A stretch of DNA of 64,000 nt from Desulforapulum autotrophicum. Lineage in GTDB: Bacteria > Desulfobacterota > Desulfobacteria > Desulfobacterales > Desulfolunaceae. The translations under genes were made by a program, and so were the position numbers. Under the pieces are notes generated by a model that had not been told where the DNA came from, searched no databases, and saw only the letters and a program-made list of their open reading frames with translations. The stretch lies in contig DYJE01000001.1 in assembly GCA_020723285.1 (NCBI GenBank), positions 613,294-677,293 of the forward strand, given 5' to 3'. Each line of letters opens with the position of its first letter. Position 1 is the first letter of the stretch. This document shows, in pieces, positions 1 through 64,000 of the stretch.

Positions 1-1434
1 TCCGTGATCCGGTTCACTTTCAACAGTGATTTCGCCGTCCATGGCGTCCACAAGCCCTTTGACGATGGACAGCCCCAAACCGGTACCAATGATATGGCGT
101 GTCTTGTCATTCTTAACCCGGTAAAATTTTTCGAAGATCATTTTAACATGCTGTGCGTCCATACCATAGCCGTTGTCCCGGACTGACACTTTGACCCGTC
201 CTTTTTCAACAGCGGTGGTCACAGCGATATTTCCGTTCTTCTGCGTGTATTTGATGGCATTGGTGATAAGGTTGCCGAAGATGCTTTCGATGGCCAACGG
301 ATCGGCCACCACAAACGGCATATCGACGTTTTCATGGACAATGGAAAGTGCCTGATTCTTGCTTTCAGCCCGTGTTTTTAAAAATTCCACGATACCGTCC
401 AGAATCTCACTGACCTTCACTTGTTTCGGGCTGTTGTAATCATTGCCCGCTTCGATCCGGGCAAGATCCAGAAGGTTTCCGATCAAAGATATCAGATTCT
501 TTGTTTTATCTTTGGCCCGGCTGAGAAGATGTCTGTTGTCCTCACCTATCCCTTGCGCATCCTCAATCACTGCGGCCAGCTGTTCGTGGATCGTGGCAAG
601 GGGCGATCGAAGTTCATGGGCGACTTTGGCGACAAATTCGGATTTCAGCTGGTCGAAATTTTTCAAGTCCGTAATGTTCGTAAAGATCATCACAGCGCCA
701 AGGCATTCCCCGTCTTCAGCGAGTACGGACTGGCCCCTGGCGAGGAGGTAGGTTTCACTGGGCAGGGTCAGTTCGTAGGTTGGGACTTTCTCGGCGTTGA
801 CATGAAGGCCCTTGGAGATTTCATGAATGAGACAGCACAACCCCTGATCCTGAATGTATGTTTCTATGGGATTGCCCGGCTCTCTGTCCTGAAGGATATC
901 GAATCTTTTCCTGAAATCCGGGTTCATCAAAACCACATTGCCCTTGGCGTTGGTCACCACAATCCCGTTGGGAAGGGATTCGATGATGGCCAGTATCCTG
1001 CTTTTTTCCGTACCGAGGTCCGCGAGATTTTTCAGCCGCTCAATTTCAAGGGCTTTGGCTTTCCTTCTGAGCCGAAGTTTTTCCATCGCCCTTCCAACAA
1101 CGATTCTCAGCTGATCCGGCTCAAAAGGTTTGGCTATGAAATCGTAGGCTCCCTGTTTCATGGCTTCAATGGCGGTGTCAATGGTGGCAAAACCGGTGAT
1201 GATGATGACCAGAATGTTCTCATCGATTTTCCGAAGGCGCCGAAGAACTTCAATGCCGTCGATACCGGGCATCTTCAGATCACACAGGACAATGGATATG
1301 GAATTCTCCTTGAACAGGGCAATGCCGTCTTCTCCGGTGCTGGCCTTGAAAACCTTGCAGGCCATACGTTTCAATATCCGCTCACATCCGTCCCTGAGGT
1401 CCTGTTCGTCATCGATGACGAGCACCTGATTCAT
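1..1434 (-). CDS. Response regulator-PAS-histidine kinase fusion (3' end cut by window)
   Basis: Cytoplasmic two-component protein, open to the left window edge (478 codons seen, no stop). It begins MNQVLVIDDEQD. A receiver domain fills residues 1-120, with the DD pair, the phospho-acceptor Asp in CDLKMPG and the conserved Lys in IAKPFEP. A PAS segment follows (about 150-260), then a HisKA dimerisation domain with the phospho-His in AHELRSPL. The HATPase domain shows an N-box (FGNLITNAIKY), a G1 box (DNGYGM) and a G2 box (GTGLGLSIVKG). Only the last few residues are likely missing. It starts 14 bp after the stop of the upstream kinase, so the two are co-transcribed and probably form one relay. 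The kinase may autophosphorylate and the receiver gate it; the signal is unknown. Confidence 0.88.
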   Translation of the reverse strand, partial: MNQVLVIDDEQDLRDGCERILKRMACKVFKASTGEDGIALFKENSISIVLCDLKMPGIDGIEVLRRLRKIDENILVIIITGFATIDTAIEAMKQGAYDFIAKPFEPDQLRIVVGRAMEKLRLRRKAKALEIERLKNLADLGTEKSRILAIIESLPNGIVVTNAKGNVVLMNPDFRKRFDILQDREPGNPIETYIQDQGLCCLIHEISKGLHVNAEKVPTYELTLPSETYLLARGQSVLAEDGECLGAVMIFTNITDLKNFDQLKSEFVAKVAHELRSPLATIHEQLAAVIEDAQGIGEDNRHLLSRAKDKTKNLISLIGNLLDLARIEAGNDYNSPKQVKVSEILDGIVEFLKTRAESKNQALSIVHENVDMPFVVADPLAIESIFGNLITNAIKYTQKNGNIAVTTAVEKGRVKVSVRDNGYGMDAQHVKMIFEKFYRVKNDKTRHIIGTGLGLSIVKGLVDAMDGEITVESEPDHG

Positions 1435-1448
1435 CTCTTGATGTCCAC

Positions 1449-2924
1449 TCAACTCTGCGGCCCTCCATCCTGATGCTTTAAAAGTTCAATACGGAATTTC
1501 GTCCCATTCTCCTGATCACTTTCGACGGTGATCCTGCCTCCATGACTTTCAATGATTCCGTAAACCATGCTGAGACCAAGTCCAGTCCCTTTCCCCTCCC
1601 CTTTGGTAGTGAAGAAGGGTTCGAAAATATGGGGAAGAATATGGTCCGGAATCCCGCAGCCCGTGTCTGAAATCTCTATGAAAATCCTGTCGTTTTCCGG
1701 CACCTGCCCGGTAGAAATGGACAGCTTCCCGTTGCCATCCATGGCATCGGCAGCATTCAGTATAATGTTCATGAACACGTGGTTCATCTGCTGGCTGTCC
1801 GCAGGAATAACGGGTAGATTGGGATCGTAATTGCACTGTATGATGATGTTGTGGAAAATGGTCTGACTTTCAAGAAGAAACAAGGTCCTGGACAGGGATT
1901 TATTGATATCAAGGGGTTGCATTTCACGGCGGGTCTGTCTTGCGAATTCAAGCAGTTCCTTCACCGTGTCGCTGCACCTTTGCGCGTCGCGAAGAATCCG
2001 GTTGATGTCCTCCATAGCACCGTCGGGAAGGTTATAATCCTCAAGAATCAACTTGGCGAATAACATGATTCCGCCAAGGGGGTTGTTCAGCTGATGGGCC
2101 ACGCCCGCCGCGAGTTTTCCCAATGACGACATCTTTTCCGCCTGAAGCAGCTGAATCTGAGTCTTGCGCAATTTCGACTGCATTTCAAGGATTTCACGCA
2201 GATCATGAAAAAAACCGATGGTTGCGACTTCATTATCTCCTTCGTAGACAATGGCCGCATTAAGACTGATCGGCATGACATGACCATCTTTGTTCATGCC
2301 GTCGGCCCGATAGCCCTTGAGTTTTCCCTGTCCGCCGTATTCGTCACTGCGAAGAAGGCGCATGACCTCTTCCGCCACTCCGGAAGGGTATGCCCGCCTG
2401 ATATCCAGATGTTCCAGGGCATAATCCACCGTGTAGCCTGTTATTTCGGCCGCAGCATCATTGAAGATGATGATTTTCCCGTTCATGTCCGCAGCGATGA
2501 CACCATCCACGGCACTGTTGATCAGGTTATGGAGAAATGCATTGGACCGTCTCAGCTGGTGTTCCATCTCACGGATGCCGGGTTCCTCATAATCCATGAC
2601 CACGGCGGAATAAATCTCATCGCCGTCTTCAATGGGGTATGAATACCGGCACCGTTCTTTTTTGACACGTTTGAAACCGATATATTCCATATGGTTGTAT
2701 GGCTTCCGTGTTTCGATGGTGCGCCTGGCGATGCAGTCGGCGCAGGGCTCAGCACAGTTGTAAATAAACTCGTAGCAGAATTTACCTATGATTTCATCTG
2801 GATTGTCAGTATCGCGGTCGTAATTGGAGGCAATGATTTTCTGCTCGTCTGACACAATGATCAGACGTCTTCTGTAGCCGTCAACAGCTTTAAGTAATAG
2901 ATCCTTTTCTTTTTCATTTCTCAT
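1449..2924 (-). CDS. PAS-domain sensor histidine kinase
   Basis: Soluble sensor histidine kinase of 491 residues with no membrane segment. The first PAS-like domain (about 15-115) carries a cysteine cluster at C50, C57, C61 and C64 (C-x6-C-x3-C-x2-C), seen in PAS domains of anaerobes that may hold a metal or Fe-S centre. A second PAS domain lies at about 125-245. HisKA has the phospho-His H277 in [12 protein letters not shown]. The HATPase domain has N390 in the N-box, DTGCGIP at 420-426 and GKGTGLGLS at 445-452. It is first in a two-gene operon with the receiver-PAS-kinase downstream, its likely partner. The cysteine cluster suggests redox or gas sensing, which is inference. Confidence 0.9.
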
Positions 2925-3060
2925 GTGATTTCACCTGGAACACAATGAAATTTCATTATCCCTAAGTATCGACAAAAAACGAAACGACAAGATGAATCAT
3001 TTGAGGAAAATGTTTTTAAATAAAATATAACACACTAAATTTCATCATTCCATGGATTTC

Positions 3061-3101
3061 AACCCAAAAAAAAGCCGCACATCACAACCATGTGCGGCTT
3101 T
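3061..3101 (-). terminator. Rho-independent terminator of the metVF operon
   Basis: A perfect 12-bp stem (3071-3082 with 3090-3101, core GCCGCACAT/ATGTGCGGC) and a 7-nt loop lie 23 bp past the metF stop. On the minus strand the hairpin is followed by a run of T (A-run at 3065-3073 on plus). It ends the cytochrome-metV-metF operon before the kinase genes. Confidence 0.88.
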
Positions 3102-3123
3102 CAAGTCGATTGGTTATGCCCCC

Positions 3124-4050
3124 CTATTCAACGACAGGCCTTGGCAACACTTTCGCAAGCTCAGCGATTTCAGGCACTTTGTGCTCCCATTCGATGGCCA
3201 TGAGATGAACACCTGCAACCCCTTTCATTTCCTTGAACTCTTCGATCTGTTCACAGGCGATCTTGATGCCTTCTTCGGCGACCTTTTTCTTGTCAACACC
3301 TTCGAGACGCTTGATGACTTCATCCGGGACTTCGATGCCGGGAACCTTGCTCTTCATGTATTTGGCCATACCGATGCTTTTCATCGGAGTGATGCCGGCC
3401 AGAATATACGTTTTTTCGGTCAACCCCATATCGTTGGCCATTTTGATGTATTCACGCATTTTTTTCATATTGTACACGCACTGGGTCTGGATGAAGTCAC
3501 ATCCGGCTTCGACTTTTTTCGCCAGCCTGTGGATTCGCCATTCAAAAGGATCGGCAAAGGGGTTGGCGGCTGCGCCGATAAAAAATTTGGGCGGATCGTG
3601 GATTTCCTCTCCGCTTAAGAATTTCCCTTCATCGCGCATTTTCTTGACCATGGCGACGAGCTGCATGGAATCGATATCAAAAACCCCTTTGGCATTGGGA
3701 TGATCGCCGAACTGCTGATGATCGCCGGTGAGACAGAGGATGTTGCGAAGACCATGGGCATAGGCCCCTAAGATATCCGCCTGCATGGCCAGACGGTTTC
3801 TGTCACGGCAGACCATCTGGTAGTTGGGTTCAAGCCCCAGTTCTTTCACGATAAGCGAAGCGGCCCAGCTCGACATTCTGACCATGGCGGTCTGGTTATC
3901 CGTGATATTGACCATATCGACATGACCGACAAGGTATTGAGCTTTTTCCTTGACATGTTCCACACTGGTACCTCTGGGAGGACCAAGTTCCCCTGTGAAT
4001 GCAAAATGACCGGCTCTCAAGATTTTTTCTAAGTTACTTCCTGCTTTCAT
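3124..4050 (-). CDS. metF: Methylenetetrahydrofolate reductase catalytic subunit MetF
   Basis: Interconverts 5,10-methylene-THF and 5-methyl-THF in the methyl branch of the acetyl-CoA pathway. It is about 308 residues, the usual size of a bacterial FAD-binding MetF TIM barrel. Family landmarks are the N-terminal FTGELGPPRG (catalytic Glu region), NITDN, LTGDH after a central strand, AAANPFADP, and DFIQTQCVYN near the C-terminal barrel face. I chose the ATG at 4050 because GAAGGAAAG lies just upstream; an in-frame ATG at 4068 sits inside that site. It is the last gene of an operon that also encodes MetV and three electron-transfer subunits, so its electron partner is probably not NAD(P)H alone. 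Confidence 0.92.
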   Translation of the reverse strand: MKAGSNLEKILRAGHFAFTGELGPPRGTSVEHVKEKAQYLVGHVDMVNITDNQTAMVRMSSWAASLIVKELGLEPNYQMVCRDRNRLAMQADILGAYAHGLRNILCLTGDHQQFGDHPNAKGVFDIDSMQLVAMVKKMRDEGKFLSGEEIHDPPKFFIGAAANPFADPFEWRIHRLAKKVEAGCDFIQTQCVYNMKKMREYIKMANDMGLTEKTYILAGITPMKSIGMAKYMKSKVPGIEVPDEVIKRLEGVDKKKVAEEGIKIACEQIEEFKEMKGVAGVHLMAIEWEHKVPEIAELAKVLPRPVVE

Positions 4051-4127
4051 ATCGATACTTTCCTTCATTGATTATAATGTGAGTATCAATAACAACGAAT
4101 GTTATTTCAATTGACGTCAGAGAAAAC

Positions 4128-4511
4128 CTATTCTCGATCAAACCTGGGATACACTCCCTGCTCCCGGCAAATGCTTCGGGCCAGAGCGATCATCTCCGGA
4201 ATATTGATTCCAAGAGGACAATAGCAGCGTGTGCACAGAGCGCAACGTTCCCACACATTGTCCCTGATTTCACCGAGAGTCACCTTGTCCACCATTCCTT
4301 TCTTCTTGTACAGCAACCCGATGGAATTGAGAAACTTGTACGAAGGCGTGTATTTGGGGTCCTTATCCCTCGCCATATATAAAAAACAGCTTTCAGCACA
4401 CAATGTACAGTGAGCGCAGGCTTTCAGCGAAAGCTTCATCTTGGTCTTATGCTCGTCAAGCCTTTCCTTGACACGCTCGGTGTCAACACCTGCCGTATTT
4501 ATTTTAGCCAT
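4128..4511 (-). CDS. HdrC-like dicluster [4Fe-4S] protein
   Basis: Small iron-sulfur protein (127 residues from the ATG at 4511, preceded by GGGAG; an ATG at 4517 overlaps that site). Two cysteine clusters are visible: CAHCTLCAESC (C-x2-C-x2-C-x3-C, about residue 32-42) and CALCTRCYCP (C-x2-C-x2-C-x1-C-P, about 90-98). The second is two residues shorter than the normal x3 spacing. This architecture matches HdrC or the ferredoxin part of membrane HdrDE/Tmc-type complexes. It sits between the cytochrome b gene and metF, so it probably wires MetVF to the membrane subunit. There is no signal peptide, so it acts on the cytoplasmic face. The partner assignment is inference. Confidence 0.85.
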   Translation of the reverse strand: MAKINTAGVDTERVKERLDEHKTKMKLSLKACAHCTLCAESCFLYMARDKDPKYTPSYKFLNSIGLLYKKKGMVDKVTLGEIRDNVWERCALCTRCYCPLGINIPEMIALARSICREQGVYPRFDRE

Positions 4512-4576
4512 TGGCATCTCCCGATATCTTTCATTAATTATTTAAGGTCATGAATAAAAATCATGATCTTTAACCG

Positions 4577-5251
4577 TTACCAGGTCCGATCACCCTTCCC
4601 GAGACTGTATTCGCTTTCGATCACAAACCGGAAGACGAAAAAGAAAACCATGTGAACGAATTTCGTGAAGGGCACTGCCATAAGCATCAGTTCTCCAGCA
4701 AGGATATGCAGAGAGATCACCAGCCGGTAGTGGTCCGCGAAAGTCTGATGGTACGCCAGATAACCCGTGATGAACGGAGCCGTTGCAAGAAAAAGAATGA
4801 AATAGTCATTCCAGTCCGTAATGGCCCTTACCCTTGCGACTAAAATCCGCCGCAGCAGAAAGAACAGTCCGCAGAAGAGAAAAATCACGGTCAACGTGTC
4901 CACAAAGGATTCGGAAAATGAAAATAGACTGATCCCAATGGCGTTCTTCAAAAGCATGTTGTGCGCCAGAAGAAACACGGGCGCGATGATCAGACAGAGG
5001 TGAAAAACCGTGGTGACGATGACCATGACAGGGTTGACACCGAAAACGGACAGACTGGCTCTTTTGATAAAATCCTGAACAGATCCGCCGGTTATTTTTT
5101 TCCTCGGCCTTGGATTGTAAATCACATGGGGATTCTTTTTCGTCAGATTAAAAAAACGATAAAACTGAAAAATCAACCCGAGAAAAAAAACGATGAAAGA
5201 AATCCAGGCAAGGGGGCCTCGAATGAAATCGAACAGTGCAGATGTCTCCAT
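4577..5251 (-). CDS. NarI/DsrM/TmcC-like membrane cytochrome b subunit
   Basis: Integral membrane protein of 224 residues with five likely transmembrane helices (about 12-34, 72-100, 115-135, 149-168, 178-210). Histidines H84 and H97 in helix 2 and H182 and H200 in helix 5 are placed as haem b ligands in the NarI family, so two haems b are plausible. This is the quinone- or cytochrome-linked anchor type found in Hdr-like and Tmc complexes. It lies between metV and the HdrC-like gene on the same strand. By context it would pass electrons between the cytoplasmic Fe-S subunit and either menaquinone or the periplasmic cytochrome c encoded first in the operon. Confidence 0.82.
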   Translation of the reverse strand: METSALFDFIRGPLAWISFIVFFLGLIFQFYRFFNLTKKNPHVIYNPRPRKKITGGSVQDFIKRASLSVFGVNPVMVIVTTVFHLCLIIAPVFLLAHNMLLKNAIGISLFSFSESFVDTLTVIFLFCGLFFLLRRILVARVRAITDWNDYFILFLATAPFITGYLAYHQTFADHYRLVISLHILAGELMLMAVPFTKFVHMVFFFVFRFVIESEYSLGKGDRTW

Positions 5252-5321
5252 ATAAAAATCTCTTTCTTATTCTAATATTTTGAATATTAAACACCAGAGC
5301 TATATGATTTTTCGTAACACA

Positions 5322-5993
5322 CTACCTGTAATATCTTTTTTCATACGGTTCCTGAACCGTTGTCCGCTGGACCTGGTTTTTCCACTGCATGGGCTCCTGG
5401 AGCTTCATGATATCGTTCAGCCGGTTCTGGCTCTTAAGTCGTTCATAGATATCGAGCCATGCACAGGGGATATCCTGACTGATTTCGCACTTACCCCTGT
5501 TCGTTCCGCCGCAAGGACCGTTGAACACGCCTTTCGCACACCGGGTCACCGGACAGATCCCGCCGGTATAAGCCAGAACGCATTCGCCGCAGGCACGGCA
5601 TTTTTCCTCGTACATGCCGATTTCTCTGTCAACACCAATGGACACGGTATTGACGGCCGGAAAAACGGGGACCGTGGGAAATCTTTCGGCCATCAGCTGG
5701 ACACCGGCACCGCAGGCCATGGATACAATACAGTCATAGTCTTTGACCTTTCCATCCAGTTCGATGAGAAACTGCATGTTGCACTGGCGTTCAACCGTGT
5801 ACGAACCCAGTTTCTTCGACTGTTTATCCGCCCTGAAAGCAACGTTCAACTCGGCGTTCAGCTCGTTGACTTCTCGCTGTCCACCGGCAAGACAAACGGA
5901 AGCGCATCCGCCACATCCCACTGTCAAAATTCTGCTGTAATCAGTAATGGAGTTTTTAATCTCTTCAACAGGTTTTCTTTTTGACTTTACCAC
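5322..5993 (-). CDS. metV: MetV, Fe-S/zinc partner subunit of methylenetetrahydrofolate reductase
   Basis: A 223-residue cysteine-rich protein matching MetV, the accessory subunit of acetogen-type MetVF. Landmarks are an N-terminal GCGGCASVC, a central VSMACGAGVQ, and a C-terminal cluster region with KCRACGEC, GGICPVTRC, NGPCGG and GKCE. The start is GTG at 5993, behind a strong AGGAGG. It lies 13 bp after the tetrahaem cytochrome stop and upstream of the cytochrome b, HdrC-like and metF genes, so all five are probably co-expressed. MetV is thought to carry Fe-S clusters that feed MetF. Here it would be the next link to the HdrC-like protein (inference). Confidence 0.9.
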   Translation of the reverse strand: MVKSKRKPVEEIKNSITDYSRILTVGCGGCASVCLAGGQREVNELNAELNVAFRADKQSKKLGSYTVERQCNMQFLIELDGKVKDYDCIVSMACGAGVQLMAERFPTVPVFPAVNTVSIGVDREIGMYEEKCRACGECVLAYTGGICPVTRCAKGVFNGPCGGTNRGKCEISQDIPCAWLDIYERLKSQNRLNDIMKLQEPMQWKNQVQRTTVQEPYEKRYYR

Positions 5994-6006
5994 GTTAATC
6001 CTCCTA

Positions 6007-6477
6007 TTATTTCTCTTCGCCGTTTGCGTTCTTATTCTTCATACTGTCGCGCTTGTGGCATTCGCCGCAAAGAACAGGCCCCTTTTTCTCTTTTTCATGG
6101 CATCCGATGCATTGTTTGTGGAACGCATCCATGGCGCTCATTTTCGAAATGGTTTTATTGCCATGGCAGGTCGCGCATTCGTAGCCGCTTGAATCTTCGG
6201 GGGCATTGACATCAAGGATCATGGTCTCTTCATATTCGGCTCCGCCCAGTTCACCATCGTCAAGAACATTCTCGCCGTTTTCATATTTGTGATGGCACTC
6301 TAGGCATCCGGATTCCCCCATTCCCATATGGTCCTCATGAGAAAATGAAACCTGAGGCCTTTGTTTCGCATTTTTTTTTGTCGCATCGTCCCCGGTGCAG
6401 ACCGCGGATAGTGTCAAAAGGGCGAAAAGCGTGAACATTCCGGTCAGTATTGCGGCTTTCTTCAATGAACTCATCAT
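6007..6477 (-). CDS. Periplasmic tetrahaem cytochrome c (c3-like)
   Basis: Exported 156-residue multihaem cytochrome. An N-terminal signal segment (about 1-27, hydrophobic FTLFALLTLSAVC) precedes four CxxCH sites: CLECH, CATCH, CIGCH and CGECH. Four other histidines (the two in SHEDH, the second His of CHH, and DAFHK) could be distal ligands, giving the bis-His set of a cytochrome c3 fold. The linker is acidic (ENVLDDGELGG), as in TmcA-like type II c3. It is the first gene of the metVF operon, 13 bp before metV. A periplasmic c3-type electron carrier paired with a cytochrome b fits a membrane-spanning electron path. AAGGAG lies 12 nt before the start; a second ATG at 6474 is equally possible. 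Confidence 0.88.
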   Translation of the reverse strand: MMSSLKKAAILTGMFTLFALLTLSAVCTGDDATKKNAKQRPQVSFSHEDHMGMGESGCLECHHKYENGENVLDDGELGGAEYEETMILDVNAPEDSSGYECATCHGNKTISKMSAMDAFHKQCIGCHEKEKKGPVLCGECHKRDSMKNKNANGEEK

Positions 6478-6618
6478 CTCTATGACTCACTCCTTAACGA
6501 CAGTTGATGGGCGGGACAGAAGGATACGACATGATAGAACCGATCGGCGATCAAACAACTTTCATGCAACGAATCACTGTTCCGTGTTTGAACCTGTTCC
6601 AAGTCTATTAAAGAAAGT

Positions 6619-6647
6619 TTCATATTTTATAAAGTCCGATATGTCAA
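6619..6647 (-). promoter_or_regulatory. Sigma70-type promoter of the cytochrome-metVF operon
   Basis: On the minus strand a TTGACA -35 (6642-6647) stands 17 bp from a TATGAA -10 (6619-6624). Transcription would begin near 6612, leaving a leader of about 135 nt before the cytochrome start at 6477. I see no riboswitch-like fold in that leader. Confidence 0.6.
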
Positions 6648-6715
6648 GCAACTATAGTGGCTCAAGGGTTTTTTTAACAAAACACGCGCGAAGTTCCACC
6701 ACCTGAGTCTTTCCA

Positions 6716-6744
6716 TTGACAGCCCCATCACCCTCTTTTATAAT
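6716..6744 (+). promoter_or_regulatory. Full-consensus sigma70 promoter
   Basis: TTGACA (6716-6721), exactly 17 bp, then TATAAT (6739-6744), matching the vegetative consensus at every position. It drives the small gene at 6822. The 344-bp gap 6478-6821 holds this promoter and, on the other strand, the promoter of the cytochrome operon. Near the expected start an inverted repeat AATGCCT/AGGCATT (6742-6764) could form a 5' hairpin. Confidence 0.82.
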
Positions 6745-6821
6745 GCCTGAAATGATAAGGCATTTAACAAATCAGTTTACACATATTCATATTTACATAC
6801 TTCATCAGCAAGGAGATCTTT

Positions 6822-7187
6822 ATGTACAAAGTTGACTCGGACATAGCAAAAAACAGGTTGTATATCACCTTGGAAGCCCTTGACACGAATGATGTCAAGC
6901 CCATCGTTTCTGATCTGAACAGCAACATTTCTCGCCTTGCTCCGGGCTTCACATGCCTTGTCGATATCCGTACCATGAAATTCGACCCTCAGACAAAAGG
7001 TTCGGAATACGTTGAAATCATTCAGGGTGCTCTGGCCGATTCAGGAATGAGCAACGTGGTTCGTGTGATCAACAAAGAAGACTCGAACTATCATCTGAGC
7101 ATGGATGAACTGAGCGTATCTTTAGGTTACAAGGCTGTCCCCGCGTACTCCATCGAAGAAGCTGAAAGAATTCTAGATCAGAAATAA
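6822..7187 (+). CDS. Small STAS/SpoIIAA-like protein of unknown function
   Basis: A 121-residue soluble acidic protein with an ideal AAGGAG eight bases before the ATG. The alternating beta/alpha pattern (RLYITLEAL, GFTCLVDIRTMKF, NVVRVIN, and the C-terminal helix IEEAERILDQK) resembles small STAS/SpoIIAA-like folds. I do not recognise a named family with certainty. No phosphoacceptor DS motif is obvious, so an anti-anti-sigma role is not supported. It is monocistronic between divergent and convergent neighbours, behind a full-consensus promoter, so it is probably abundant. The confidence covers it being a real gene; function is unknown. Confidence 0.8.
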   Translation: MYKVDSDIAKNRLYITLEALDTNDVKPIVSDLNSNISRLAPGFTCLVDIRTMKFDPQTKGSEYVEIIQGALADSGMSNVVRVINKEDSNYHLSMDELSVSLGYKAVPAYSIEEAERILDQK

Positions 7188-7199
7188 TGACGTTTTTCA

Positions 7200-7241
7200 G
7201 ATGTGTTTCAGATACCACCCGGTTTTTTTCTGAAACACATC
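7200..7241. terminator. Long inverted repeat between convergent genes
   Basis: A perfect 13-bp inverted repeat (7200-7212 with 7229-7241, GATGTGTTTCAGA and its complement) with a 16-nt loop lies between the 6822 gene and the rluA-family gene that face each other. It lacks a T-run after the stem on either strand, so it may be a bidirectional transcript end or mRNA-stabilising hairpin rather than a classic terminator. Confidence 0.5.
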
Positions 7242-7263
7242 CTTAAGAGCCATTCAATTATTT

Positions 7264-7995
7264 TCAGGACTGAAGATCATCGTTCGCCATCAGCATCGTA
7301 AAAGAATCCGGGCATGGCGATATGAAAGACATTTTATCCTTCTGCTGTGGTAAAAAAAATGAAAGCGTGTGTGAATGAAGTCCCAGCCTGTTGAACAAAC
7401 CTTGATTTCTGAGAAAATTCACTGCCCTTTTAGATCCGTAACGTTCGTCACCCAGAACGGGATGCCCGGACATCGCCGCATGCCGCCTGATCTGGTGCGT
7501 CCGGCCCGTCATAAGCTCACAGTGAAGCAGGGAATACCTGCGGCTTTTCGCCTTTAACAACACGCTGGTGAGGCAGTTTACTTTTTTTCCTGCCCCTTGG
7601 ATATTCATCCTTCCCCCGGCAGCCTGGGTCAACGGATAATTCCATATAAAGCCATGCCCCGGCAGTATATCGAAACCGCCGTGTACCAGAGCGATATACG
7701 TTTTTTCAACACGCTTCTGTTCGAATTGCCTCGAAAGCCATGACGTCATCGCAGGGGTTAAGCCGAATATCATCACACCGCTCGTTTCACGGTCAAGCCG
7801 ATGAACAGGGTTAACGGTGAACGATTCCTGAAAACCGGTCACCCGTCTGATTTCCGGGTCCATTTTCAATTCATTTCCGATCCGTGTCACAAGATCATGG
7901 CCCGGTTCGTTATGAACTGAAAAACCCTGGGGTTTATCGATAACGATCCATCCCACACCCGCATCAAGGATGTTCAGTTTTTTTGGGTCTGTCAT
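7264..7995 (-). CDS. RluA-family RNA pseudouridine synthase
   Basis: Isomerises uridine to pseudouridine in rRNA or tRNA. The 243-residue protein has the RluA-family catalytic motif HRLDRETSG (catalytic Asp, about residue 66-74), preceded by VIDKPQGFSVH and followed by the RTHQIRRH motif near residue 165. It has no S4 domain, as in RluA, RluC-short and TruC-like enzymes, so the target site cannot be told from sequence. The ATG overlaps the stop of the upstream alcohol dehydrogenase gene by four bases (7992-7995), so translation is coupled. Confidence 0.9.
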   Translation of the reverse strand: MTDPKKLNILDAGVGWIVIDKPQGFSVHNEPGHDLVTRIGNELKMDPEIRRVTGFQESFTVNPVHRLDRETSGVMIFGLTPAMTSWLSRQFEQKRVEKTYIALVHGGFDILPGHGFIWNYPLTQAAGGRMNIQGAGKKVNCLTSVLLKAKSRRYSLLHCELMTGRTHQIRRHAAMSGHPVLGDERYGSKRAVNFLRNQGLFNRLGLHSHTLSFFLPQQKDKMSFISPCPDSFTMLMANDDLQS

Positions 7996-9098
7996 TTCAC
8001 ACCCAACGCCCGTTTATACAACCTTTTGATATCCGCAATTCCCGGAGCGGGTTTCGTATTTACAACGCTTTTCACTGTCAGGGTTTTTTGAGAAAACATC
8101 TCCAGTTCCGATTCAGTCAGAGAATCGTTCCAGGGAATCAAATTTTCCAGAACCCGGCCCAGATCCTCGACATTCCCAAAAGACATGGCGTCCAGAGCCC
8201 TCAGGACATTCTCGGGATAATGGGTGCGGATGTAGCGCATGTATTCGGTAATGAGAAGGCCGTTGGCTTTACCATGATCGATATTCCTGTGGTATGTCAG
8301 AGCATACCCCATGGCATGAACCACGGTGGTTCCGGTCTGGGCGATGGCCATTCCCGCAAGCATGGACGCGAAAAGAAGTCTCTCCCTTACCGTGTATGAA
8401 ACAGGCCGGGCATGATCTATCTCCATAAGACACGGCCCCAAAAGCCGAAGGGCTTCAAGGGTGATCAGGGTGCTCATGGCGTTCGCCCGCACAGAAAGAA
8501 AGCTCTCCAAAGCATGGGACAAAGCGTCGATGGCCGTATTCACTGTTACATCAAAAGGCAGCATCTCTGTATACGACGGATCCAGAAACGCCGCTTTGGG
8601 ATAAAGCGATTCGTGGGAAAGATTTTTTTTTGTTTCATCTTTCGTGTCGGTCAATATCGAATACGGTGTCACTTCGCTTCCGGTTCCGGCGGTGGTAGGA
8701 ACAGCGATAATGGGAAGCGGATCACGATAGGGGCCTTTAAAAAGAGATGCGTCATCAAGGTCCTGAACAGCGAGAAGCGCCACGGCTTTGGCTGCGTCCA
8801 TGGGAGAGCCCCCGCCGATCCCTATGATAAAATCCGCCTTGAAATCCTTTGCTTCCGAAGCCGCGATCCGTATGTTGGCGACGGTGGGGTTGGGCATCAC
8901 GCCATTGTATATGCGATAGGGTATCGAGAGCATCGACAGAGCCTCCTCGGTATCTGCCTGAGCCCCGCTTTTCAAAGCTGATGTTTTTCCTGTAACGATG
9001 AAAGCCCTATTCCCGTGTTTTCCAAACTCCGCCGCCTGATCTCTCAGGCTGTTTTTACCGAAGATGACCCGGGTTGGCATATGGTATGATAAATTCAT
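7992..9098 (-). CDS. Iron-containing alcohol dehydrogenase
   Basis: A 368-residue group III (Fe-dependent) alcohol dehydrogenase. An N-terminal NAD-binding part carries GIGGGSPMDAAKAVA (about 96-110) and AVPTTAGTGSEVTP (about 137-150). The C-terminal helical part supplies the metal ligands, with D and H residues in INTAIDALSHALESF and HAMGYALTYHRNIDHGKANG. It would oxidise short alcohols or reduce aldehydes with NAD(P); the substrate cannot be fixed. AAGGAGAT lies just before the ATG. The gene is translationally coupled to the RluA-family gene downstream, a pairing without obvious functional logic. Confidence 0.9.
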   Translation of the reverse strand: MNLSYHMPTRVIFGKNSLRDQAAEFGKHGNRAFIVTGKTSALKSGAQADTEEALSMLSIPYRIYNGVMPNPTVANIRIAASEAKDFKADFIIGIGGGSPMDAAKAVALLAVQDLDDASLFKGPYRDPLPIIAVPTTAGTGSEVTPYSILTDTKDETKKNLSHESLYPKAAFLDPSYTEMLPFDVTVNTAIDALSHALESFLSVRANAMSTLITLEALRLLGPCLMEIDHARPVSYTVRERLLFASMLAGMAIAQTGTTVVHAMGYALTYHRNIDHGKANGLLITEYMRYIRTHYPENVLRALDAMSFGNVEDLGRVLENLIPWNDSLTESELEMFSQKTLTVKSVVNTKPAPGIADIKRLYKRALGVK

Positions 9099-9140
9099 GG
9101 CTTATCTCCTTGTTCAGCGTCAATGATCCAGTCCTCTAAT

Positions 9141-9178
9141 AAAAAAACCCGGTGCTGTCTGACACAGCACCGGGTTTT
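9141..9178 (-). terminator. Rho-independent terminator of the lipoprotein gene
   Basis: A perfect 15-bp stem (9144-9158 with 9164-9178, core CCCGGTGCTGT) and a 5-nt loop. On the minus strand it is followed by a T-run (A-run at 9140-9147 on plus), 23 bp past the stop at 9202. The A/T-flanked stem could also act in the other direction. Confidence 0.88.
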
Positions 9179-9201
9179 CGAATCATTTTGGACAATCGAT
9201 C

Positions 9202-9576
9202 TTAGTGATGAGCTGCCGCAGCAGGGGCGTCATGTGCCGGAGCTTTTTCTTCCTTGGCGTGTTCGTCTGCAGGTGCATCCTTCTTTTCTTCATGAACAGC
9301 CGCTTTTTTGGCACTTTTTTTACCGATCTTCCACTCATCGTTTTCTTTGATCAGCTGGATTTCTTCTTTGTATTTGATACTGCCTTCAATGACGACTGTT
9401 GCAGAATCTTCCGTTTCATTTTTGATGGTATAGTCCAGATCCACGAGATCACAATTCAGATTCTCAAACTTCTTTTGAATGTAATTTTTTCCAAAATTTT
9501 CGGGAGTGTCGTTTCCACCGCAACCGGCAAGTGCAAGGGCTCCAACGCAAGCGACGATAACAAGCAATTTCTTCAT
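9202..9576 (-). CDS. Small exported lipoprotein of unknown function
   Basis: A 124-residue lipoprotein. The signal peptide ends in a lipobox LALAGC, making Cys19 the lipidated residue. The mature part begins GGNDTPENFGKNYIQKKF and has a small alpha/beta domain (about 25-87, NLNCDLVDLDYTIKN...EWKIGKK) resembling DUF4878-like or NTF2-type lipoprotein domains. A low-complexity tail rich in Ala, Lys, Glu and His (about 88-124, ending AAAAHH) follows. The His-rich end might bind metal, which is speculation. It is monocistronic, with its own strong terminator and a good GGAGG site upstream. Confidence 0.82.
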   Translation of the reverse strand: MKKLLVIVACVGALALAGCGGNDTPENFGKNYIQKKFENLNCDLVDLDYTIKNETEDSATVVIEGSIKYKEEIQLIKENDEWKIGKKSAKKAAVHEEKKDAPADEHAKEEKAPAHDAPAAAAHH

Positions 9577-9766
9577 GAGATCCTCCTTAATGATTAAAAC
9601 AGGTTAGTTTGCACCGGCCGTAGAGCCATCAGCAGTCCGGGCCCGATGCGTTTAAATGTGATATTGTAACAGCTTTTTTTTCAAACAGATGATCATCCAA
9701 GCGATATACCTTCCAAATGCTGAAAAGTAAAGCATCTCATATCAATTGAACAAAAAACGTCGTCTG

Positions 9767-10393
9767 TCATTTCTTGGCGTGAATTTCAAAAGAACTGAGC
9801 TTGTTCCCTTCCCGCATGATCATAAGTGATAGCCGGTGCATGTATTCACGGCGTTCCTGCGGAGTCCTGCCCGGATAATGCCTGAATGTCATGACAATTC
9901 CGGCAAGGGACGCAAAAAATGCCTGGCTGTGGAACCTCAGCCCCTCAGCGCCGTCGGACTTCGAAACCACTTCGTCGAACATCTTGGTGAAATAGAGCAT
10001 GACCGCGTTGAATTTCTTGAAAGCTTTTTTGTTCTCCTCGCCACGCATCAGGAAGTGGCACATCATCTGAAAGGTCGCTTCATTGTCGATGAGATAGTCC
10101 ACCACATCCACGGCCAGGCTGTCGATATTGCTCTTTTCGGCAACCCGTGCCCGAAGCCTTTTTTCAATCTTGTTGATATCCCGGATCAGGGCTTCGACAA
10201 ACAGATCGTCCCGGCTTGGGAAATACCGGTAAATGGAAGCAGGAGATACGCCTGCCTCGGCAGCGATATCCCTCATCCCGATTTCATGAAACGACTTTTC
10301 CTTGAACATATTCATCGCAGCGGCAATGATCAGCGTCTTGCGCTTTTCACGTTCATTTTCCCTTAATTGTAAAAACGTTGATTTTTCAGACAT
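9767..10393 (-). CDS. TetR/AcrR-family transcriptional regulator
   Basis: A DNA-binding repressor-type protein of 208 residues. The N-terminal helix-turn-helix is clear: KRKTLIIAAAMNMFKEKSFHEIGMRDIAAEAGVSPASIYRYFPSRDDLF (about 18-66). The C-terminal ligand domain is all helical and lacks recognisable specificity. I start at the ATG at 10393 because GGGGG lies six bases upstream; a longer frame reaches 10426 without a ribosome site. No efflux pump or fatty-acid gene adjoins it, so its target is unknown. The hybrid kinase gene upstream, on the same strand, ends 83 bp away. Confidence 0.88.
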   Translation of the reverse strand: MSEKSTFLQLRENEREKRKTLIIAAAMNMFKEKSFHEIGMRDIAAEAGVSPASIYRYFPSRDDLFVEALIRDINKIEKRLRARVAEKSNIDSLAVDVVDYLIDNEATFQMMCHFLMRGEENKKAFKKFNAVMLYFTKMFDEVVSKSDGAEGLRFHSQAFFASLAGIVMTFRHYPGRTPQERREYMHRLSLMIMREGNKLSSFEIHAKK

Positions 10394-10476
10394 CAAACCC
10401 CCATAAATAAAAAAATATGATTGCAACCCCGCTTGAAATACCGGGTTGTTCGCCCATTTAACGTGCCCCCTTCATA

Positions 10477-12741
10477 TCAGGAATGCACATGAATAAGAAT
10501 ATTATTTATACACTCTTCAAGTTTTTCTCGTGTCATGGGCTTGGTGATATATCCGTTCATTCCGGCATTCAGACATTTGATCATGTCGTCCTCGGTGGCA
10601 TGTGCTGTCATGGCGAGCACCGGAACGTCTGCGTTCAATACCCCTGTTTCGGGATTCCGAATGAGGCGTGTGGCTGAAAGACCATCCATGACCGGCATTT
10701 GTACATCCATGAGAACCAGATCATAAGATACTGTTTTCAATGAATCAACGGCCTCACGCCCATTATTGACTATATCGGCTCTGTAACCCATTTTCTCAAC
10801 ATATTTCAGGGTGACTTTCTGGTTGACGATATTGTCTTCGACAATCAGAACCTTGATCGATGCGTCCAAGGGACTTTCATGATCCGTTGAACACCTGTGA
10901 ATTTTGTCGTTCCCGTCCTTTGGATCGCATGGATGACATCCTTTAAAAGCCAATGTTTCCAATACCTTCACCAGTTTGGACACCCTGACCGGCTTGGATA
11001 TGACGCAATCGATACCCCTGTTTGCTTCAAATCCGGCCGTCAGCGTCAGACATGTATTCCGCATCATGACCACAAAGGGCCTTGCGCTGATTGAACCGGC
11101 CAGAACTTCGTCTTCAAGGGTCCTGGCAAAACAGACACTGTCCATCATCGGAGAAGCAAGGTCGACAAACAATACATCAAACGACAAATTGGCATGATTT
11201 GATTCTCTCACCATTTCAAGAGCCTGAAACCCGGTCACGGCCTCCATGCCATGGCATCCGATGGAATGAAGCTGTTTGAGAAGCGACACCCTGAACGAAT
11301 CATTGTCCGCAAGAACCATGACCTTTTTGTGATGCGCCAAGGGTATGCCGTCCCGGTCTTCCTGTTTCGCCTGCTTCTGCGTTTGAAATTCAGCGGTAAA
11401 ACAAAATGTGGAGCCCTTGCCGGGTTCACTTGAAACCCGGATTTCTCCCCCCATCATTTCAGCCAGTTGCCTTGAGATAGCCAGCCCCAGGCCCGTTCCT
11501 TCATATTTTCTTGTGGAGGAGTAGTCCGCCTGGGAAAATGACTGAAAAATGACTGGAATCTTTTCCGGCGGGACTCCGTCGCCGGTATCTTTCACTTCAA
11601 AGCGAAGGACCGTCCGGTTTTTACCAATCTTTTCAGGAAACACCGATAACGCGACCTCGCCCGCCTCAGTGAATTTAATGGCGTTTCCAAGAAGATTGAT
11701 GAGAATCTGCCGGATTCTTCCCGGATCGCCGATAAGGGATAATGGAGCATCCTCATGAAAAACATGTAAAAATTCAATTTTTTTTTCGTAAGCCTTGACC
11801 CCAAGAAGATCGAAAACATCCTCGACAAGCGACCGCAGATTGAACGGGACGCTTTCAAGCTCAACCTTACCGGCTTCGATTTTAGAAAAATCAAGGATCG
11901 CGTTGATGATGGTCAGAAGGGATTTGCTGCTGCTCCGGATGATTTGAACGTACTCCTTCTGATCGGGGTCGAGCCGGGTTCCGAGAAGCAGCTCCGTCAT
12001 CCCCACAACGCCGTTCATCGGAGTCCTTATTTCATGACTCATGTTTGCAAGAAACTCGGTTTTCGCCTTGTTGGCCGCTTCTGCGCCTCTGGCCAGAACC
12101 TCCATCCTCTGAACAGCGTTTTCAAGCTCTCGGCCCGCATGTTCCATGTCAAAACCGTGTTCCAGGTTTTTCTGTTCAAGAACCTTGTTCTGCATTTCAA
12201 GGGCTTCAGCGTGTTTGGCCCTTTCATTCAATTCACGGACCAGCCTGAGATTTCGCCGTTCAAGGTTCTGAATCTGCCGAAAGGTCTTCAGAGAGGTCAG
12301 AACGGACAGAATCAGCTTGTCGTTGGTCAGCTCAAGTTTTGATTTACAGTCATTGATGCCGTATTCACGCATCAGATCTTCATCGTTGTTCAAAACCGAA
12401 TGTCCGGTTCTGAGAACGATCTGTGTCGATTCATTGTCCAGATCGTTGCGGATGTAGTTCACCAGTTCAAATCCGGCTGCGTCGGTTTCCATCACCACAT
12501 CAAGAAACACCATGGCGATGTCCGACGTCCGGCGCATGGTATCCATGGCTTCGCGTGCAGAGTAGGCGCTGATGAAATCAAGATGCCGGCCATCGAACGT
12601 TACATCCTCAAGGACAAGCCGGGTCAGTCTGTGAACGTCAACCTCGTCATCAACGATCAGGATCTTCCAACGAGAGTCAGCATCCGGAGCACCGTTTGCA
12701 ACGGAAGAATCATAAGCTGAGTTGCCGTTCGCCTTGCTCAT
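10477..12741 (-). CDS. Hybrid sensor histidine kinase with three receiver domains
   Basis: A 754-residue cytoplasmic phosphorelay protein, REC-coiled coil-HisKA-HATPase-REC-REC. REC1 (about 25-150) has DD at 31-32 and acceptor D81. A coiled coil (155-225) leads to HisKA with phospho-His H236 in [11 protein letters not shown]. The HATPase has N353, DTGDGVPP at 385 and GTGLGLAIS at 415. REC2 (473-595) is degenerate: AD replaces the acidic pair, though D527 and the Lys in SKP remain. REC3 (629-750) is canonical, with ED at 635-636, D679 in LMDVQMP and K734. An N-terminal receiver means its input may come from another kinase. No membrane segment, and no Hpt domain is nearby. Confidence 0.92.
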
Positions 12742-12910
12742 CTATCGACCTGTGTGTCCGGTTTGACTGAAGAATAATCCAAAAAGAAAAAGAATGGATG
12801 TTAAATGATCCCGATATATCCTGAACGTACAAACCCCCTGTATATTTTGATTTCACGGAATATTATTAAAAGGCGTATGCTCTGTCAAGAACAAAGGCAT
12901 TCCAAATATT

Positions 12911-12942
12911 TAAAGTATTTAATACTTAAACCTTTATTGACA
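12911..12942 (+). promoter_or_regulatory. Candidate operator and -35 element upstream of nadE
   Basis: An AT-rich inverted repeat AAGTATT-T-AATACTT (12913-12927) lies ten bases before a TTGACA (12937-12942). The matching -10 is poor (TAACCT at 17 bp). The palindrome is a plausible site for the NrtR-like regulator encoded downstream. The rest of the 270-bp gap 12742-13011 shows no gene. Confidence 0.4.
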
Positions 12943-13011
12943 AATGTTTCGTCTTTTTTTAACCTTGAAACTATCAAAAATCTGTTACCCTTTCATTCCA
13001 AGGAGAAAGCC

Positions 13012-13827
13012 ATGAATATCGAAGCGGTCATCGAAATAATCAAACAGGAAATCCGTGAACATGTGGATACGGCCGTTGTGGGCCTGAGCGGCGGGGCGGA
13101 CTCCTTTCTTGTCATGCTGCTTTCTGCCGAAGCCCTGGGAAAAAATAACGTGTATGCCTTGAGCATGCCCTATTCCGATCTGGACACACGGACGTTCAAC
13201 AGCTTGAGCACCATGTACGCCGAGCATATCGGCGTTCATCACCATGTGATAGGCATCGGAGACATTGCCCAGGCCATCAATCAGGCCGTTTCGGGAGCTG
13301 TGTCAACGCCCGGCGAGAACGGTATCTCCGCCCTCAATGCAGGAAATGCAAGATCCCGGTCAAGAATGTGCGTTCTTTATGGTTTCGCCCATCACCTCAA
13401 TGACCGGCTGAAAAACAGGGTCCGGGTCATGGGCACTGGAAACCTCTCGGAGGATTTCATCGGATATGACACCAAAGGCGGTGACGCCCTGGCTGACATT
13501 TTCCCCATCGGTCAGTTGTTCAAATCCGAGGTCTATAAAATCCTTGAGCACTTTCGCGACAAGGGGTTGATCACCGAGTCGATGATCAACCGGGTCCCCT
13601 CCGCCGGACTCTGGGAAAACCAGACCGACGAAGACGAACTGGGTCACAGCTACGATGCCATGGAACCGGCCATCCGTTTCATCCTTCAGAGCGAAGGCCG
13701 ATTCCAAGAATCCTCGTTGACGGACATCCAGCGCTTTGTCTGGCATCGTCACCTCACCAACAAACACAAGCACGAAGCCCCCTACGTGGTCACACTGAGG
13801 GACTCCAGAGGCAACCTGATCGTATGA
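13012..13827 (+). CDS. nadE: NAD synthetase, ammonia-type
   Basis: Amidates deamido-NAD to NAD+, the last step of NAD synthesis, through an adenylylated intermediate. The 271-residue protein is a single N-type PP-loop domain without the glutamine amidohydrolase domain, so it would use ammonia. Motifs are the PP-loop GLSGGADSF (about 24-32), NAGNARSRSRM, GTGNLSEDFIGYDTKGGD, and the C-terminal PSAGLWENQTDEDELG. The frame is open upstream to 12805, but AAGGAG just before the ATG at 13012 fixes the start. The downstream NrtR-like gene on the same strand suggests local control of NAD synthesis. Confidence 0.93.
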   Translation: MNIEAVIEIIKQEIREHVDTAVVGLSGGADSFLVMLLSAEALGKNNVYALSMPYSDLDTRTFNSLSTMYAEHIGVHHHVIGIGDIAQAINQAVSGAVSTPGENGISALNAGNARSRSRMCVLYGFAHHLNDRLKNRVRVMGTGNLSEDFIGYDTKGGDALADIFPIGQLFKSEVYKILEHFRDKGLITESMINRVPSAGLWENQTDEDELGHSYDAMEPAIRFILQSEGRFQESSLTDIQRFVWHRHLTNKHKHEAPYVVTLRDSRGNLIV

Positions 13828-13843
13828 AGTATCATGAAACGCC

Positions 13844-14007
13844 CATGAAAGATGGCGTCGTAAAAAGTCCCATATGCGGCGTTATAGTGTTTGGCCAGAC
13901 ACTCGACATACGTTCATGTATGCCGTAGCAAGTGGCCAAACACTATGCCTTGCCTCTGGGCCTTTTTCCATAGCCATCGGGCGACTTTTTACGAGTCCAT
14001 CATGAAA
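13844..14007. mobile_element. MITE-like nested inverted repeat
   Basis: About 150 bp bounded by imperfect terminal inverted repeats (13851-13869 and 13983-14001, core TCGTAAAAAGTC; 17 of 19 match). An internal perfect 13-bp repeat ATAGTGTTTGGCC (13884-13896) pairs with 13934-13946, and CATAC/GTATG lies inside that. A direct repeat CATGAAA flanks the element (13844-13850 and 14001-14007), consistent with a target-site duplication. There is no open frame, so it would need a transposase in trans. Confidence 0.65.
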
Positions 14008-14014
14008 GGATGAA

Positions 14015-15175
14015 ATGATCAAAATCGGTATAGACGTTCACGGCGTCGCAGACGCCAATCCCCATTTTTTTTCGGCACTGTCACGAATCCTCGTGGAAAA
14101 CGGCCATGAAGTCCACATTCTCACCGGTGCCGAGCACACCCCGGAACTGGAGCATGAAATCAGACACATTCTGGGGTTGTCGTTCACTCACTTTTTTTCA
14201 ACCACGAGCCATCATAAAAAAGCGGGGACCGTCATCACCTATATCGACGGCAACCCTTACATGGACAACAAAATCTGGAACAGGGCCAAAGCCGAATACT
14301 GCCGGAACCACGGAATACACCTTCATATCGACGACTCGGATGTCTACGGCAAACACTTTGAAACCCCCTATGCGAAATACGAATTCAACCATACCGGAGA
14401 ATCGTCGTTTCCAACCCGTACCCTGCCTGAATGCCTGGATGACTGTTCCGGTCAAAGCGGAAACCTTGAGCCAGTCAAAGAAAGGAGTTGCAACAACCCG
14501 TCGGTTTCTGTGGATATCGCCATCTGCTCCTTGATCGACGGTTCCCTGAACGTCCTGCTCATCAAACGGAAATTCGCTCCGTTCAAAGGACACTGGGCTT
14601 TGCCCGGCGGCTTCATCCACTCTGAAGACAGCGAGCATCTCGACGCGGCCGCGGCAAGAAAAATCAGAGAAAAAACCGGGCTTTCCCATCTTTATATCAA
14701 ACAGCTCAAAACATACGGCGATGTGGACCGTGACCCGAGAACCCGTGTCATCACAACCGCTTATTACTCACTTGTAAACAAGTCCCTCATGGGTCTTGAA
14801 ACCCTGGCACCCGATGAAACAGCAGAAGATACCCGCTGGTTTCCGCTGGCCCAGGTTGAAAAAGACTCGATATTCAGAAAAGAAAAACTCGCCTTTGACC
14901 ATGCGCAGATTGTGAACGATCTGAAAAAAAGGCTTCAGGGGAAAATTTCACATGATCCCATTGCCTTCGAGCTTCTGGATACAACGTTCACCTGGGGCGA
15001 TCTTCGTTCCGTGTACGAGGCTGTTCTGTGCAAAAAACTGGACCCCGCCAATTTCAAGAAAAAGATCAGAGCCCAGTATAAAATCAAGGAGCTGAAAGCG
15101 AAAAAAAACGGTGCTTCAGCCGGACGCCCCCCCACACACCTCCGTTTTGAAGGAGTCAAAGATCAGTACACCTGA
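14015..15175 (+). CDS. HAD-like domain fused to NrtR-type Nudix/winged-helix regulator
   Basis: A 386-residue two-part protein. Residues 1-125 resemble a small HAD-like phosphatase fold (IGIDVHGVADANPHF, then HILTGAEHT and the late HIDDSDVYGKHF), but the usual DxD is DVH. Residues 165-300 are a Nudix domain (LLIKRKFAPFKGHWALPGGF), and the rest (about 305-375) is a winged-helix segment ending in a basic tail. This Nudix plus wHTH order is that of NrtR, the NAD-biosynthesis repressor that senses ADP-ribose or NAD. The Nudix box is degenerate (RKIREKTGL where RE-x2-EE-x-G is expected), so hydrolysis is probably lost. Its place after nadE supports an NAD role. The start is fixed by AAAGGA, which lies in the MITE right flank. 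Confidence 0.8.
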   Translation: MIKIGIDVHGVADANPHFFSALSRILVENGHEVHILTGAEHTPELEHEIRHILGLSFTHFFSTTSHHKKAGTVITYIDGNPYMDNKIWNRAKAEYCRNHGIHLHIDDSDVYGKHFETPYAKYEFNHTGESSFPTRTLPECLDDCSGQSGNLEPVKERSCNNPSVSVDIAICSLIDGSLNVLLIKRKFAPFKGHWALPGGFIHSEDSEHLDAAAARKIREKTGLSHLYIKQLKTYGDVDRDPRTRVITTAYYSLVNKSLMGLETLAPDETAEDTRWFPLAQVEKDSIFRKEKLAFDHAQIVNDLKKRLQGKISHDPIAFELLDTTFTWGDLRSVYEAVLCKKLDPANFKKKIRAQYKIKELKAKKNGASAGRPPTHLRFEGVKDQYT

Positions 15176-16049
15176 ACACCATACCCCCCCTGCGGGATTC
15201 TACAATCTGTCGGCCAGGGATGCTGAAACACTGGGTCTCGTTCTTGCTTCGGAAGGCATCCGATACAACTTTCTGAGAAACAGAAGGAACAGTTATGCGC
15301 TGACCGTAGAGGATGAGGACTTTGAAAGGGCTGTTCATGTTCTATGGGTCTATGAAGCGGAAAACCAGTCCGACGATGAGCCTCGTGTCTCCTTCACCCA
15401 AATCTATTACAAATCCACCAGCGGCCTGTTTATATCGGCCCTTTTGTGCCTCATCCACGCCCGGATCCATGAAACCCATGTCCATCGAGCGGTTGTGGCT
15501 CACTACGGAGCCGATGCCGCCCGGATCATGCACGGAGAACTTTACCGGCTGACCACCGCTTTATTCCTCCACGGTGACGCGCCGCATCTTCTTGGGAATA
15601 TCGCGGGGATCACGTTGTTCTGCTCCGCAGTGGTCAGCCTGGCCGGAGTGGGGACAGGCTGGCTGATGATTCTTTTGTCGGGAATCGCTGGCAACGCGTT
15701 GAACGCTGTCTTTCATGGTTCACGGCATGTGTCCATCGGGTCATCCACGGCGGTGTTCAGTGCCGTGGGCATTCTTTCCGCTTTCCGTTTCGTCCGGCTT
15801 ATCAAAGAAAAAGGCTTTCATATGAAAGCCTTTCTTCCCGTGGGCGCGGGCCTTGCCCTTCTCGGTCTTCTGGGTTCAAGCGAACACTCGGACATCACAG
15901 CCCATCTCCTGGGCTTCTCTTCCGGAATCCTTTTGGGTTCATGGTACGCCTGGATTGTCAGACCTCCTCTTCAGGCCTGGATTCAGACCGCCTGCCTCAC
16001 GGCCGCAGTTCTTATCGTTGCTCTGTCCTGGTACAGGCCCGGATTCTAG
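15111..16049 (+). CDS. Rhomboid-family intramembrane serine protease
   Basis: Polytopic membrane protease cleaving single-pass substrates within the bilayer. A cytosolic N-terminal region (about 1-95) precedes six or so helices. Motifs match GlpG-type rhomboids: HLLGN in helix 2 (oxyanion support), GSSTAVFSAVG (catalytic Ser at the GxS position) and EHSDITAHLLGFSSG (catalytic His). Length (312) fits the family. The listed start is GTG at 15111, overlapping the previous gene by 65 bp and lacking a close ribosome site; TTG at 15147 is an alternative. It probably shares a transcript with the NrtR-like gene. Its stop shares CTAG with the convergent gene at 16046. Confidence 0.82.
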   Translation: MLQPDAPPHTSVLKESKISTPEHHTPPAGFYNLSARDAETLGLVLASEGIRYNFLRNRRNSYALTVEDEDFERAVHVLWVYEAENQSDDEPRVSFTQIYYKSTSGLFISALLCLIHARIHETHVHRAVVAHYGADAARIMHGELYRLTTALFLHGDAPHLLGNIAGITLFCSAVVSLAGVGTGWLMILLSGIAGNALNAVFHGSRHVSIGSSTAVFSAVGILSAFRFVRLIKEKGFHMKAFLPVGAGLALLGLLGSSEHSDITAHLLGFSSGILLGSWYAWIVRPPLQAWIQTACLTAAVLIVALSWYRPGF

Positions 16050-16507
16050 AACGGAAAGCTGAAAGAAATCATGTATTCCATATGCATGTCTTTTTCGATG
16101 CCGTTGTCATGATTGTGATCCGTCACGCTGGATTGAATACCGATCCAGGTCACCTGCCACAGCTTGGAATATTCGGGGGGCAGCATGTAGGCGATCAGAG
16201 CGTGGGTCAAGGCACAGCCCGCAAAATACATATGAACCTTGCGTTCATCGGGATGTTCGCCGAGGATGGGGTTCGCTTCGCTGTATTTATCCGGATTTTT
16301 TGCAATTTCAAGCGTCTGTTTCCAGTCCGTGGACAATGAAAACAGAAAGCACAGTTCACGGGCCGTTGTTTCCTGGTTCCAGGACCCGAAAGAATAGGAC
16401 GATGTGGGACAGCACAATGACAGCCCGAGGAAAAGCAGACTCAAACCGATTACGACGTCTTTTTTTACGATAACTCTTGTGGATGCTGCAAACGTGTTTT
16501 CTTTCAT
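16046..16507 (-). CDS. Hypothetical exported protein
   Basis: A 153-residue protein I do not recognise. An N-terminal basic stretch and hydrophobic segment (DVVIGLSLLFLGLSLCC, about 17-33) form a signal peptide or anchor. The mature part holds WKQTLEIAKNPDKYSEANPILGEHPDERKVHMYFAGCALTHALIAY, in which the helix with CALTHALIAYMLP could span the membrane. The pattern (NPILGEHP...) recalls small inner-membrane proteins of proteobacteria annotated only as hypothetical. Histidines cluster near the C-terminus (DHNHDNGIEKDMHMEY). It converges on the rhomboid gene with overlapping stop codons. No partner gene is evident. Confidence 0.7.
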   Translation of the reverse strand: MKENTFAASTRVIVKKDVVIGLSLLFLGLSLCCPTSSYSFGSWNQETTARELCFLFSLSTDWKQTLEIAKNPDKYSEANPILGEHPDERKVHMYFAGCALTHALIAYMLPPEYSKLWQVTWIGIQSSVTDHNHDNGIEKDMHMEYMISFSFPF

Positions 16508-16650
16508 CGTGACCTCCGGGCTATGGTTTTGATGATTGAAATATCAAAATGCATGCCAGAAGATTTTTCAGATGTTTCATCACTGTTTACAGGGCATTAC
16601 AAAAAAGTCGCTGTGAATTCCGTCCCATGCCATATTCACTTTTATGAACA

Positions 16651-16905
16651 TCAGTTCAAGAAAAGTATCTGTTTCAATCTATTGGACAAATTCTCGGGCA
16701 CAGGTGCATCTTCCTGGCATCCTGCCAGTTCGATGGTCTTCTTTAACGTTTTGTAACAGGCTGAACAGCACACACACTGTTCAAGGTGTTCCCGAACCTC
16801 GCTGCACCCCGAATCTCCAAGTTCATTGTCAATGTACTCGGACAGCCGCTCAAAGCAGGAAACGCATATCCCTGTTTCATGGTTATCTTGCCGGGTCGTT
16901 CTCAT
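16651..16905 (-). CDS. Zinc-finger anti-sigma factor (cytoplasmic ZAS type)
   Basis: An 84-residue zf-HC2 protein. The motif CVSCFERLSEYIDNELG followed by EVREHLEQCVCCSAC gives the H-x3-C-x2-C signature (HLEQCVCC) of zinc-binding anti-sigma domains, with an upstream Cys pair as extra ligands. It has no membrane helix, so it would hold the sigma factor in the cytoplasm, possibly released by thiol oxidation as in other ZAS proteins. Its start overlaps the end of the ECF sigma gene by 23 bp, the usual coupling for such a pair. Redox control of release is inference. Confidence 0.85.
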   Translation of the reverse strand: MRTTRQDNHETGICVSCFERLSEYIDNELGDSGCSEVREHLEQCVCCSACYKTLKKTIELAGCQEDAPVPENLSNRLKQILFLN

Positions 16906-17491
16906 AATACTCCTTTAAGGTGCCACGGACAAACAATCGCGCCCGGTGAAGGCGGACCTTCACATTGGCCGTGGTGATGTGAAGAATGTTCGCCGTCTCC
17001 TCCGTGGAGAATCCTTCAATGTCTCTCAAAACAAGAACCAGCCTGTAATCCGTGGGAAGACCCGCAATCGCCTCACGGATTTTTTCCGAAAGCTCCCGGC
17101 TCAGGAGTTTGTCCACAGGCTCCATGGCCCATTCCGGAGGTTCTGTTTTCACCCTGTCCTTTTCGGAGGGCATGAACTCTTCCAGGGACAATTCGCGTTC
17201 CGGCGCGAATCTCGATTTCCGTTTCATTTTGTGGCACACGGACGACGCGATGACATAAAGCCAGTTTTTAAACGTCATTTCAAATCTGAAATCCTTCATG
17301 TATTTGAAAGCGTTGATAAAACTATCCTGAACCATATCTTCTGCATCCTGAGCGGTGGGGCAGATTTTCAGACCGAAATTGTAAATCCGGGTCTGGTATT
17401 TTTCCACAATCCGCTGAAAAAGCCCACGTTCACCCAGCCTTATGGAATCAATCAGCTGCCTGTCTTCATCGTCCAAGTTCTGCCTTGTCAT
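16883..17491 (-). CDS. ECF-family RNA polymerase sigma factor
   Basis: A 202-residue sigma70-family factor with only regions 2 and 4. Region 2 (about 25-95) has YNFGLKICPTAQDAEDMVQDSFINAFKYM and FKNWLYVIASSVCHKMKRK; region 4 (about 140-195) has IAGLPTDYRLVLVLRDIEGFSTEETANILHITTANVKVRLHRAR. I start at the ATG at 17491; the frame runs on to 17674, but that part covers the small peptide gene upstream in another frame. It overlaps its anti-sigma gene and follows the Fe-S/cytochrome b genes on the same strand. The pair may therefore respond to a redox or membrane cue linked to that complex. Confidence 0.88.
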   Translation of the reverse strand: MTRQNLDDEDRQLIDSIRLGERGLFQRIVEKYQTRIYNFGLKICPTAQDAEDMVQDSFINAFKYMKDFRFEMTFKNWLYVIASSVCHKMKRKSRFAPERELSLEEFMPSEKDRVKTEPPEWAMEPVDKLLSRELSEKIREAIAGLPTDYRLVLVLRDIEGFSTEETANILHITTANVKVRLHRARLFVRGTLKEYYENDPAR

Positions 17492-17541
17492 GCTTTGTCC
17501 GACTTCTTTTTCTTGTCCGCCACCTGGCAGGCATCCCGCAT

Positions 17542-17631
17542 TCAGGTGCTGATGCCCATTTTGGGCAGAACAACAAGCTGGAGAAAAACCCAGACACCGA
17601 TGATCAAAAGCATTAATCCGATGTTTTCCAT
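17542..17631 (-). CDS. 29-residue single-pass membrane peptide
   Basis: A short gene with AGGAAAG six bases before its ATG, encoding MENIGLMLLIIGVWV and then a further hydrophobic stretch ending PKMGIST. Nearly the whole chain is one transmembrane helix. It lies 11 bp after the cytochrome b-like gene and 50 bp before the sigma factor start. By position and size it resembles small subunits that stabilise respiratory membrane complexes. The ribosome site, spacing and sensible sequence support a real gene; the role is inference. Confidence 0.65.
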   Translation of the reverse strand: MENIGLMLLIIGVWVFLQLVVLPKMGIST

Positions 17632-17642
17632 AGCTTTCCTTT

Positions 17643-18092
17643 TCAACGTTTCCATGAACGGATTCTTCGTGCAATCACCCGTCCGGATAAAAAAACAAGA
17701 AAGACCATCACAAGCCCCAGATGCACGATATCCAGCAGGGTGATGAAGCCCGGTGAAAAACGGTAGCCGATAAAATTTCTCGCCACAAGAAGGACGCCGG
17801 AAACAAGAATGCCACCAACCAAGACTGCGTAAGCCCCGTCCCCAAGCCATGGCTTTTCTCCACCCTGACGTTGCTCAAGGACGGACCGGGTCAGCCTGTC
17901 AAAGACACTAAAAGAAAAAACAATGGCGAACCCGTAATGCATCACATGGGTCACAGCGAAGTCGGCAAGCCACCCGAAGCCGGGGATATCGGCAATGTAA
18001 TAGCGCTTGAAAATCGGCATCTGTGCAAATCCGCTGAGAAGAAGCATAAAGAAAACAGTTCGTTGAACCATGGTCTGGGTCTTAGGATTCAT
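17643..18092 (-). CDS. Small four-helix membrane protein, cytochrome b-like
   Basis: A 149-residue integral membrane protein with four likely helices (about 10-28, 40-64, 84-107, 115-138). Histidines in VTHVMHYGF (helix 2) and DIVHLGLVM (helix 4) could ligate one or two haems b, as in the FdnI/HybB-type or small cytochrome b561 anchors. Its start overlaps the upstream Fe-S gene by 11 bp, so the two proteins are made together. It probably anchors the exported Fe-S subunit and links it to quinone. No sequence match to a named family is certain. Confidence 0.72.
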   Translation of the reverse strand: MNPKTQTMVQRTVFFMLLLSGFAQMPIFKRYYIADIPGFGWLADFAVTHVMHYGFAIVFSFSVFDRLTRSVLEQRQGGEKPWLGDGAYAVLVGGILVSGVLLVARNFIGYRFSPGFITLLDIVHLGLVMVFLVFLSGRVIARRIRSWKR

Positions 18093-19092
18093 GATTTACC
18101 TCCCCAGGGTTCGCTGTCTTTTTTTCTTCTTTCCCCAGGCCCGCCCGTCTGGCGGTGAGCGCGATTTTCGACAGTGCGCTCACCACCCCGGCGACGGGGG
18201 CGAGAAAAAGGGCGGCCGTCATGGCGTTGCCGTCGGCCATCACATCTTTTTTAGCGGCCAGATCCGGCAGCCCTTTTCCTTTCCGGATCGCGTCGTTCAA
18301 CATCTCAAAAGGCACCGGAGAAACGTAAAGGGTGTTCGTTCCACCGTTTTCCTTGTCACCGTAGACATAACCGCCGATTTCCTTCGCGATCTCATACGCT
18401 CTCGCCACCATTTCCTTGCGGGGGCCTATGGACTGAACGTTTTCAGGACACATGTCGATGCATGCGGGATTTTCGCCTTTCGCGACGTTTTCGTAGCAGC
18501 GGTTGCATTTGTACATCACCCCGTTTCCTGCGAATGCCGGAAGAATGTCGAGATAAAGTCCCACACCGGTCTGCCTCTGGGGAATGTCCCATGGACAGAC
18601 CGCCTGGCATTTAGCGCCGCCGAGACACAGATCGGGGTTGATCACGGAAATTCCATTTTTCTCCTGATGAGCGGCCCCCCAGGGGCAGAGCTTGACGCAG
18701 GGCGGATTGACACAGTGCATGCATCGCCTGGGAATGTAAACCGTCAGGTCCCCTTCAGCCGTTTTCACATCGGCCTGTTGGATCGTCAGCCAGTTATACG
18801 GTGTCAGACGATCCGTGACATCCCGTTTCTCTGACCAGTCTTCCGCTTTCACACGCTTGGGATACATTTTCGGGAAAGGTCTTACAGGTTCGGGAAAAAA
18901 CCTCTGATTCATGTCACGACATGCCGTCACGCACTCCCCGCAACCGACGCACTTCCTCAAATCGTGGAGCGTCGCAAGCGGTTCCTGATCCAGAGCTTTC
19001 ACTGTCAGAGGGATGGTCGCCGTGGCCGCCGCACACGCCACAGCCGCTCCCCCCTTTAGAAAAGCCCTGCGGGATATTCCGTTTTTATTCAT
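18082..19092 (-). CDS. TAT-exported four-cluster ferredoxin subunit (HybA/FdnH-like)
   Basis: Electron-transfer subunit of 336 residues. A twin-arginine signal SRRAFLKGG opens the protein. Four cysteine groups follow: KCVGCGECVTAC, RRCMHCVNPPCVKLCP, DLCLGGAKCQAVCP and KCNRCY...ACIDMCP. The third group has only three cysteines, Gly taking the second position, so it may hold [3Fe-4S]. A C-terminal hydrophobic stretch (about 285-315) may anchor it to the membrane. I start at the ATG at 19092 rather than 19119 because the TAT motif and AGGA fit. The next genes encode a cytochrome b and a tiny membrane peptide, but no molybdopterin or hydrogenase catalytic subunit is in the operon. Confidence 0.85.
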   Translation of the reverse strand: MNKNGISRRAFLKGGAAVACAAATATIPLTVKALDQEPLATLHDLRKCVGCGECVTACRDMNQRFFPEPVRPFPKMYPKRVKAEDWSEKRDVTDRLTPYNWLTIQQADVKTAEGDLTVYIPRRCMHCVNPPCVKLCPWGAAHQEKNGISVINPDLCLGGAKCQAVCPWDIPQRQTGVGLYLDILPAFAGNGVMYKCNRCYENVAKGENPACIDMCPENVQSIGPRKEMVARAYEIAKEIGGYVYGDKENGGTNTLYVSPVPFEMLNDAIRKGKGLPDLAAKKDVMADGNAMTAALFLAPVAGVVSALSKIALTARRAGLGKEEKKTANPGEVNHES

Positions 19093-19216
19093 TTTGCCAA
19101 GTCCTGTTAGGGTTATCATTTCACTCTCGGGATTTCTCCCGATTCTAACAGCGTATAGAACCCGAGAAAACCAAAAGGTTACACGCCCCTTTCATTTTTT
19201 AGTTTTTTTTTAATGG

Positions 19217-19244
19217 TTGGCATCTTCATGTTTTTTGTTATAAA
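19217..19244 (+). promoter_or_regulatory. Sigma70-type promoter
   Basis: TTGGCA (19217-19222), 16 bp, TATAAA (19239-19244), placing the transcript start about 70 nt before the GTG at 19321. It lies in the divergent region 19093-19320. No promoter is obvious for the Fe-S gene on the other strand. Confidence 0.55.
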
Positions 19245-19266
19245 ATACAGTCATCACATCGATTAA

Positions 19267-20286
<1,020 letters not shown>

Positions 20287-20324
20287 TCACCATTTCCAGG
20301 AAACATACCGAAAAGGAGGTTGCC

Positions 20325-20669
20325 ATGGATCATCTTTTGAAAATCAAAGATCAGTTCGACATTCAGATTTTCGATGAAAAACAGGATATTTCATCGCTCA
20401 GGATAAACCACGTCTGCTTTTGCGGCAGCCCGAGAAAGCATCCGGACCGTGACAATAAAATCATCCTGGTCTCAGACCCCTTCGGGACCCATCCCACGTA
20501 TTACGAATTCAACCTTAAAGACATCTCCCTTGTGGAGCGCCTGTCCAATGAAGTGACCATGGATGGTGAAACCGCGGCCACCGCCAGGGTCTGGGTGAAA
20601 AAAGGCAGTGTCGCCATTCATGCCACGCCGTTCATTGTCGAAGATATCAGTATTTCAACAATCCTTTAA
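20325..20669 (+). CDS. Conserved small hypothetical protein
   Basis: A 114-residue soluble protein with a very strong AAAAGGAGG site. The pattern GSPRKHPDRDNKIILVSDPFGTHPTYYEFNLKDIS and then ARVWVKKGSVAIHATPFIVED is one I associate with a conserved family in anaerobes, sometimes loosely labelled inorganic pyrophosphatase. None of the classical pyrophosphatase metal-binding motifs is visible, so I do not support that name. The fold looks beta-rich. It lies between the flavoprotein gene and the chemoreceptor gene on the same strand. A weak hairpin, AGCCC-TTC-GGGTT followed by T residues (20671-20688), ends it. Confidence 0.78.
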   Translation: MDHLLKIKDQFDIQIFDEKQDISSLRINHVCFCGSPRKHPDRDNKIILVSDPFGTHPTYYEFNLKDISLVERLSNEVTMDGETAATARVWVKKGSVAIHATPFIVEDISISTIL

Positions 20670-20710
20670 GCCCTTCGGGTTTTTATCCCCCCGAACGATA
20701 AGGACGACCC

Positions 20711-22357
20711 ATGACCATCAAAACCAAACTTATGATTTCAACCGTTGGACTTTCCGCCGTGATCATCCTGATGTTTTCCCTCACGTATTACGTCACGGGC
20801 CAGCAGAAAAACGATGGTCTAGTCATCAATCTCGCAGGGCGGCAGCGAATGCTCAACCAGATGATCACAAAAGAAATTCTGTTTGTGGCCATGACCAGCA
20901 AAACTGCTGGGACAAAGCCCACTGAAATCATCGATTCACTGAAACACAAAATAGGCATTTTCGAAAAAACACTGAACGCCCTCAAGAATTCAGGGGAAAT
21001 CCCCATGAGCCTGGACCCCTTGGTCACAGCCACGCGAGAATGCCCCAGGGCCACGGAACCTGTTTATTCCCAACTCGAAAAAATCACCGGCCTCTGGAAA
21101 GATTTTGCAGATCATCTGAACACGGTAATAGCTGGTGACACCATCTCCGACTCGGACCTTGATTATATCATGGCTCATAACCTGCCCCTCAACAAAGAAA
21201 TCGACGCAGCCGTCAAAATGCTTCAGGATCAGTCGGAAAAGAAAGTTGGCCATCTGCTCACCGGCCAGATCACCGGTGTCAGCCTGGGCATGATTTTTAT
21301 CGTATTCTCATTGACCACTGTGGGAACGGTTCTCAAACGGCTTGGACTGGTCCGGAAATTCGCCGATCAGCTGGGCAACGGGGACCTGACGGTCAATTCG
21401 GGGTTCACGAGCCGTGACGAACTGGGCCGGATCGGCTCCGATCTGGACACCATGGTTCAAAAGCTCCGATCCATGATCGTCACCATCCACTCCGACTCGG
21501 AAAAACTCCATGCGTCTTCCGGGTCTCTGAATTCCGTGTCCAGAGCCATGTCCAAAGAAGCCAAAGGTGTATCCATGCTTTCAGGCAGCGTGGCCGCCGC
21601 GGCCGAAGAAATGAGTGCCAACATGAATTCCGTGGCGGCCGCCACGGAACAGGCTTCGACCAACATCGACCGGGTGGCTTTATCATCCGAAGGCATGATG
21701 AGAACCCTCGAAGATGTCACAGCGAGCACGGAAAAAGCCCGTGCCATGACCAGCCATGCCGTGGCTGAAGCTGAAAACGCCTCGGAAAGGGTGAATGAGC
21801 TGGGCCTTGCAGCTGTGGAAATCGGGAATGTGACGGAAACCATCACAGAGATATCTGAACAGACCAATCTTCTGGCCCTGAACGCCACCATCGAAGCAGC
21901 CCGCGCCGGAGAAGCAGGAAAAGGATTCAGCGTCGTGGCCAACGAAATCAAGGAACTGGCGCGCCAGACCGCTGAAGCGACCCGTGAAATCAAAATGAAA
22001 ATAGAACGGATCCAAAGCTCGACACGGGAATCCGTTGAAAAAATCCAGGCAATTTCCCGTGTAAACAACCAGGTGAACGACATTGTGGGGACCATCACCG
22101 AAAAAGTGGATGAACAGAGCAGGACCACCCGGGAAATCACCAACAATGTCTTTCAGGCATCCCAGGGGACACGTGAAGTCACTGAAAATACGACCCAGGC
22201 GTCCATCGCCTCATCGGAGGTGGCAAAAGACATCGCCAACGTCAACCATGCGTCAAACACCCTTTTTGCCAACATTTCCCAAGTCAGCGGCAATGCCATG
22301 GAACTTTCCGATCTGGCTGAAAATCTGAAAAACACCGTTGGCCGTTTCAGGATCTGA
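20711..22357 (+). CDS. Methyl-accepting chemotaxis protein with PilJ-type sensor
   Basis: A 548-residue membrane chemoreceptor. TM1 (about 8-28) and TM2 (185-207) bracket a periplasmic four-helix PilJ-type domain (30-183), recognised by [19 protein letters not shown] near the N-terminus. HAMP covers 208-260. The cytoplasmic signalling domain has the conserved hairpin tip [37 protein letters not shown] (381-417), which contacts CheA and CheW. PilJ sensors are linked to type IV pilus or twitching systems and, in the NarX-like branch, to nitrate or nitrite binding; the ligand here is unknown. No che genes are in the window. Confidence 0.92.
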
Positions 22358-22365
22358 CAGCTTTG

Positions 22366-23769
22366 TTAAAAAAAACTCGATCCGTCCCAGCAATGGGTGC
22401 ACAGAGTTTCTTTGGGGAGCCCGATGGCGGTTACAAGGTCGTCCAGCTTCTGATAGCGGAGGCTGGTGAGCTTCAATCTCGTGCGGATATGCTCGACCAT
22501 GGCACCATGACAGTCCGATCCGTCCGTGGCGTAAAGTGAAAGATCCGGCGTTCCCGGTTGTTCAAGATCATCAATGGCTTTTCTTCCGGCCAGATCCAGA
22601 GTCGATCTTGATGTTGAAAAGTTCAGGAACTCGCAAGGGTAGATCAGACATGGACAGGCGATGCGCATGTGTATTTCCCTCGCTCCGAATTCATGAAGAA
22701 TCTGGACGTTGTCCTGGAGCTGGGTGCCCCTCACCACCGAATCGTCGCAAAATATGATGCTTTTTCCTTCGATGATCTCACAGATGGGAATCAGTTTCAT
22801 GCGGGCCACAAGATCCCGCATTTTCTGGTTCTGGGGCATGAAGCTCCGAGGCCAGGTGGGGGTGTACTTCACGTAAGGCCTCATGTAAGGCAGCCGCGAT
22901 TCGTGCGCAAACCCGAGACCATGACCGATCCCGGAGTCGGGAATTCCCCCTACAAGATCCGCTTTCACGTTTTCCCTTCTGGCCAGCGCCGCTCCGCATT
23001 GGTAACGCACCGTCTCGGTGTTAATGCCCTCGTAACTGGACGCCGGATACCCGTAATACACCCAGAGGAATGAACAGACCTGCATTTTGTCACCGGGTTT
23101 CTGAACCTGTTCAAGACCTTCCGCTGTCATGAGGATCACCTCGCCCGGTCCGACATAACAATCGACCTGGAAACCAAGATTGGGAAACGCACAGGACTCG
23201 GAACTGGCGGCATAGGCGTTGTCCTTTTTTCCAATGATGATGGGTGTCCTACCCAGTTTGTCCCGAGCGACAAATATCCCCTTTTCAGTGAGGACAAGCA
23301 TGGAGCAAGACCCTTTGATGCGATCCTGGGCGTATCGTATGCCTTCGGAAAAACTCCCTTTCTGGCTTATCAAAGTTCCGACGACTTCCGTGGGACTCGG
23401 ACCTCCGGAACTTGTTTCGGACAGGTGAATGTTCTGAGCGAATGCATCGCGGATCAGTTCGTCCATATTGGTGATTTTCCCTACCATCACCACGGCGAAA
23501 CGGCCCAGATGGGAAAACAGAACAATGGGCTGCGCATCTGTGTCGCTGATGACGCCCACACCCGCATGTCCGGTCAGTTCATGAAGTTCCGGCTCGAATT
23601 TGTTTCTAAAATAAGCGTTTTCAAGACTGTGGATAGACCGGTGAAACCCGTCTGAGTCCAGTGTGGCGATGCCACCCCGTCGGGTCCCGAGGTGCGACAG
23701 GTAATCTGTGCCGTAAAAAAGATCAGTCGCGCAACCCGATGTCGAACAACACCCAAAAAAGCCACCCAT
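22366..23769 (-). CDS. Amidophosphoribosyltransferase paralogue without the nucleophile cysteine
   Basis: A 467-residue PurF-like protein. PurF turns PRPP and glutamine into phosphoribosylamine. The phosphoribosyltransferase half is intact, with the PRPP motif IIFCDDSVVRGTQLQ (about 338-352), GGIPDSGIGHGLG and a C-terminal CTHCWDG that could ligand Fe-S with other cysteines. The N-terminal glutaminase half aligns, but where PurF has Cys-Gly-x-Phe-Gly after the initiator Met this protein reads GGFFG, so the Ntn nucleophile is Gly. The SHLGTRRGG segment, in place of the usual LQHRGQEGAG, marks the paralogue branch. It may use free ammonia or serve a regulatory role. It converges on the chemoreceptor gene, with only 8 bp between stops, and has GGGGG before its ATG. 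Confidence 0.8.
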   Translation of the reverse strand: MGGFFGCCSTSGCATDLFYGTDYLSHLGTRRGGIATLDSDGFHRSIHSLENAYFRNKFEPELHELTGHAGVGVISDTDAQPIVLFSHLGRFAVVMVGKITNMDELIRDAFAQNIHLSETSSGGPSPTEVVGTLISQKGSFSEGIRYAQDRIKGSCSMLVLTEKGIFVARDKLGRTPIIIGKKDNAYAASSESCAFPNLGFQVDCYVGPGEVILMTAEGLEQVQKPGDKMQVCSFLWVYYGYPASSYEGINTETVRYQCGAALARRENVKADLVGGIPDSGIGHGLGFAHESRLPYMRPYVKYTPTWPRSFMPQNQKMRDLVARMKLIPICEIIEGKSIIFCDDSVVRGTQLQDNVQILHEFGAREIHMRIACPCLIYPCEFLNFSTSRSTLDLAGRKAIDDLEQPGTPDLSLYATDGSDCHGAMVEHIRTRLKLTSLRYQKLDDLVTAIGLPKETLCTHCWDGSSFF

Positions 23770-23920
23770 GCGTCACCCCCGCTTATCATTCGTGTTAGTC
23801 ACTCCCATTGAAAACATTTTTTTTCTTAGTGTCTGCGCAACCGTCTGTCAATTAAAAACCCTGCCCTCCATTGCATTTTTGCAATAAAGACACTCCTACA
23901 GAAATGAAAAAAATGAAGGA

Positions 23921-24604
23921 TTATGGAGCAGTCCAGGACCCCGACCATGTGGAATGCTTCAGAGATCGGTTTATAACTTCAAGAAAATCATCCCGGGGTA
24001 TTTCACGAGCTCCGAAACTCATAAGGTGCTCTGTTTTCACCTGGCAGTCGATGAGATCAAAATCCAGATCCGCCAGTTTCAGGCACAGTGTGGCAAAAGC
24101 GGCTTTGGACGCGTTGGGTTCTCTGGCAAACATGGATTCCCCGAAAAAGCATCGTCCCAGGGAAACACCGTAAAGGCCCCCGGCCAGCGTATCACCCTTC
24201 CAGGCTTCCACAGAATGCGCATAACCTTTCAGGTGAAGCCGGATGTAGGCCTCGATCATGTTTTGACCAATCCATGTCCCCTGCCCCTGATCCGTCCGGA
24301 TGGATGCACAGGCGTTGATGACCTGGTCAAACGCCGTGTCCAGGGTAATCCGGTATACTTGACGCTTGAGTATTTTTCTGAGGCTTCGGGATATCCGGAT
24401 TTCAGGGGGGTACAGAACGAGCCGTGGATCGGGTGACCACCAAAGCACCGGCTCGTCCCAGTTATACCAGGGAAAAATTCCCATCTGATAGGCAAGGAGA
24501 AGACGTTCCACGGAAAGATCCCCGCCCACAGCCAGGAGTCCGTCTTCTCGGGCCAGGAAAGCGGGAGGGAATTCGATCCGGTGAGAAAGTCGAAATACGG
24601 GCAT
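23921..24604 (-). CDS. aat: Leucyl/phenylalanyl-tRNA-protein transferase
   Basis: Adds Leu or Phe to N-terminal Arg or Lys of proteins, creating N-degrons recognised by ClpS. The 227-residue length is normal. Motifs include GLLAVGGDLS, YQMGIFPWY, LWWSPDPRLVL, GTWIGQNMIEAYIRLH, GYAHSVEAW and GGLYGVSLGRCFFGESMF. It lies directly downstream of clpA and clpS on the same strand (29 bp from clpA), so the whole N-end rule module (substrate tagger, adaptor, unfoldase) is in one operon. The ribosome site before this ATG is weak, suggesting coupling to clpA. Confidence 0.95.
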   Translation of the reverse strand: MPVFRLSHRIEFPPAFLAREDGLLAVGGDLSVERLLLAYQMGIFPWYNWDEPVLWWSPDPRLVLYPPEIRISRSLRKILKRQVYRITLDTAFDQVINACASIRTDQGQGTWIGQNMIEAYIRLHLKGYAHSVEAWKGDTLAGGLYGVSLGRCFFGESMFAREPNASKAAFATLCLKLADLDFDLIDCQVKTEHLMSFGAREIPRDDFLEVINRSLKHSTWSGSWTAP

Positions 24605-24633
24605 GAATCATGTCTGCTTAAGCTGAACGTCCG

Positions 24634-26868
24634 TTATTTGTAAGCGAATGACAATTTATCCTGTTTGACGCCGATGGTGACGCGGCCGCCCTTGCTGAGT
24701 CTGCCGAACAGTATTTCATCGGACAGAACGTCCTTGATCTCCGTCTGGATCAGACGTGAAAGCGGACGGGCTCCGTACCGGCTGTCATAGCCGTTTTTAG
24801 CAAGCCATGCCTTGGCTGACGGTGACAGGTGGATGGCCACTTTCTTGTCCGCGATCTGGGTTTCCAGCTCACGGATGAATTTGTCCACAACCTGTTCCAT
24901 GATTTTCATGTCAAGGGCGTTGAAGGTGATGATGGCATCCAGCCTGTTCCGGAATTCCGGCGAGAACAGGCGCTCGATGGCTGTTTTTCCTTTGTCTTTC
25001 ACATCGCTTTTCGGATCACCGAAACCGATGGTTTTGGTGCTCATCTCGCGGGCACCGGCATTGGAAGACATGATGATGATCACGTTTCTGAAATCCGCCT
25101 TTTTGCCGTTGTTGTCCGTCAGGGTCCCGTGATCAAACACCTGGAGAAGGATATTGATCAGGTCCGGATGGGCCTTTTCAATTTCATCCAGCAGAAGGAC
25201 GCTGTGGGGGTATTTCCTGATCTGGTCCGTGAGGAGACCGCCCTGATCAAATCCCACATAGCCCGGAGGCGCGCCGATAAGCCGCGCCACGGAATGCTTT
25301 TCCATGTATTCGCTCATGTCGAAACGAAGGAATTCCACGCCCAGAGTTTTCGACAGTTGTTTGGCCACTTCCGTTTTACCCACGCCGGTGGGGCCCGTGA
25401 AAAGAAAGGACCCGATGGGCTTGTCCGGTGAGGACAGACCGGCCCTTGAACGTTTGATGGATGTGGCAAGACCTTCAATGGCGTCGTCCTGACCGAATAT
25501 GACGCTCTGAAGCCGTTTGGCAAGGGTTTTGAGCTTGGACCTGTCCGAGGTGGATACGGTTTTCGCAGGGATACGGGCCATGGAGGCCACGATTTTTTCA
25601 ATATCGGCCACCCGGATCTTCTTTTTTCCATCTCCCCCTTCAAGACGGCTGAGAACCCCGGCCTCATCGATGACATCGATGGCCTTGTCGGGAAGATACC
25701 TGTCGTTGATGTATTTCCCTGAAAGCTCGGCGGCGGCCTCGATGGCCTGCTCGGTGTACTCCACGTTGTGATGGGCTTCGTAGCAGTGTTTGAGCCCGCT
25801 CAGAATCTGAACGGTTTCAGGTATGCTGGGTTCCGCCACATCGATTTTTTCGAACCTGCGGGAAAGGGCCCGGTCTTTTTCAAAATGGTTTTTATATTCC
25901 TCATGGGTGGTGGAACCCATGCAGCGAAGTTCACCCACGGTCAGCACAGGTTTCAGGATGTTCGAGGCATCGATGGAACCGCTGCTGGTGGCCCCGGCTC
26001 CCACGACGGTATGGATCTCATCGATATATAGAATGACGTTATCCATGGTCTTCAGTTCATTCAAAACACCTTTGAGCCGCTGCTCGAAATCACCACGAAA
26101 CTTGGTTCCGGCGAGCACAGCAGCGAGATCCAGGGAAAACAGACGGGCATCCAAAAGAATGTCGGGCACTTCGCCGTCATAGATCCTCTGGGCAAGACCT
26201 TCGGCGATGGCTGTTTTACCCACCCCGGGATCACCCACAAACACCGGATTGTTCTTACGTCTGCGGCACAGAACCTGGATCACACGCTGAAGTTCGGTTG
26301 ACCGTCCGATCAGGGGGTCGATTTTGCCCTGCCCGGCTTTTTTCACCAGATCCACGGTGTAAAGTTCAAGAGGGTTGTCCTTCTTTTTCTTTTTTCCATC
26401 TTCACCGGTGGAGTCGTCGGCATCTTCCTTTTCAACGGGCTGGGGACGCCCATGAGAGATGTATTTCAGAACCGAAAGGCGGGAAACGCCTTCTGATTCC
26501 AGGTAATAGGTGGCATGGGAGTCTTTTTCCTGAAATATGGACGCCAGGATATCCCCCACGTGGACTTCCTGTTTTTCAGCGGAGCGGACATGATTCACCG
26601 CACGCTGGATCACTCGCTGAAACCCCACGGTCTGCTGGAGAACATAATCACCGTCGTCCGAAAAACGTTCCAGCCTGTCCGTGAAGAACTTTTCGAGCTT
26701 CTTTTTAATGTTCTCCGTATCGCCGCCGCAATGCTCGATGATATCGATACCCTCATGGTCATGGAGAATGGCAAACAGCACGTGCTCCACGCACACATAT
26801 TCATGCCGTCTCTTCTTTGCCTCACGAACCGCAAGTCCAAGTGTCGCGCTCAGTTCTTTGCTGATCAT
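24634..26868 (-). CDS. clpA: ClpA, ATPase subunit of the ClpAP protease
   Basis: Hexameric AAA+ unfoldase that feeds substrates to ClpP. The 744 residues comprise a double Clp-N domain (about 1-140), a Lys/Asp-rich linker, AAA1 with Walker A GDPGVGKT (about 213-220) and Walker B LYIDEIHT, then AAA2 with GPTGVGKT (about 495-502), Walker [12 protein letters not shown] and the C-terminal D2 small domain. The short M-domain of ClpB is absent and the N-domain matches ClpA. It starts 3 bp after the clpS stop, with AAAGGA overlapping that stop. clpP is not in the window. Confidence 0.95.
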
Positions 26869-26871
26869 AAT

Positions 26872-27186
26872 CTATTCCTTTTCCATGGTACTGCGAAGGG
26901 GATAACCGTTCTCTTCAGCCAGTCTGTGAACTGTGCCTGTTTTTGTTTCAGCGATTTCATAGGTGTAAACCCCGCACACCCCGCTTCCCTGATTGTGGAC
27001 GCTCATCATGATCTGTGTCGCCGACTCGACAGACTTGTTGAAGACCCTCATCAGAATCTCAACCACAAAATCCATGGGCGTATAATCGTCATTCATCAGG
27101 AGGACTCTGTACATCGGTGGTTCAGCCAGCAGGGTATCCTGGTCCGTGACTGCCTGATCTTCTCTGCCAGGATCATTCAAACCCAT
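26872..27186 (-). CDS. clpS: ClpS adaptor protein
   Basis: N-degron adaptor for ClpA, 104 residues. Core motif [27 protein letters not shown] (about 24-50) contains the NDD-x-TP-M-F signature that shapes the N-degron pocket, and [19 protein letters not shown] follows. I start at the ATG at 27186 because GGAGG lies ten bases upstream; the frame continues to 27252 without support. It is first in the clpS-clpA-aat module. The gap to secA (27187-27386) shows nothing else. Confidence 0.94.
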
Positions 27187-27386
27187 GGATACAAAACCTC
27201 CGTCATTATATTTGTCGGCACAAACGGCCTTTTTATTTAACGTGAAAAACATATCGTCGTAAATATTCCATCACTACAATGCCAAAAGAGCTTAGGATCA
27301 ATGTAAGATGAGCCCTGTTGAATTGCAAGATGGTTTTGTAAGAATGATGATCCCGAAAGCCCGTTCTGCCAATCTCTATGATCGAA

Positions 27387-29918
27387 TCACTTCCCGCAGC
27401 ATTTTTTGAATTTGTTTCCGCTGCCGCAGGGACAGAGATCGTTACGGCCGATTTTATCGTCATCACGTTTGACAGGTTTTTTCTTGGCATCCTCTTCGCT
27501 GCTGTGGGAATAGGTCAGATTTTTCTCCTCTTTCTTCTGGATCTGCTCGGCGCTTTGCTGGGGAGGTGTCCGGAACTGGACTCTGAACAGAATATGAATG
27601 ATTTCATCGTTGATCCGGTCCATCAGGCCCTGGAACATCTCAAAAGCTTCTTTCTTATAGACGATCAGGGGATTCTGCTGCGCGTATCCTCTTAATCCGA
27701 TACCTTCCTTGAGATGATCCATACTTAAAAGATGTTCGCGCCAGAGCGTATCCACGATTTGAAGCATGATCATGTGCTGAAATCCCAGAAAGTCATCACG
27801 CCCGATTTCATTTTGTTTCTGACGGTATTTTTCAATAGCTTTTTCAACGATATGAACAGACAGCTTCTGTTCGTCAAGATCGTGCATGATGTCAGCCGGG
27901 ATGATGGCGTCCATATCGAAATATTTTTTCATTCCGGTGTTGAAAGCGTCATGATCCCAGTCTTTGGGAGATTTCTTCTTGTCGGCGACCTGGGACGCCA
28001 AAGCATCGCCAAGATCACTGATGATATCCTCGACAAAAGCCTCCAGGTTTTCACCTTTGAGGATATCGCGGCGGATCTGGTATATGACCTCCCGCTGCTG
28101 ATTCATGACATCGTCATATTCCAGAAGGTGCTTACGGATTTCGAAATTGTGGCCTTCCACCTTCCTCTGGGCATTTTCGATGGCCCGGCTGATCAGCCGG
28201 TGTTCGATGGGTTCCCCCTCTTCCATGCCCAGTTTGTCCATGATGTATGAAATCCGCTCTCCACCGAAAATCCGAAGCAGATCGTCCTCCAGGGACAAGT
28301 AGTACCGGGATGATCCGGGATCGCCCTGACGCCCGGATCGACCCCGCAACTGGTTGTCGATACGGCGGCTTTCGTGACGTTCCGTTCCCAGAATATGAAG
28401 CCCTCCCAGCTCCTTGACACCTTCGCCCAGCACAATGTCCGTTCCCCGCCCGGCCATGTTGGTGGATATGGTCACGGACCCCTTCTGGCCCGCCAGGGCC
28501 ACAATTTCAGCCTCCTGGCGATGGTATTTGGCATTCAAAACCGTGTGTTTGATGCCTTTTTTCTTGAGTACCTCGCTGAATTTCTCCGACACATCGATGG
28601 AGATGGTGCCCACGAGAACAGGCTGCCCTTTCTGGTTCAGCTCGATGATCTCGTTCAATGCTGCGTCGAATTTCTCCTTCCTTGTTTTGTAGATCACATC
28701 GGGGCGGTCATTTCGGATCATGGGTTTGTTGGTGGGAATCACCACCACGTCAAGGCCGTATATTTTCTTGAATTCCGCCGCTTCCGTTTCAGCCGTTCCT
28801 GTCATACCGCAGAGTTTTTCATACATTCTGAAGTAATTCTGGAAGGTCACCGAAGCCAGAGTCTGGTTTTCGTTCTCGATGGCCACGTTTTCCTTGGCTT
28901 CCAGAGCCTGATGAAGCCCTTCGCTGTATCTCCTTCCCGGCATCAGACGTCCGGTAAACTCATCGACAATGACCACCTTGCCGTTCTGGACGATGTAATC
29001 GGTGTCTCTTTTGAACAGGGCATGGGCTTTGAGGGCCTGGTTCAGATGGTGAAGGGTCTCGATATTCCGGTGTTCGAACAAGTTTTCCACCTGAAGTAAT
29101 TTTTCGGCACTGGCAACCCCCTCTTCCGTCAGACTGACGGAACGGGCTTTTTCGTCCACGGTGTAATCCGTTCCCCGTTTGAGCAGCGGCACCACCGTGT
29201 TGGCCTGCGTGTACATCTGGGTGGATTTTTCCGCCGGTCCTGAAATGATGAGGGGGGTCCGGGCTTCATCGATGAGGATACTGTCCACTTCGTCCACGAT
29301 GGCGTAATGAAGATCTTTCTGGGACACATGATGGATGGAGTATTTCATGTTGTCACGGAGATAATCGAAACCGAACTCGTTGTTGGTCCCATACGTGATA
29401 TCCGCGTTATACGCTGTTTTTCTCTCCTCGTCGTTCAGACCGTGAACAACAGTGGCCACGGACAGACCGAGAAACCGGTAAATTTTCCCCATCCATTCGG
29501 CGTCACGGGTGGCGAGATAATCGTTGACGGTAATGACATGGACCCCTTTGCCGGTCAGGGCGTTCAGGTAGGCGGGCAGCGTAGCCACCAGGGTTTTACC
29601 CTCACCGGTTTTCATTTCTGAAATATTGCCGTGGTGCAGAACAATGCCGCCGATCATCTGACAGTCGAAGTGGCGCATGCTGAGCACACGTTTGGACACT
29701 TCGCGAACCGTGGCAAAAGCCTCAGGAAGGATATCTTCAAGGGTTTTCCCATCCGCCAGCTGGGCCTTGAAATACTCCGTCATGTTTTTCAGTTCATCAT
29801 CGGTTTTCTTCAGCATCTCTGGTTCATGGCTGTTGATCCGGTCAACAATTCCCTGGATGTTCTTCAGAACGCGGTCATTCCGTGTCCCAAAGATCATTTT
29901 GAATATATTAAAGCCCAT
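27387..29918 (-). CDS. secA: Preprotein translocase ATPase SecA
   Basis: Motor of Sec-dependent protein export, peripheral at the inner membrane. The 843-residue protein has Walker [15 protein letters not shown] (about 102-115), the DEAD-type box [14 protein letters not shown], the PPXD insertion, [29 protein letters not shown], and the helical scaffold. The C-terminal zinc-binding SEC-C motif [16 protein letters not shown], which contacts SecB and phospholipid, is complete. A GAGGA site precedes the ATG. The 287-bp gap upstream (29919-30205) shows only the terminator of the PilZ gene. Confidence 0.97.
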
Positions 29919-30140
29919 GGTCTATCGTCCTCACAGTGTCTGGTTTATTGGATGCATCAAGGTCAACATGGAAAGAGAGTATCTCGTTTGTCATGCATGT
30001 CGCATCGCATCGCATGAATGATGCTCATTAATCAAGTTTCTTGGATTACACAGCTTTGTATTCTACAATTATAGGATAAATGCAAGCAGAAAAAGGGATT
30101 TGACCATTTCTGCCGGACGGGGTTCGGTCCCTGCCGGACA

Positions 30141-30173
30141 AACAAAAAACGGCGGAGTTCAAAGAACCCGCCG
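30141..30173 (-). terminator. Rho-independent terminator of the PilZ gene
   Basis: A 10-bp stem with one bulged A (30150-30160 with 30164-30173, CGGCGG-GTTC / GAAC-CCGCCG) and an AAA loop, followed on the minus strand by TTTTTTGTTTGTC. It is 33 bp past the stop at 30206. Confidence 0.85.
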
Positions 30174-30205
30174 CTCATATCAAATCCCGCAATGTCTTTT
30201 GAAGG

Positions 30206-30613
30206 TCAAACCCGGCCAACAGTTCTGTTCATGATGAAATATTCCAGCTGAGCCGCCTGATTTCCGTTCAAATCGCCAAAACAAACCCTCCTTTGGCGAA
30301 CAACCCGCATGGTTCTCGGTCCAAGCATGATGGACCCCGGAAATGGGCCGTCTTCCACAGGAACATCCTCGATCACCCGGTTGGGCATCTTTTCAAGATA
30401 GATACCCTCGTCACCGACAAACACATGGGTTTCCGATGTGTCATCAACCTGATCCACCTGAACGATGTATCTGAAACACAACCCACCCCGGCTAATATCG
30501 ATAATCTGTCCCATTTTTGCCGAATCGGGACTCAACGCGGCATAGGCACCCTCTTTGACACGATAACGGGTATGCATCCGCCTTTCCGCTGCCTGGTTAG
30601 CTGGCTGACTCAT
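30206..30613 (-). CDS. PilZ-domain protein (candidate cyclic-dinucleotide receptor)
   Basis: A 135-residue single-domain PilZ protein. The N-terminal arginines in ERRMHTRYRV (about residue 11-20) and the later IDISRGGLCF (D-x-S-x-x-G, about 45-54) are the two c-di-GMP contact motifs. The beta-barrel then runs to about 125. It would change conformation on c-di-GMP binding and act on a partner protein. The ATG at 30613 has GGGGAAG upstream; the frame extends to 30694 without support. It is monocistronic with its own terminator, so the effector target is not shown by context. Confidence 0.85.
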   Translation of the reverse strand: MSQPANQAAERRMHTRYRVKEGAYAALSPDSAKMGQIIDISRGGLCFRYIVQVDQVDDTSETHVFVGDEGIYLEKMPNRVIEDVPVEDGPFPGSIMLGPRTMRVVRQRRVCFGDLNGNQAAQLEYFIMNRTVGRV

Positions 30614-31013
30614 TGTTTCTTCCCCTTCATTATGCTTAGCTTGATTTTTCCCGTTATTAGCAAAATGAACACAAAAAAAAAAGAAAATTATCAAACCTTT
30701 TTCATCGAAAAATCAGCTCGGTTCCACTTGATCTGAAAATAGCTAAAAACTCAAAAGCAAATCCCGTACCATATGGAGTACGATCTTGAAACAACCCATA
30801 TCTCCTTTTGTATTCAAAGCATTAGGCGGCGTGATATTCAATAAAACGGGGCTGTGTTTTGTGGAGATTATTTCACATCATGACCCGAGAAAAAGATAAA
30901 AAAACAATATCTATGTATTTCGTTACACATTCCATATTTCAAATGACGATGCCGAAAAAAACATGATTTCTTTTTTCCTAACGATTTCTTATCGGAAACA
31001 CGGCCAGCGTTTT
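30614..31013. other. 400-bp intergenic region, no gene seen
   Basis: AT-rich leader of the PilZ gene on the minus strand plus the space after the beta-helix gene stop at 31014. I find no hairpin with a T-run for the beta-helix operon, no promoter good enough to call, and no open frame of more than about 25 codons with a ribosome site. Confidence 0.6.
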
Positions 31014-33173
31014 TTATAACAAGGTTCCAATAAAACAGCCGTTTCCACCTTCGGCGGTCAAAGCCGATCCCGGCGGCTGGGGCGGTGTTAAACCCGAATA
31101 ACTTTTATGACCGTTCTTTTTCACAGATGTCACCGACCTTGAAATTTTACCTGTCGTGGTGAAGATACCCGAGTTATTCGGAGGAATCATCAGCGTATTG
31201 CCGGAAGAAAATGAGTAAACCCAGTATCCCTCCCCGATTTTCATCGTATCCGTCTCATTGTTGAGTTCGTTGTAACCTGACGCACCGTATTCCCAGACCG
31301 CCGGAGATGTCAGGGTGTTCTCAAGATCGAGGAGGTAGTGTTTCGAATCCTGGCCTTTTACCTCCACATGGGCAAGCTCGATGTCTTCGTTGACCGCGCT
31401 GTCGGCCCAGGGAAGAGCGACAAGATTCCAACCCATTTCAAGATCGATGATGAACGGCCTGGTGTTGGCGGTGTTGCTACCGCCGAAAACGTGGGAGGGT
31501 TTTGGAAGCGCCGCCCTTCGACTGATCACCCAGAACGCGCGGCCCTGGAATGTGGAAAAATATTCTGCAAACGCCGGATTGTCGATTTCCATGTACTCCG
31601 CCGGATCGGAACCAGACACGTAGGCGAAAATCCGCCACAGTTTGGGATCATAAGTCCCGAAGGCCGATTCAAACGCCGTGAGAAAGGAGCCGCCATCAAT
31701 GGAAGACAACGGAAGGGTCATCAAACGGTAATCCGTGCCGAACCCAAGCCCTTCAGGCATGGTGAACAGATAATCCTGGTGGGGGTATTCGTAACAGCCC
31801 ATGTCATACAGCCTGGGCAGTCCCGATGCCGAAGCTCTGGGACGAGTTGTCCCGATAAGATCTTCAGCCACGACGACTTTGAGTATCGCCTCAATTGCAA
31901 CCGAAATAGCATCGACACAGGGCGAATTCGAAGGAATGCTGAAATCCGTTTCGTACAAAGGATTCGCACTGATGTTGCCGGTACCTGCCGGATCAAATCC
32001 GTTATAATCCTGGACTTTATTCCCATAGACATCATTGTAGTCGATATCCACCGTGCCCGTGTGCTGGCTGTTGATACCGTACTGACTGAAATTCGTGATG
32101 ATGTTGTAGCGGATGACGGGAATGACGTTTGCGCCGTCCGGGATGGTGATCCCTGTTTCCGTGATCCCACCGCCGTCGATGGTGTTGTGCGCGATTTCAG
32201 GTGTCACGGAACCGGACATGGGAGGATATATCAGAATTCCATAAGTATTCTGAACCGCCTGACTGCTGGTGATAAGGTTGCTGCGGATGACAGGGGAAGC
32301 CGATCCGTAATAGCCTTGCACAAGGATCCCTGTAGAGTTCTGGGTCAGTGTGTTTGAACTGATGAAAGGGCTTACAACGCCCATATCGGCAAACATGTAT
32401 ATCCCGTAATAGCACTCTTTGATATCGTTGGCATAAATCCGGGCGGCCAATGTCGAAGACGATGCCATGAGGTTGATCCCGCTGGAACTGCAGGCGGAAA
32501 TCTTATTGCCCTTGATAAAAGGAGAAACGATTCCCGTGCTCCCGGTGGTCACCTGGATTCCGTAAGACATGCTTCCGTCAATGATATTCCCCGTCAGTTC
32601 GGGTGTTATATCGGCTGATGTTCCATTCACGCTGATCCCGACCCCGTTGTTCAAAAATTCGCAGTTCAGGACTTTCGCGTTGTCGCATCCGTTGATCGTC
32701 ACGCCGGAATTGTAAAAATCTTCAAATCTGATTTCAGTGATGGTGATATTGGCGGCATAAAGATTCAATCCGGTCGTCCAGCCCGAATTATTGAATCCGG
32801 AAAGGATCGTCAAGCCGCTTCCCGCCCCTTTGATGGCCACGTTGGGGGTGTTGATCATATATGTCGACGCGGAATCAATCTCACCGTTCGCAGCCACGGA
32901 ATACGTCCCTGGCCCCACATAGATGACCAGACTGTCGTCGGTGGTCATGCCAGTGCCGATACTCTGAATTTCAGTCATGGCATGCTCAAGGGTTTTCCAT
33001 GGCAGAGCCAGACTTTCCCCGGTGTTTGAATCCAGCCCGTCGTCGTCCACATACCGAACAAATTCCTCAGCCAGTAGCGGCCCGTTCATGAGCCCGAAGG
33101 TTAAACAAACCATAGCCGAAAGGAACACCCACCTTTTCCGCCATGCATTTTTTATCATTCCCAGTCCTTTCAT
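31014..33173 (-). CDS. Exported right-handed beta-helix repeat protein
   Basis: A 719-residue secreted or surface protein. A signal peptide (about 1-35, WVFLSAMVCLTFGLMNG) precedes a DUF1565-like opening (RYVDDDGLDSNTGESLALPWKTLEHAM) and many PbH1 turns (about 90-440, with repeats such as ITITEIRFEDFYNSGVTI and VSPFIKGNKISACSSSGI) typical of pectate-lyase or NosD-like beta-helices. A separate C-terminal domain (about 470-690) has MPEGLGFGTDYRLMTLPLS and MGWNLVALPW. The chain ends PPGSALTAEGGNGCFIGTLL, a short form of the GGGCFIATAAYG-type tail common in Desulfobacterota surface proteins. It is last in an operon with FecR and TPR/barrel genes and has AAGGAG upstream. A structural or carbohydrate-binding role is inference. 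Confidence 0.82.
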   Translation of the reverse strand: MKGLGMIKNAWRKRWVFLSAMVCLTFGLMNGPLLAEEFVRYVDDDGLDSNTGESLALPWKTLEHAMTEIQSIGTGMTTDDSLVIYVGPGTYSVAANGEIDSASTYMINTPNVAIKGAGSGLTILSGFNNSGWTTGLNLYAANITITEIRFEDFYNSGVTINGCDNAKVLNCEFLNNGVGISVNGTSADITPELTGNIIDGSMSYGIQVTTGSTGIVSPFIKGNKISACSSSGINLMASSSTLAARIYANDIKECYYGIYMFADMGVVSPFISSNTLTQNSTGILVQGYYGSASPVIRSNLITSSQAVQNTYGILIYPPMSGSVTPEIAHNTIDGGGITETGITIPDGANVIPVIRYNIITNFSQYGINSQHTGTVDIDYNDVYGNKVQDYNGFDPAGTGNISANPLYETDFSIPSNSPCVDAISVAIEAILKVVVAEDLIGTTRPRASASGLPRLYDMGCYEYPHQDYLFTMPEGLGFGTDYRLMTLPLSSIDGGSFLTAFESAFGTYDPKLWRIFAYVSGSDPAEYMEIDNPAFAEYFSTFQGRAFWVISRRAALPKPSHVFGGSNTANTRPFIIDLEMGWNLVALPWADSAVNEDIELAHVEVKGQDSKHYLLDLENTLTSPAVWEYGASGYNELNNETDTMKIGEGYWVYSFSSGNTLMIPPNNSGIFTTTGKISRSVTSVKKNGHKSYSGLTPPQPPGSALTAEGGNGCFIGTLL

Positions 33174-33212
33174 GTTTCAGCTCTCCTTGATGTTCAGATT
33201 AAAGCCCTTCCA

Positions 33213-34154
33213 TCATTTTCCCCTGACCGTTCGTGTCGGGAACTCCTTGGGCGGCTCCGGAAGAATCACTGGTAACGTGGTGGTGGTCGTCGTCGTGGTC
33301 GTTGTGGTGGTCGTTGTGGTTGTGGTTGAAATCGGAATGTCCCAGGATGATGGCAGGGACCTGCTGTCTCTGTCCCTCAGGTCGTTTACTTTTTCCGGAA
33401 TTTTATCCGTGTCCTCAACCGGATTGAAATCGGATTTCACATCCGCATCCCCTTCAAGCCCGTCCTCGGTGAAGCCTTCCTGGAATTCCCGGAGCTGTTC
33501 CAGGGTCATCAGCGCCGGTTCCACAGGGGGTTTCCCTCCCATGACCTCGGTGAAAATGTTTTTGGTCAGCACCACCCATTCCTTGGGAAACTGAAGACTC
33601 GACACCTCCACGGCACTGTCGAGACAGACCACATGGGTCACCTTGCTCTCGTCCACCCAGACCATGAACAATGTCCCCCTCACACCGGCGACCGCTGTGG
33701 GGGTTTTCACATGAAAACGGTTGTCCCTGAATTTCAGCATCTCGTTGGCGAAAACACGCAGTTTTCCGAGGGCGACACTCACCAGGGCCACCCGCTCTTT
33801 TTCCTTGGGTTTGTAGCTGAAACGGTCAAGGCTCATGTCCCCTTTTTCAGCCAGGGTCATGATGCTGCCGTCGTTCATCTGAAACCTCACATAGGATCTG
33901 GCTTTCGTGGTGATCCGGTCGTTCTGCTCAAGGGCCATGCCCACCGTGGCCGCCACAGGCTCTTTCACATTCTTTTTGTAAATTCGGACCTCGCCTTTGA
34001 TGCGCGTGATTTTACCTATGGACGGGCCATCGGCACTGTAGGCCGGAGAATTGAATATAAAAACCAGCACCATGAACAAAACGGCACCCGTCATTCTTAT
34101 CCCGAGGTTTGACAGCCGGAAATTCCGGAAATTATTTTTAAACGTCGTCATCAC
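33213..34154 (-). CDS. FecR-domain envelope protein with polythreonine linker
   Basis: A 313-residue exported protein. An N-terminal hydrophobic segment (about 20-41, MTGAVLFMVLVFIFNSPAYS) is a signal peptide or anchor. The FecR domain follows (about 45-175): GKITRIKGEVRIYKK, then DRITTKARSYVRFQMNDGSIMTLAEKG and FHVKTPTAVAGVRGTLF, the hallmark of the family. An acidic stretch and 17 consecutive Thr lead to a proline-rich end. Unlike classical FecR, no FecI sigma gene adjoins. It overlaps the upstream TPR/barrel gene by ATGA and precedes the beta-helix gene by 39 bp, so the three are one operon. Peptidoglycan or surface anchoring is likely, by inference. Confidence 0.84.
   Translation of the reverse strand: MMTTFKNNFRNFRLSNLGIRMTGAVLFMVLVFIFNSPAYSADGPSIGKITRIKGEVRIYKKNVKEPVAATVGMALEQNDRITTKARSYVRFQMNDGSIMTLAEKGDMSLDRFSYKPKEKERVALVSVALGKLRVFANEMLKFRDNRFHVKTPTAVAGVRGTLFMVWVDESKVTHVVCLDSAVEVSSLQFPKEWVVLTKNIFTEVMGGKPPVEPALMTLEQLREFQEGFTEDGLEGDADVKSDFNPVEDTDKIPEKVNDLRDRDSRSLPSSWDIPISTTTTTTTTTTTTTTTTTLPVILPEPPKEFPTRTVRGK
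33276..33326 (-). repeat. 17-codon polythreonine tract
   Basis: Seventeen consecutive ACN codons inside the FecR gene, mixing ACC, ACG and ACA in short runs. It encodes a rigid, possibly O-glycosylated linker. The triplet structure permits length change without frameshift. Confidence 0.9.
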
Positions 34155-35707
34155 AAACTCACCTCCACCTGAAACTTCACGATATGCTTGTCGTATTCGA
34201 AAGGATCGTATACCGGGGTCCCGTCAGTTTTCACATTGGAATCGTTCAGCACATAAACGTAGTTGAGACGCGCCATGACCCCGTCAAACAGACTCCGGGA
34301 TAGCAGCGCTGAAATCACATACCCGGTGTCTTCCCTGTTCTCCGATCCGTAAACCACGTCATAATCTGAAAAAAGCGCGGTTGCCGAAACATCGCCCGAA
34401 AAACCGTAGGGCAGGGCAAAAGCCGCGCCGGCCATGATCTCATAGAAACTGTACGAGGATTCGTCAGTATCCGCGTCTTCGTCACCGTACCCGAAACCTG
34501 CCACCGGACGGATCTCGACACCGGGAATTTTGAACGACTGCCGGACTTTGGCGAACAGGCTCCGGGCGTCGGGAGTTTCACCGTCATCCAGATAATTCTT
34601 GTGCACGTACCCAAGGGTCATGCTGCTCATCATCCCATAAGGTTCCTCGAACCTCACCGATGGAATGAAAGCGTTTTGACTCAATTTTTTGTGCCCGTCT
34701 TCCGTATAGTAGGAATATGTGTATCGCAAGTCGGCTGAACAGGGTTTCCCCGAATATTTCAGTGACAGATAGGGACTGTTACCGAAGATGTTTCCGTTGT
34801 CCGAATCGTTGTACCTCTGATAATTCATGGCATACCCCGCATCAAGCGCCATACTTCGTGGCAGGGGGAACGTGTACCAGCCGTTAAGCCCCAGGGTCTG
34901 GTACTGGTCTCCCAGGTCCGTGGCGGGTGACGTTGACAGTCCGGGAGCGTCCAGAGGGTCGTTGGGAATGTTGTCATCATAGGCGTAAGCGACGTCGGCC
35001 ATCACATGCCAGGGTTTGGCGGCCCGCCTCATGGCCCCGGCGTTGTCCATGGCTTTTTTTGCGGCGGCCGCCGTCTCTGTTTTCGGGTTGATGGCCACGG
35101 CCTGTTTGAACATACTCTCCGCTTCTTTGTGGTCATTTCTGGCAAGGGCCACAATCCCCAGATGATACAGGGCGTTCTGGGCCGAGTCCGGATACAGTGC
35201 CAGAACGCTTTTGAACTGTTCTTCCGCCGCCTTATAATTTTTCATTCTGTAGTGGATCAAACCCTTTTGCATCAGGACCCGGGCTTTGTCCTCAATACAC
35301 TTCTCAGCCTCATCCAGTGTTTTCAGCGCGGCGGCATCATCGTTTTTCCGGCTGAAAATGTCTGCCAGATCGAAGTACGCGGAGCAGTATCGTTCTTTGT
35401 CTTTCGCGATCACGGCTTTTAAAATGGCGATTGCCTCAAGATCCCTTCCCAGCCTGCTGTAGGTCAGGGCAAAACGATACTGAAACTCCAGATTGTTCCC
35501 GTCTTTTTCAATGGCTTTTGAAAAATTCCCAAGAGCTTCCTGATACGCTCCCCTGTCATAGGCCTCCAGGCCGTCGAGATAGAGATCCATGCCGGGGCGC
35601 TGAGCTTCGGCGCGAGCTTCGGCGGACTGGAATCCCCAGGCTAACATCGCCAGCCACAAAGCGGTTATGATGCAGAATGTGTTTTTGGCCACAACCGTTC
35701 TCCTCAT
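34151..35707 (-). CDS. TPR-repeat outer-membrane beta-barrel protein
   Basis: A 518-residue exported protein. The signal peptide (about 12-32) is followed by five or six TPR units (about 38-225, e.g. GLEAYDRGAYQEALGNFSKAIEKDGNN and ALYHLGIVALARNDHKEAESMFKQAV). Then comes a region with alternating aromatic strands (about 235-518) ending KHIVKFQVEVSL, consistent with a beta-barrel. This architecture matches the SLAM/DUF560 type of surface-protein translocators. The stop overlaps the FecR start. The first gene of this operon could therefore export or display the beta-helix protein made by the last gene, which is inference. The upstream promoter region is 35708-35825. Confidence 0.8.
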   Translation of the reverse strand: MRRTVVAKNTFCIITALWLAMLAWGFQSAEARAEAQRPGMDLYLDGLEAYDRGAYQEALGNFSKAIEKDGNNLEFQYRFALTYSRLGRDLEAIAILKAVIAKDKERYCSAYFDLADIFSRKNDDAAALKTLDEAEKCIEDKARVLMQKGLIHYRMKNYKAAEEQFKSVLALYPDSAQNALYHLGIVALARNDHKEAESMFKQAVAINPKTETAAAAKKAMDNAGAMRRAAKPWHVMADVAYAYDDNIPNDPLDAPGLSTSPATDLGDQYQTLGLNGWYTFPLPRSMALDAGYAMNYQRYNDSDNGNIFGNSPYLSLKYSGKPCSADLRYTYSYYTEDGHKKLSQNAFIPSVRFEEPYGMMSSMTLGYVHKNYLDDGETPDARSLFAKVRQSFKIPGVEIRPVAGFGYGDEDADTDESSYSFYEIMAGAAFALPYGFSGDVSATALFSDYDVVYGSENREDTGYVISALLSRSLFDGVMARLNYVYVLNDSNVKTDGTPVYDPFEYDKHIVKFQVEVSL

Positions 35708-35825
35708 GTCTCTTTTTGCGTTTCTGGTTTTAATATTTGGAATATATCTTGATTAGAGGGCTGAATCACGATAACGAATCATAACAGTTCGTCTTGAAAA
35801 ACTCAAGTTAGGATTCCCCTCATTC

Positions 35826-37973
35826 ATGTCACATCAACCGTTCAGGTCTTCGATGCATGCGGCAAACGGCCTTGTTATCGCCGGGGTGTCTCTGTTCATC
35901 CTCATGTTCATTCCCATGAACCTTCTTTTCATGGATACCACACCTGCGGGCGGCGACACGGCGTCGCACACGTCTACGCTCATTTACCTGAAAAACCATC
36001 TGCTGCCGCAAGGGAGAATTTCCGGCTGGTATACAGGCAATCTTGGCGGATTTCCCCTGTTGCAGAATTATTTTTTTCTTCCCTTTCTTGTCATGTCCGT
36101 TCTTTCATATGTCATGCCTCTTTCCACAGCGTTTAAAGTGGTTTCCGTTTTCGGAATCTTCGGCCTTCCGCCTGCGGTGTTCTTTTTTTTCCGGAAGATG
36201 AAACAGCCGTGGCCTGTTCCCCAGACCGCAACGATTCTGACGCTGCCCTACCTTTTCATGGAAGGTCAGAGCATCTGGGGAGGCAACATCGCGTCAAGTC
36301 TTTCCGGCACGTTCTGCTACGCTGCGGGTCTTTGCTTTTCCCTTGTGTTCCTGGGGTTTCTTTACGAGCATTTCACGGAAAAATCACACTTGGGAACCTG
36401 CGCCGTGATTCTCGCCCTGACCGGTTTCAGCCACGGTTACGCCCTGTTATTCTGCGGCTTCGGCTCCCTTTTTTTCCTGCTCACAAAAAGCCGGTTCAAA
36501 ACACGACTGAAAGATCTGATATTCATCCATGGCACGGCCATCGCCCTCATGGCCTTCTGGCTGTACCCGCTGATCCGGTATCTTCCATGGACAACACCCT
36601 TCGGGTTTGCCTGGAACTTTCAGGGTGTCCGAGGTTTCCTCGATCAGGTGTTTCCCGCCATGGTCCGGCCCTTTGTCCTTCTCACGTTTTCTGGTTTTTC
36701 CGCGTGGATTGTTCGCAGGGCGTGCCTGAGACATGCCACTTCAAAAGCCATTCAAAATCAAAACATAAACGATTCAAATCATTGTGCCATTTTATTCACA
36801 GCGTTTCTCGCCCTCACAGCATTGGGTCTTTATGCCGGAGGTTCCCAGCTTAAACTGGTGGATATCAGGTTTCTGCCTTTTTTTCAGTTATTTGCCGTGG
36901 TTGGCGGGGCATTTGCTTTTCCTCGCTCCAAAACCGGCCATAGAACGGTTTACGTTTTTCTCGTTTTCTTCATGAGCGTCGTGATGCTCTGGGTGGAAGG
37001 CCATGAAACCTATATCCGAAACTGGTCGATCCACAACAACAAGGGATTTGAGAACATGCCCCTGTGGCACGATTACGACGCACTGATGAAAAAACTAAAA
37101 GGAACGGCCAACGACCCGCGCATCGTTTATGAAAACAGCCCGGTCTATAACCACGCCGGGACCTTGCGAGCCATGGAGTCCCTGCCGTTTTTTTCCAGCC
37201 GAAGCACCCTTGAAGGGGTCTACATTCAGGCAAGCATCCTTTCACCGGCCATATACGCAATCCAGGCCGAAATTTCCCGCCACCCCTCCATGCCCCTTGT
37301 GGAATACACGTATCCGGGATTCGATCTCAGCCGGGCGGCAGAGCACCTCCGGATGTTCAATGTAAGCCAGCTGATCCTCACGGACCCGGAAAGCAGACAG
37401 GCCGCCCGTCAGCATCCCGATTTTTCAAAGGATTTCAGTGCAGGTCCATTTGAAGTGTTCACCGTGAAAAACAACAGCGGAAAGTATGTCGAACCGCTGA
37501 AATACAAACCCCGCCTCATCTCCGGCCCGGATTTCAGAAAACCTTTCTATGCCTGGATGCAAAGCGGAGAAACGGACATGTTTCTTGTTTACGACCGCCA
37601 TCCCGGTCTCCGTGAAAAGGAGCGTTTCGTAAACGCACCGGCATCGGTCCGGAAAGCGTTGCCAGCAGCCGAACACCGTGTGGAATCCGAATTTCTGGAT
37701 CAGGCAATCCATATACGCAATGCAAAACCGGGACATCCTCTCCTCGTCAAAGTGTCATACCACCCCGGCTGGCAAGTGACCGGTGCGGACCGCATTTACC
37801 CGGTGTCTCCGGGTTTCATGCTCATCTATCCTGAAAAGACGGACATCCGGCTGTCATTCGAACCTACAACTTTAGAGCATATCGCAGTATGGATCAGTTT
37901 TTCTGCGTTTTTCATACTTTGCTCTGCAAGCCTGTATCGATGGTACGAAGCGCACCGGAGGCAACATGACTGA
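35826..37973 (+). CDS. Polytopic membrane protein, GT-C glycosyltransferase-like
   Basis: A 715-residue inner-membrane protein with about 11-12 helices in the first 400 residues and again one near 690-708. An early periplasmic motif GGDTASHTSTLIYLKNHLLPQGRISGWYTGNLGGFPLLQNYFFLP (about 43-87) resembles the GGD-x2-SH and WNP-like regions of GT-C transferases and YfhO-type proteins, where the Asp binds metal and lipid-phosphate sugar. A soluble C-terminal part (about 415-680) holds ENSPVYNHAG and YHPGWQV, seen in this family. It overlaps the GT2 gene by 8 bp. Together they would add sugars to a lipid or glycan outside the membrane; the donor is unknown. Confidence 0.72.
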   Translation: MSHQPFRSSMHAANGLVIAGVSLFILMFIPMNLLFMDTTPAGGDTASHTSTLIYLKNHLLPQGRISGWYTGNLGGFPLLQNYFFLPFLVMSVLSYVMPLSTAFKVVSVFGIFGLPPAVFFFFRKMKQPWPVPQTATILTLPYLFMEGQSIWGGNIASSLSGTFCYAAGLCFSLVFLGFLYEHFTEKSHLGTCAVILALTGFSHGYALLFCGFGSLFFLLTKSRFKTRLKDLIFIHGTAIALMAFWLYPLIRYLPWTTPFGFAWNFQGVRGFLDQVFPAMVRPFVLLTFSGFSAWIVRRACLRHATSKAIQNQNINDSNHCAILFTAFLALTALGLYAGGSQLKLVDIRFLPFFQLFAVVGGAFAFPRSKTGHRTVYVFLVFFMSVVMLWVEGHETYIRNWSIHNNKGFENMPLWHDYDALMKKLKGTANDPRIVYENSPVYNHAGTLRAMESLPFFSSRSTLEGVYIQASILSPAIYAIQAEISRHPSMPLVEYTYPGFDLSRAAEHLRMFNVSQLILTDPESRQAARQHPDFSKDFSAGPFEVFTVKNNSGKYVEPLKYKPRLISGPDFRKPFYAWMQSGETDMFLVYDRHPGLREKERFVNAPASVRKALPAAEHRVESEFLDQAIHIRNAKPGHPLLVKVSYHPGWQVTGADRIYPVSPGFMLIYPEKTDIRLSFEPTTLEHIAVWISFSAFFILCSASLYRWYEAHRRQHD

Positions 37974-38700
37974 CATCTCCGGCCTGACCATTTTCATCCC
38001 CGTATTCAATGAAGAAGCCCTTCTTGAAAATAATATCCTGAACCTTCAGGATTATCTGTGGAATCTGGGCCACCCGTTTGAAATCATCATCGGCAGCAAC
38101 GGCTCCTATGACCGGACCCTTGACATCCTTGCCCGTCTGAAATCCTCCACAAACGGACTGGACTGTTTCCACATCCCAGAAAAAGCCGTGGGCAAAGCAT
38201 TCCGTATGGGTTTTGAACGGGCCCGATACAACCGTTTCATCTGTCTGGACATGGACCTTTCCATCGACCTACGATTCGTTGCCCAGGCCTTCAGCCTTCT
38301 GACCACCGCAGATGTGGTGGTGGGTTCCAAAATCAACGGAGACCAGAAACGGTCGAAACTGAGAACTTCCGCCAGCAACGCTTTCATATTCACGGCCAAA
38401 GCCCTGCTCGGTTTATCTTTCAGCGACTACTCCATTGCTGCAAAAGCCTACAGAAAAAGCGCCGTCGCGCCTTATCTGCACCGCACAGACCACAATACGT
38501 TTTACGTGACGGAAATTCTTTACCGCGCCCACAGGGATGGAAAAACCATCGTCGAAATCCCGGTGGACTGTCACGACACCCGCCCCAGCCGTTTCAACCT
38601 GATCCATGAAGGGTGGTACAAGTTCTCACGCCTGTTTCTGCTGTTTACAAGGGAAAAGATCATGAAGCCTGCCCGGCCGTTCTTAACCCGTTTTCCATGA
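37966..38700 (+). CDS. GT2 glycosyltransferase, dolichyl-phosphate-mannose-synthase-like
   Basis: A 244-residue cytoplasmic GT-A fold enzyme. TIFIPVFNEEALLENNI (about 8-24) is the nucleotide-sugar site, IIGSNGSYDRTLDIL the second loop, and LDMDLSIDLRFV (about 92-103) the metal-binding DxD. FSDYSIAAKAYRKSAV follows, where an acceptor loop lies. No membrane helix is present. It overlaps the GT-C-like gene and would make the polyprenyl-phosphate sugar used by that protein, as in other DPM1/GT-C pairs. The specific sugar cannot be read from sequence. Confidence 0.82.
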   Translation: MTDISGLTIFIPVFNEEALLENNILNLQDYLWNLGHPFEIIIGSNGSYDRTLDILARLKSSTNGLDCFHIPEKAVGKAFRMGFERARYNRFICLDMDLSIDLRFVAQAFSLLTTADVVVGSKINGDQKRSKLRTSASNAFIFTAKALLGLSFSDYSIAAKAYRKSAVAPYLHRTDHNTFYVTEILYRAHRDGKTIVEIPVDCHDTRPSRFNLIHEGWYKFSRLFLLFTREKIMKPARPFLTRFP

Positions 38701-38765
38701 ACATCCGTCACACGGGATAAATACCTTTAACAAGAAAAAAACTATGTTTATTCAAATATTTACAC

Positions 38766-38794
38766 TTGACCTAACCGGGTGTGTTTTTTATAAT
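38766..38794 (+). promoter_or_regulatory. Strong sigma70 promoter of the riboswitch RNA
   Basis: TTGACC (38766-38771), exactly 17 bp, TATAAT (38789-38794). Transcription should start near 38801, right at the 5' strand of the riboswitch P1 stem, so almost no leader precedes the aptamer. Confidence 0.85.
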
Positions 38795-38798
38795 GAAG

Positions 38799-39018
38799 TC
38801 AAGCTAAAAGCAAACCACCCGAAAGGATGGGACGCAAAGCCACTGGCCTAAATCTTTATAACATTAAAAAATTCGGATTCATTTGAAGTAGGGACAGAAA
38901 AAAAAGAAACGGTTTTTAAAGAATAAAAATCGGATTCTCAATAAAAGCAAAATCCCGAACCATAAAGAAATCATTCCGAAAAGAGTATAAAGACACGGTA
39001 GCAGGGCTGCCTTAGCTT
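38799..39018 (+). promoter_or_regulatory. GEMM-I riboswitch, probable cGAMP-type, with long P3 insertion
   Basis: Aptamer of the GEMM-I class. P1 pairs AAGCTAA (38801-38807) with TTAGCTT (39012-39018). P2 is closed by a GAAA tetraloop (38821-38824) and flanked by GCAAACC (38810-38816) and GGGACGCAAAGCC (38829-38841). GGCCTAA then GGTAGCAGGGCTGCC (38997-39011) supply the tetraloop receptor side. P3 pairs TCTTTATA (38853-38860) with TATAAAGA (38986-38993) and encloses about 125 nt of AT-rich insertion, far longer than usual. The base before GCAAACC is A where c-di-GMP aptamers have G (G20 in Vc2 numbering). In this family A20 is linked to 3',3'-cGAMP binding, reported in Geobacter relatives. 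The ligand call is from memory of the consensus. Confidence 0.82.
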
Positions 39019-39029
39019 CAACAGCCTAT

Positions 39030-39066
39030 CGGGTCCGCATGATGATGCGGACCCGTTTTTATTTTT
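39030..39066 (+). terminator. Strong terminator downstream of the riboswitch
   Basis: Perfect 10-bp stem CGGGTCCGCA (39030-39039) with 39046-39055, loop TGATGA, then TTTTTATTTTT. It lies 11 nt after the P1 stem and is the likely expression platform. Its 5' arm does not overlap P1, so the switch mechanism is not obvious. Confidence 0.92.
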
Positions 39067-39110
39067 AGAACCGTTAAAGACGCCGCTGTGAACCTTTTCA
39101 AGCTAAATTC

Positions 39111-39139
39111 TTGACTTGAATTTTAAAAATTCATATTTA
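39111..39139 (+). promoter_or_regulatory. Candidate promoter of argS
   Basis: TTGACT (39111-39116), 17 bp, TATTTA (39134-39139), downstream of the riboswitch terminator. It could transcribe argS independently of the riboswitch. The rest of the gap 38701-39281 holds the riboswitch unit and no gene. Confidence 0.5.
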
Positions 39140-39281
39140 ATGTTGTTTTTCTCGATCCATAACCCATGCAAAGACCTTTTCGTTGAACTCAGCCTGACCG
39201 GTTTTGTTCAACGTTTTTTATCAAGGGGTTTGCAACCATAATGGCTGGTCATTGGCCAGGAACGAAGCATAAAGGCGGACT

Positions 39282-40949
<1,668 letters not shown>

Positions 40950-40999
40950 AAAGGAATCCAGTCCGTTTTTCACATTCAGAACATGATCGGAATGGCATT

Positions 41000-42055
41000 A
41001 TGATTATTCAAGAAAAAGGCAGAAGCATGGAATCCAGACCGTTTATCAGCCTCAGCAGAAAAGCGTTTTTTTTCTGGTGCACCTTTGTCATGGGCCTTTT
41101 CGCGGTGTTCTTCTTTGCCGGAACGCTGGTGGGTCGGGGCCAGATCCAGGTGGACCTGGGCCAGAACGAGCTGTTCAAAGAGATCACCGGTCTATCGGAA
41201 CCCCAGGCCCCGGCAGAACCCGACAACCCGAGCGTCGGCAATCAGGCTGCGGAAGAACCCTCGGATTTTGAATTTTACAACAATCTGGCTTCCAAAGAAC
41301 CGGACAAGAGCATGGATGTCACCATCCAGCCCTCTTCAAAGAAAAAAACGAAGCAAGTGATCAAAAAGAACCTCGATGTCGTCAAACCCGATGAGCTTGA
41401 AGGTGCACAGACAGTCGCATCCACCGAATCGTCCAGCATGACTTCAACGGCTGTAAAACCCCAGCGTGATCCGGATGAACCGGTCAAAACAGAATCCGTT
41501 TCATCTGAAAAGGTAAAATCCGACGCGACGTCCAAACCCCGAAAGGACACCGTGGAAAAAACCGTCGTTGAGACTCCGGCAAAACCCAAAACCGAATCAG
41601 CGGAAAAACCGAAAAGTGACCCGGTTCAGACGGTGAAGGCTGACACGGTGGACAAGTCGAAAACAGAAACTGTCCAGAAATCCAAACCGGCATCGTCGGA
41701 CAAAACCAAGGCCTCATCAACAGCCAAAGATAAAGATAAGGAAAAGGATAAGGCGACGACGGAATCCTCGGCCGAAAAATCAAAAAAACCTGAGAAACCT
41801 CAACCGGCTGAGAAAAACTCAGACACAGGAAAAAAATTCAGCCTTCAGGTGGCCGCTTTGAAAAGCGAGAGTGATGCGGCGGACATGGTGAAAAAACTCA
41901 ACGGGCTCGGTTTTTCAGCCTACACGGTCAAAAGCGGTGACGGTGAAGTCTGGTACAAGGTCCGTGTCGGTTCGTTTAAAGACAGAACCGACGCGGAAAA
42001 AACCATCTCCAAACTGAAAAACAAGAATTTTGACGCTTTTATCGTCACACGATAG
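41000..42055 (+). CDS. SPOR-domain membrane protein
   Basis: A 351-residue bitopic inner-membrane protein. A short cytoplasmic tail and one helix (about 24-45, FFFWCTFVMGLFAVFFFAGTLVG) precede a long low-complexity Lys/Thr/Ser/Pro/Glu region (about 65-270). The C-terminal SPOR domain (about 275-350, KFSLQVAALKSESDAADMVKKLNGLGFSAYTV...WYKVRVGSFKDRTDAEKTISKL) binds denuded peptidoglycan at division sites. The layout matches FtsN- or DedD-like proteins. The listed ATG at 41000 has GGAA upstream; ATG at 41027 is also possible. It lies between argS and gatC, so it may be co-transcribed with housekeeping genes. Confidence 0.87.
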   Translation: MIIQEKGRSMESRPFISLSRKAFFFWCTFVMGLFAVFFFAGTLVGRGQIQVDLGQNELFKEITGLSEPQAPAEPDNPSVGNQAAEEPSDFEFYNNLASKEPDKSMDVTIQPSSKKKTKQVIKKNLDVVKPDELEGAQTVASTESSSMTSTAVKPQRDPDEPVKTESVSSEKVKSDATSKPRKDTVEKTVVETPAKPKTESAEKPKSDPVQTVKADTVDKSKTETVQKSKPASSDKTKASSTAKDKDKEKDKATTESSAEKSKKPEKPQPAEKNSDTGKKFSLQVAALKSESDAADMVKKLNGLGFSAYTVKSGDGEVWYKVRVGSFKDRTDAEKTISKLKNKNFDAFIVTR

Positions 42056-42075
42056 ACGTCTTCAAGGAGAATGCT

Positions 42076-42369
42076 ATGAAAATATCAGGAGAAGACGTGA
42101 CCAAAGTGGCCGACCTCGCTCGCCTGACCATCGATAACGAACTGCGTGACAAACTGTCCGCCCAGATCGGCAACATATTGAGTTACGTGGATACCCTGGA
42201 AAAAGTGGACACCCGTGACGTTGTCCCCACCACCCACGCCCTTTCCCTGTTCAACGCCTTCAGGGAGGACGAGGTGAAACCCCGTCAAGGATCGGGAACC
42301 GATCAGGCCCTCGCCAACGCACCCATGAAAGAAGACGGATGTTTTGTGGTTCCGAAAATTATCGGATAA
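42076..42369 (+). CDS. gatC: Asp-tRNA(Asn)/Glu-tRNA(Gln) amidotransferase subunit C
   Basis: Small stabilising subunit of the GatCAB amidotransferase, which turns Glu-tRNA(Gln) and Asp-tRNA(Asn) into the cognate aminoacyl-tRNAs. Its 97 residues match the family: the N-terminal VTKVADLARLTIDNEL, the middle ILSYVDTLEKVDTRDVVPTTHAL, and the end LFNAFREDEVKP...DGCFVVPKIIG. CAAGGAG lies just before the ATG. gatA follows after 65 bp. gatB is not in this window, so the complex is encoded at two loci. Confidence 0.95.
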   Translation: MKISGEDVTKVADLARLTIDNELRDKLSAQIGNILSYVDTLEKVDTRDVVPTTHALSLFNAFREDEVKPRQGSGTDQALANAPMKEDGCFVVPKIIG

Positions 42370-42434
42370 CCTCTCACGTCGGCCACAGGCACGGTCCGGC
42401 GAACATGTTACTTAAGAATGACCAGGAATGACCA

Positions 42435-43895
42435 ATGACCTTATATAACCTTACCATCCACGAAGCGGCAGATCTTCTCCACAAAAAAGAAATCCGCCCC
42501 AAAGAGCTTGCCCAGTCGGTGTTCCAGCGTATCCGCTCCCTGGACGAACAGATCGGGGCTTACATCACCGTGACGGAAGAAGCCGCCATGATCCAGGCGG
42601 ACCAAGCCGAACAGGCTATTTTGAACGGAACCGCCTCCCCTTTGGCCGGCATTCCCATTTCCATCAAGGACCTGATCTGCACCGAAGGTGTCAAAACGAC
42701 CTGCGCGTCGAAAATCCTTGAAAACTTCGTACCCACGTATGACGCCACGGTCATTGAAAAACTCAAAAGCCAGGATGCTGTTTTCACCGGCAAAGTGAAC
42801 ATGGACGAATTCGCCATGGGGTCCACCACCGAAAATTCGGCGCTAAGGCCCACGGTAAACCCCTGGAAACCGAACCACAGTCCCGGCGGTTCCAGCGGCG
42901 GGTCCGCGGCTTCCGTGGCGGCGTCCATGTGTCTGGGTTCCCTGGGCAGCGACACTGGCGGTTCCATCCGTCAGCCAGCCTCCCACTGCGGCATCGTGGG
43001 TGTCAAACCCACCTACGGCAGGGTTTCCCGATACGGTCTCGTGGCCTTTGCCTCGTCGCTGGACCAGATCGGCCCCCTCACCAAAGACGTCACCGATGCG
43101 GCCCTTCTTTTGAACGCCATTTCCGGATACGACATTAAGGACTCCACCTCAGCCCCGGAAAACGTACCGGACTTTACACGAAATCTGAAAGACGGTGTGA
43201 AAGGCCTGAAAATCGGTCTTCCCAAAGAGTATTTCAACACCGACGGTATTGAGGAGGATGTCAGGTCCGCCACCGAAAAAGCCATTGAAATCCTGAAGTC
43301 CCAGGGCGCGGAGTTCGTGGACATTTCCCTGCCCCACACCGCCTATGCCGTAGCGTCCTACTACGTCATCGCCCCGTCTGAAGCCAGTTCCAACCTGGCA
43401 CGCTACGACGGCGTCAAATACGGCATAAGGGACATGGATCAGAGCGAACTTCTTTCCATGTACAAAGAAACCCGGTCCAAAGGTTTCGGACTTGAAGTCA
43501 AACGTCGCATCATCATCGGCACCTACGCCCTGTCTTCCGGCTACTACGATGCCTATTACAAAAAGGCGTCCCAGGTTCGGACCCTGATCATCAACGATTT
43601 CAAAAAAGCCTTTGAAACCTGCGACCTGCTGCTGTCTCCTGTTTCCCCGTCCCCTGCCGGAATCATCGGCGAGCATTCGGACGACCCTCTCAAACTGTAT
43701 CTTTCAGATATTTTCACCATTTCGGCGAACCTCGCGGGACTTCCGGCCATGAGCGTGCCCTGCGGTTTTACGAAACACGAACTGCCCGTGGGTCTTCACC
43801 TGATGGGTCGTCATTTTGACGAGGCGACCTTGCTGAAAACAGCCTACAGTTTTGAACAGGCCACAGAATTCCATAAAAAACGGCCCCAGATTTGA
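42435..43895 (+). CDS. gatA: Asp-tRNA(Asn)/Glu-tRNA(Gln) amidotransferase subunit A
   Basis: Glutaminase subunit of GatCAB, 486 residues. The amidase-signature catalytic triad is visible: Lys in ISIKDLICTEG (about residue 77), a cis-Ser and the nucleophile Ser in PGGSSGGSAASVAA and GSDTGGSIRQPA (about 150-178). AMGSTTENS and the C-terminal GLPAMSVPCGFTKHELPVGLHLMG are typical. Length is normal. It liberates ammonia from glutamine and channels it to GatB. Transcription continues into the small gene at 43911 and mutL. Confidence 0.96.
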   Translation: MTLYNLTIHEAADLLHKKEIRPKELAQSVFQRIRSLDEQIGAYITVTEEAAMIQADQAEQAILNGTASPLAGIPISIKDLICTEGVKTTCASKILENFVPTYDATVIEKLKSQDAVFTGKVNMDEFAMGSTTENSALRPTVNPWKPNHSPGGSSGGSAASVAASMCLGSLGSDTGGSIRQPASHCGIVGVKPTYGRVSRYGLVAFASSLDQIGPLTKDVTDAALLLNAISGYDIKDSTSAPENVPDFTRNLKDGVKGLKIGLPKEYFNTDGIEEDVRSATEKAIEILKSQGAEFVDISLPHTAYAVASYYVIAPSEASSNLARYDGVKYGIRDMDQSELLSMYKETRSKGFGLEVKRRIIIGTYALSSGYYDAYYKKASQVRTLIINDFKKAFETCDLLLSPVSPSPAGIIGEHSDDPLKLYLSDIFTISANLAGLPAMSVPCGFTKHELPVGLHLMGRHFDEATLLKTAYSFEQATEFHKKRPQI

Positions 43896-43910
43896 CCGCC
43901 GGAGGTGCGT

Positions 43911-44087
43911 ATGAGTACCATCATGCCTGAAGGAAACCTGAAAAAGGCCATATCCTGGATCGATGAAACACGCGCCGATCACAAGGACAAAACCCTGCTT
44001 CAGATGATCGATGAAGCGGGAATGCGGTTCAATCTCGCACCCAAAGACACGGAATTCCTCATCCGCTTTTATTCCGATAAACGCTAA
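43911..44087 (+). CDS. Small conserved hypothetical protein (58 residues)
   Basis: A short soluble protein with a perfect GGAGG five bases before the ATG at 43911; the frame also opens with GTG at 43905 but the spacing favours the ATG. Sequence MPEGNLKKAISWIDETRADH... reads as helical throughout and ends FLIRFYSDKR. I do not recognise a named domain. It lies 16 bp after gatA and 11 bp before mutL on the same strand, so it is translated within that operon. The strong ribosome site and close packing support a real gene. Confidence 0.72.
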   Translation: MSTIMPEGNLKKAISWIDETRADHKDKTLLQMIDEAGMRFNLAPKDTEFLIRFYSDKR

Positions 44088-44098
44088 CGGATAAGACC

Positions 44099-45988
44099 AT
44101 GTCGAAAGTCCGCATCCTGCCGGAAATCCTGTCCAACCAGATCGCTGCCGGTGAAGTGGTTGAACGCCCGTTTTCCGTGGTGAAGGAGCTGGTTGAAAAC
44201 GCCCTGGACGCCGGAAGCACCCAGATCCTCATCGACGTTGAAAACGGCGGAAAAAACCTGATCCGAATATCGGACAACGGATCGGGCATGTCCTACGACG
44301 ACGCCCTTATCAGCGTGGAACGCTACGCCACCAGCAAACTGTATGAAAACAAGGACCTGTTTTCCATCAGCACCCTGGGTTTCAGGGGGGAAGCCCTTCC
44401 CAGCATCGCCTCCGTTTCACGGTTCACTCTGGTCACCCGTGAGAAAACATCCGACTCCGCCACACTGATTTACATGGAGGGCGGAAAAGTCAAGAAAGTG
44501 AGCGAAACCGGGGCACCACCCGGCACCCTCATCACGGTGGAGCAGCTTTTTTTCAACACCCCGGCCCGTCGCAAATTCATGAAATCCACGGCCACGGAAA
44601 TAGCCAATATCCTGGACACCCTTTCCTGCATCGCCCTGGGCTGGCCCGGTGTCCAGTTCAAAGTCAGCCACAACGGAAAACCCGTGAAAAGCTGGCCAAA
44701 AGCACAGGGCTTCTATGACCGGGCCGTGGACATCCTGGGGCAGGAATTCCGGCGAAGCCTGATTCCCGTGGAGTTTGACGACGAAATAATCCGCATAAAC
44801 GGCCTTATTTCATCCCCGGACGTCACCCGCAGCGGAAGCCAGAAGCTGTATGTTTATGTCAACGGGCGCTATGTCCGGGACCGAAGCCTGATCCACGCCC
44901 TGCTCGAAGCTTACGGATCACGCCTGATGAAACAGCGCTATCCCGTGGCCGTTCTTTTTCTCACCCTGCCCTGTGACAGCGTGGACGTCAACGTTCACCC
45001 CACCAAGCACGAAGTCCGTTTTTCAGATCACAGCCGGGTGTACTCCGCGGTCCGGGCCGCAGTATCCCATGCCCTGGCCGGAACAGAAAAAAACCGCCAT
45101 TTTGCACCGGAACAGGTCCGGCCGGAGTTCCATCCACCACTCCAGGATAAAATCCGGTACAAAGACACGGTTCAGACGGACCTTTTCGGAGAAAACCCTG
45201 CTGTCTTTTCACGTTCACCCATCGAGACTCCGGCAGAATTTGATACAGCCAGTCCGGTTCAAACACGCTTTGAGGCCCGGTATCCGGTTTATACCGAACC
45301 CCAAACCCAAAGTCTGAACGCCTCAGACCGTTTTACTGTGGCTGAAAACCAGGATTCCAACCCTTCACCCAGTCCGACCCTTTCAAGTGAGCCCGCCGAA
45401 ACGACGCCCCGTTTCTTCAGTCGGCTCAGGATCATCGGTCAGCTTCAGAGCACTTACATCCTCTGCGATTCAGCCGAGGGGCTCATTATCATCGACCAGC
45501 ACGCGGCCCATGAGCGTGTCGTGTTTGAAGCCTTGAAATCAAAAACAACTCGGCCCGCGTCCCAGACTCTGCTCCTCCCGGAAACCGTGGAACTGAGCTT
45601 CAAAGAAGCGGAAACCCTTGAAAAAGAGCTGCCCGCCCTTGCAGATTTGGGTCTTGACATCGAGCCTTTCGGCCAGAACTGCTTTGTAGTGAAAGCGGTT
45701 CCGGCCTTGCTGTCACAGGGGTCGGTCACACGGCTGGTGGTGGACATCGCTGAAAAACTCGTGGAAACGGGTTCGGCCCGCCTGCTGGAAAACGCCGTGG
45801 ATGAATGCCTGATCGTCATGGCCTGCCATGGCGCTATCAGGGCCCATCAGATCCTTTCGGACCAGCAGATGAAACAATTGATGGTCCAGCTTGATGCCTG
45901 CGAAACACCGTCGTTTTGCCCCCACGGCCGCCCCACCTGGACCCGATACAGCATGTCCCTTCTTGAAAAAGCCTTCAAGAGGACCTGA
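44099..45988 (+). CDS. mutL: DNA mismatch repair protein MutL with endonuclease motif
   Basis: Mismatch repair linker/endonuclease of 629 residues. The GHKL ATPase domain has QIAAGEVVERP (about 14-24), VKELVENALDAGS, ISDNGSGM and GFRGEALPSIASV. A transducer domain follows (about 210-330), with VNVHPTKHEVRF. A Pro/Ser/Thr-rich linker leads to the C-terminal domain, which carries DQHAAHERVVFE (about 462-473), the DQHA-x2-E-x4-E metal-binding endonuclease motif, plus ACHGAIRAHQ and CPHGRPTW. It thus nicks DNA itself, as in organisms without MutH. It ends the argS-gatCA-mutL run. Confidence 0.96.
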   Translation: MSKVRILPEILSNQIAAGEVVERPFSVVKELVENALDAGSTQILIDVENGGKNLIRISDNGSGMSYDDALISVERYATSKLYENKDLFSISTLGFRGEALPSIASVSRFTLVTREKTSDSATLIYMEGGKVKKVSETGAPPGTLITVEQLFFNTPARRKFMKSTATEIANILDTLSCIALGWPGVQFKVSHNGKPVKSWPKAQGFYDRAVDILGQEFRRSLIPVEFDDEIIRINGLISSPDVTRSGSQKLYVYVNGRYVRDRSLIHALLEAYGSRLMKQRYPVAVLFLTLPCDSVDVNVHPTKHEVRFSDHSRVYSAVRAAVSHALAGTEKNRHFAPEQVRPEFHPPLQDKIRYKDTVQTDLFGENPAVFSRSPIETPAEFDTASPVQTRFEARYPVYTEPQTQSLNASDRFTVAENQDSNPSPSPTLSSEPAETTPRFFSRLRIIGQLQSTYILCDSAEGLIIIDQHAAHERVVFEALKSKTTRPASQTLLLPETVELSFKEAETLEKELPALADLGLDIEPFGQNCFVVKAVPALLSQGSVTRLVVDIAEKLVETGSARLLENAVDECLIVMACHGAIRAHQILSDQQMKQLMVQLDACETPSFCPHGRPTWTRYSMSLLEKAFKRT

Positions 45989-46147
45989 GCGGCGGTTTGA
46001 TTCTGATCTCTTATCAGTTCAAATCATGTTCGCCTGGCCGATGTATTTTTGTTTTTTTTATGTTATTCTTTAAAAAATGCAATCATCTATACGGCATGCC
46101 TTGGGGCTATCCCGTTATTCTTTGATTTGAAAGGGTTAATTGATCAT

Positions 46148-47215
46148 ATGGCATGGCTGTGGGTGGGTTTCATTATTCTGGTGTTGATGCTGCTCACCCT
46201 TGATCTGGGTTTTTTTCACAAAAAACCCAAAGAAATCAGCGTGAAGGAAGCCCTTGCGTGGACCGCTGTATGGATCACCCTGGGCCTTATTTTTTCAGTC
46301 TTCATATTTCATGGATACGAAAACCAGTGGATGGGCCTGGGACGGACCGTGGACCCCGTTGACGGTCTCGTCAACAGCGGCTGGTCCGCCACATTGAAAT
46401 ACCTGACAGGGTATGTGGTGGAAAAATCACTGAGCCTCGACAATATCTTCGTCATCGCGATGCTGTTCGGCTATTTTTCCGTTCCGAAAATCTACCAGCA
46501 CCGGGTGCTTTTCTGGGGCATCCTTGGAGCCCTCCTGCTGCGCGGAACAATGATCGCAGCCGGAGTGAAACTGATATCCGAGTTCCGCTGGATTCTTTAT
46601 TTATTCGGAATCTTTCTCATCATTTCAGCTATTAAAATGATGTGTTCGAAAGATGAATCCGAAGATCCCGGCAGCAATGTCGTGATTCGCTTTTTCAGGA
46701 GGTTTCTTCCTGTCACGGAACACCTTCACGGAGAGCATTTCATCGTGAGAGCCGGTTCGAAACATTCCTTTGAAAGCGATGTGCCCGGCGGGACTGTCTG
46801 TCCTGACAGGATTGTGGAGGCCGCCCAGCCCGGCCGCCTGCTTCTCACCCCGCTGGCCCTCACCCTGGTCATCGTCGAAACATCGGATCTTGTATTCGCC
46901 GTGGATTCCATCCCGGCCATTTTCGCCATCACCGCCGACCCCTATCTGATTTTCACGAGCAATGTTTTTGCCATTCTGGGGCTCCGTTCACTGTATTTCG
47001 CCCTTTCAGGAATGATGGACAAATTCTGTTATCTCAAGACGTCCCTTGCCCTTGTCCTGCTGCTGGTCGGCATAAAAATGCTTGCCGCAAAATATCTGAA
47101 ACTCTGTCTCGGACACTACTGCAACTTCTATCTCCTGGGAGCGATCCTCATCATCCTCACCTCCGGCGTGGTCGTATCCCTATGGACGGAAAAAGGTCAG
47201 CAACGGAAACCATGA
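46148..47215 (+). CDS. TerC/Alx-family integral membrane protein
   Basis: A 355-residue polytopic membrane protein of the TerC family, thought to export manganese or other metals. Diagnostic features are FIILVLMLLTLDLGFFHKKPKEISVKEALAWTAVWI (about 9-44), YVVEKSLSLDNIFVIAMLFGYF with acidic residues in the helix, and the second-half motif VIVETSDLVFAVDSIPAIFAITAD. Nine helices are visible. The frame opens at 46049, but the long hydrophobic family start agrees with the ATG at 46148. It would lower intracellular Mn or support metal loading of exported proteins; the substrate is inference from the family. Confidence 0.88.
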   Translation: MAWLWVGFIILVLMLLTLDLGFFHKKPKEISVKEALAWTAVWITLGLIFSVFIFHGYENQWMGLGRTVDPVDGLVNSGWSATLKYLTGYVVEKSLSLDNIFVIAMLFGYFSVPKIYQHRVLFWGILGALLLRGTMIAAGVKLISEFRWILYLFGIFLIISAIKMMCSKDESEDPGSNVVIRFFRRFLPVTEHLHGEHFIVRAGSKHSFESDVPGGTVCPDRIVEAAQPGRLLLTPLALTLVIVETSDLVFAVDSIPAIFAITADPYLIFTSNVFAILGLRSLYFALSGMMDKFCYLKTSLALVLLLVGIKMLAAKYLKLCLGHYCNFYLLGAILIILTSGVVVSLWTEKGQQRKP

Positions 47216-47230
47216 CCCTTACCGGGTCAT
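47212..47230. terminator. Short hairpin between convergent genes
   Basis: ATGACCC-TTACC-GGGTCAT, a perfect 7-bp stem that includes the terC-family stop codon region. There is no T-run, so it may be only a weak bidirectional end. Confidence 0.35.
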
Positions 47231-47246
47231 ATGCACAACGCGATCA

Positions 47247-48491
47247 CTATTTGAAGTTAAAAACAAGGGGCAATGCTGCGGCCATCAGGACCGACCAGGC
47301 CGTATAAATGGGGAGAAACCCTGAAACAGTCACGAGAAGGGCCTGGACCGGACACCGTTTTACCGCGTGGGCCGCATATGTTTTCAGAATAAGGACAAGA
47401 TGGATGAAAATCAGAATGTTGGTCCCGGTTACGGCCACACGGTTTGGTGTGACGCCGTATTCCGCCCACCTAAACACCATGGCTGACAGGGCGAGAAGAT
47501 TGATGACAAGGGTCGTGGAAACAAGTCCGATGCTTATCACATCCTGGAGTCGTTGATTTTTAGTGTCGTCTTTTCCGCAAATGGAATAGACCGTGATAGC
47601 CAGAACGAGTAAAAGCAGGCCGTTGATGGTGATCAAAAATTCACGGTCCGAATAGGGTGACCGCCCTTTGGCGATGATGACAACCAGATAGACGATGACG
47701 GTGACAAGAAATAACGGAGAGAAAATATGGGCGATAATGACGGCGATACGGCTTTTGCGTTCCGTTGAGACATCGAAGAGATAGGTGGCCACAAGGGGTG
47801 CCGTCGTCAGTCCGAAAACAACGATGTACTCTGAGTACCAGTTCCCAATGTTGACTTTGATCAAGGAAAAGAGGCCGATGGTGATCCCGGTGAGGATCAT
47901 CCCTCCCAGAAGAATAATGGCTGTGTAAATCAGCACTTCACCGAGGTATCGTATAAAAAGTATTCGTGAATCCGGTTTCATCCATCCATGGCCCATGAAC
48001 GTCAGTGCAAGAAGAGACAGAAAGACCAAGGGCATATGGATCAGAGCCATGGTCACCGACGCCGAGTGCTTCCCATCGGGGAGAAGCAGAAGAAGAACCA
48101 GACAACCCGCAAATCCATAAAGCGAAAACCGGTTTCGGTGGCGAAACTCCGTAAGACTAAAATAGACGGCCATGGTTCCGATGACGATCAAGGGGAAAAA
48201 ACGGCTCATGAACCATTGCGTGTCCAGATGGAGGATCGCATTCATTTTCACCAGAACACAGGCCATGAACGATACAAAAACCAGAATCACGGTTTTTCGA
48301 CCCTGTTTTTCCCTGGGCTCCGGTTTCTGAAGATAGGCCAACCTGGCATTCCATACCTTAAGGGTTTCAGATTCGGGATAGATTTGAAGGGCCTCATGCA
48401 GCCATAACGTAAAATCCTTCATGTCTGCATGAAATAATTCTTCAAGGGCTTCAGGATGGCCAAGGGCACTGATCAATGGATTTGTTTTCAT
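47247..48491 (-). CDS. Polytopic membrane protein of unknown function
   Basis: A 414-residue protein. A soluble N-terminal segment (about 1-65) starts MKTNPLISALGHPEALEELFH. About eleven or twelve hydrophobic helices follow, with short loops (KTVILVFVSFMACVLVKM, SRFFPLIVIGTMAVYFSL, and so on to WSVLMAAALPLVF). The pattern of helices with GGMILTGITIGLFSLIKVN and PLVATYLFDVSTERKSR recalls DUF4153-type permease-like proteins, but the match is weak. No transporter motif is visible. It stands alone between a convergent terC-family gene and the aldolase operon. Confidence 0.7.
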   Translation of the reverse strand: MKTNPLISALGHPEALEELFHADMKDFTLWLHEALQIYPESETLKVWNARLAYLQKPEPREKQGRKTVILVFVSFMACVLVKMNAILHLDTQWFMSRFFPLIVIGTMAVYFSLTEFRHRNRFSLYGFAGCLVLLLLLPDGKHSASVTMALIHMPLVFLSLLALTFMGHGWMKPDSRILFIRYLGEVLIYTAIILLGGMILTGITIGLFSLIKVNIGNWYSEYIVVFGLTTAPLVATYLFDVSTERKSRIAVIIAHIFSPLFLVTVIVYLVVIIAKGRSPYSDREFLITINGLLLLVLAITVYSICGKDDTKNQRLQDVISIGLVSTTLVINLLALSAMVFRWAEYGVTPNRVAVTGTNILIFIHLVLILKTYAAHAVKRCPVQALLVTVSGFLPIYTAWSVLMAAALPLVFNFK

Positions 48492-48508
48492 GGAATTTAC
48501 TCTGATGA

Positions 48509-48529
48509 GGCGGGTTGGTTATTCCCGCC
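48509..48529 (-). terminator. Hairpin after the aldolase operon
   Basis: GGCGGG-TTGGTTATT-CCCGCC, a perfect 6-bp GC stem downstream of the stop at 48559. It lacks a T-run and could equally be the leader hairpin of the membrane protein gene starting at 48491. Confidence 0.35.
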
Positions 48530-48558
48530 CCATTGATCATTGAATCCGCACTTTATAA

Positions 48559-49509
48559 TCAGACATGGGCCTGTTCGCCGTTCAGTTTGTCATAATATTC
48601 CACGACACTGTTCTTGCGGTCTGATTCCATATGGGCCATGGCGCTCCGGGGGTGTTCGTTCAGAACGCCGGTGACCATGTAAGGTATGAAGTAGCCCCAG
48701 TCGATTTTTTCCCTCCAGGGAAAGACCTGTTCCTCGATGACCTGGATCAGGGGCCGGACGTTGAATTTGGGGTTTTTCAAAAAGGACAGAAGAAGCTCAA
48801 GGGGGCAGTTTCCCGCACCCCTGCCGATGCCGTAAAGACTGGCGTCCAGGTAGTTGATGCCGTTGATGATGGCGGTGATGGTGTTGGCAAAGGCCAGCTG
48901 CTGGTTGTTATGGGTATGGATACCGATGGTTTTTCCAGGCAGGCGCTCCATGTATTTGGCGGCCAGGGTGTCGATGTCTTCCGAGTAGAACGCGCCGTAA
49001 CTGTCCACCAGATAGATGATGGGCACCCGGCTTTTGGCCAGGTCTTCAAGGGCCTCGTTCAGGTCCCTCATGCCCACGGTGGATACGGCCATGAGGTTGA
49101 TGGTGGTTTCAAAGCCCTTGTCCATGCAATGATGGGCCAGGGCAATGGCGGAGTCCACCTGATGCACATAACAGGCCACGCGGACCATATCGATGGAGCT
49201 TTCCGAACGATGGGGAATGTCGGCGTAATCGATGCGGCCGATATCCGCCATGACCGACAGCTTGACCTTTTTTTCCTCGTCGCCGATGATCCGCTTCAGA
49301 TCACTTTCGGCGCAGAATTTCCAGGGGCCGAACTCCTGCCGTGAGAAAGCGCTTTCCGAGCTGAGGTAACCGATCTCCATGTAATCGATGCCCGCTGCGG
49401 CATTGGCAAGATACACTTTTCTTACGAACTCTTCATCGAACATCCATTTGTTCATCAGTCCGCCGTCACGGACCGTACAATCGATCACTTTAATTTCTGG
49501 CCTGAACAT
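48559..49509 (-). CDS. HMGL-like (DRE-TIM) aldolase
   Basis: A 316-residue enzyme of the HMG-CoA lyase / 4-hydroxy-2-oxovalerate aldolase / homocitrate synthase superfamily. KVIDCTVRDGGLMNKW (about 6-21) carries the DRE-like signature as VRDGG, and GIHTHNNQQLAFAN (about 194-207) holds the HxH metal ligands. GAGNCPLELLLSFL supplies the Gly-Asn turn near the active site. It would cleave or form a C-C bond next to a 2-oxo acid with a divalent metal. The CoA-binding and leucine-regulatory domains of LeuA are absent. It is last in an operon with aroB and a KDPG-type aldolase, 94 bp after the latter. Confidence 0.83.
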   Translation of the reverse strand: MFRPEIKVIDCTVRDGGLMNKWMFDEEFVRKVYLANAAAGIDYMEIGYLSSESAFSRQEFGPWKFCAESDLKRIIGDEEKKVKLSVMADIGRIDYADIPHRSESSIDMVRVACYVHQVDSAIALAHHCMDKGFETTINLMAVSTVGMRDLNEALEDLAKSRVPIIYLVDSYGAFYSEDIDTLAAKYMERLPGKTIGIHTHNNQQLAFANTITAIINGINYLDASLYGIGRGAGNCPLELLLSFLKNPKFNVRPLIQVIEEQVFPWREKIDWGYFIPYMVTGVLNEHPRSAMAHMESDRKNSVVEYYDKLNGEQAHV

Positions 49510-49603
49510 GGTTCTCTCCGCATGTTTGAAGGTATAATATGATGAATGTGATTAAGGACAAAAACTGTCCTTACCGTCATTCATCTATTTTTACAAGAAA
49601 AAA

Positions 49604-50239
49604 TTATCCTTGACGAAGATCTGCGGATGTTGGTGGACAGGCGTTCAGAAACGTCCGGACGTTATCGGCGATCTCCCTGATACAGCGCCGTTCTAAGGCC
49701 TTTTTCCCGAAAAGGGCGTCTCCGACACCCACGGCCTGAACCCCGGCATGAAAGTAATCCGGGGCGTTTTCGACGGTCACCCCACCCACCGCAACCAGGG
49801 GGATCGCGTTGAACGGCCCCTTAAGATCCCTTATATATCCAGGTCCCAGGGGGTTGCAGGGAAACACTTTCACCATGGACGCCCCGGCATTCCACGCGGA
49901 GAAAATTTCCGTGGGGGTAAACGCTCCTGCGATCACCGGAATCTTCCGGGACCGGGCAAGGGCAATGACGAAGGTGTCCACAATGGGGGTCACAAAAAAC
50001 ATGGCCCCGGCATCGGCGGCGCGTTCAGCTTCGTCACGGGTGCAGACGGTTCCTGTCCCCAGATATTTTCCATCAGGAACCCGTGAACGGTTTTTTTTCA
50101 ACATTTCAATGACGCCGGGCGTGTTCATCGTAATTTCGAGAGCATCCAACCCGACACCGAAAGCGGCGTCCATGACCTCCGGAAAAAAATCAGGGTCTAT
50201 GCCCCTCAGAATACCGATGACCGGGACTTTCAGAATCAC
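49604..50239 (-). CDS. KDPG/KHG-type class I aldolase
   Basis: A 211-residue TIM-barrel aldolase. Motifs are PVIGILRG (N-terminus), ALEITMNTPG with the catalytic Glu, LGTGTVCTRDEAERAADAGAMFFVTPIV, and the Schiff-base Lys in ASMVKVFPCNPLGPGYIRDLKGPF (about residue 143). The family cleaves 2-keto-3-deoxy-6-phosphogluconate or 4-hydroxy-2-oxoglutarate to pyruvate and an aldehyde. The start is GTG with GAGGTG upstream, 8 bp after the aroB stop. Entner-Doudoroff dehydratase genes are absent, so a specialised role with its two neighbours is possible. Confidence 0.86.
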   Translation of the reverse strand: MILKVPVIGILRGIDPDFFPEVMDAAFGVGLDALEITMNTPGVIEMLKKNRSRVPDGKYLGTGTVCTRDEAERAADAGAMFFVTPIVDTFVIALARSRKIPVIAGAFTPTEIFSAWNAGASMVKVFPCNPLGPGYIRDLKGPFNAIPLVAVGGVTVENAPDYFHAGVQAVGVGDALFGKKALERRCIREIADNVRTFLNACPPTSADLRQG

Positions 50240-50247
50240 TTTTCACC

Positions 50248-51273
50248 TCACAGCGCATCCATGGCACGGTCCAGTTCGTCGATGGAAATGTCCACGATCA
50301 CGGACCGGCCGACATCTTCCAGAAGGACAAACTGGATGCTTTCCTCTTTTCTTTTTTTATCACGTTTTAGGGCATCCACGATGGCGGACCGTTCCCAGGT
50401 GATCCGGGTGGGAAGTCTGTACAGCTCAAGAAGCCGTGTGATCCGGTCCGCCGCGTCTTTCGACAGCAATCCTTTTTTCACGGACAGTGACGCCGCCAGA
50501 ACCATTCCAAGACTCACCGCCTCCCCATGGGGAAGCCCTTTTGTTTTCTCGATGGCATGACCGAAGGTATGGCCGAAATTGAGTTTCTTCCGTTCCCCTT
50601 TTTCCTTTTCATCGCGGGAGACCACATCGGCCTTGATCGTCACCGAATCATGAACCAGTCGTTCGATCACGCCGCTGTCAAGGGCCAGAGCCTCTTCATG
50701 ATGGGCTTCAAGGTAGTCGAACAGCACCGCGTCCTCGATGGCGGCATGCTTGATGATTTCGGCGAATCCGCACAACACATCACGAGAAGGCAGGGTTTTT
50801 AGAAGCTGCATGTCGCAGATCACGAAACCGGGGAGGTTGAAGGTCCCCACCATGTTTTTGTAACCCTTGAAATTCACACCATTTTTACCCCCGACACTGG
50901 CGTCGACCTGGGACAGGAGGGTGGAAGACACGAAACCGAAGCCAACGCCCCTCAGAAAGGTGGAGGCGATGAAACCGGTGATGTCGCAGACAATGCCGCC
51001 GCCGATACCCACGAGAAATGTGGATCTTTGGGCTTCCATATCCAGAAGCTGCTGAAAAATGTCCGAGGCTGTTTCAAGGGTCTTGATCTTCTCCCCCATG
51101 CCGATGGTGATGACGGGAAAGGGCGGAAAGGCATGACCGTAAAGGGCTTTCACATTTTCATCCGTGATGATGACCACATTTTTAGCGGGGATGTAACCGG
51201 AAAGATTCGCCAGCGTCTCTCCCACAAGAATTCTTGAACGGCTTTCACGGCCTTCGATATCAATTTCCTTCAC
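50248..51273 (-). CDS. aroB: 3-dehydroquinate synthase
   Basis: Turns DAHP into 3-dehydroquinate in the shikimate pathway, using NAD and a divalent metal. The 341-residue protein shows GIGGGIVCDITGFIASTFLRGVGFGFVSSTLLSQVDASVGGKNGVNF (about 90-137), DMQLLKTLPSRDVLCGFAEIIKHAAI, SVTIKADVVSRDEKEKGERKKLNFGHTFGHAIE with the metal-binding HTFGHA, and LPHGEAVSLGM. Metal ligands Glu and His are all present. The start is GTG with AAGGAG upstream, 10 bp after the disulfide oxidoreductase stop. No other aro gene adjoins. A related sugar-phosphate cyclase such as 2-epi-5-epi-valiolone synthase cannot be excluded, but the fit is to canonical AroB. Confidence 0.88.
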   Translation of the reverse strand: MKEIDIEGRESRSRILVGETLANLSGYIPAKNVVIITDENVKALYGHAFPPFPVITIGMGEKIKTLETASDIFQQLLDMEAQRSTFLVGIGGGIVCDITGFIASTFLRGVGFGFVSSTLLSQVDASVGGKNGVNFKGYKNMVGTFNLPGFVICDMQLLKTLPSRDVLCGFAEIIKHAAIEDAVLFDYLEAHHEEALALDSGVIERLVHDSVTIKADVVSRDEKEKGERKKLNFGHTFGHAIEKTKGLPHGEAVSLGMVLAASLSVKKGLLSKDAADRITRLLELYRLPTRITWERSAIVDALKRDKKRKEESIQFVLLEDVGRSVIVDISIDELDRAMDAL

Positions 51274-51283
51274 GTCGTTCTCC

Positions 51284-52726
51284 TTACAGGCTCTTGTTCA
51301 ATTCCTGTTCAATCAGGTTGCTGAACGCCTTGAAATTCAGGTAACCGGGGCTCATCCGCCCGTTGATGACAAAGGTCGGCGTGGAACTGACACCGGCCTC
51401 CCGTCCTTCTTTTTTATCCTTCTCAACCAGATGGACATACCGGTCGCTGTCCATGCAGTCGTTCAACACCACGGGATCAAGTCCCAGCGTTTCCCCTGCC
51501 CGGACCAGCTCTTTCTGATCGGCATTTTTATTCGATGAAAACAGAATGTCCTGATACTCCCAGAACTTGCCCTGTTCCCCGGCACAGCGGGCCGCTTCGG
51601 CCATGTTTTTGGCGTTCTTGTGGCGATCAAGGGGGAAGTCCTTGAAAACCCAACGGATTCTTCCCGAGTATTCTTTTTTGATCTGTTTCGTGATGTCATG
51701 GGCTTTCCGGCAGGAAGGGCACTGGTAATCGGAGTATTCCACAACGGTGACATCAGCATCAGCAGGACCCAGTGCAGGGCTGTCCCCTTCGCTCACCGAT
51801 GTGACAGGCAGGGGCGGCGGAGTCAGGAACACCGTGACGGGGTATTTTTCCCGTAAGGGTTTGGTGTATGCGTCCATCGTCTCCTTTGTCCTGTTCGCGA
51901 TGAGAAACTGGCGGATGCGCGCCTTCAGCTCGTCCACGGAACCCTTCCATTCGGAGAAATCCCCTAAGTGCTCTTTGTAATAACTCTCAACCTCACCATC
52001 GCTGACCTGGACCTCGCTCATGATCTTGTACGTCACGATTTCAGGAGACAAACCTTTTTCGAGGGCGTCCATTTCTATGAGCTTCGTGTTGATGAGATCG
52101 TCCAGACGGTCCTTTTTCAGCGCGTAAATCTGGTTGTTGAGTTTGTATATCTTGGTGGACAAAGGTCCTTCCAGTTCACGGATCTTAATTTCACGATCCC
52201 CCACCACCGCCACCACTGACGGCTCCGGAGCCTTGACGCTGACAGGACCGTGACTCACTGCCCTGCTGGTGAGCAGCAGGTGGTCCGACACCAGGAAACA
52301 GAAAAACGTCAGGGTCAGGGCCTGCCACATCCGGGGCTGGTCAAATGTGAGAAGAACGAGGATAAACACGATCCCAAGGTTCACAAGGCAGAAAAAACAC
52401 ACAATCTTCATTTCCACCATGGCCGAGATCAGCGTCAGCTCGAAACCCGCCCCGGCCATCACCGCCAGGAACAGAACGTTCCGGCCGAAAAACAGCATCG
52501 CGCCCAGCAGGATGTAAAACGCGACACCCCACAACGCCACAGGAACCTTGAGCAGTGTGACATGCTCTGTTTCGCGGCAGCCGCTGCCCAGAAATCCGCA
52601 GAGGGAGGACACCCATTCCACCCGCCCTTCCACCGCCGCAAGCACGGCGGCGATAAACCCGGAAACAATCAAAAATCTGATCAACCGATCCTTGTTTTTT
52701 TCGGATAGCATCACCCGTTCCTCCAT
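51284..52726 (-). CDS. VKOR-DsbA fusion, membrane disulfide-forming protein
   Basis: A 480-residue protein combining a disulfide regenerator with a thioredoxin-fold oxidant. A VKOR domain (about 15-155, four to five helices) has the loop pair C43 and C50 and the active-site CFFC (C110, C113). A helical periplasmic linker (about 170-295) resembles the N-terminal part of SurA or parvulin-type chaperones. The DsbA-like domain (about 320-478) has CPSC (C336, C339) and the cis-Pro motif STPTFVINGRM. Quinone would oxidise VKOR, which then oxidises the thioredoxin part. The ATG at 52711 also has a good GGAGG. It is first in an operon with aroB and two aldolases. Confidence 0.86.
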   Translation of the reverse strand: MEERVMLSEKNKDRLIRFLIVSGFIAAVLAAVEGRVEWVSSLCGFLGSGCRETEHVTLLKVPVALWGVAFYILLGAMLFFGRNVLFLAVMAGAGFELTLISAMVEMKIVCFFCLVNLGIVFILVLLTFDQPRMWQALTLTFFCFLVSDHLLLTSRAVSHGPVSVKAPEPSVVAVVGDREIKIRELEGPLSTKIYKLNNQIYALKKDRLDDLINTKLIEMDALEKGLSPEIVTYKIMSEVQVSDGEVESYYKEHLGDFSEWKGSVDELKARIRQFLIANRTKETMDAYTKPLREKYPVTVFLTPPPLPVTSVSEGDSPALGPADADVTVVEYSDYQCPSCRKAHDITKQIKKEYSGRIRWVFKDFPLDRHKNAKNMAEAARCAGEQGKFWEYQDILFSSNKNADQKELVRAGETLGLDPVVLNDCMDSDRYVHLVEKDKKEGREAGVSSTPTFVINGRMSPGYLNFKAFSNLIEQELNKSL

Positions 52727-52945
52727 GAACGTTATTCCTTAGAACCCATGGGATGAAAAGTTACAGCCGATTGAATCACAACCGCTAAAACAATGAACGT
52801 TCTGCGGCTTTCAAAGCTTTATAAACTGTCACAGAGGGTCTGAAAAGTAAAGAGTGTAAAAACAGTGTCTTTTTGTATAAATTTTTTCATGCCCGGCATG
52901 GGGCTGGAAGTCTATGTGCTTTGATGGATGTTGAAACAGCTAAGA

Positions 52946-53020
52946 GATGGGCACGGCTTCGCCTTTGCCCATCCTACGGGCTACGGGCAACAGACAGGAA
53001 TCATGACAGGATGGGCACCC
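52946..53020. repeat. REP-like palindromic repeat
   Basis: GATGGGCA (52946-52953) is inverted as TGCCCATC (52966-52973) around CGGCTTCGCCTT, followed by CTACGGG twice, and GGATGGGCA recurs at 53009-53017. The core is of a type found scattered between genes in many bacteria, usually as a mobile palindrome. Confidence 0.6.
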
Positions 53021-53052
53021 ATCAGAAACAGACAGGCTTAAACCAACACCAT

Positions 53053-53076
53053 GGCCCCCCACAATCGTGAGGGGCC
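53053..53076 (-). terminator. Hairpin downstream of the acyl-CoA dehydrogenase gene
   Basis: A 10-bp stem with one mismatch (53053-53062 with 53067-53076, GGCCCC-CAC / GTG-GGGGCC) and loop AATC, 28 bp past the stop. No T-run follows on the minus strand, so termination strength is doubtful. Confidence 0.4.
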
Positions 53077-53103
53077 GGGGATGCCCATTGGATTCAGCGG
53101 GTG

Positions 53104-54348
53104 TTATTCATAGATTTTTTCATCCGGGGCGAACGCTTCGGCGGCGTCGGTTTCACTGTCACGGATCTTGCCGGACCTTTTGAGTTCAGCGTATTCCTTG
53201 TACCATTCGCTGGCGATGATCAGAGACATCACTTCGTTGCTACCGGTCCAGATGGACGCCAGACGGAGATCCCTGAATATTCTCTCCACAGGGAATATAT
53301 TGGTGTAACCGATGCCGCCCATGACCTGCATGGCGTTGTGGGACACTTTCTGGCAAGCTTCGGTGACGAATTTTTTCGTTTCAGAAACAAGACGGCGGAT
53401 CACGTTGGGATCGATACCTTTGTCCACAGCGGACGACGTGGTGTAGATCATGCTCCGGCAGGCGTCCAGAAGCATGGCCGCTTCGGCAACCTGAAAGCTC
53501 ACGCCCTGGAACTCGTTGATGGTCTTTCCGAAAGCCTTGCGCCGGGTGGTGTATCCCGTGGCCACATCCAGGGCCGGACGGGCCGCGCCGATGGTCATGG
53601 CCGCCGTGCCCAGGCGTTCGGGAATCATCATGGTGTTGAACACAGCGTATGCGCCGTTCACTTTCCCCACGACGTTTTCTTTTGGCACCTTCACATCCCT
53701 GAACACCAGCCGGGCAGCTCCGCCCCCACGGGAACCCATCAGCCCGTAAAGGTATTCCACATGAACGCCGGGGCCTTTGTCGACGATGAGGCAGGTCAGC
53801 GCCTTATGAGCCGGGGCATCGGGATCGGTCTTGGCGTAAACCAGAAAATAATCGGCCCCTTCACCGCCCACGATAAACCGTTTCTGCCCGTTCACCAGAA
53901 AATGATCGCCTTTGTCTTCGGCCCGGGTGCTTGTTCCGAAGAAATCCGATCCGCCCCGGGGTTCGGTCAGGCATTCGGCGGCAAAGATCTCACCCCTGAG
54001 CAGGGGTTTCACGTATTTCTCTTTCTGTTCATCGCTGCCGTGGAGAATGATCGCGTCGCACACCAGTTCTGCGCCGACCCCGAACACGCAGGCCACAATG
54101 TAGCCGAGAACACCGATCTCCTCCATCACCGTGCCGGTGGTGACCCAGTCAAGGCCCCGTCCGCCCCATTTCACAGGATAACGGCAACCCATAAGGTTTC
54201 TTCGGCCCGCTTCCTGAAGAAACTCCTTGGGAAACGTGATTTTTTCCTGATCCATGTCAAGCAGCATCTGCCTTGGAACGGATTTCACGAGATCCCGTGC
54301 TTCGTCCCTGATTTTCAGAGCTTCCGGTGATAAAAGAAAATCGTACAT
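53104..54348 (-). CDS. Acyl-CoA dehydrogenase
   Basis: FAD-dependent enzyme introducing a 2,3 double bond into an acyl-CoA, 414 residues. Motifs include AAECLTEPRGGSDFFGTSTRAE (about 122-143), the HFLVNGQKRFIVGGEGADYFLVYAKT sheet, RLGTAAMTIGAARPALDVATGYTTRRKAFGKTINEFQGVSFQVAEAAMLL and the C-terminal ACQKVSHNAMQVMGGIGYTNIFPVERIFRDLRLASIWTGSNEV. The substrate chain length is not evident. The electron acceptor would be ETF, not encoded here. A very strong AAGGAGGG precedes the ATG. It is 39 bp downstream of a MerR-family gene that probably controls it. Confidence 0.93.
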   Translation of the reverse strand: MYDFLLSPEALKIRDEARDLVKSVPRQMLLDMDQEKITFPKEFLQEAGRRNLMGCRYPVKWGGRGLDWVTTGTVMEEIGVLGYIVACVFGVGAELVCDAIILHGSDEQKEKYVKPLLRGEIFAAECLTEPRGGSDFFGTSTRAEDKGDHFLVNGQKRFIVGGEGADYFLVYAKTDPDAPAHKALTCLIVDKGPGVHVEYLYGLMGSRGGGAARLVFRDVKVPKENVVGKVNGAYAVFNTMMIPERLGTAAMTIGAARPALDVATGYTTRRKAFGKTINEFQGVSFQVAEAAMLLDACRSMIYTTSSAVDKGIDPNVIRRLVSETKKFVTEACQKVSHNAMQVMGGIGYTNIFPVERIFRDLRLASIWTGSNEVMSLIIASEWYKEYAELKRSGKIRDSETDAAEAFAPDEKIYE

Positions 54349-54387
54349 AATCCCTCCTTGTTTTTATGTCGTTATAACATCACACAG

Positions 54388-54801
54388 TCAAACCTCATTC
54401 TGGCCGGCGCTGATTTCTTCGAGCCGTTTCACCAGGTTGTCCTTCATGGCGATCATATCCGTTTCCAGAAGATCCAGCTCGCTGCGCCTCGCCCTGATTT
54501 CGGCGATGCGTTTGTCCGTATAGGCCAGACTCTTTTCGATCTGGCTCACTTCGTTGACCTCCACATCGGCAAGCCCGATGATTTCGGCGATTTCGTCGAG
54601 AGAGAATCCGAAGCGCTTGCCCCGGAGGATAAGTTTCAGCCTGGCCCGGTCTTTCCGGGTGTAAATCCTTTGATTGCCGGAAGTCCGTTCCGGGTCGATG
54701 AGTTTTTTCTCCTCGTAGAAACGGATGGTCGACGGGCTGATTTCAAGCATGGAAGCGAGTTCTGAAATGCTGTAATGATTTTTTTCATCCATATGTGTCA
54801 C
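54388..54801 (-). CDS. MerR-family transcriptional regulator
   Basis: A 137-residue dimeric regulator. The winged helix YSISELASMLEISPSTIRFYEEKKLIDPERTSGNQRIYTRKDRARLKLI (about 10-58) is typical MerR. A coiled coil (about 85-125) mediates dimerisation. There are no metal-binding cysteines, so it is not a metal sensor. The effector is probably an acyl-CoA or similar, by analogy with LiuR-type regulators next to acyl-CoA dehydrogenase genes. The ATG at 54792 is a possible alternative start. A perfect palindrome overlaps its own promoter, so autoregulation is likely. Confidence 0.88.
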   Translation of the reverse strand: MTHMDEKNHYSISELASMLEISPSTIRFYEEKKLIDPERTSGNQRIYTRKDRARLKLILRGKRFGFSLDEIAEIIGLADVEVNEVSQIEKSLAYTDKRIAEIRARRSELDLLETDMIAMKDNLVKRLEEISAGQNEV

Positions 54802-54809
54802 CGTAATAA

Positions 54810-54856
54810 AGTTAAAGTTAACTTTAACTATATATGCCTTAACCCGACGCTGTCAA
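54810..54856 (-). promoter_or_regulatory. Promoter and 20-bp palindromic operator of the MerR/acyl-CoA dehydrogenase operon
   Basis: A perfect 20-bp palindrome AGTTAAAGTTAACTTTAACT (54810-54829) lies 9 bp before the regulator start. A TTGACA -35 (54851-54856) with TATATA at 16 bp (54829-54834), or TATAGT at 18 bp, stands next to it on the minus strand, so a bound regulator would cover the start of transcription. The shape resembles LiuR-type sites. Confidence 0.72.
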
Positions 54857-54954
54857 GATGTTTTGTAAAAGAGACACTGGAGGTGCAACTTAAAATAATC
54901 CATGACGACCCAAGCCTCATGGCTATACTTTGGATATACAAAAGGAGGGAATAA

Positions 54955-55202
54955 ATGCTTACAAAAATTCAGAAATGGGGCAACAGCCAGGGCATACGCA
55001 TTACGAAAACCCTTCTCGCCGACGCCAGCATCAACGTCGGCGATGACGTCAATATTGAGGTTAAAGATGGCGCATTGATCGTAACCCCTGCACAAAAAAA
55101 CCGAAAAAATATGACCTCAAGGATCTTGTGGCTAAAATTCCGAAAGGCTATCAGGGCAAAGAAACCGAATGGGGCGAACCCGTGGGCAAAGAGGATTGGT
55201 AG
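54955..55202 (+). pseudogene. MazE/AbrB-type antitoxin, frameshifted, toxin absent
   Basis: The N-terminal half is a clean SpoVT/AbrB swapped-hairpin antitoxin (MLTKIQKWGNSQGIRITKTLL, then GDDVNIEVKDGALIVTP) with AAAGGAGG upstream. After GTAACCCCTGCA comes a run of seven A. In the -1 frame the expected antitoxin tail reads on (KKYDLKDLVAKIPKGY, ending GKEDW and TAG at 55200-55202); the zero frame instead runs into unrelated sequence to 55365. An eighth A would restore the gene, so one base is probably lost. The heptamer A-AAA-AAC could also allow slippage. No MazF/PemK toxin follows. Confidence 0.72.
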
Positions 55203-55251
55203 TTTTAGCTATTCTGGATGCGTGTATATATTAATAAAGTCGGTCCCCGGA

Positions 55252-55662
55252 TTATTTCGTCACTTCTTCCTTGAATTTTTTCTGCAACGCGTCAAAAAGA
55301 TCCTTCTCTTTTTTCTTCCGTTCCTGGGTAAAGGCTTTGACCTTGTCTTCGTAGGCGTTTTTTGATTTTTCCTGGAACTTGCGGATTTCGTCTTCCATGT
55401 TCGTCTCTTTGACGTCCCGGGAAATCTCTTCGATTTTACCGTGGTCCTCGATCACCAGATTCACGGTTTCGAAGGGTCCGTCCACCATGTTGACAATACC
55501 GAGGGCCTTCAGATCGTTGCTGATCCGGGTCACCCGGTCGATGTTCATGCCCAGAAGCTCACTGACATCCTTCAAGGACGGCGTCATTCTTTTCTTAAAC
55601 TCGATGACCCGGATGGCGGCCACCAGCACATGGGCTTCTTCGTAAAGACTCATTTTATTCAT
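55252..55662 (-). CDS. Winged-helix-like protein with charged coiled-coil tail
   Basis: A 136-residue protein. The first half (MNKMSLYEEAHVLVAAIRVIEFKKRMTPSLKDVSELLGMNIDRVTRISNDLKALGIVNMVDGPFETVNLV, about 1-70) has a helix-turn-helix pattern like MarR- or TrmB-type wHTH domains. The second half (about 72-136) is a highly charged Lys/Glu helix that probably forms a coiled coil. I start at the ATG at 55662, which has GGGAG upstream; the frame extends to 55734 without support. I do not recognise a named family. It converges on the antitoxin remnant. Confidence 0.75.
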   Translation of the reverse strand: MNKMSLYEEAHVLVAAIRVIEFKKRMTPSLKDVSELLGMNIDRVTRISNDLKALGIVNMVDGPFETVNLVIEDHGKIEEISRDVKETNMEDEIRKFQEKSKNAYEDKVKAFTQERKKKEKDLFDALQKKFKEEVTK

Positions 55663-55859
55663 AACACGCTCCCTTCGTGGATCAGAACTCGCCCCAGCAC
55701 CTTTCATCTCATCTGGGATAAAGATGAAAAACAATTACCAAATCCTCGTAAGCCGCGCAAATCAATTTTTCCCGTTTTGCCACGGTTTGTCAGGCTTTTA
55801 AAAAACATTGCATGCGCCATGAATTAGACGTAAGGTTGGAGCAAAAAAAAGGAGGACAC

Positions 55860-56711
55860 ATGGATCTCGCATTTACGAAAATGGAAGGCATTGGCAACGA
55901 TTTCGTCATAATCGACGACAGGAAGCAGAAGTTAGAAAGAACAGGATCTTACAGCGATCTTTCAATAAAACTCTGCAACAGACGGTTCGGCATCGGAGCC
56001 GACGGGCTCATCGTGGTTCTTACATCCTCCTCCTGCGATATAAAATTCCGGATCTTCAATTCCGACGGCAGCGAGGCCCAGATGTGCGGAAACGGCATAC
56101 GATGCCTGGCACGTTATGCCTATGAAGAGGGAATGATCGAAAAAACGGAATTCACCGTGGAAACCCTGGCGGGAGTCAAAATTCCCAAGCTGAACCTTGA
56201 TGACCAGGGACGAATTCTTTCCGTCACGGTGGATATGGGCCAACCTGTCCTCGAAGCACGGGACATCCCGTTTCATCCCTCTCAGCATGGGGCCCTTGTT
56301 CAGACCATAGACACTGAAAAAGGTCCGGTGTCCTTCACCGCCGTTTCCATGGGAAACCCCCACGCGGTGATATTCGTAGGAGACGCATCCAAAGCCCCCG
56401 TCACCGAAACCGGCCCCGTGGTGGAAATCCATCCGGCCTTCCCTGAAAAGACCAACGTGGAATTCATCGAGGTCCTTTCCAATTCCGAACTTCGGATGCG
56501 GGTCTGGGAACGGGGTTCCGGCGTAACCCTGGCCTGCGGCACCGGAGCCTGCGCCGCCGTGGTGGCCGCCATTTTGAACAATAAAACGGATAACACCGTG
56601 ATTGTCCACCTGGACGGCGGCGATCTCACCATCACCTGGGACAGGGAATCGGGCCATGTGTTCAAGACCGGCCCCGCCCGAACGGTGTATCACGGACTGA
56701 TCAGGATCTGA
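55860..56711 (+). CDS. dapF: Diaminopimelate epimerase
   Basis: Interconverts LL- and meso-diaminopimelate for lysine and peptidoglycan synthesis. The 283-residue enzyme has two alpha/beta domains. The catalytic cysteines are in AQMCGNGIRCLARYAYE (about residue 74) and LACGTGACAAVVAA (about residue 222). KMEGIGNDFVIID at the N-terminus, SMGNPHAVIFV, and TNVEFIEV are typical. The frame extends to 55812, but AAGGAGG immediately before the ATG at 55860 fixes the start. It is monocistronic; no other dap gene is near. Confidence 0.96.
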   Translation: MDLAFTKMEGIGNDFVIIDDRKQKLERTGSYSDLSIKLCNRRFGIGADGLIVVLTSSSCDIKFRIFNSDGSEAQMCGNGIRCLARYAYEEGMIEKTEFTVETLAGVKIPKLNLDDQGRILSVTVDMGQPVLEARDIPFHPSQHGALVQTIDTEKGPVSFTAVSMGNPHAVIFVGDASKAPVTETGPVVEIHPAFPEKTNVEFIEVLSNSELRMRVWERGSGVTLACGTGACAAVVAAILNNKTDNTVIVHLDGGDLTITWDRESGHVFKTGPARTVYHGLIRI

Positions 56712-56813
56712 CGCAAAGGATGTGATCCTTCAGTAAAATAGAACGTTGCATGACCCTGCCATCTGTATTATATTTAGAGCAACTCTTATCTCGTCTTCTC
56801 CATAATGAAATCC

Positions 56814-56844
56814 GGGAACGGCTAAACCTGTTTTGACCGTTCCC
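56814..56844 (+). terminator. Hairpin between dapF and the efflux operon
   Basis: A perfect 8-bp stem GGGAACGG (56814-56821) with CCGTTCCC (56837-56844) around a 15-nt loop, followed by TTCCGTTC rather than a T-run. It may end the dapF transcript, or act in the leader of the efflux operon that starts at 56893. Confidence 0.45.
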
Positions 56845-56892
56845 TTCCGTTCAGACTTTCGACAACTATATTTGACTTAAGGTTATATCGCC

Positions 56893-58209
56893 ATGATGCT
56901 ACGCCGTTCAGCATTCCTTGCCGTTTTTTTTCTCATGATGGTCTCGTCCGCTTTCCCGGAGCCATCGGCTGAACAGACCCTTGACAGCCTGATCGCCGAA
57001 GCGCTGGAAAACAATCCGTCACTCCAGGCGGCCCGGTATCAGAAGCTTTCAACAGAGACCCGGATCAGCCAGGCCAAGGCCTGGGAAGCGCCCCAGATCG
57101 GCGTTGAATTCCCTCTCACGCCCACGTCCTCCTTTCCGAATCCATTCAAGGATTCCATGGAAACCGATTACTTCATACAACAGAAAATCCCTTTCCCCGG
57201 AAAGACGGGCATCATGGCCATGGCTGAGCAAAGCGGTTCGGACATGGCGGCCCATAACGTCAAGGCCCTTGAAAACGCTGTCATCAAAGACCTGAAAAAA
57301 ACATACTACGATCTCTGTCTCCTTCAAAGAAAGATCATCCTCAACCGGGAGTCCCAGGATCTCATGCGCAGGTTTTCCGAACTCGCCCGGAAACAATACG
57401 AACTGGGCAAGGGAACCCAGGCCGATGTGCTCCGGGCTCAGACCGAACTGTCCATGCTCATCAACGAAGGAAACACGATGAGGCAGGAAAAAAAGACCAT
57501 GGAAACCATGATCGGCGCCCTGACCGGACGGCCGAAGGATCAGCCAGGAGGGCCTTTCACGGATCTTGATGAATCGTTCATTCCGGCGGATCTGACGGCG
57601 ATCCCCGCCGCACCCCATGAAAAAAGGCCCGAACTTCAGGCCATGGCGGAAAACATCCGGATGAAAGACGCCGAACACGCCCTGGCGAAAAGGGATTACT
57701 ACCCGGACATCATGCTCCGGCTGATGTACAAACGCATGGAAGAAGGCCCCGACGACTATTTTTCGACCATGATCAGCGTGGATCTTCCCTTTCTTTTCAT
57801 GTCCGGCGGGAAAATCAGGGGGCGGGTGGAAGAAAGCCGTTTGAATGTCCTCAAGGCCAGGGAAGATTTGAGGGCCATGGAAAACATGGCGCGTTACCAG
57901 GTCGAGGAAGCTGTGAACACTGCGGAGAACCACCGAAGGACCATGGAATTCTACAGAACCACGGTCATTCCCCAGGCCGTCCAGGCCCGGGAATCCATGG
58001 GTTCAGCATACGCCACGGGGAAAGCCGAGCTGTTCGAACTCATCGAATCCCTGCGAACGGAACTCGGGGCAAGGGAAAGCTATTACAGCTCTTTGGCCGA
58101 ATGGCTGAAGGCTTTGGCGGACCTGGAACAGGCCGAAGGACGTGACAGTGGCATCCACGCAAGAAAAGACCCCGCCCCACCGGAACTTCAAGAAAGGAAC
58201 ACACCATGA
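56893..58209 (+). CDS. TolC/CusC-family outer-membrane efflux protein
   Basis: Outer-membrane channel of the tripartite heavy-metal pump. The 438-residue protein has a signal peptide (about 1-22, LAVFFLMMVSSAFPEPSA) and two OEP repeats: LIAEALENNPSLQAARYQKLSTETRISQAKAWEAPQIGVEF and, in the second half, AENIRMKDAEHALAKRDYYPDIMLRLMYKRM. Long helical stretches (about 100-200 and 300-400) form the coiled-coil tunnel. Its stop overlaps the start of the adaptor gene by four bases, so the three pump genes are one operon. No lipobox is evident. Confidence 0.9.
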   Translation: MMLRRSAFLAVFFLMMVSSAFPEPSAEQTLDSLIAEALENNPSLQAARYQKLSTETRISQAKAWEAPQIGVEFPLTPTSSFPNPFKDSMETDYFIQQKIPFPGKTGIMAMAEQSGSDMAAHNVKALENAVIKDLKKTYYDLCLLQRKIILNRESQDLMRRFSELARKQYELGKGTQADVLRAQTELSMLINEGNTMRQEKKTMETMIGALTGRPKDQPGGPFTDLDESFIPADLTAIPAAPHEKRPELQAMAENIRMKDAEHALAKRDYYPDIMLRLMYKRMEEGPDDYFSTMISVDLPFLFMSGGKIRGRVEESRLNVLKAREDLRAMENMARYQVEEAVNTAENHRRTMEFYRTTVIPQAVQARESMGSAYATGKAELFELIESLRTELGARESYYSSLAEWLKALADLEQAEGRDSGIHARKDPAPPELQERNTP

Positions 58210-60023
58210 ACAAAACCATCGTCTCATCCATTCTGTCCGTCCTGATCGGTTTCTCGGCAGGCTATTTCGTTTTCAAACAGCCCGAAGCCCATACCGTGAG
58301 CCATAAACCGGCACAAGAGCGAAAAATCCTGTATTACCAGGACCCCATGAACCCTGAAGTCACGTCGCACACCCCAAAAAAGGCCGCTGACGGGATGGAT
58401 TTCGTCCCGGTTTACGAAAAAGAAAAACCTGCGGATGGCGGCACCGAAATCGCTTATTACGTGGACCCCATGCATCCCTGGTACACATCCGAAAAACCGG
58501 GGAAAGCCCCGGACTGCGGCATGGACCTTGTGCCTGTCTACAAAAACGACGAAAAGGCCCAAGGGGTGAAAATCGACCCCTCCATGATTCAGAGCATGGG
58601 AGTGACCCTTGAAAAAGCGGAAAAAAGGACGCTCTCAAAAACCATCCGGGCATCGGGCCTGGTGGAAATCGACGAATCGCGCCTTTACACCGTGACCACC
58701 AAATTCATGGGCTGGGTGGACAGGCTCAAAGTCAACCGAACCGGCCAGGCTGTCAGTGAAAACCAGAGCCTTTTCACCTTGTACAGCCCGGACTTGGTCA
58801 GCGCCCAGGACGAGTACCTCCTGGCCCTTAAATACAGGAACAATCTGTCTGAAAGCGGGATCGACGAAATCAGAAACCAGGGCGACGGAATGATTGAAAG
58901 CGTGGTCAGACGCCTTTCTTACTGGGACATCGGCAAACCGGAGATCCTGGCCCTTGAGAAACGAGGAAAACCCGTGAAGAACATCGAGATAAGGTCACCG
59001 TACCGTGGGGTGGTCATGGATAAAATGATCACGGAAGGCGATAAAATCGAGGCCGGAATGCCCCTTTACCGGATCGCGGACCTTTCCACGGTTTGGGTCA
59101 CGGCGGACGTGTATCCCCAGGATCTTCCCTGGATCGGGAAAGGCGGCGCAGCGGACATGTCATTTCCGGCCCTCCCCGACCGGACCTTCAAAGGCAACGT
59201 GGAGTTCCTCTACCCCACCATGAACGGGGAATCCCGGACTGCGAAAATCCGCATCGTGATGAAGAACGATAAAAACGTTTCCCTCAAACCCGGCATGATC
59301 GGGGCCGTTTCCATTGCTTCCGCCGTTTCACGGGCTGAGGTGACCGTGCCCGAACAGGCGGTGATCAAATCCGGTTTAAGGGATATCGCCGTGGTGGCCC
59401 TGGGCGACGGATATTTCGCACCGAGGGAAATCCGCACCGGGGTTTCCGAAGGCGGGTACATTCAGGTTCTGGACGGCATCCGTGAAGGTGAAGACATCGT
59501 CACCTCCTCCCAGTTCCTCATCGATTCGGAAAGCAACTTAAGGGCCGCCATCGCCGGAATGGGGAAAAAACCAACAGCGGACAGTCCTCCGGCCCAAAGC
59601 ACCAAAGCCCCCCCATCCTCTCTGGCCGGCGGAACCCTCGTTGCGGATAATGCCGCCATTAAAAACAACGCCGCGTCAAAACCCCTCATGGCGTCAGCCA
59701 AAACCCGGTACACCTGTGACATGCACCCTGAAATCATCAAAGACAAACCCGGAAACTGCCCCATCTGTGGCATGCACCTCGTGCCTGTCAAAGCGGAGAA
59801 AAAGGACACGAAAAAAATCCAGTACACCTGCGAGATGCACCCCGAAGTCATCAAGGACAAACCCGGAAGCTGCCCCGTCTGCGGCATGCACCTCGTCCCC
59901 GTCAAAACGGAGAAAAAGGACACGAAAAAAATCCAGTACACCTGCGAGATGCATCCTGAAGTCATCAAGGACAAACCCGGAAGCTGCCCCATCTGCGGCA
60001 TGTTTCTGACTCCTAAAAAATGA
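58206..60023 (+). CDS. CusB-like RND periplasmic adaptor with five heavy-metal-binding domains
   Basis: Membrane fusion protein of a copper/silver efflux pump, 605 residues. An N-terminal anchor (about 4-20) is followed by two HMBD modules: YYQDPMNPEV (about 39-66, cysteine lost) and YYVDPMHPWYT...CGMDLVPVY (about 80-108). The adaptor core (about 115-445) has lipoyl and barrel domains (GWVDRLKVNRTGQAVSENQSLFTLYSPDLVSAQDEYL, IRSPYRGVVMDKMITEGDKI). The C-terminus carries three near-identical 38-residue HMBD modules (YTC-x-MHPE...CP-x-CGMHLVPV). These modules bind Cu(I) through Met, Cys and His. It sits between tolC-like and cusA-like genes. Confidence 0.92.
   Translation: MNKTIVSSILSVLIGFSAGYFVFKQPEAHTVSHKPAQERKILYYQDPMNPEVTSHTPKKAADGMDFVPVYEKEKPADGGTEIAYYVDPMHPWYTSEKPGKAPDCGMDLVPVYKNDEKAQGVKIDPSMIQSMGVTLEKAEKRTLSKTIRASGLVEIDESRLYTVTTKFMGWVDRLKVNRTGQAVSENQSLFTLYSPDLVSAQDEYLLALKYRNNLSESGIDEIRNQGDGMIESVVRRLSYWDIGKPEILALEKRGKPVKNIEIRSPYRGVVMDKMITEGDKIEAGMPLYRIADLSTVWVTADVYPQDLPWIGKGGAADMSFPALPDRTFKGNVEFLYPTMNGESRTAKIRIVMKNDKNVSLKPGMIGAVSIASAVSRAEVTVPEQAVIKSGLRDIAVVALGDGYFAPREIRTGVSEGGYIQVLDGIREGEDIVTSSQFLIDSESNLRAAIAGMGKKPTADSPPAQSTKAPPSSLAGGTLVADNAAIKNNAASKPLMASAKTRYTCDMHPEIIKDKPGNCPICGMHLVPVKAEKKDTKKIQYTCEMHPEVIKDKPGSCPVCGMHLVPVKTEKKDTKKIQYTCEMHPEVIKDKPGSCPICGMFLTPKK
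59709..60023 (+). repeat. Three tandem 114-bp coding repeats
   Basis: Units start at 59709, 59823 and 59937 (third truncated by the stop). Units 2 and 3 differ at only a few bases over 87 nt. Each encodes one heavy-metal-binding domain plus a Lys-rich linker. The similarity shows recent duplication within the gene. Confidence 0.92.
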
Positions 60024-60068
60024 TCGCCGGACGCAAATCGAATATTGAATGGAAAAAAGAGACACCCT

Positions 60069-63000
60069 ATGCTGAAAAAGATCATCGAAACATCCATCGA
60101 CAACACGTTCATGGTCATTCTGGCCACGGTGTTTTTCGCGGCGATGGGCCTTTACTCCCTTATCACCATCCCCATTGACGCCATACCCGACCTCTCCGAC
60201 GCCCAGGTGATCATCTACACCGAATACCAGGGGCAGTCCCCGAAGACCGTGGAAGATCAGGTCACCTTCCCCCTGACCACCGCCATGGTGTCGGTTCCCC
60301 ATTCCAAGGTGGTCCGGGGGTACTCGTTTTTCGGTTACTCACTGGTCTACATCATCTTCGAAGACGGAACGGACATTTACTGGGCGCGGAGCCGCGTGCT
60401 GGAGTATCTCAACTCCGCCACACGCCAGCTTCCCAAAGGCGTGACCCCCACCCTGGGTCCTGACGCCACCGGCGTGGGCTGGGTGTTCGAATACACCCTT
60501 TCATCGCCCCGGCATTCCCTCCAGGACTTGCGTTCCATCCAGGACTGGTACCTGAAATACGGCCTGTCAGCGGTGGACGGCGTTTCGGAAGTGGCCAGCA
60601 TCGGCGGATTCGTGAAACAATACCAGATCACCGTTGACCCGGTGAAACTCCAGGCCTACAACATCCCCCTTTCCATGATCGAAATGGCGGTTTCGGACTC
60701 CAACAGCGACGCCGGAGGCGAAATCATCGAAATGGGCGAAACCGAATTCATGATCCGGGGCCTGGGCTACATCAAATCCATAGCGGACATCGAAAACATC
60801 CCCCTCATGGTGGACAAAAGCCGGGGGACGCCCGTGTTCATAAGGGATGTGGCCCACGTTTCCATGGGGCCTTTGATGCGGCGGGGCATCGCCGAACTGA
60901 ATGGTGAAGGTGAAACCGTGGGTGGCATTGTGGTGATGCGGTATGGAGAAAACGCCCTCAGCGTCATCGAAAACGTGAAAAAAAAGCTGGAAGAACTGAA
61001 ACCTGGCCTCCCCAAGGGGGTGTCCATCGAGACCGCATACGACAGGTCCAGCCTGATCACACGGGCCATCGACACCCTCAAGCATAAGCTGCTGGAAGAA
61101 ATCCTGGTGGTGGCTCTCGTGTGCATCATCTTCCTCTTGCACGCCCGGAGCGCCCTGGTGGCGGTGTTCACGCTCCCCACCGCCATCCTCGCGTCCTTCA
61201 TCATCATGAAGGCTCAAGGGATCAACGCCAACATCATGTCCCTGGGGGGCATCGCCATCGCCATCGGGGCCATGGTGGACGCGGCCATCATCATGATCGA
61301 AAACGCCCACAAGCACATCGAGCATGAAAATGAAAAGCCGATCCACGAACGGCGTAAACTCAAGGACATCATCAAGGAATCCGCACTGGAAGTGGGGCCC
61401 GCCCTGTTCTATTCCCTCCTGGTGATCACCGTATCCTTCATCCCGGTGTTTACCCTGGAAGAGCAGGAAGGACGTCTGTTCAAGCCCCTGGCCTTCACCA
61501 AAACCTACGCCATGGCCGCCGCAGCCGTTCTGTCCATCACCGTGGTTCCCGTGCTCATGCGGTTCGCCCTCAAGGGCAACATCCTTCCCGAGCACCGGAA
61601 CCCCGTGAACCGGTTTCTCATTGCCGTTTACCACCCCGTGGTGGACGGCGTACTGAAATTCCCGAAAACGATCATAGTCTTGGCCCTGATCCTCCTCGGA
61701 ATCACAACCTACCCGTTCATGAAAACCGGCTCGGAATTCATGCCGCCCCTCTACGAAGGCGACCTCCTCTACATGCCCACCACCATGCCGGGCATTTCCG
61801 TCACCAAAGCAAGAGAACTCCTTCAGCAGACCGACCGGATGATCCGCACGTTCCCTGAAGTCCATCATGTGTTCGGCAAGGCCGGGCGGGCTGAAACAGC
61901 CACGGACCCGGCGGGCCTTGACATGCTTGAAACCACCATCATGCTGAAACCCGAGGACCAGTGGCGGCCCGGCATGACCGTGGACAAACTCATCGCCGAA
62001 CTGGACCGGACCGTCCGGGTTCCCGGCCTCACCAATTCCTGGACCATGCCCATCAAAACACGGGTGGACATGCTGAGCACCGGCATCAAAACGCCGGTGG
62101 GCGTGAAAATCTCAGGACCTGATCTTGAAACCCTTGAAAACCTCGGCAAACAGGTGGAAGAGGTCCTTAGAACCGTTCCCGGAACCCTCAGTGCTTTCGC
62201 TGAACGGGCCGTGGGTGGAAACTACCTGGACATCGCCATCGACCGGGTTGAAGCGGCCCGGTTCGGCCTCACCGTGGGCAAGGTCCAGATGGTCATCCGA
62301 AGCGCCATGGGCGGCATGAGCATCACCCAGACCGTGGAAGGCCTTGAAAGGTATCCCGTGAACCTCAGGTACAGCCGTGAACTCCGGGATACCCTCGACG
62401 CCCTGAAGCGTGTTCTCGTCCCTGCGCCCACCGGCCAGCATGTTCCCCTGGGGCAGATCGCCACCTTCACAACCGCCAAAGGCCCCATGGTGATCCGAAG
62501 CGAAGACGCGAGGCCCAATTCCTGGGTCTTCGTGGACATCCACAGCATGGACATCGGCACCTACATCAAGGGCGCCCGGAAAGCCGTTACGGAAAACGTC
62601 GCCATGCCAAAGGGTTATCACCTGATCTGGAGCGGCCAGTTCGAATACATGCAAAGGGCCGAAAAGCGGCTGATGCTCGTGATCCCCATGACCCTTTTCA
62701 TCATCTTTGTCATCATCTACCTGAACACACGCTCCCTTATCAAAGTGGGCATCGTGTTCATGGCCGTTCCCTTTTCCCTGATCGGCGCGTTCTGGACGCT
62801 CTATTTCCTGGATTACCACCTGAGTATCGCCGTGTGGGTGGGCATCATCGCCCTGGCGGGTCTTGATGCGGAAACAGGCGTTGTCATGCTTCTTTACCTT
62901 GACATGGCGTATGAAAGCATGAAAAGGAAGGGACTGATTCAAGGCGTTGCCGATCTTAAACAGGCCATTCACCACGGTGCGGTTCAGCGTGTGCGTCCCA

Positions 63001-63188
63001 AGATCATGACCGCCTCGGTGATCATCGCCGGACTTCTTCCCATCATGTGGAGTCACGGGGCCGGGGCTGACGTGATGAAGCGTATCGCCGCACCCATGCT
63101 GGGCGGGGTGATCTCTTCCGTGGCCATGGAGCTTTTCGTCTATCCTGCGGTTTACCTCCTGTGGAAGAGGAAACGTTCAGGCGGATGA
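60069..63188 (+). CDS. CusA/CzcA-family heavy-metal RND efflux pump, monovalent-cation type
   Basis: Inner-membrane proton antiporter of about 1039 residues, the full length of the HME-RND family. It has TM1 (about 12-32), a large periplasmic loop with RGYSFFGYSLVYIIFEDGTDIYWARSRVLE, TM helices from about 335, the core motif LGGIAIAIGAMVDAAIIMIENAHKHIE (about 393-419; DAAI is the CusA-like form), the second loop (about 550-860) and final helices. GDLLYMPTTMPGIS and GLDAETGVVMLLYLDMAYE are family marks. I start at the ATG at 60069 rather than TTG at 60045. It pumps Cu+ or Ag+ out of the periplasm with the two upstream proteins. Confidence 0.93.
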   Translation: MLKKIIETSIDNTFMVILATVFFAAMGLYSLITIPIDAIPDLSDAQVIIYTEYQGQSPKTVEDQVTFPLTTAMVSVPHSKVVRGYSFFGYSLVYIIFEDGTDIYWARSRVLEYLNSATRQLPKGVTPTLGPDATGVGWVFEYTLSSPRHSLQDLRSIQDWYLKYGLSAVDGVSEVASIGGFVKQYQITVDPVKLQAYNIPLSMIEMAVSDSNSDAGGEIIEMGETEFMIRGLGYIKSIADIENIPLMVDKSRGTPVFIRDVAHVSMGPLMRRGIAELNGEGETVGGIVVMRYGENALSVIENVKKKLEELKPGLPKGVSIETAYDRSSLITRAIDTLKHKLLEEILVVALVCIIFLLHARSALVAVFTLPTAILASFIIMKAQGINANIMSLGGIAIAIGAMVDAAIIMIENAHKHIEHENEKPIHERRKLKDIIKESALEVGPALFYSLLVITVSFIPVFTLEEQEGRLFKPLAFTKTYAMAAAAVLSITVVPVLMRFALKGNILPEHRNPVNRFLIAVYHPVVDGVLKFPKTIIVLALILLGITTYPFMKTGSEFMPPLYEGDLLYMPTTMPGISVTKARELLQQTDRMIRTFPEVHHVFGKAGRAETATDPAGLDMLETTIMLKPEDQWRPGMTVDKLIAELDRTVRVPGLTNSWTMPIKTRVDMLSTGIKTPVGVKISGPDLETLENLGKQVEEVLRTVPGTLSAFAERAVGGNYLDIAIDRVEAARFGLTVGKVQMVIRSAMGGMSITQTVEGLERYPVNLRYSRELRDTLDALKRVLVPAPTGQHVPLGQIATFTTAKGPMVIRSEDARPNSWVFVDIHSMDIGTYIKGARKAVTENVAMPKGYHLIWSGQFEYMQRAEKRLMLVIPMTLFIIFVIIYLNTRSLIKVGIVFMAVPFSLIGAFWTLYFLDYHLSIAVWVGIIALAGLDAETGVVMLLYLDMAYESMKRKGLIQGVADLKQAIHHGAVQRVRPKIMTASVIIAGLLPIMWSHGAGADVMKRIAAPMLGGVISSVAMELFVYPAVYLLWKRKRSGG

Positions 63189-63249
63189 CCCGGAGCTGAA
63201 CCGGCCGTCGCCATTTTAAACCCACCCATTGCTTTAAAAGGATAAAAAC

Positions 63250-63804
63250 GTGATTCGAAGAAAAGACCGGGTCTGTCCTGTAGAAATGGCCGGGGCCCTC
63301 GACATCGGCATCCGGAAATGTTTCCAGAACCCAGAAAAAATCCTGTCACCCCTTATCAGGACCGGAATGACGGTCCTGGATTTCGGATGCGGTCCCGGTT
63401 TTTTCACCCTGGCCATGGCGCGACTTGTCGGGCCTTCGGGCAAGGTCATCGCCGCGGACCTTCAGGACGGCATGCTTGACATTGTGCGAAACAAAGTAAG
63501 GGGCCTTGACATCGAGAACCGTGTCCTGTTCCACCAATGCCCGGAAAACGCCCTGGACGTCAGAGAAAAAGTCGATTTCGTCCTGGCGTTCTACATCATG
63601 CACGAGCACCCCGACCCCACGTCCGTCTTCAAAGAAGTCGCCGCCATTCTGAACCCCGGCGGCTGCATCCTCATCGTCGAACCGCCATTCCATGTTTCAA
63701 GAAAAGCCTTTGCCAAAACCGTTAACGATGCGGAATCCCAGGGATTCGCCCTTGCCGGTTCCCCCAGGGTGTTCATGGGCATGACGGCGATGATGAAACG
63801 ATGA
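63250..63804 (+). CDS. Class I SAM-dependent methyltransferase
   Basis: A 184-residue Rossmann-fold methyltransferase. Motif I VLDFGCGPGFFTLAMARLVG (about 42-61) binds SAM, IAADLQDGMLDIVRNKV holds the acidic ribose contact, and VDFVLAFYIMHEHPDP plus ILNPGGCILIVEPPFHVS are motifs post-I and IV-V. It resembles UbiE/ArsM-like small methyltransferases but lacks the extra cysteines of ArsM, so the substrate is open. The start is GTG with AAAGGA eight bases upstream, 61 bp after the cusA-like stop, so it could belong to the metal operon. Confidence 0.85.
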   Translation: MIRRKDRVCPVEMAGALDIGIRKCFQNPEKILSPLIRTGMTVLDFGCGPGFFTLAMARLVGPSGKVIAADLQDGMLDIVRNKVRGLDIENRVLFHQCPENALDVREKVDFVLAFYIMHEHPDPTSVFKEVAAILNPGGCILIVEPPFHVSRKAFAKTVNDAESQGFALAGSPRVFMGMTAMMKR

Positions 63805-64000
63805 ACACCGCCCGGGTCCGCGTGACCCTTGTGTGAACAATGGGGGGAATATGGGACAGGTCAATTATCGAAGTATCGAACAAGCTCCATTCAGAAAGAA
63901 GATATCCCATGAAATCGCATGCGAACGTAACCAGTGGGAGTGAATTCAGTGAAAATGAAGTGATGGGATAGGTCTGGAAACAGGCGTTAGGGTGGTTTGT
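63805..64000. other. Right-edge intergenic region
   Basis: No open frame with a ribosome site. It holds a near-duplicated phrase, TGGGACAGGTC at about 63853 and TGGGATAGGTC at about 63963. I cannot assign it to a known element. Confidence 0.4.

Follow-up and report, generated by a model that had tools for sequence, protein, structure and literature searches.

The electron destination of the methyl-THF couple (about -200 mV) in acetate oxidisers has been a matter of debate. An operon in which genes for a methylene-THF reductase stand together with genes for cytochromes bears on it. The operon lies in the window, i.e., the whole 64,000-nucleotide stretch of Desulforapulum autotrophicum DNA that was analyzed, and comprises five minus-strand ORFs for a cytochrome c, MetV, a cytochrome b, an HdrC-like protein and MetF (Table 1). 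Judged from their sequences, the five genes probably encode one reversible, membrane-bound methylene-THF reductase that exchanges electrons with periplasmic multiheme cytochromes.

Table 1. Features of the operon and its flanking regions (positions in the window).
Feature	Position	Strand	Remarks
Tetraheme cytochrome c	6477-6007	-	156 aa, four CXXCH; first gene of the operon
MetV	5993-5322	-	223 aa, GTG start; PF12225 123.3 bits (cut-off 23), 3.2e-36
NarI-like cytochrome b, TmcC/HmcE-like membrane subunit	5251-4577	-	224 aa
HdrC-like two-cluster Fe-S protein	4517-4128	-	129 aa; PF13183/PF13534
MetF, catalytic flavoprotein subunit of methylene-THF reductase	4068-3124	-	314 aa; PF02219 139 bits (cut-off 24), 2.6e-40
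Intrinsic terminator 3' of metF	3102-3070	-	13-pair stem, 7-base loop, T tail
Intergenic region 5' of the operon	6478-6821	.	promoter expected; best candidate 9/12 match

The ORF calls agree with the preliminary description in strand and order, with intergenic gaps of 13, 70, 59 and 59 bases from the cytochrome c gene to metF; metV is on the same strand as metF, three genes upstream. Of the promoter and terminator that the operon had been said to own, the terminator is borne out by its stem and T tail, and the promoter is not. The sole minus-strand candidate upstream (6680-6651, TTGTTA-18-TATAGT, 9 of 12 positions matched) is weak, and promoter-like sites were not in excess in the scanned region (9, versus 6.9 +/- 2.5 in shuffled sequences). 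On the other side of the upstream intergenic region a divergent ORF begins at position 6822.

The same five genes were found in the same order in all eight genomes of the window's family (the window's genome included), and the grouping is therefore not due to chance; the neighbors of MetVF are unchanged among these close relatives. The exact gene order is conserved within the family but not across the order. Of the 242 genomes of the order, 52, from 22 families, had the HdrC-like gene of the module; MetV and cytochrome b accompanied it in 51 each, cytochrome c in 47 and an adjacent metF in 27 of them. Outside the order the module was found in 28 genomes from 8 further families (395 genomes of the phylum were sampled, order members included); in each of the 28, three or more further genes of the module adjoin the HdrC-like gene. 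This brings the total to 30 sampled families of the phylum. These counts uphold the earlier view that MetVF, the HdrC-like protein and the cytochrome b belong together. Conservation of the gene set reaches much further than that of the gene order, of which at least six versions occur overall; the 52 genomes of the order comprise the window order (17), cytb-hdrC-cytc-metV (15), metF-cytb-hdrC-cytc-metV (7), a class with divergent metF and smaller classes. In single loci, no cytochrome b was found by profile (G343, L262), the sequence stops before MetV (G491, L243) or it starts within the HdrC gene (G084, L192). Among 80 loci scanned for MetF, 18 contained the cytochrome b, short HdrC and MetV of the module, 60 did not show the module, and in L021 and L028 HdrC and MetF were seen where the contig ends. 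The Wood-Ljungdahl pathway was ruled out as a predictor of the module, AcsB not being enriched (42 of 52 module genomes versus 140 of 190 others); the ten module genomes without AcsB include three that are at least 90% complete (G157, G186 and G205). QrcA was rejected as a predictor as well, being nearly universal (50/52 versus 176/190).

By profile comparison, the three redox proteins are homologous to TmcA, TmcC and the N-terminal half of TmcB/HmcF. The cytochrome c of the window matched Pfam Cytochrom_CIII (3.6e-11) and, as its best NCBIfam match, TmcA (84 bits, under the cut-off of 114); with its N-terminal hydrophobic stretch, judged by eye, it is a TmcA relative that is likely exported and predicted to lie in the periplasm. 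All eight heme cysteines, the four CXXCH histidines and the further histidines 47, 50, 63 and 120 were invariant in all 43 aligned rows (window included); from this alignment and that of cytochrome b, identical rows and rows below 75% of the length of the window protein were excluded. In one sub-type the tetraheme protein is replaced by a 16/17-heme cytochrome 3' of metF (8 of 9 stretches), and the one such protein scanned with profiles scored above the HmcA cut-off (415 versus 400).

The cytochrome b of the window has a NarI fold, with PDB 9ojn as fold match; by sequence, no solved structures were found for MetV, the cytochrome b or the HdrC-like protein at the thresholds used. The four membrane histidines of the cytochrome b (His84, 97, 182 and 200) were invariant in 51 of 51 rows, and two b hemes are predicted to be bound. 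Scores against TmcC (179.5 bits) and HmcE (162 bits) were below the respective cut-offs of 240 and 275. All 50 module cytochrome b sequences fell into one clade (SH-aLRT 100) of an unrooted tree, on which the nearer sister, Tmc or Hmc, is undecidable and the Tmc/Hmc labels derive from the lengths of neighboring ORFs rather than from per-row profiles. The HdrC-like protein aligned with positions 33-154 of 457 of the HmcF profile (103.7 bits, cut-off 750) and 30-137 of 430 of the TmcB profile (83.1 bits), and no CCG domain was matched by Pfam and NCBIfam profiles in its 129 aa; on these alignments it is the N-terminal half of TmcB/HmcF minus the CCG half. The second cluster motif reads CxxCxxCxCP in 51 of the 52 module proteins of the order (G059 being the exception), versus CxxCxxCxxxC in all 11 Tmc/Hmc-type proteins inspected. 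In G105 the cytochrome b (residues 5-231) and HdrC (246-364) are fused in one 365-aa ORF, which adjoins metV and cytc and carries NCBIfam matches to TmcC and HmcF.

The MetV copies of the module (52 and that of G105) were set apart from 78 other MetV sequences with an SH-aLRT of 96, and fixed differences separate 48 compared module copies from 58 others, among them K at residue 3 (in none of the others), N instead of D at residue 72 and D instead of N at residue 122; residues 29 and 151 are isoform-specific as well. All trees were quick searches with SH-aLRT support only, based on the matched part of stop-to-stop frames; rows shorter than 150 aa for cytochrome b and MetV or 250 aa for MetF were dropped, as were low-scoring matches and identical sequences. 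The module MetV is a lineage of its own and is predicted to act as an Fe-S adaptor that links MetF to the membrane part; its AlphaFold model was set aside (pLDDT 67.6, no PDB match with E ≤ 0.001). MetF matched solved MTHFR structures by sequence (e.g., 1v93 and 3apt, E about 6e-11). In its tree, where two long branches meet (L002 and L004), module and non-module copies are intermixed (12 label changes), which rules it out as a marker of the module. Because cytochrome b and MetV form clades of their own and MetF does not, MetV looks like a swappable adaptor. No metF was in view in 25 of the 52 module genomes, and 14 of the 15 that were searched have a 78-83% identical MetF elsewhere. At a paralogous locus in the window's own genome (L154), HdrA-like, HdrB-like (CCG) and HdrC-like genes precede MetV and MetF.

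From the conserved gene set, the Tmc/Hmc homology, the missing CCG half, the MetV and cytochrome b lineages and the cytochrome b-HdrC fusion, we infer a complex in which electrons would pass reversibly between MetF, MetV, the HdrC-like protein, the cytochrome b with its two predicted hemes and the predicted periplasmic cytochrome c. Such a conduit would likely carry electrons between the cell interior and the outer side of the membrane. MetF would supply the shared catalytic function, and which MetV isoform is present would determine whether its partner is the cytoplasmic HdrABC-MvhD system or the membrane path. The genes themselves give no direction to the electron flow. In complete oxidizers such as Desulfococcus multivorans, electrons of methyl-THF would reach periplasmic multiheme cytochromes, then Qrc and menaquinone; inside-to-outside transfer generates no proton motive force on its own, and Qrc or quinone chemistry would be needed downstream. 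In formate users of the Desulfoluna type, this path may lead inward and serve the synthesis of methyl-THF.

An inward path, from periplasmic formate or H2 via the cytochrome c to a methylene-THF reduction that would serve CO2 fixation or the synthesis of methyl groups, is the strongest rival, although we regard it as rather unlikely. For canonical Tmc, electron transport into the cell is assumed (excerpts of PMC5109826), and a membrane chain from H2 to methylene-THF is reported for Sporomusa ovata (excerpts of PMC9430772). According to the excerpts of PMC7031245, cultured Desulfoluna, from the window's family, do not use acetate, the three tabled strains use formate, and strain DBB forms acetate from lactate and accumulates it without further degradation; acetate oxidation is accordingly not demonstrated in the window's lineage. 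Against this rival stands D. multivorans, in which the published 'tmcA2B2C2 at 2.38 Mbp' (Tmc2) is a module locus (L131), with an HdrC-like protein of 127 aa. As described in the excerpts of PMC5109826, this organism oxidizes acetyl-CoA completely and has no periplasmic hydrogenases or formate dehydrogenases. In favor of the reversible conduit, it nevertheless has abundant Qrc, for which type I cytochrome c3 is the sole likely partner named, and most constituents of both Tmc complexes were found in its membrane fractions with all 17 substrates (excerpts of PMC5109826). For six Desulfobacteraceae strains, hydrogenase data of 2025 'implicate a different electron donor' for Qrc (excerpts of PMC11887813).

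A methyl-THF:menaquinone oxidoreductase, with the cytochrome b passing electrons straight to menaquinone and the cytochrome c as an accessory, appears less likely still. Direct transfer to menaquinone is known from NarI/HdrD proteins of the EtfD type, but 47 of 52 genomes retain a multiheme cytochrome c, and the sub-type without the tetraheme protein has a 16/17-heme cytochrome rather than none. It is very improbable that the redox genes form a second Tmc complex merely beside metV, serving DsrC or others, with MetVF soluble. The homology to Tmc/Hmc and the assignment of the 2.38 Mbp cluster to Tmc2 by the D. multivorans authors (excerpts of PMC5109826) speak for it; however, the CCG half, which is predicted to interact with DsrC (excerpts of PMC10553843), is absent from the module, 51 of 52 genomes retain the association with MetV despite many rearrangements, and the module copies group in a clade of their own both for cytochrome b and for MetV. 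Chance neighborhood or mis-annotation of the folate genes, for which no support was found, has a negligible probability, being already refuted by the distribution over 30 sampled families and the cytochrome b-HdrC fusion.

What finally feeds the abundant Qrc in complete-oxidizing Desulfobacteraceae was left open in the excerpts of PMC5109826 and PMC11887813. If the reading as a reversible membrane-bound reductase is true, one widespread gene set would answer both this question and that of the methyl-THF electrons, and could explain how sulfate-respiring bacteria respire the methyl carbon of acetate. With the balance about even, we propose that the module is a methylene-THF reductase of a fifth class, in which a Tmc-type transmembrane conduit would have lost its disulfide-reducing half and taken on a dedicated MetV isoform, by which the methyl branch of the Wood-Ljungdahl pathway would feed the periplasmic cytochrome pool and supply the missing electron source of constitutive Qrc in sulfate reducers without periplasmic hydrogenases. 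Exchange of MetV isoforms would then be a general switch re-routing one MetF to different electron partners. The principle would be modular, with MetV as the adaptor of a constant MetF. Cultivable strains carry the module, and for one of them a membrane proteome has been published.

Among known systems, NarI-HdrD oxidoreductases of the EtfD type join a NarI-like cytochrome b to an HdrC-like part, receive electrons from an electron-transfer flavoprotein and retain CCG domains; the module shares this pairing, and PDB 9ojn is a fold match of its cytochrome b. The Hdr-type MTHFR (MetVF-HdrABC-MvhD) of Moorella thermoacetica and S. ovata shares the MetV and MetF core. For it a link to the membrane via soluble HdrA, HdrB, HdrC and MvhD has been proposed, whose membrane-integral partner in the acetogen model 'could not be identified' (excerpts of PMC9430772). 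In contrast, the module operon has a cytochrome b and a cytochrome c, and HdrA, HdrB and MvhD were not found among seven scanned proteins (the five of the operon and the neighbors at 1449-2924 and 6822-7187). MetVF-RnfC2 of Acetobacterium woodii likewise adds an electron-input subunit to the MetVF core (excerpts of PMC9430772), but RnfC2 is soluble and NADH-linked, whereas the module has membrane cytochromes; the five operon proteins gave no match to the RnfC family. No prior report in which MetVF shares an operon with HdrC and the cytochromes b and c was recognized among the open-access matches listed. Hmc (HmcABCDEF) shares HmcE- and HmcF-like parts and, in some relatives, an HmcA-family hexadecaheme cytochrome; it differs in its full-length HmcF and in lacking MetVF in the operon. 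Tmc (TmcABCD, Desulfovibrio) has homologues of both cytochromes and of the HdrC half, and the cytb-hdrC-cytc order of one sub-type equals the order cytb-long HdrC/CCG protein-small cytochrome c of Tmc-type loci. The module differs from it in the absent CCG half of TmcB, the altered second cluster motif, the added MetV and MetF and the scores of all three redox proteins below NCBIfam cut-offs. As far as homology indicates, the unit resembles a Tmc-type conduit in which the CCG half of TmcB is replaced by MetV/MetF.

Regarding the operon claimed in the preliminary description, all five minus-strand genes (cytochrome c, metV, NarI-like cytochrome b, an HdrC-like gene and metF, together the module) were found as open reading frames separated by 13, 70, 59 and 59 bases, and metF is followed, as had been proposed, by a strong terminator. 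MetV (PF12225) and MetF (PF02219) were clearly identified by Pfam profile scan. The highest-scoring NCBIfam match of the cytochrome c was TmcA (84 bits), that of the cytochrome b was TmcC (179.5 bits) followed by HmcE (162 bits), and the HdrC-like protein matched the N-terminal part of HmcF (103.7 bits) and of TmcB (83.1 bits), all of these scores being below the respective cut-offs. The HdrC-like protein comprises 129 aa (profile lengths 430 positions for TmcB and 457 for HmcF), and no match to a CCG domain was obtained for it in the Pfam and NCBIfam scans. With all three redox proteins under the cut-offs of their own families, the redox unit is a relative of the Tmc complex, not a Tmc complex proper.

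The gene order, whose exact conservation the preliminary description proposed to check, was identical in all eight Desulfolunaceae genomes compared (including that of the window); across the Desulfobacterales the gene set is kept far more widely than this order. Both the cytochrome b and its HdrC-like partner were used to query 242 genomes of the order. Among these, 51 contain a short HdrC-like frame of 88-215 aa scoring at least 139 bits, and in a 52nd (G105) the HdrC-like protein is fused to the cytochrome b in a single polypeptide. The seven weaker matches fell in TmcB/HmcF-type frames 276-554 aa long. Module-derived profiles were then run on the neighbourhoods of the matches. The 52 module genomes represent 22 families, with MetV (51), cytochrome b (51), cytochrome c (47) and MetF (27) beside the HdrC-like gene; the single genome that lacks MetV, and also cytochrome b, is G084, whose contig starts within the HdrC gene. 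The window's order (cytc-metV-cytb-hdrC-metF) was found in 17 of the 52, including D. oleovorans Hxd3; 15 have cytb-hdrC-cytc-metV and no metF in view, seven have metF-cytb-hdrC-cytc-metV and one has a divergent metF, the remainder falling into smaller classes. A phylum sample of 395 genomes, order members among them, yielded 32 HdrC-like matches; all 28 outside the order (8 families) had at least three other module genes around them.

Of nine stretches of the cytb-hdrC-metV-metF sub-type, eight have a cytochrome with 16 or 17 hemes after metF, and in the ninth the contig end is reached; the one such cytochrome scanned passes the HmcA cut-off. No cytochrome c was found near the module in five of the 52 genomes, two of them also negative in wider stretches. 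That the type of multiheme cytochrome varies while its presence is kept argues that exchange with periplasmic hemes belongs to the function of the module.

In a cytochrome b tree (50 module and 21 Tmc/Hmc-type rows) the module copies form one side of a branch with an SH-aLRT support of 100. Module MetV is likewise set apart from 78 other MetV (SH-aLRT 96), with several fixed residue differences. Module and non-module MetF form no separate lineages, the label requiring 12 changes on the tree. No metF is in view in 25 module genomes; of the 15 that were searched, 14 have a gene for a 78-83% identical MetF at another place, which is a true separation in complete genomes and only another contig in drafts. 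In Desulfonema magnum a non-module MetV-MetF pair (MetF 79% identical to the window's) adjoins HdrA-like, MvhD-type FlpD, HdrC-like and CCG proteins, a neighbourhood of the Moorella Hdr-type MTHFR kind. The simplest reading is a shared catalytic subunit, MetF, whose electron partner is set by the MetV isoform. Further MetVF loci of the window's genome are included in the table.

Features of the window and of other contigs of the same genome (window positions unless a locus is named)
Feature	Position	Strand	Remarks
Sigma-70 promoter preceding the divergent ORF	6716-6744	+	12/12 against consensus
Divergent ORF upstream of the module	6822-7187		121 aa; unmatched in Pfam and NCBIfam at E 0.001
NAD synthase adjoining a protein that combines Nudix and NrtR-type winged-helix domains	12805-15175		
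c-di-GMP-I riboswitch	38799-38884	+	37.7 bits, cut-off 35
Likely heavy-metal RND efflux pair	58206-63188		Membrane-fusion protein with heavy-metal-binding domains; AcrB-family pump
Second MetVF, Hdr type (contig C76)	L154:3593-10412		hdrC-hdrB-hdrA-mvhD-like-metV-metF array
MvhD-like frame (named by eye)	L154:8282-8806		In-frame TGA, selenocysteine likely there
Third MetVF (contig C67)	L153:3680-11518		With glutamate-synthase-like gene (PF01645) and MvhD-type FlpD protein
Fourth, distant MetF, 43% identity (contig C3)	L155:8311-10937		Alongside a 313-codon frame with C-terminal MetV domain

Published potentials are -200 mV for methylene/methyl-THF (PMC9430772), -74 mV for menaquinone-7 and, for type I cytochrome c3, between -325 and -170 mV; therefore, reduction of periplasmic hemes by methyl-THF would be near equilibrium and that of menaquinone downhill. 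In complete oxidisers electrons would pass from MetF via MetV, the HdrC-like protein, cytochrome b, cytochrome c and Qrc to menaquinone; where methyl-THF is made, the path would be reversed, from periplasmic donors inward. Outward flow on its own would consume membrane potential and Qrc is described as electrogenic (PMC11887813; PMC13059093), so the pair could be about neutral. In the Desulfolunaceae electrons may flow inward or outward: three Desulfoluna strains are tabled as using formate and not acetate, and according to the same source Desulfoluna genomes yielded no identified type I cytochrome c3 (PMC7031245).

The module of Desulfococcus multivorans lies at 2.377-2.379 Mbp, and a cluster at 2.38 Mbp has been named tmcA2B2C2 (PMC5109826). 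According to that paper, most constituents of the two Tmc complexes were in the membrane fraction with all 17 substrates, except TmcA1 and TmcB2; TmcB2 is given as 50 kDa and undetected, a misfit with the 127-aa gene at that place. Since periplasmic hydrogenases and formate dehydrogenases are lacking, the paper found it difficult to envisage a role for Tmc; for the abundant Qrc it suggested a different function, the likely partner being a type I cytochrome c3. Regarding Desulfobacteraceae Qrc, a 2025 study of six strains states that hydrogenase data implicate another electron donor (PMC11887813).

No description of a MetVF operon with cytochrome b, HdrC and cytochrome c was found among the open-access literature matches listed. 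The metF-HdrABC described for Seep-SRB1g (PMC10553843) belongs to the Hdr-type MTHFR. The module, built of known parts in a new combination with a wide distribution, fits none of the four MTHFR classes listed in PMC9430772, namely MetF, MetVF, MetVF-RnfC2 and MetVF-HdrABC-MvhD.
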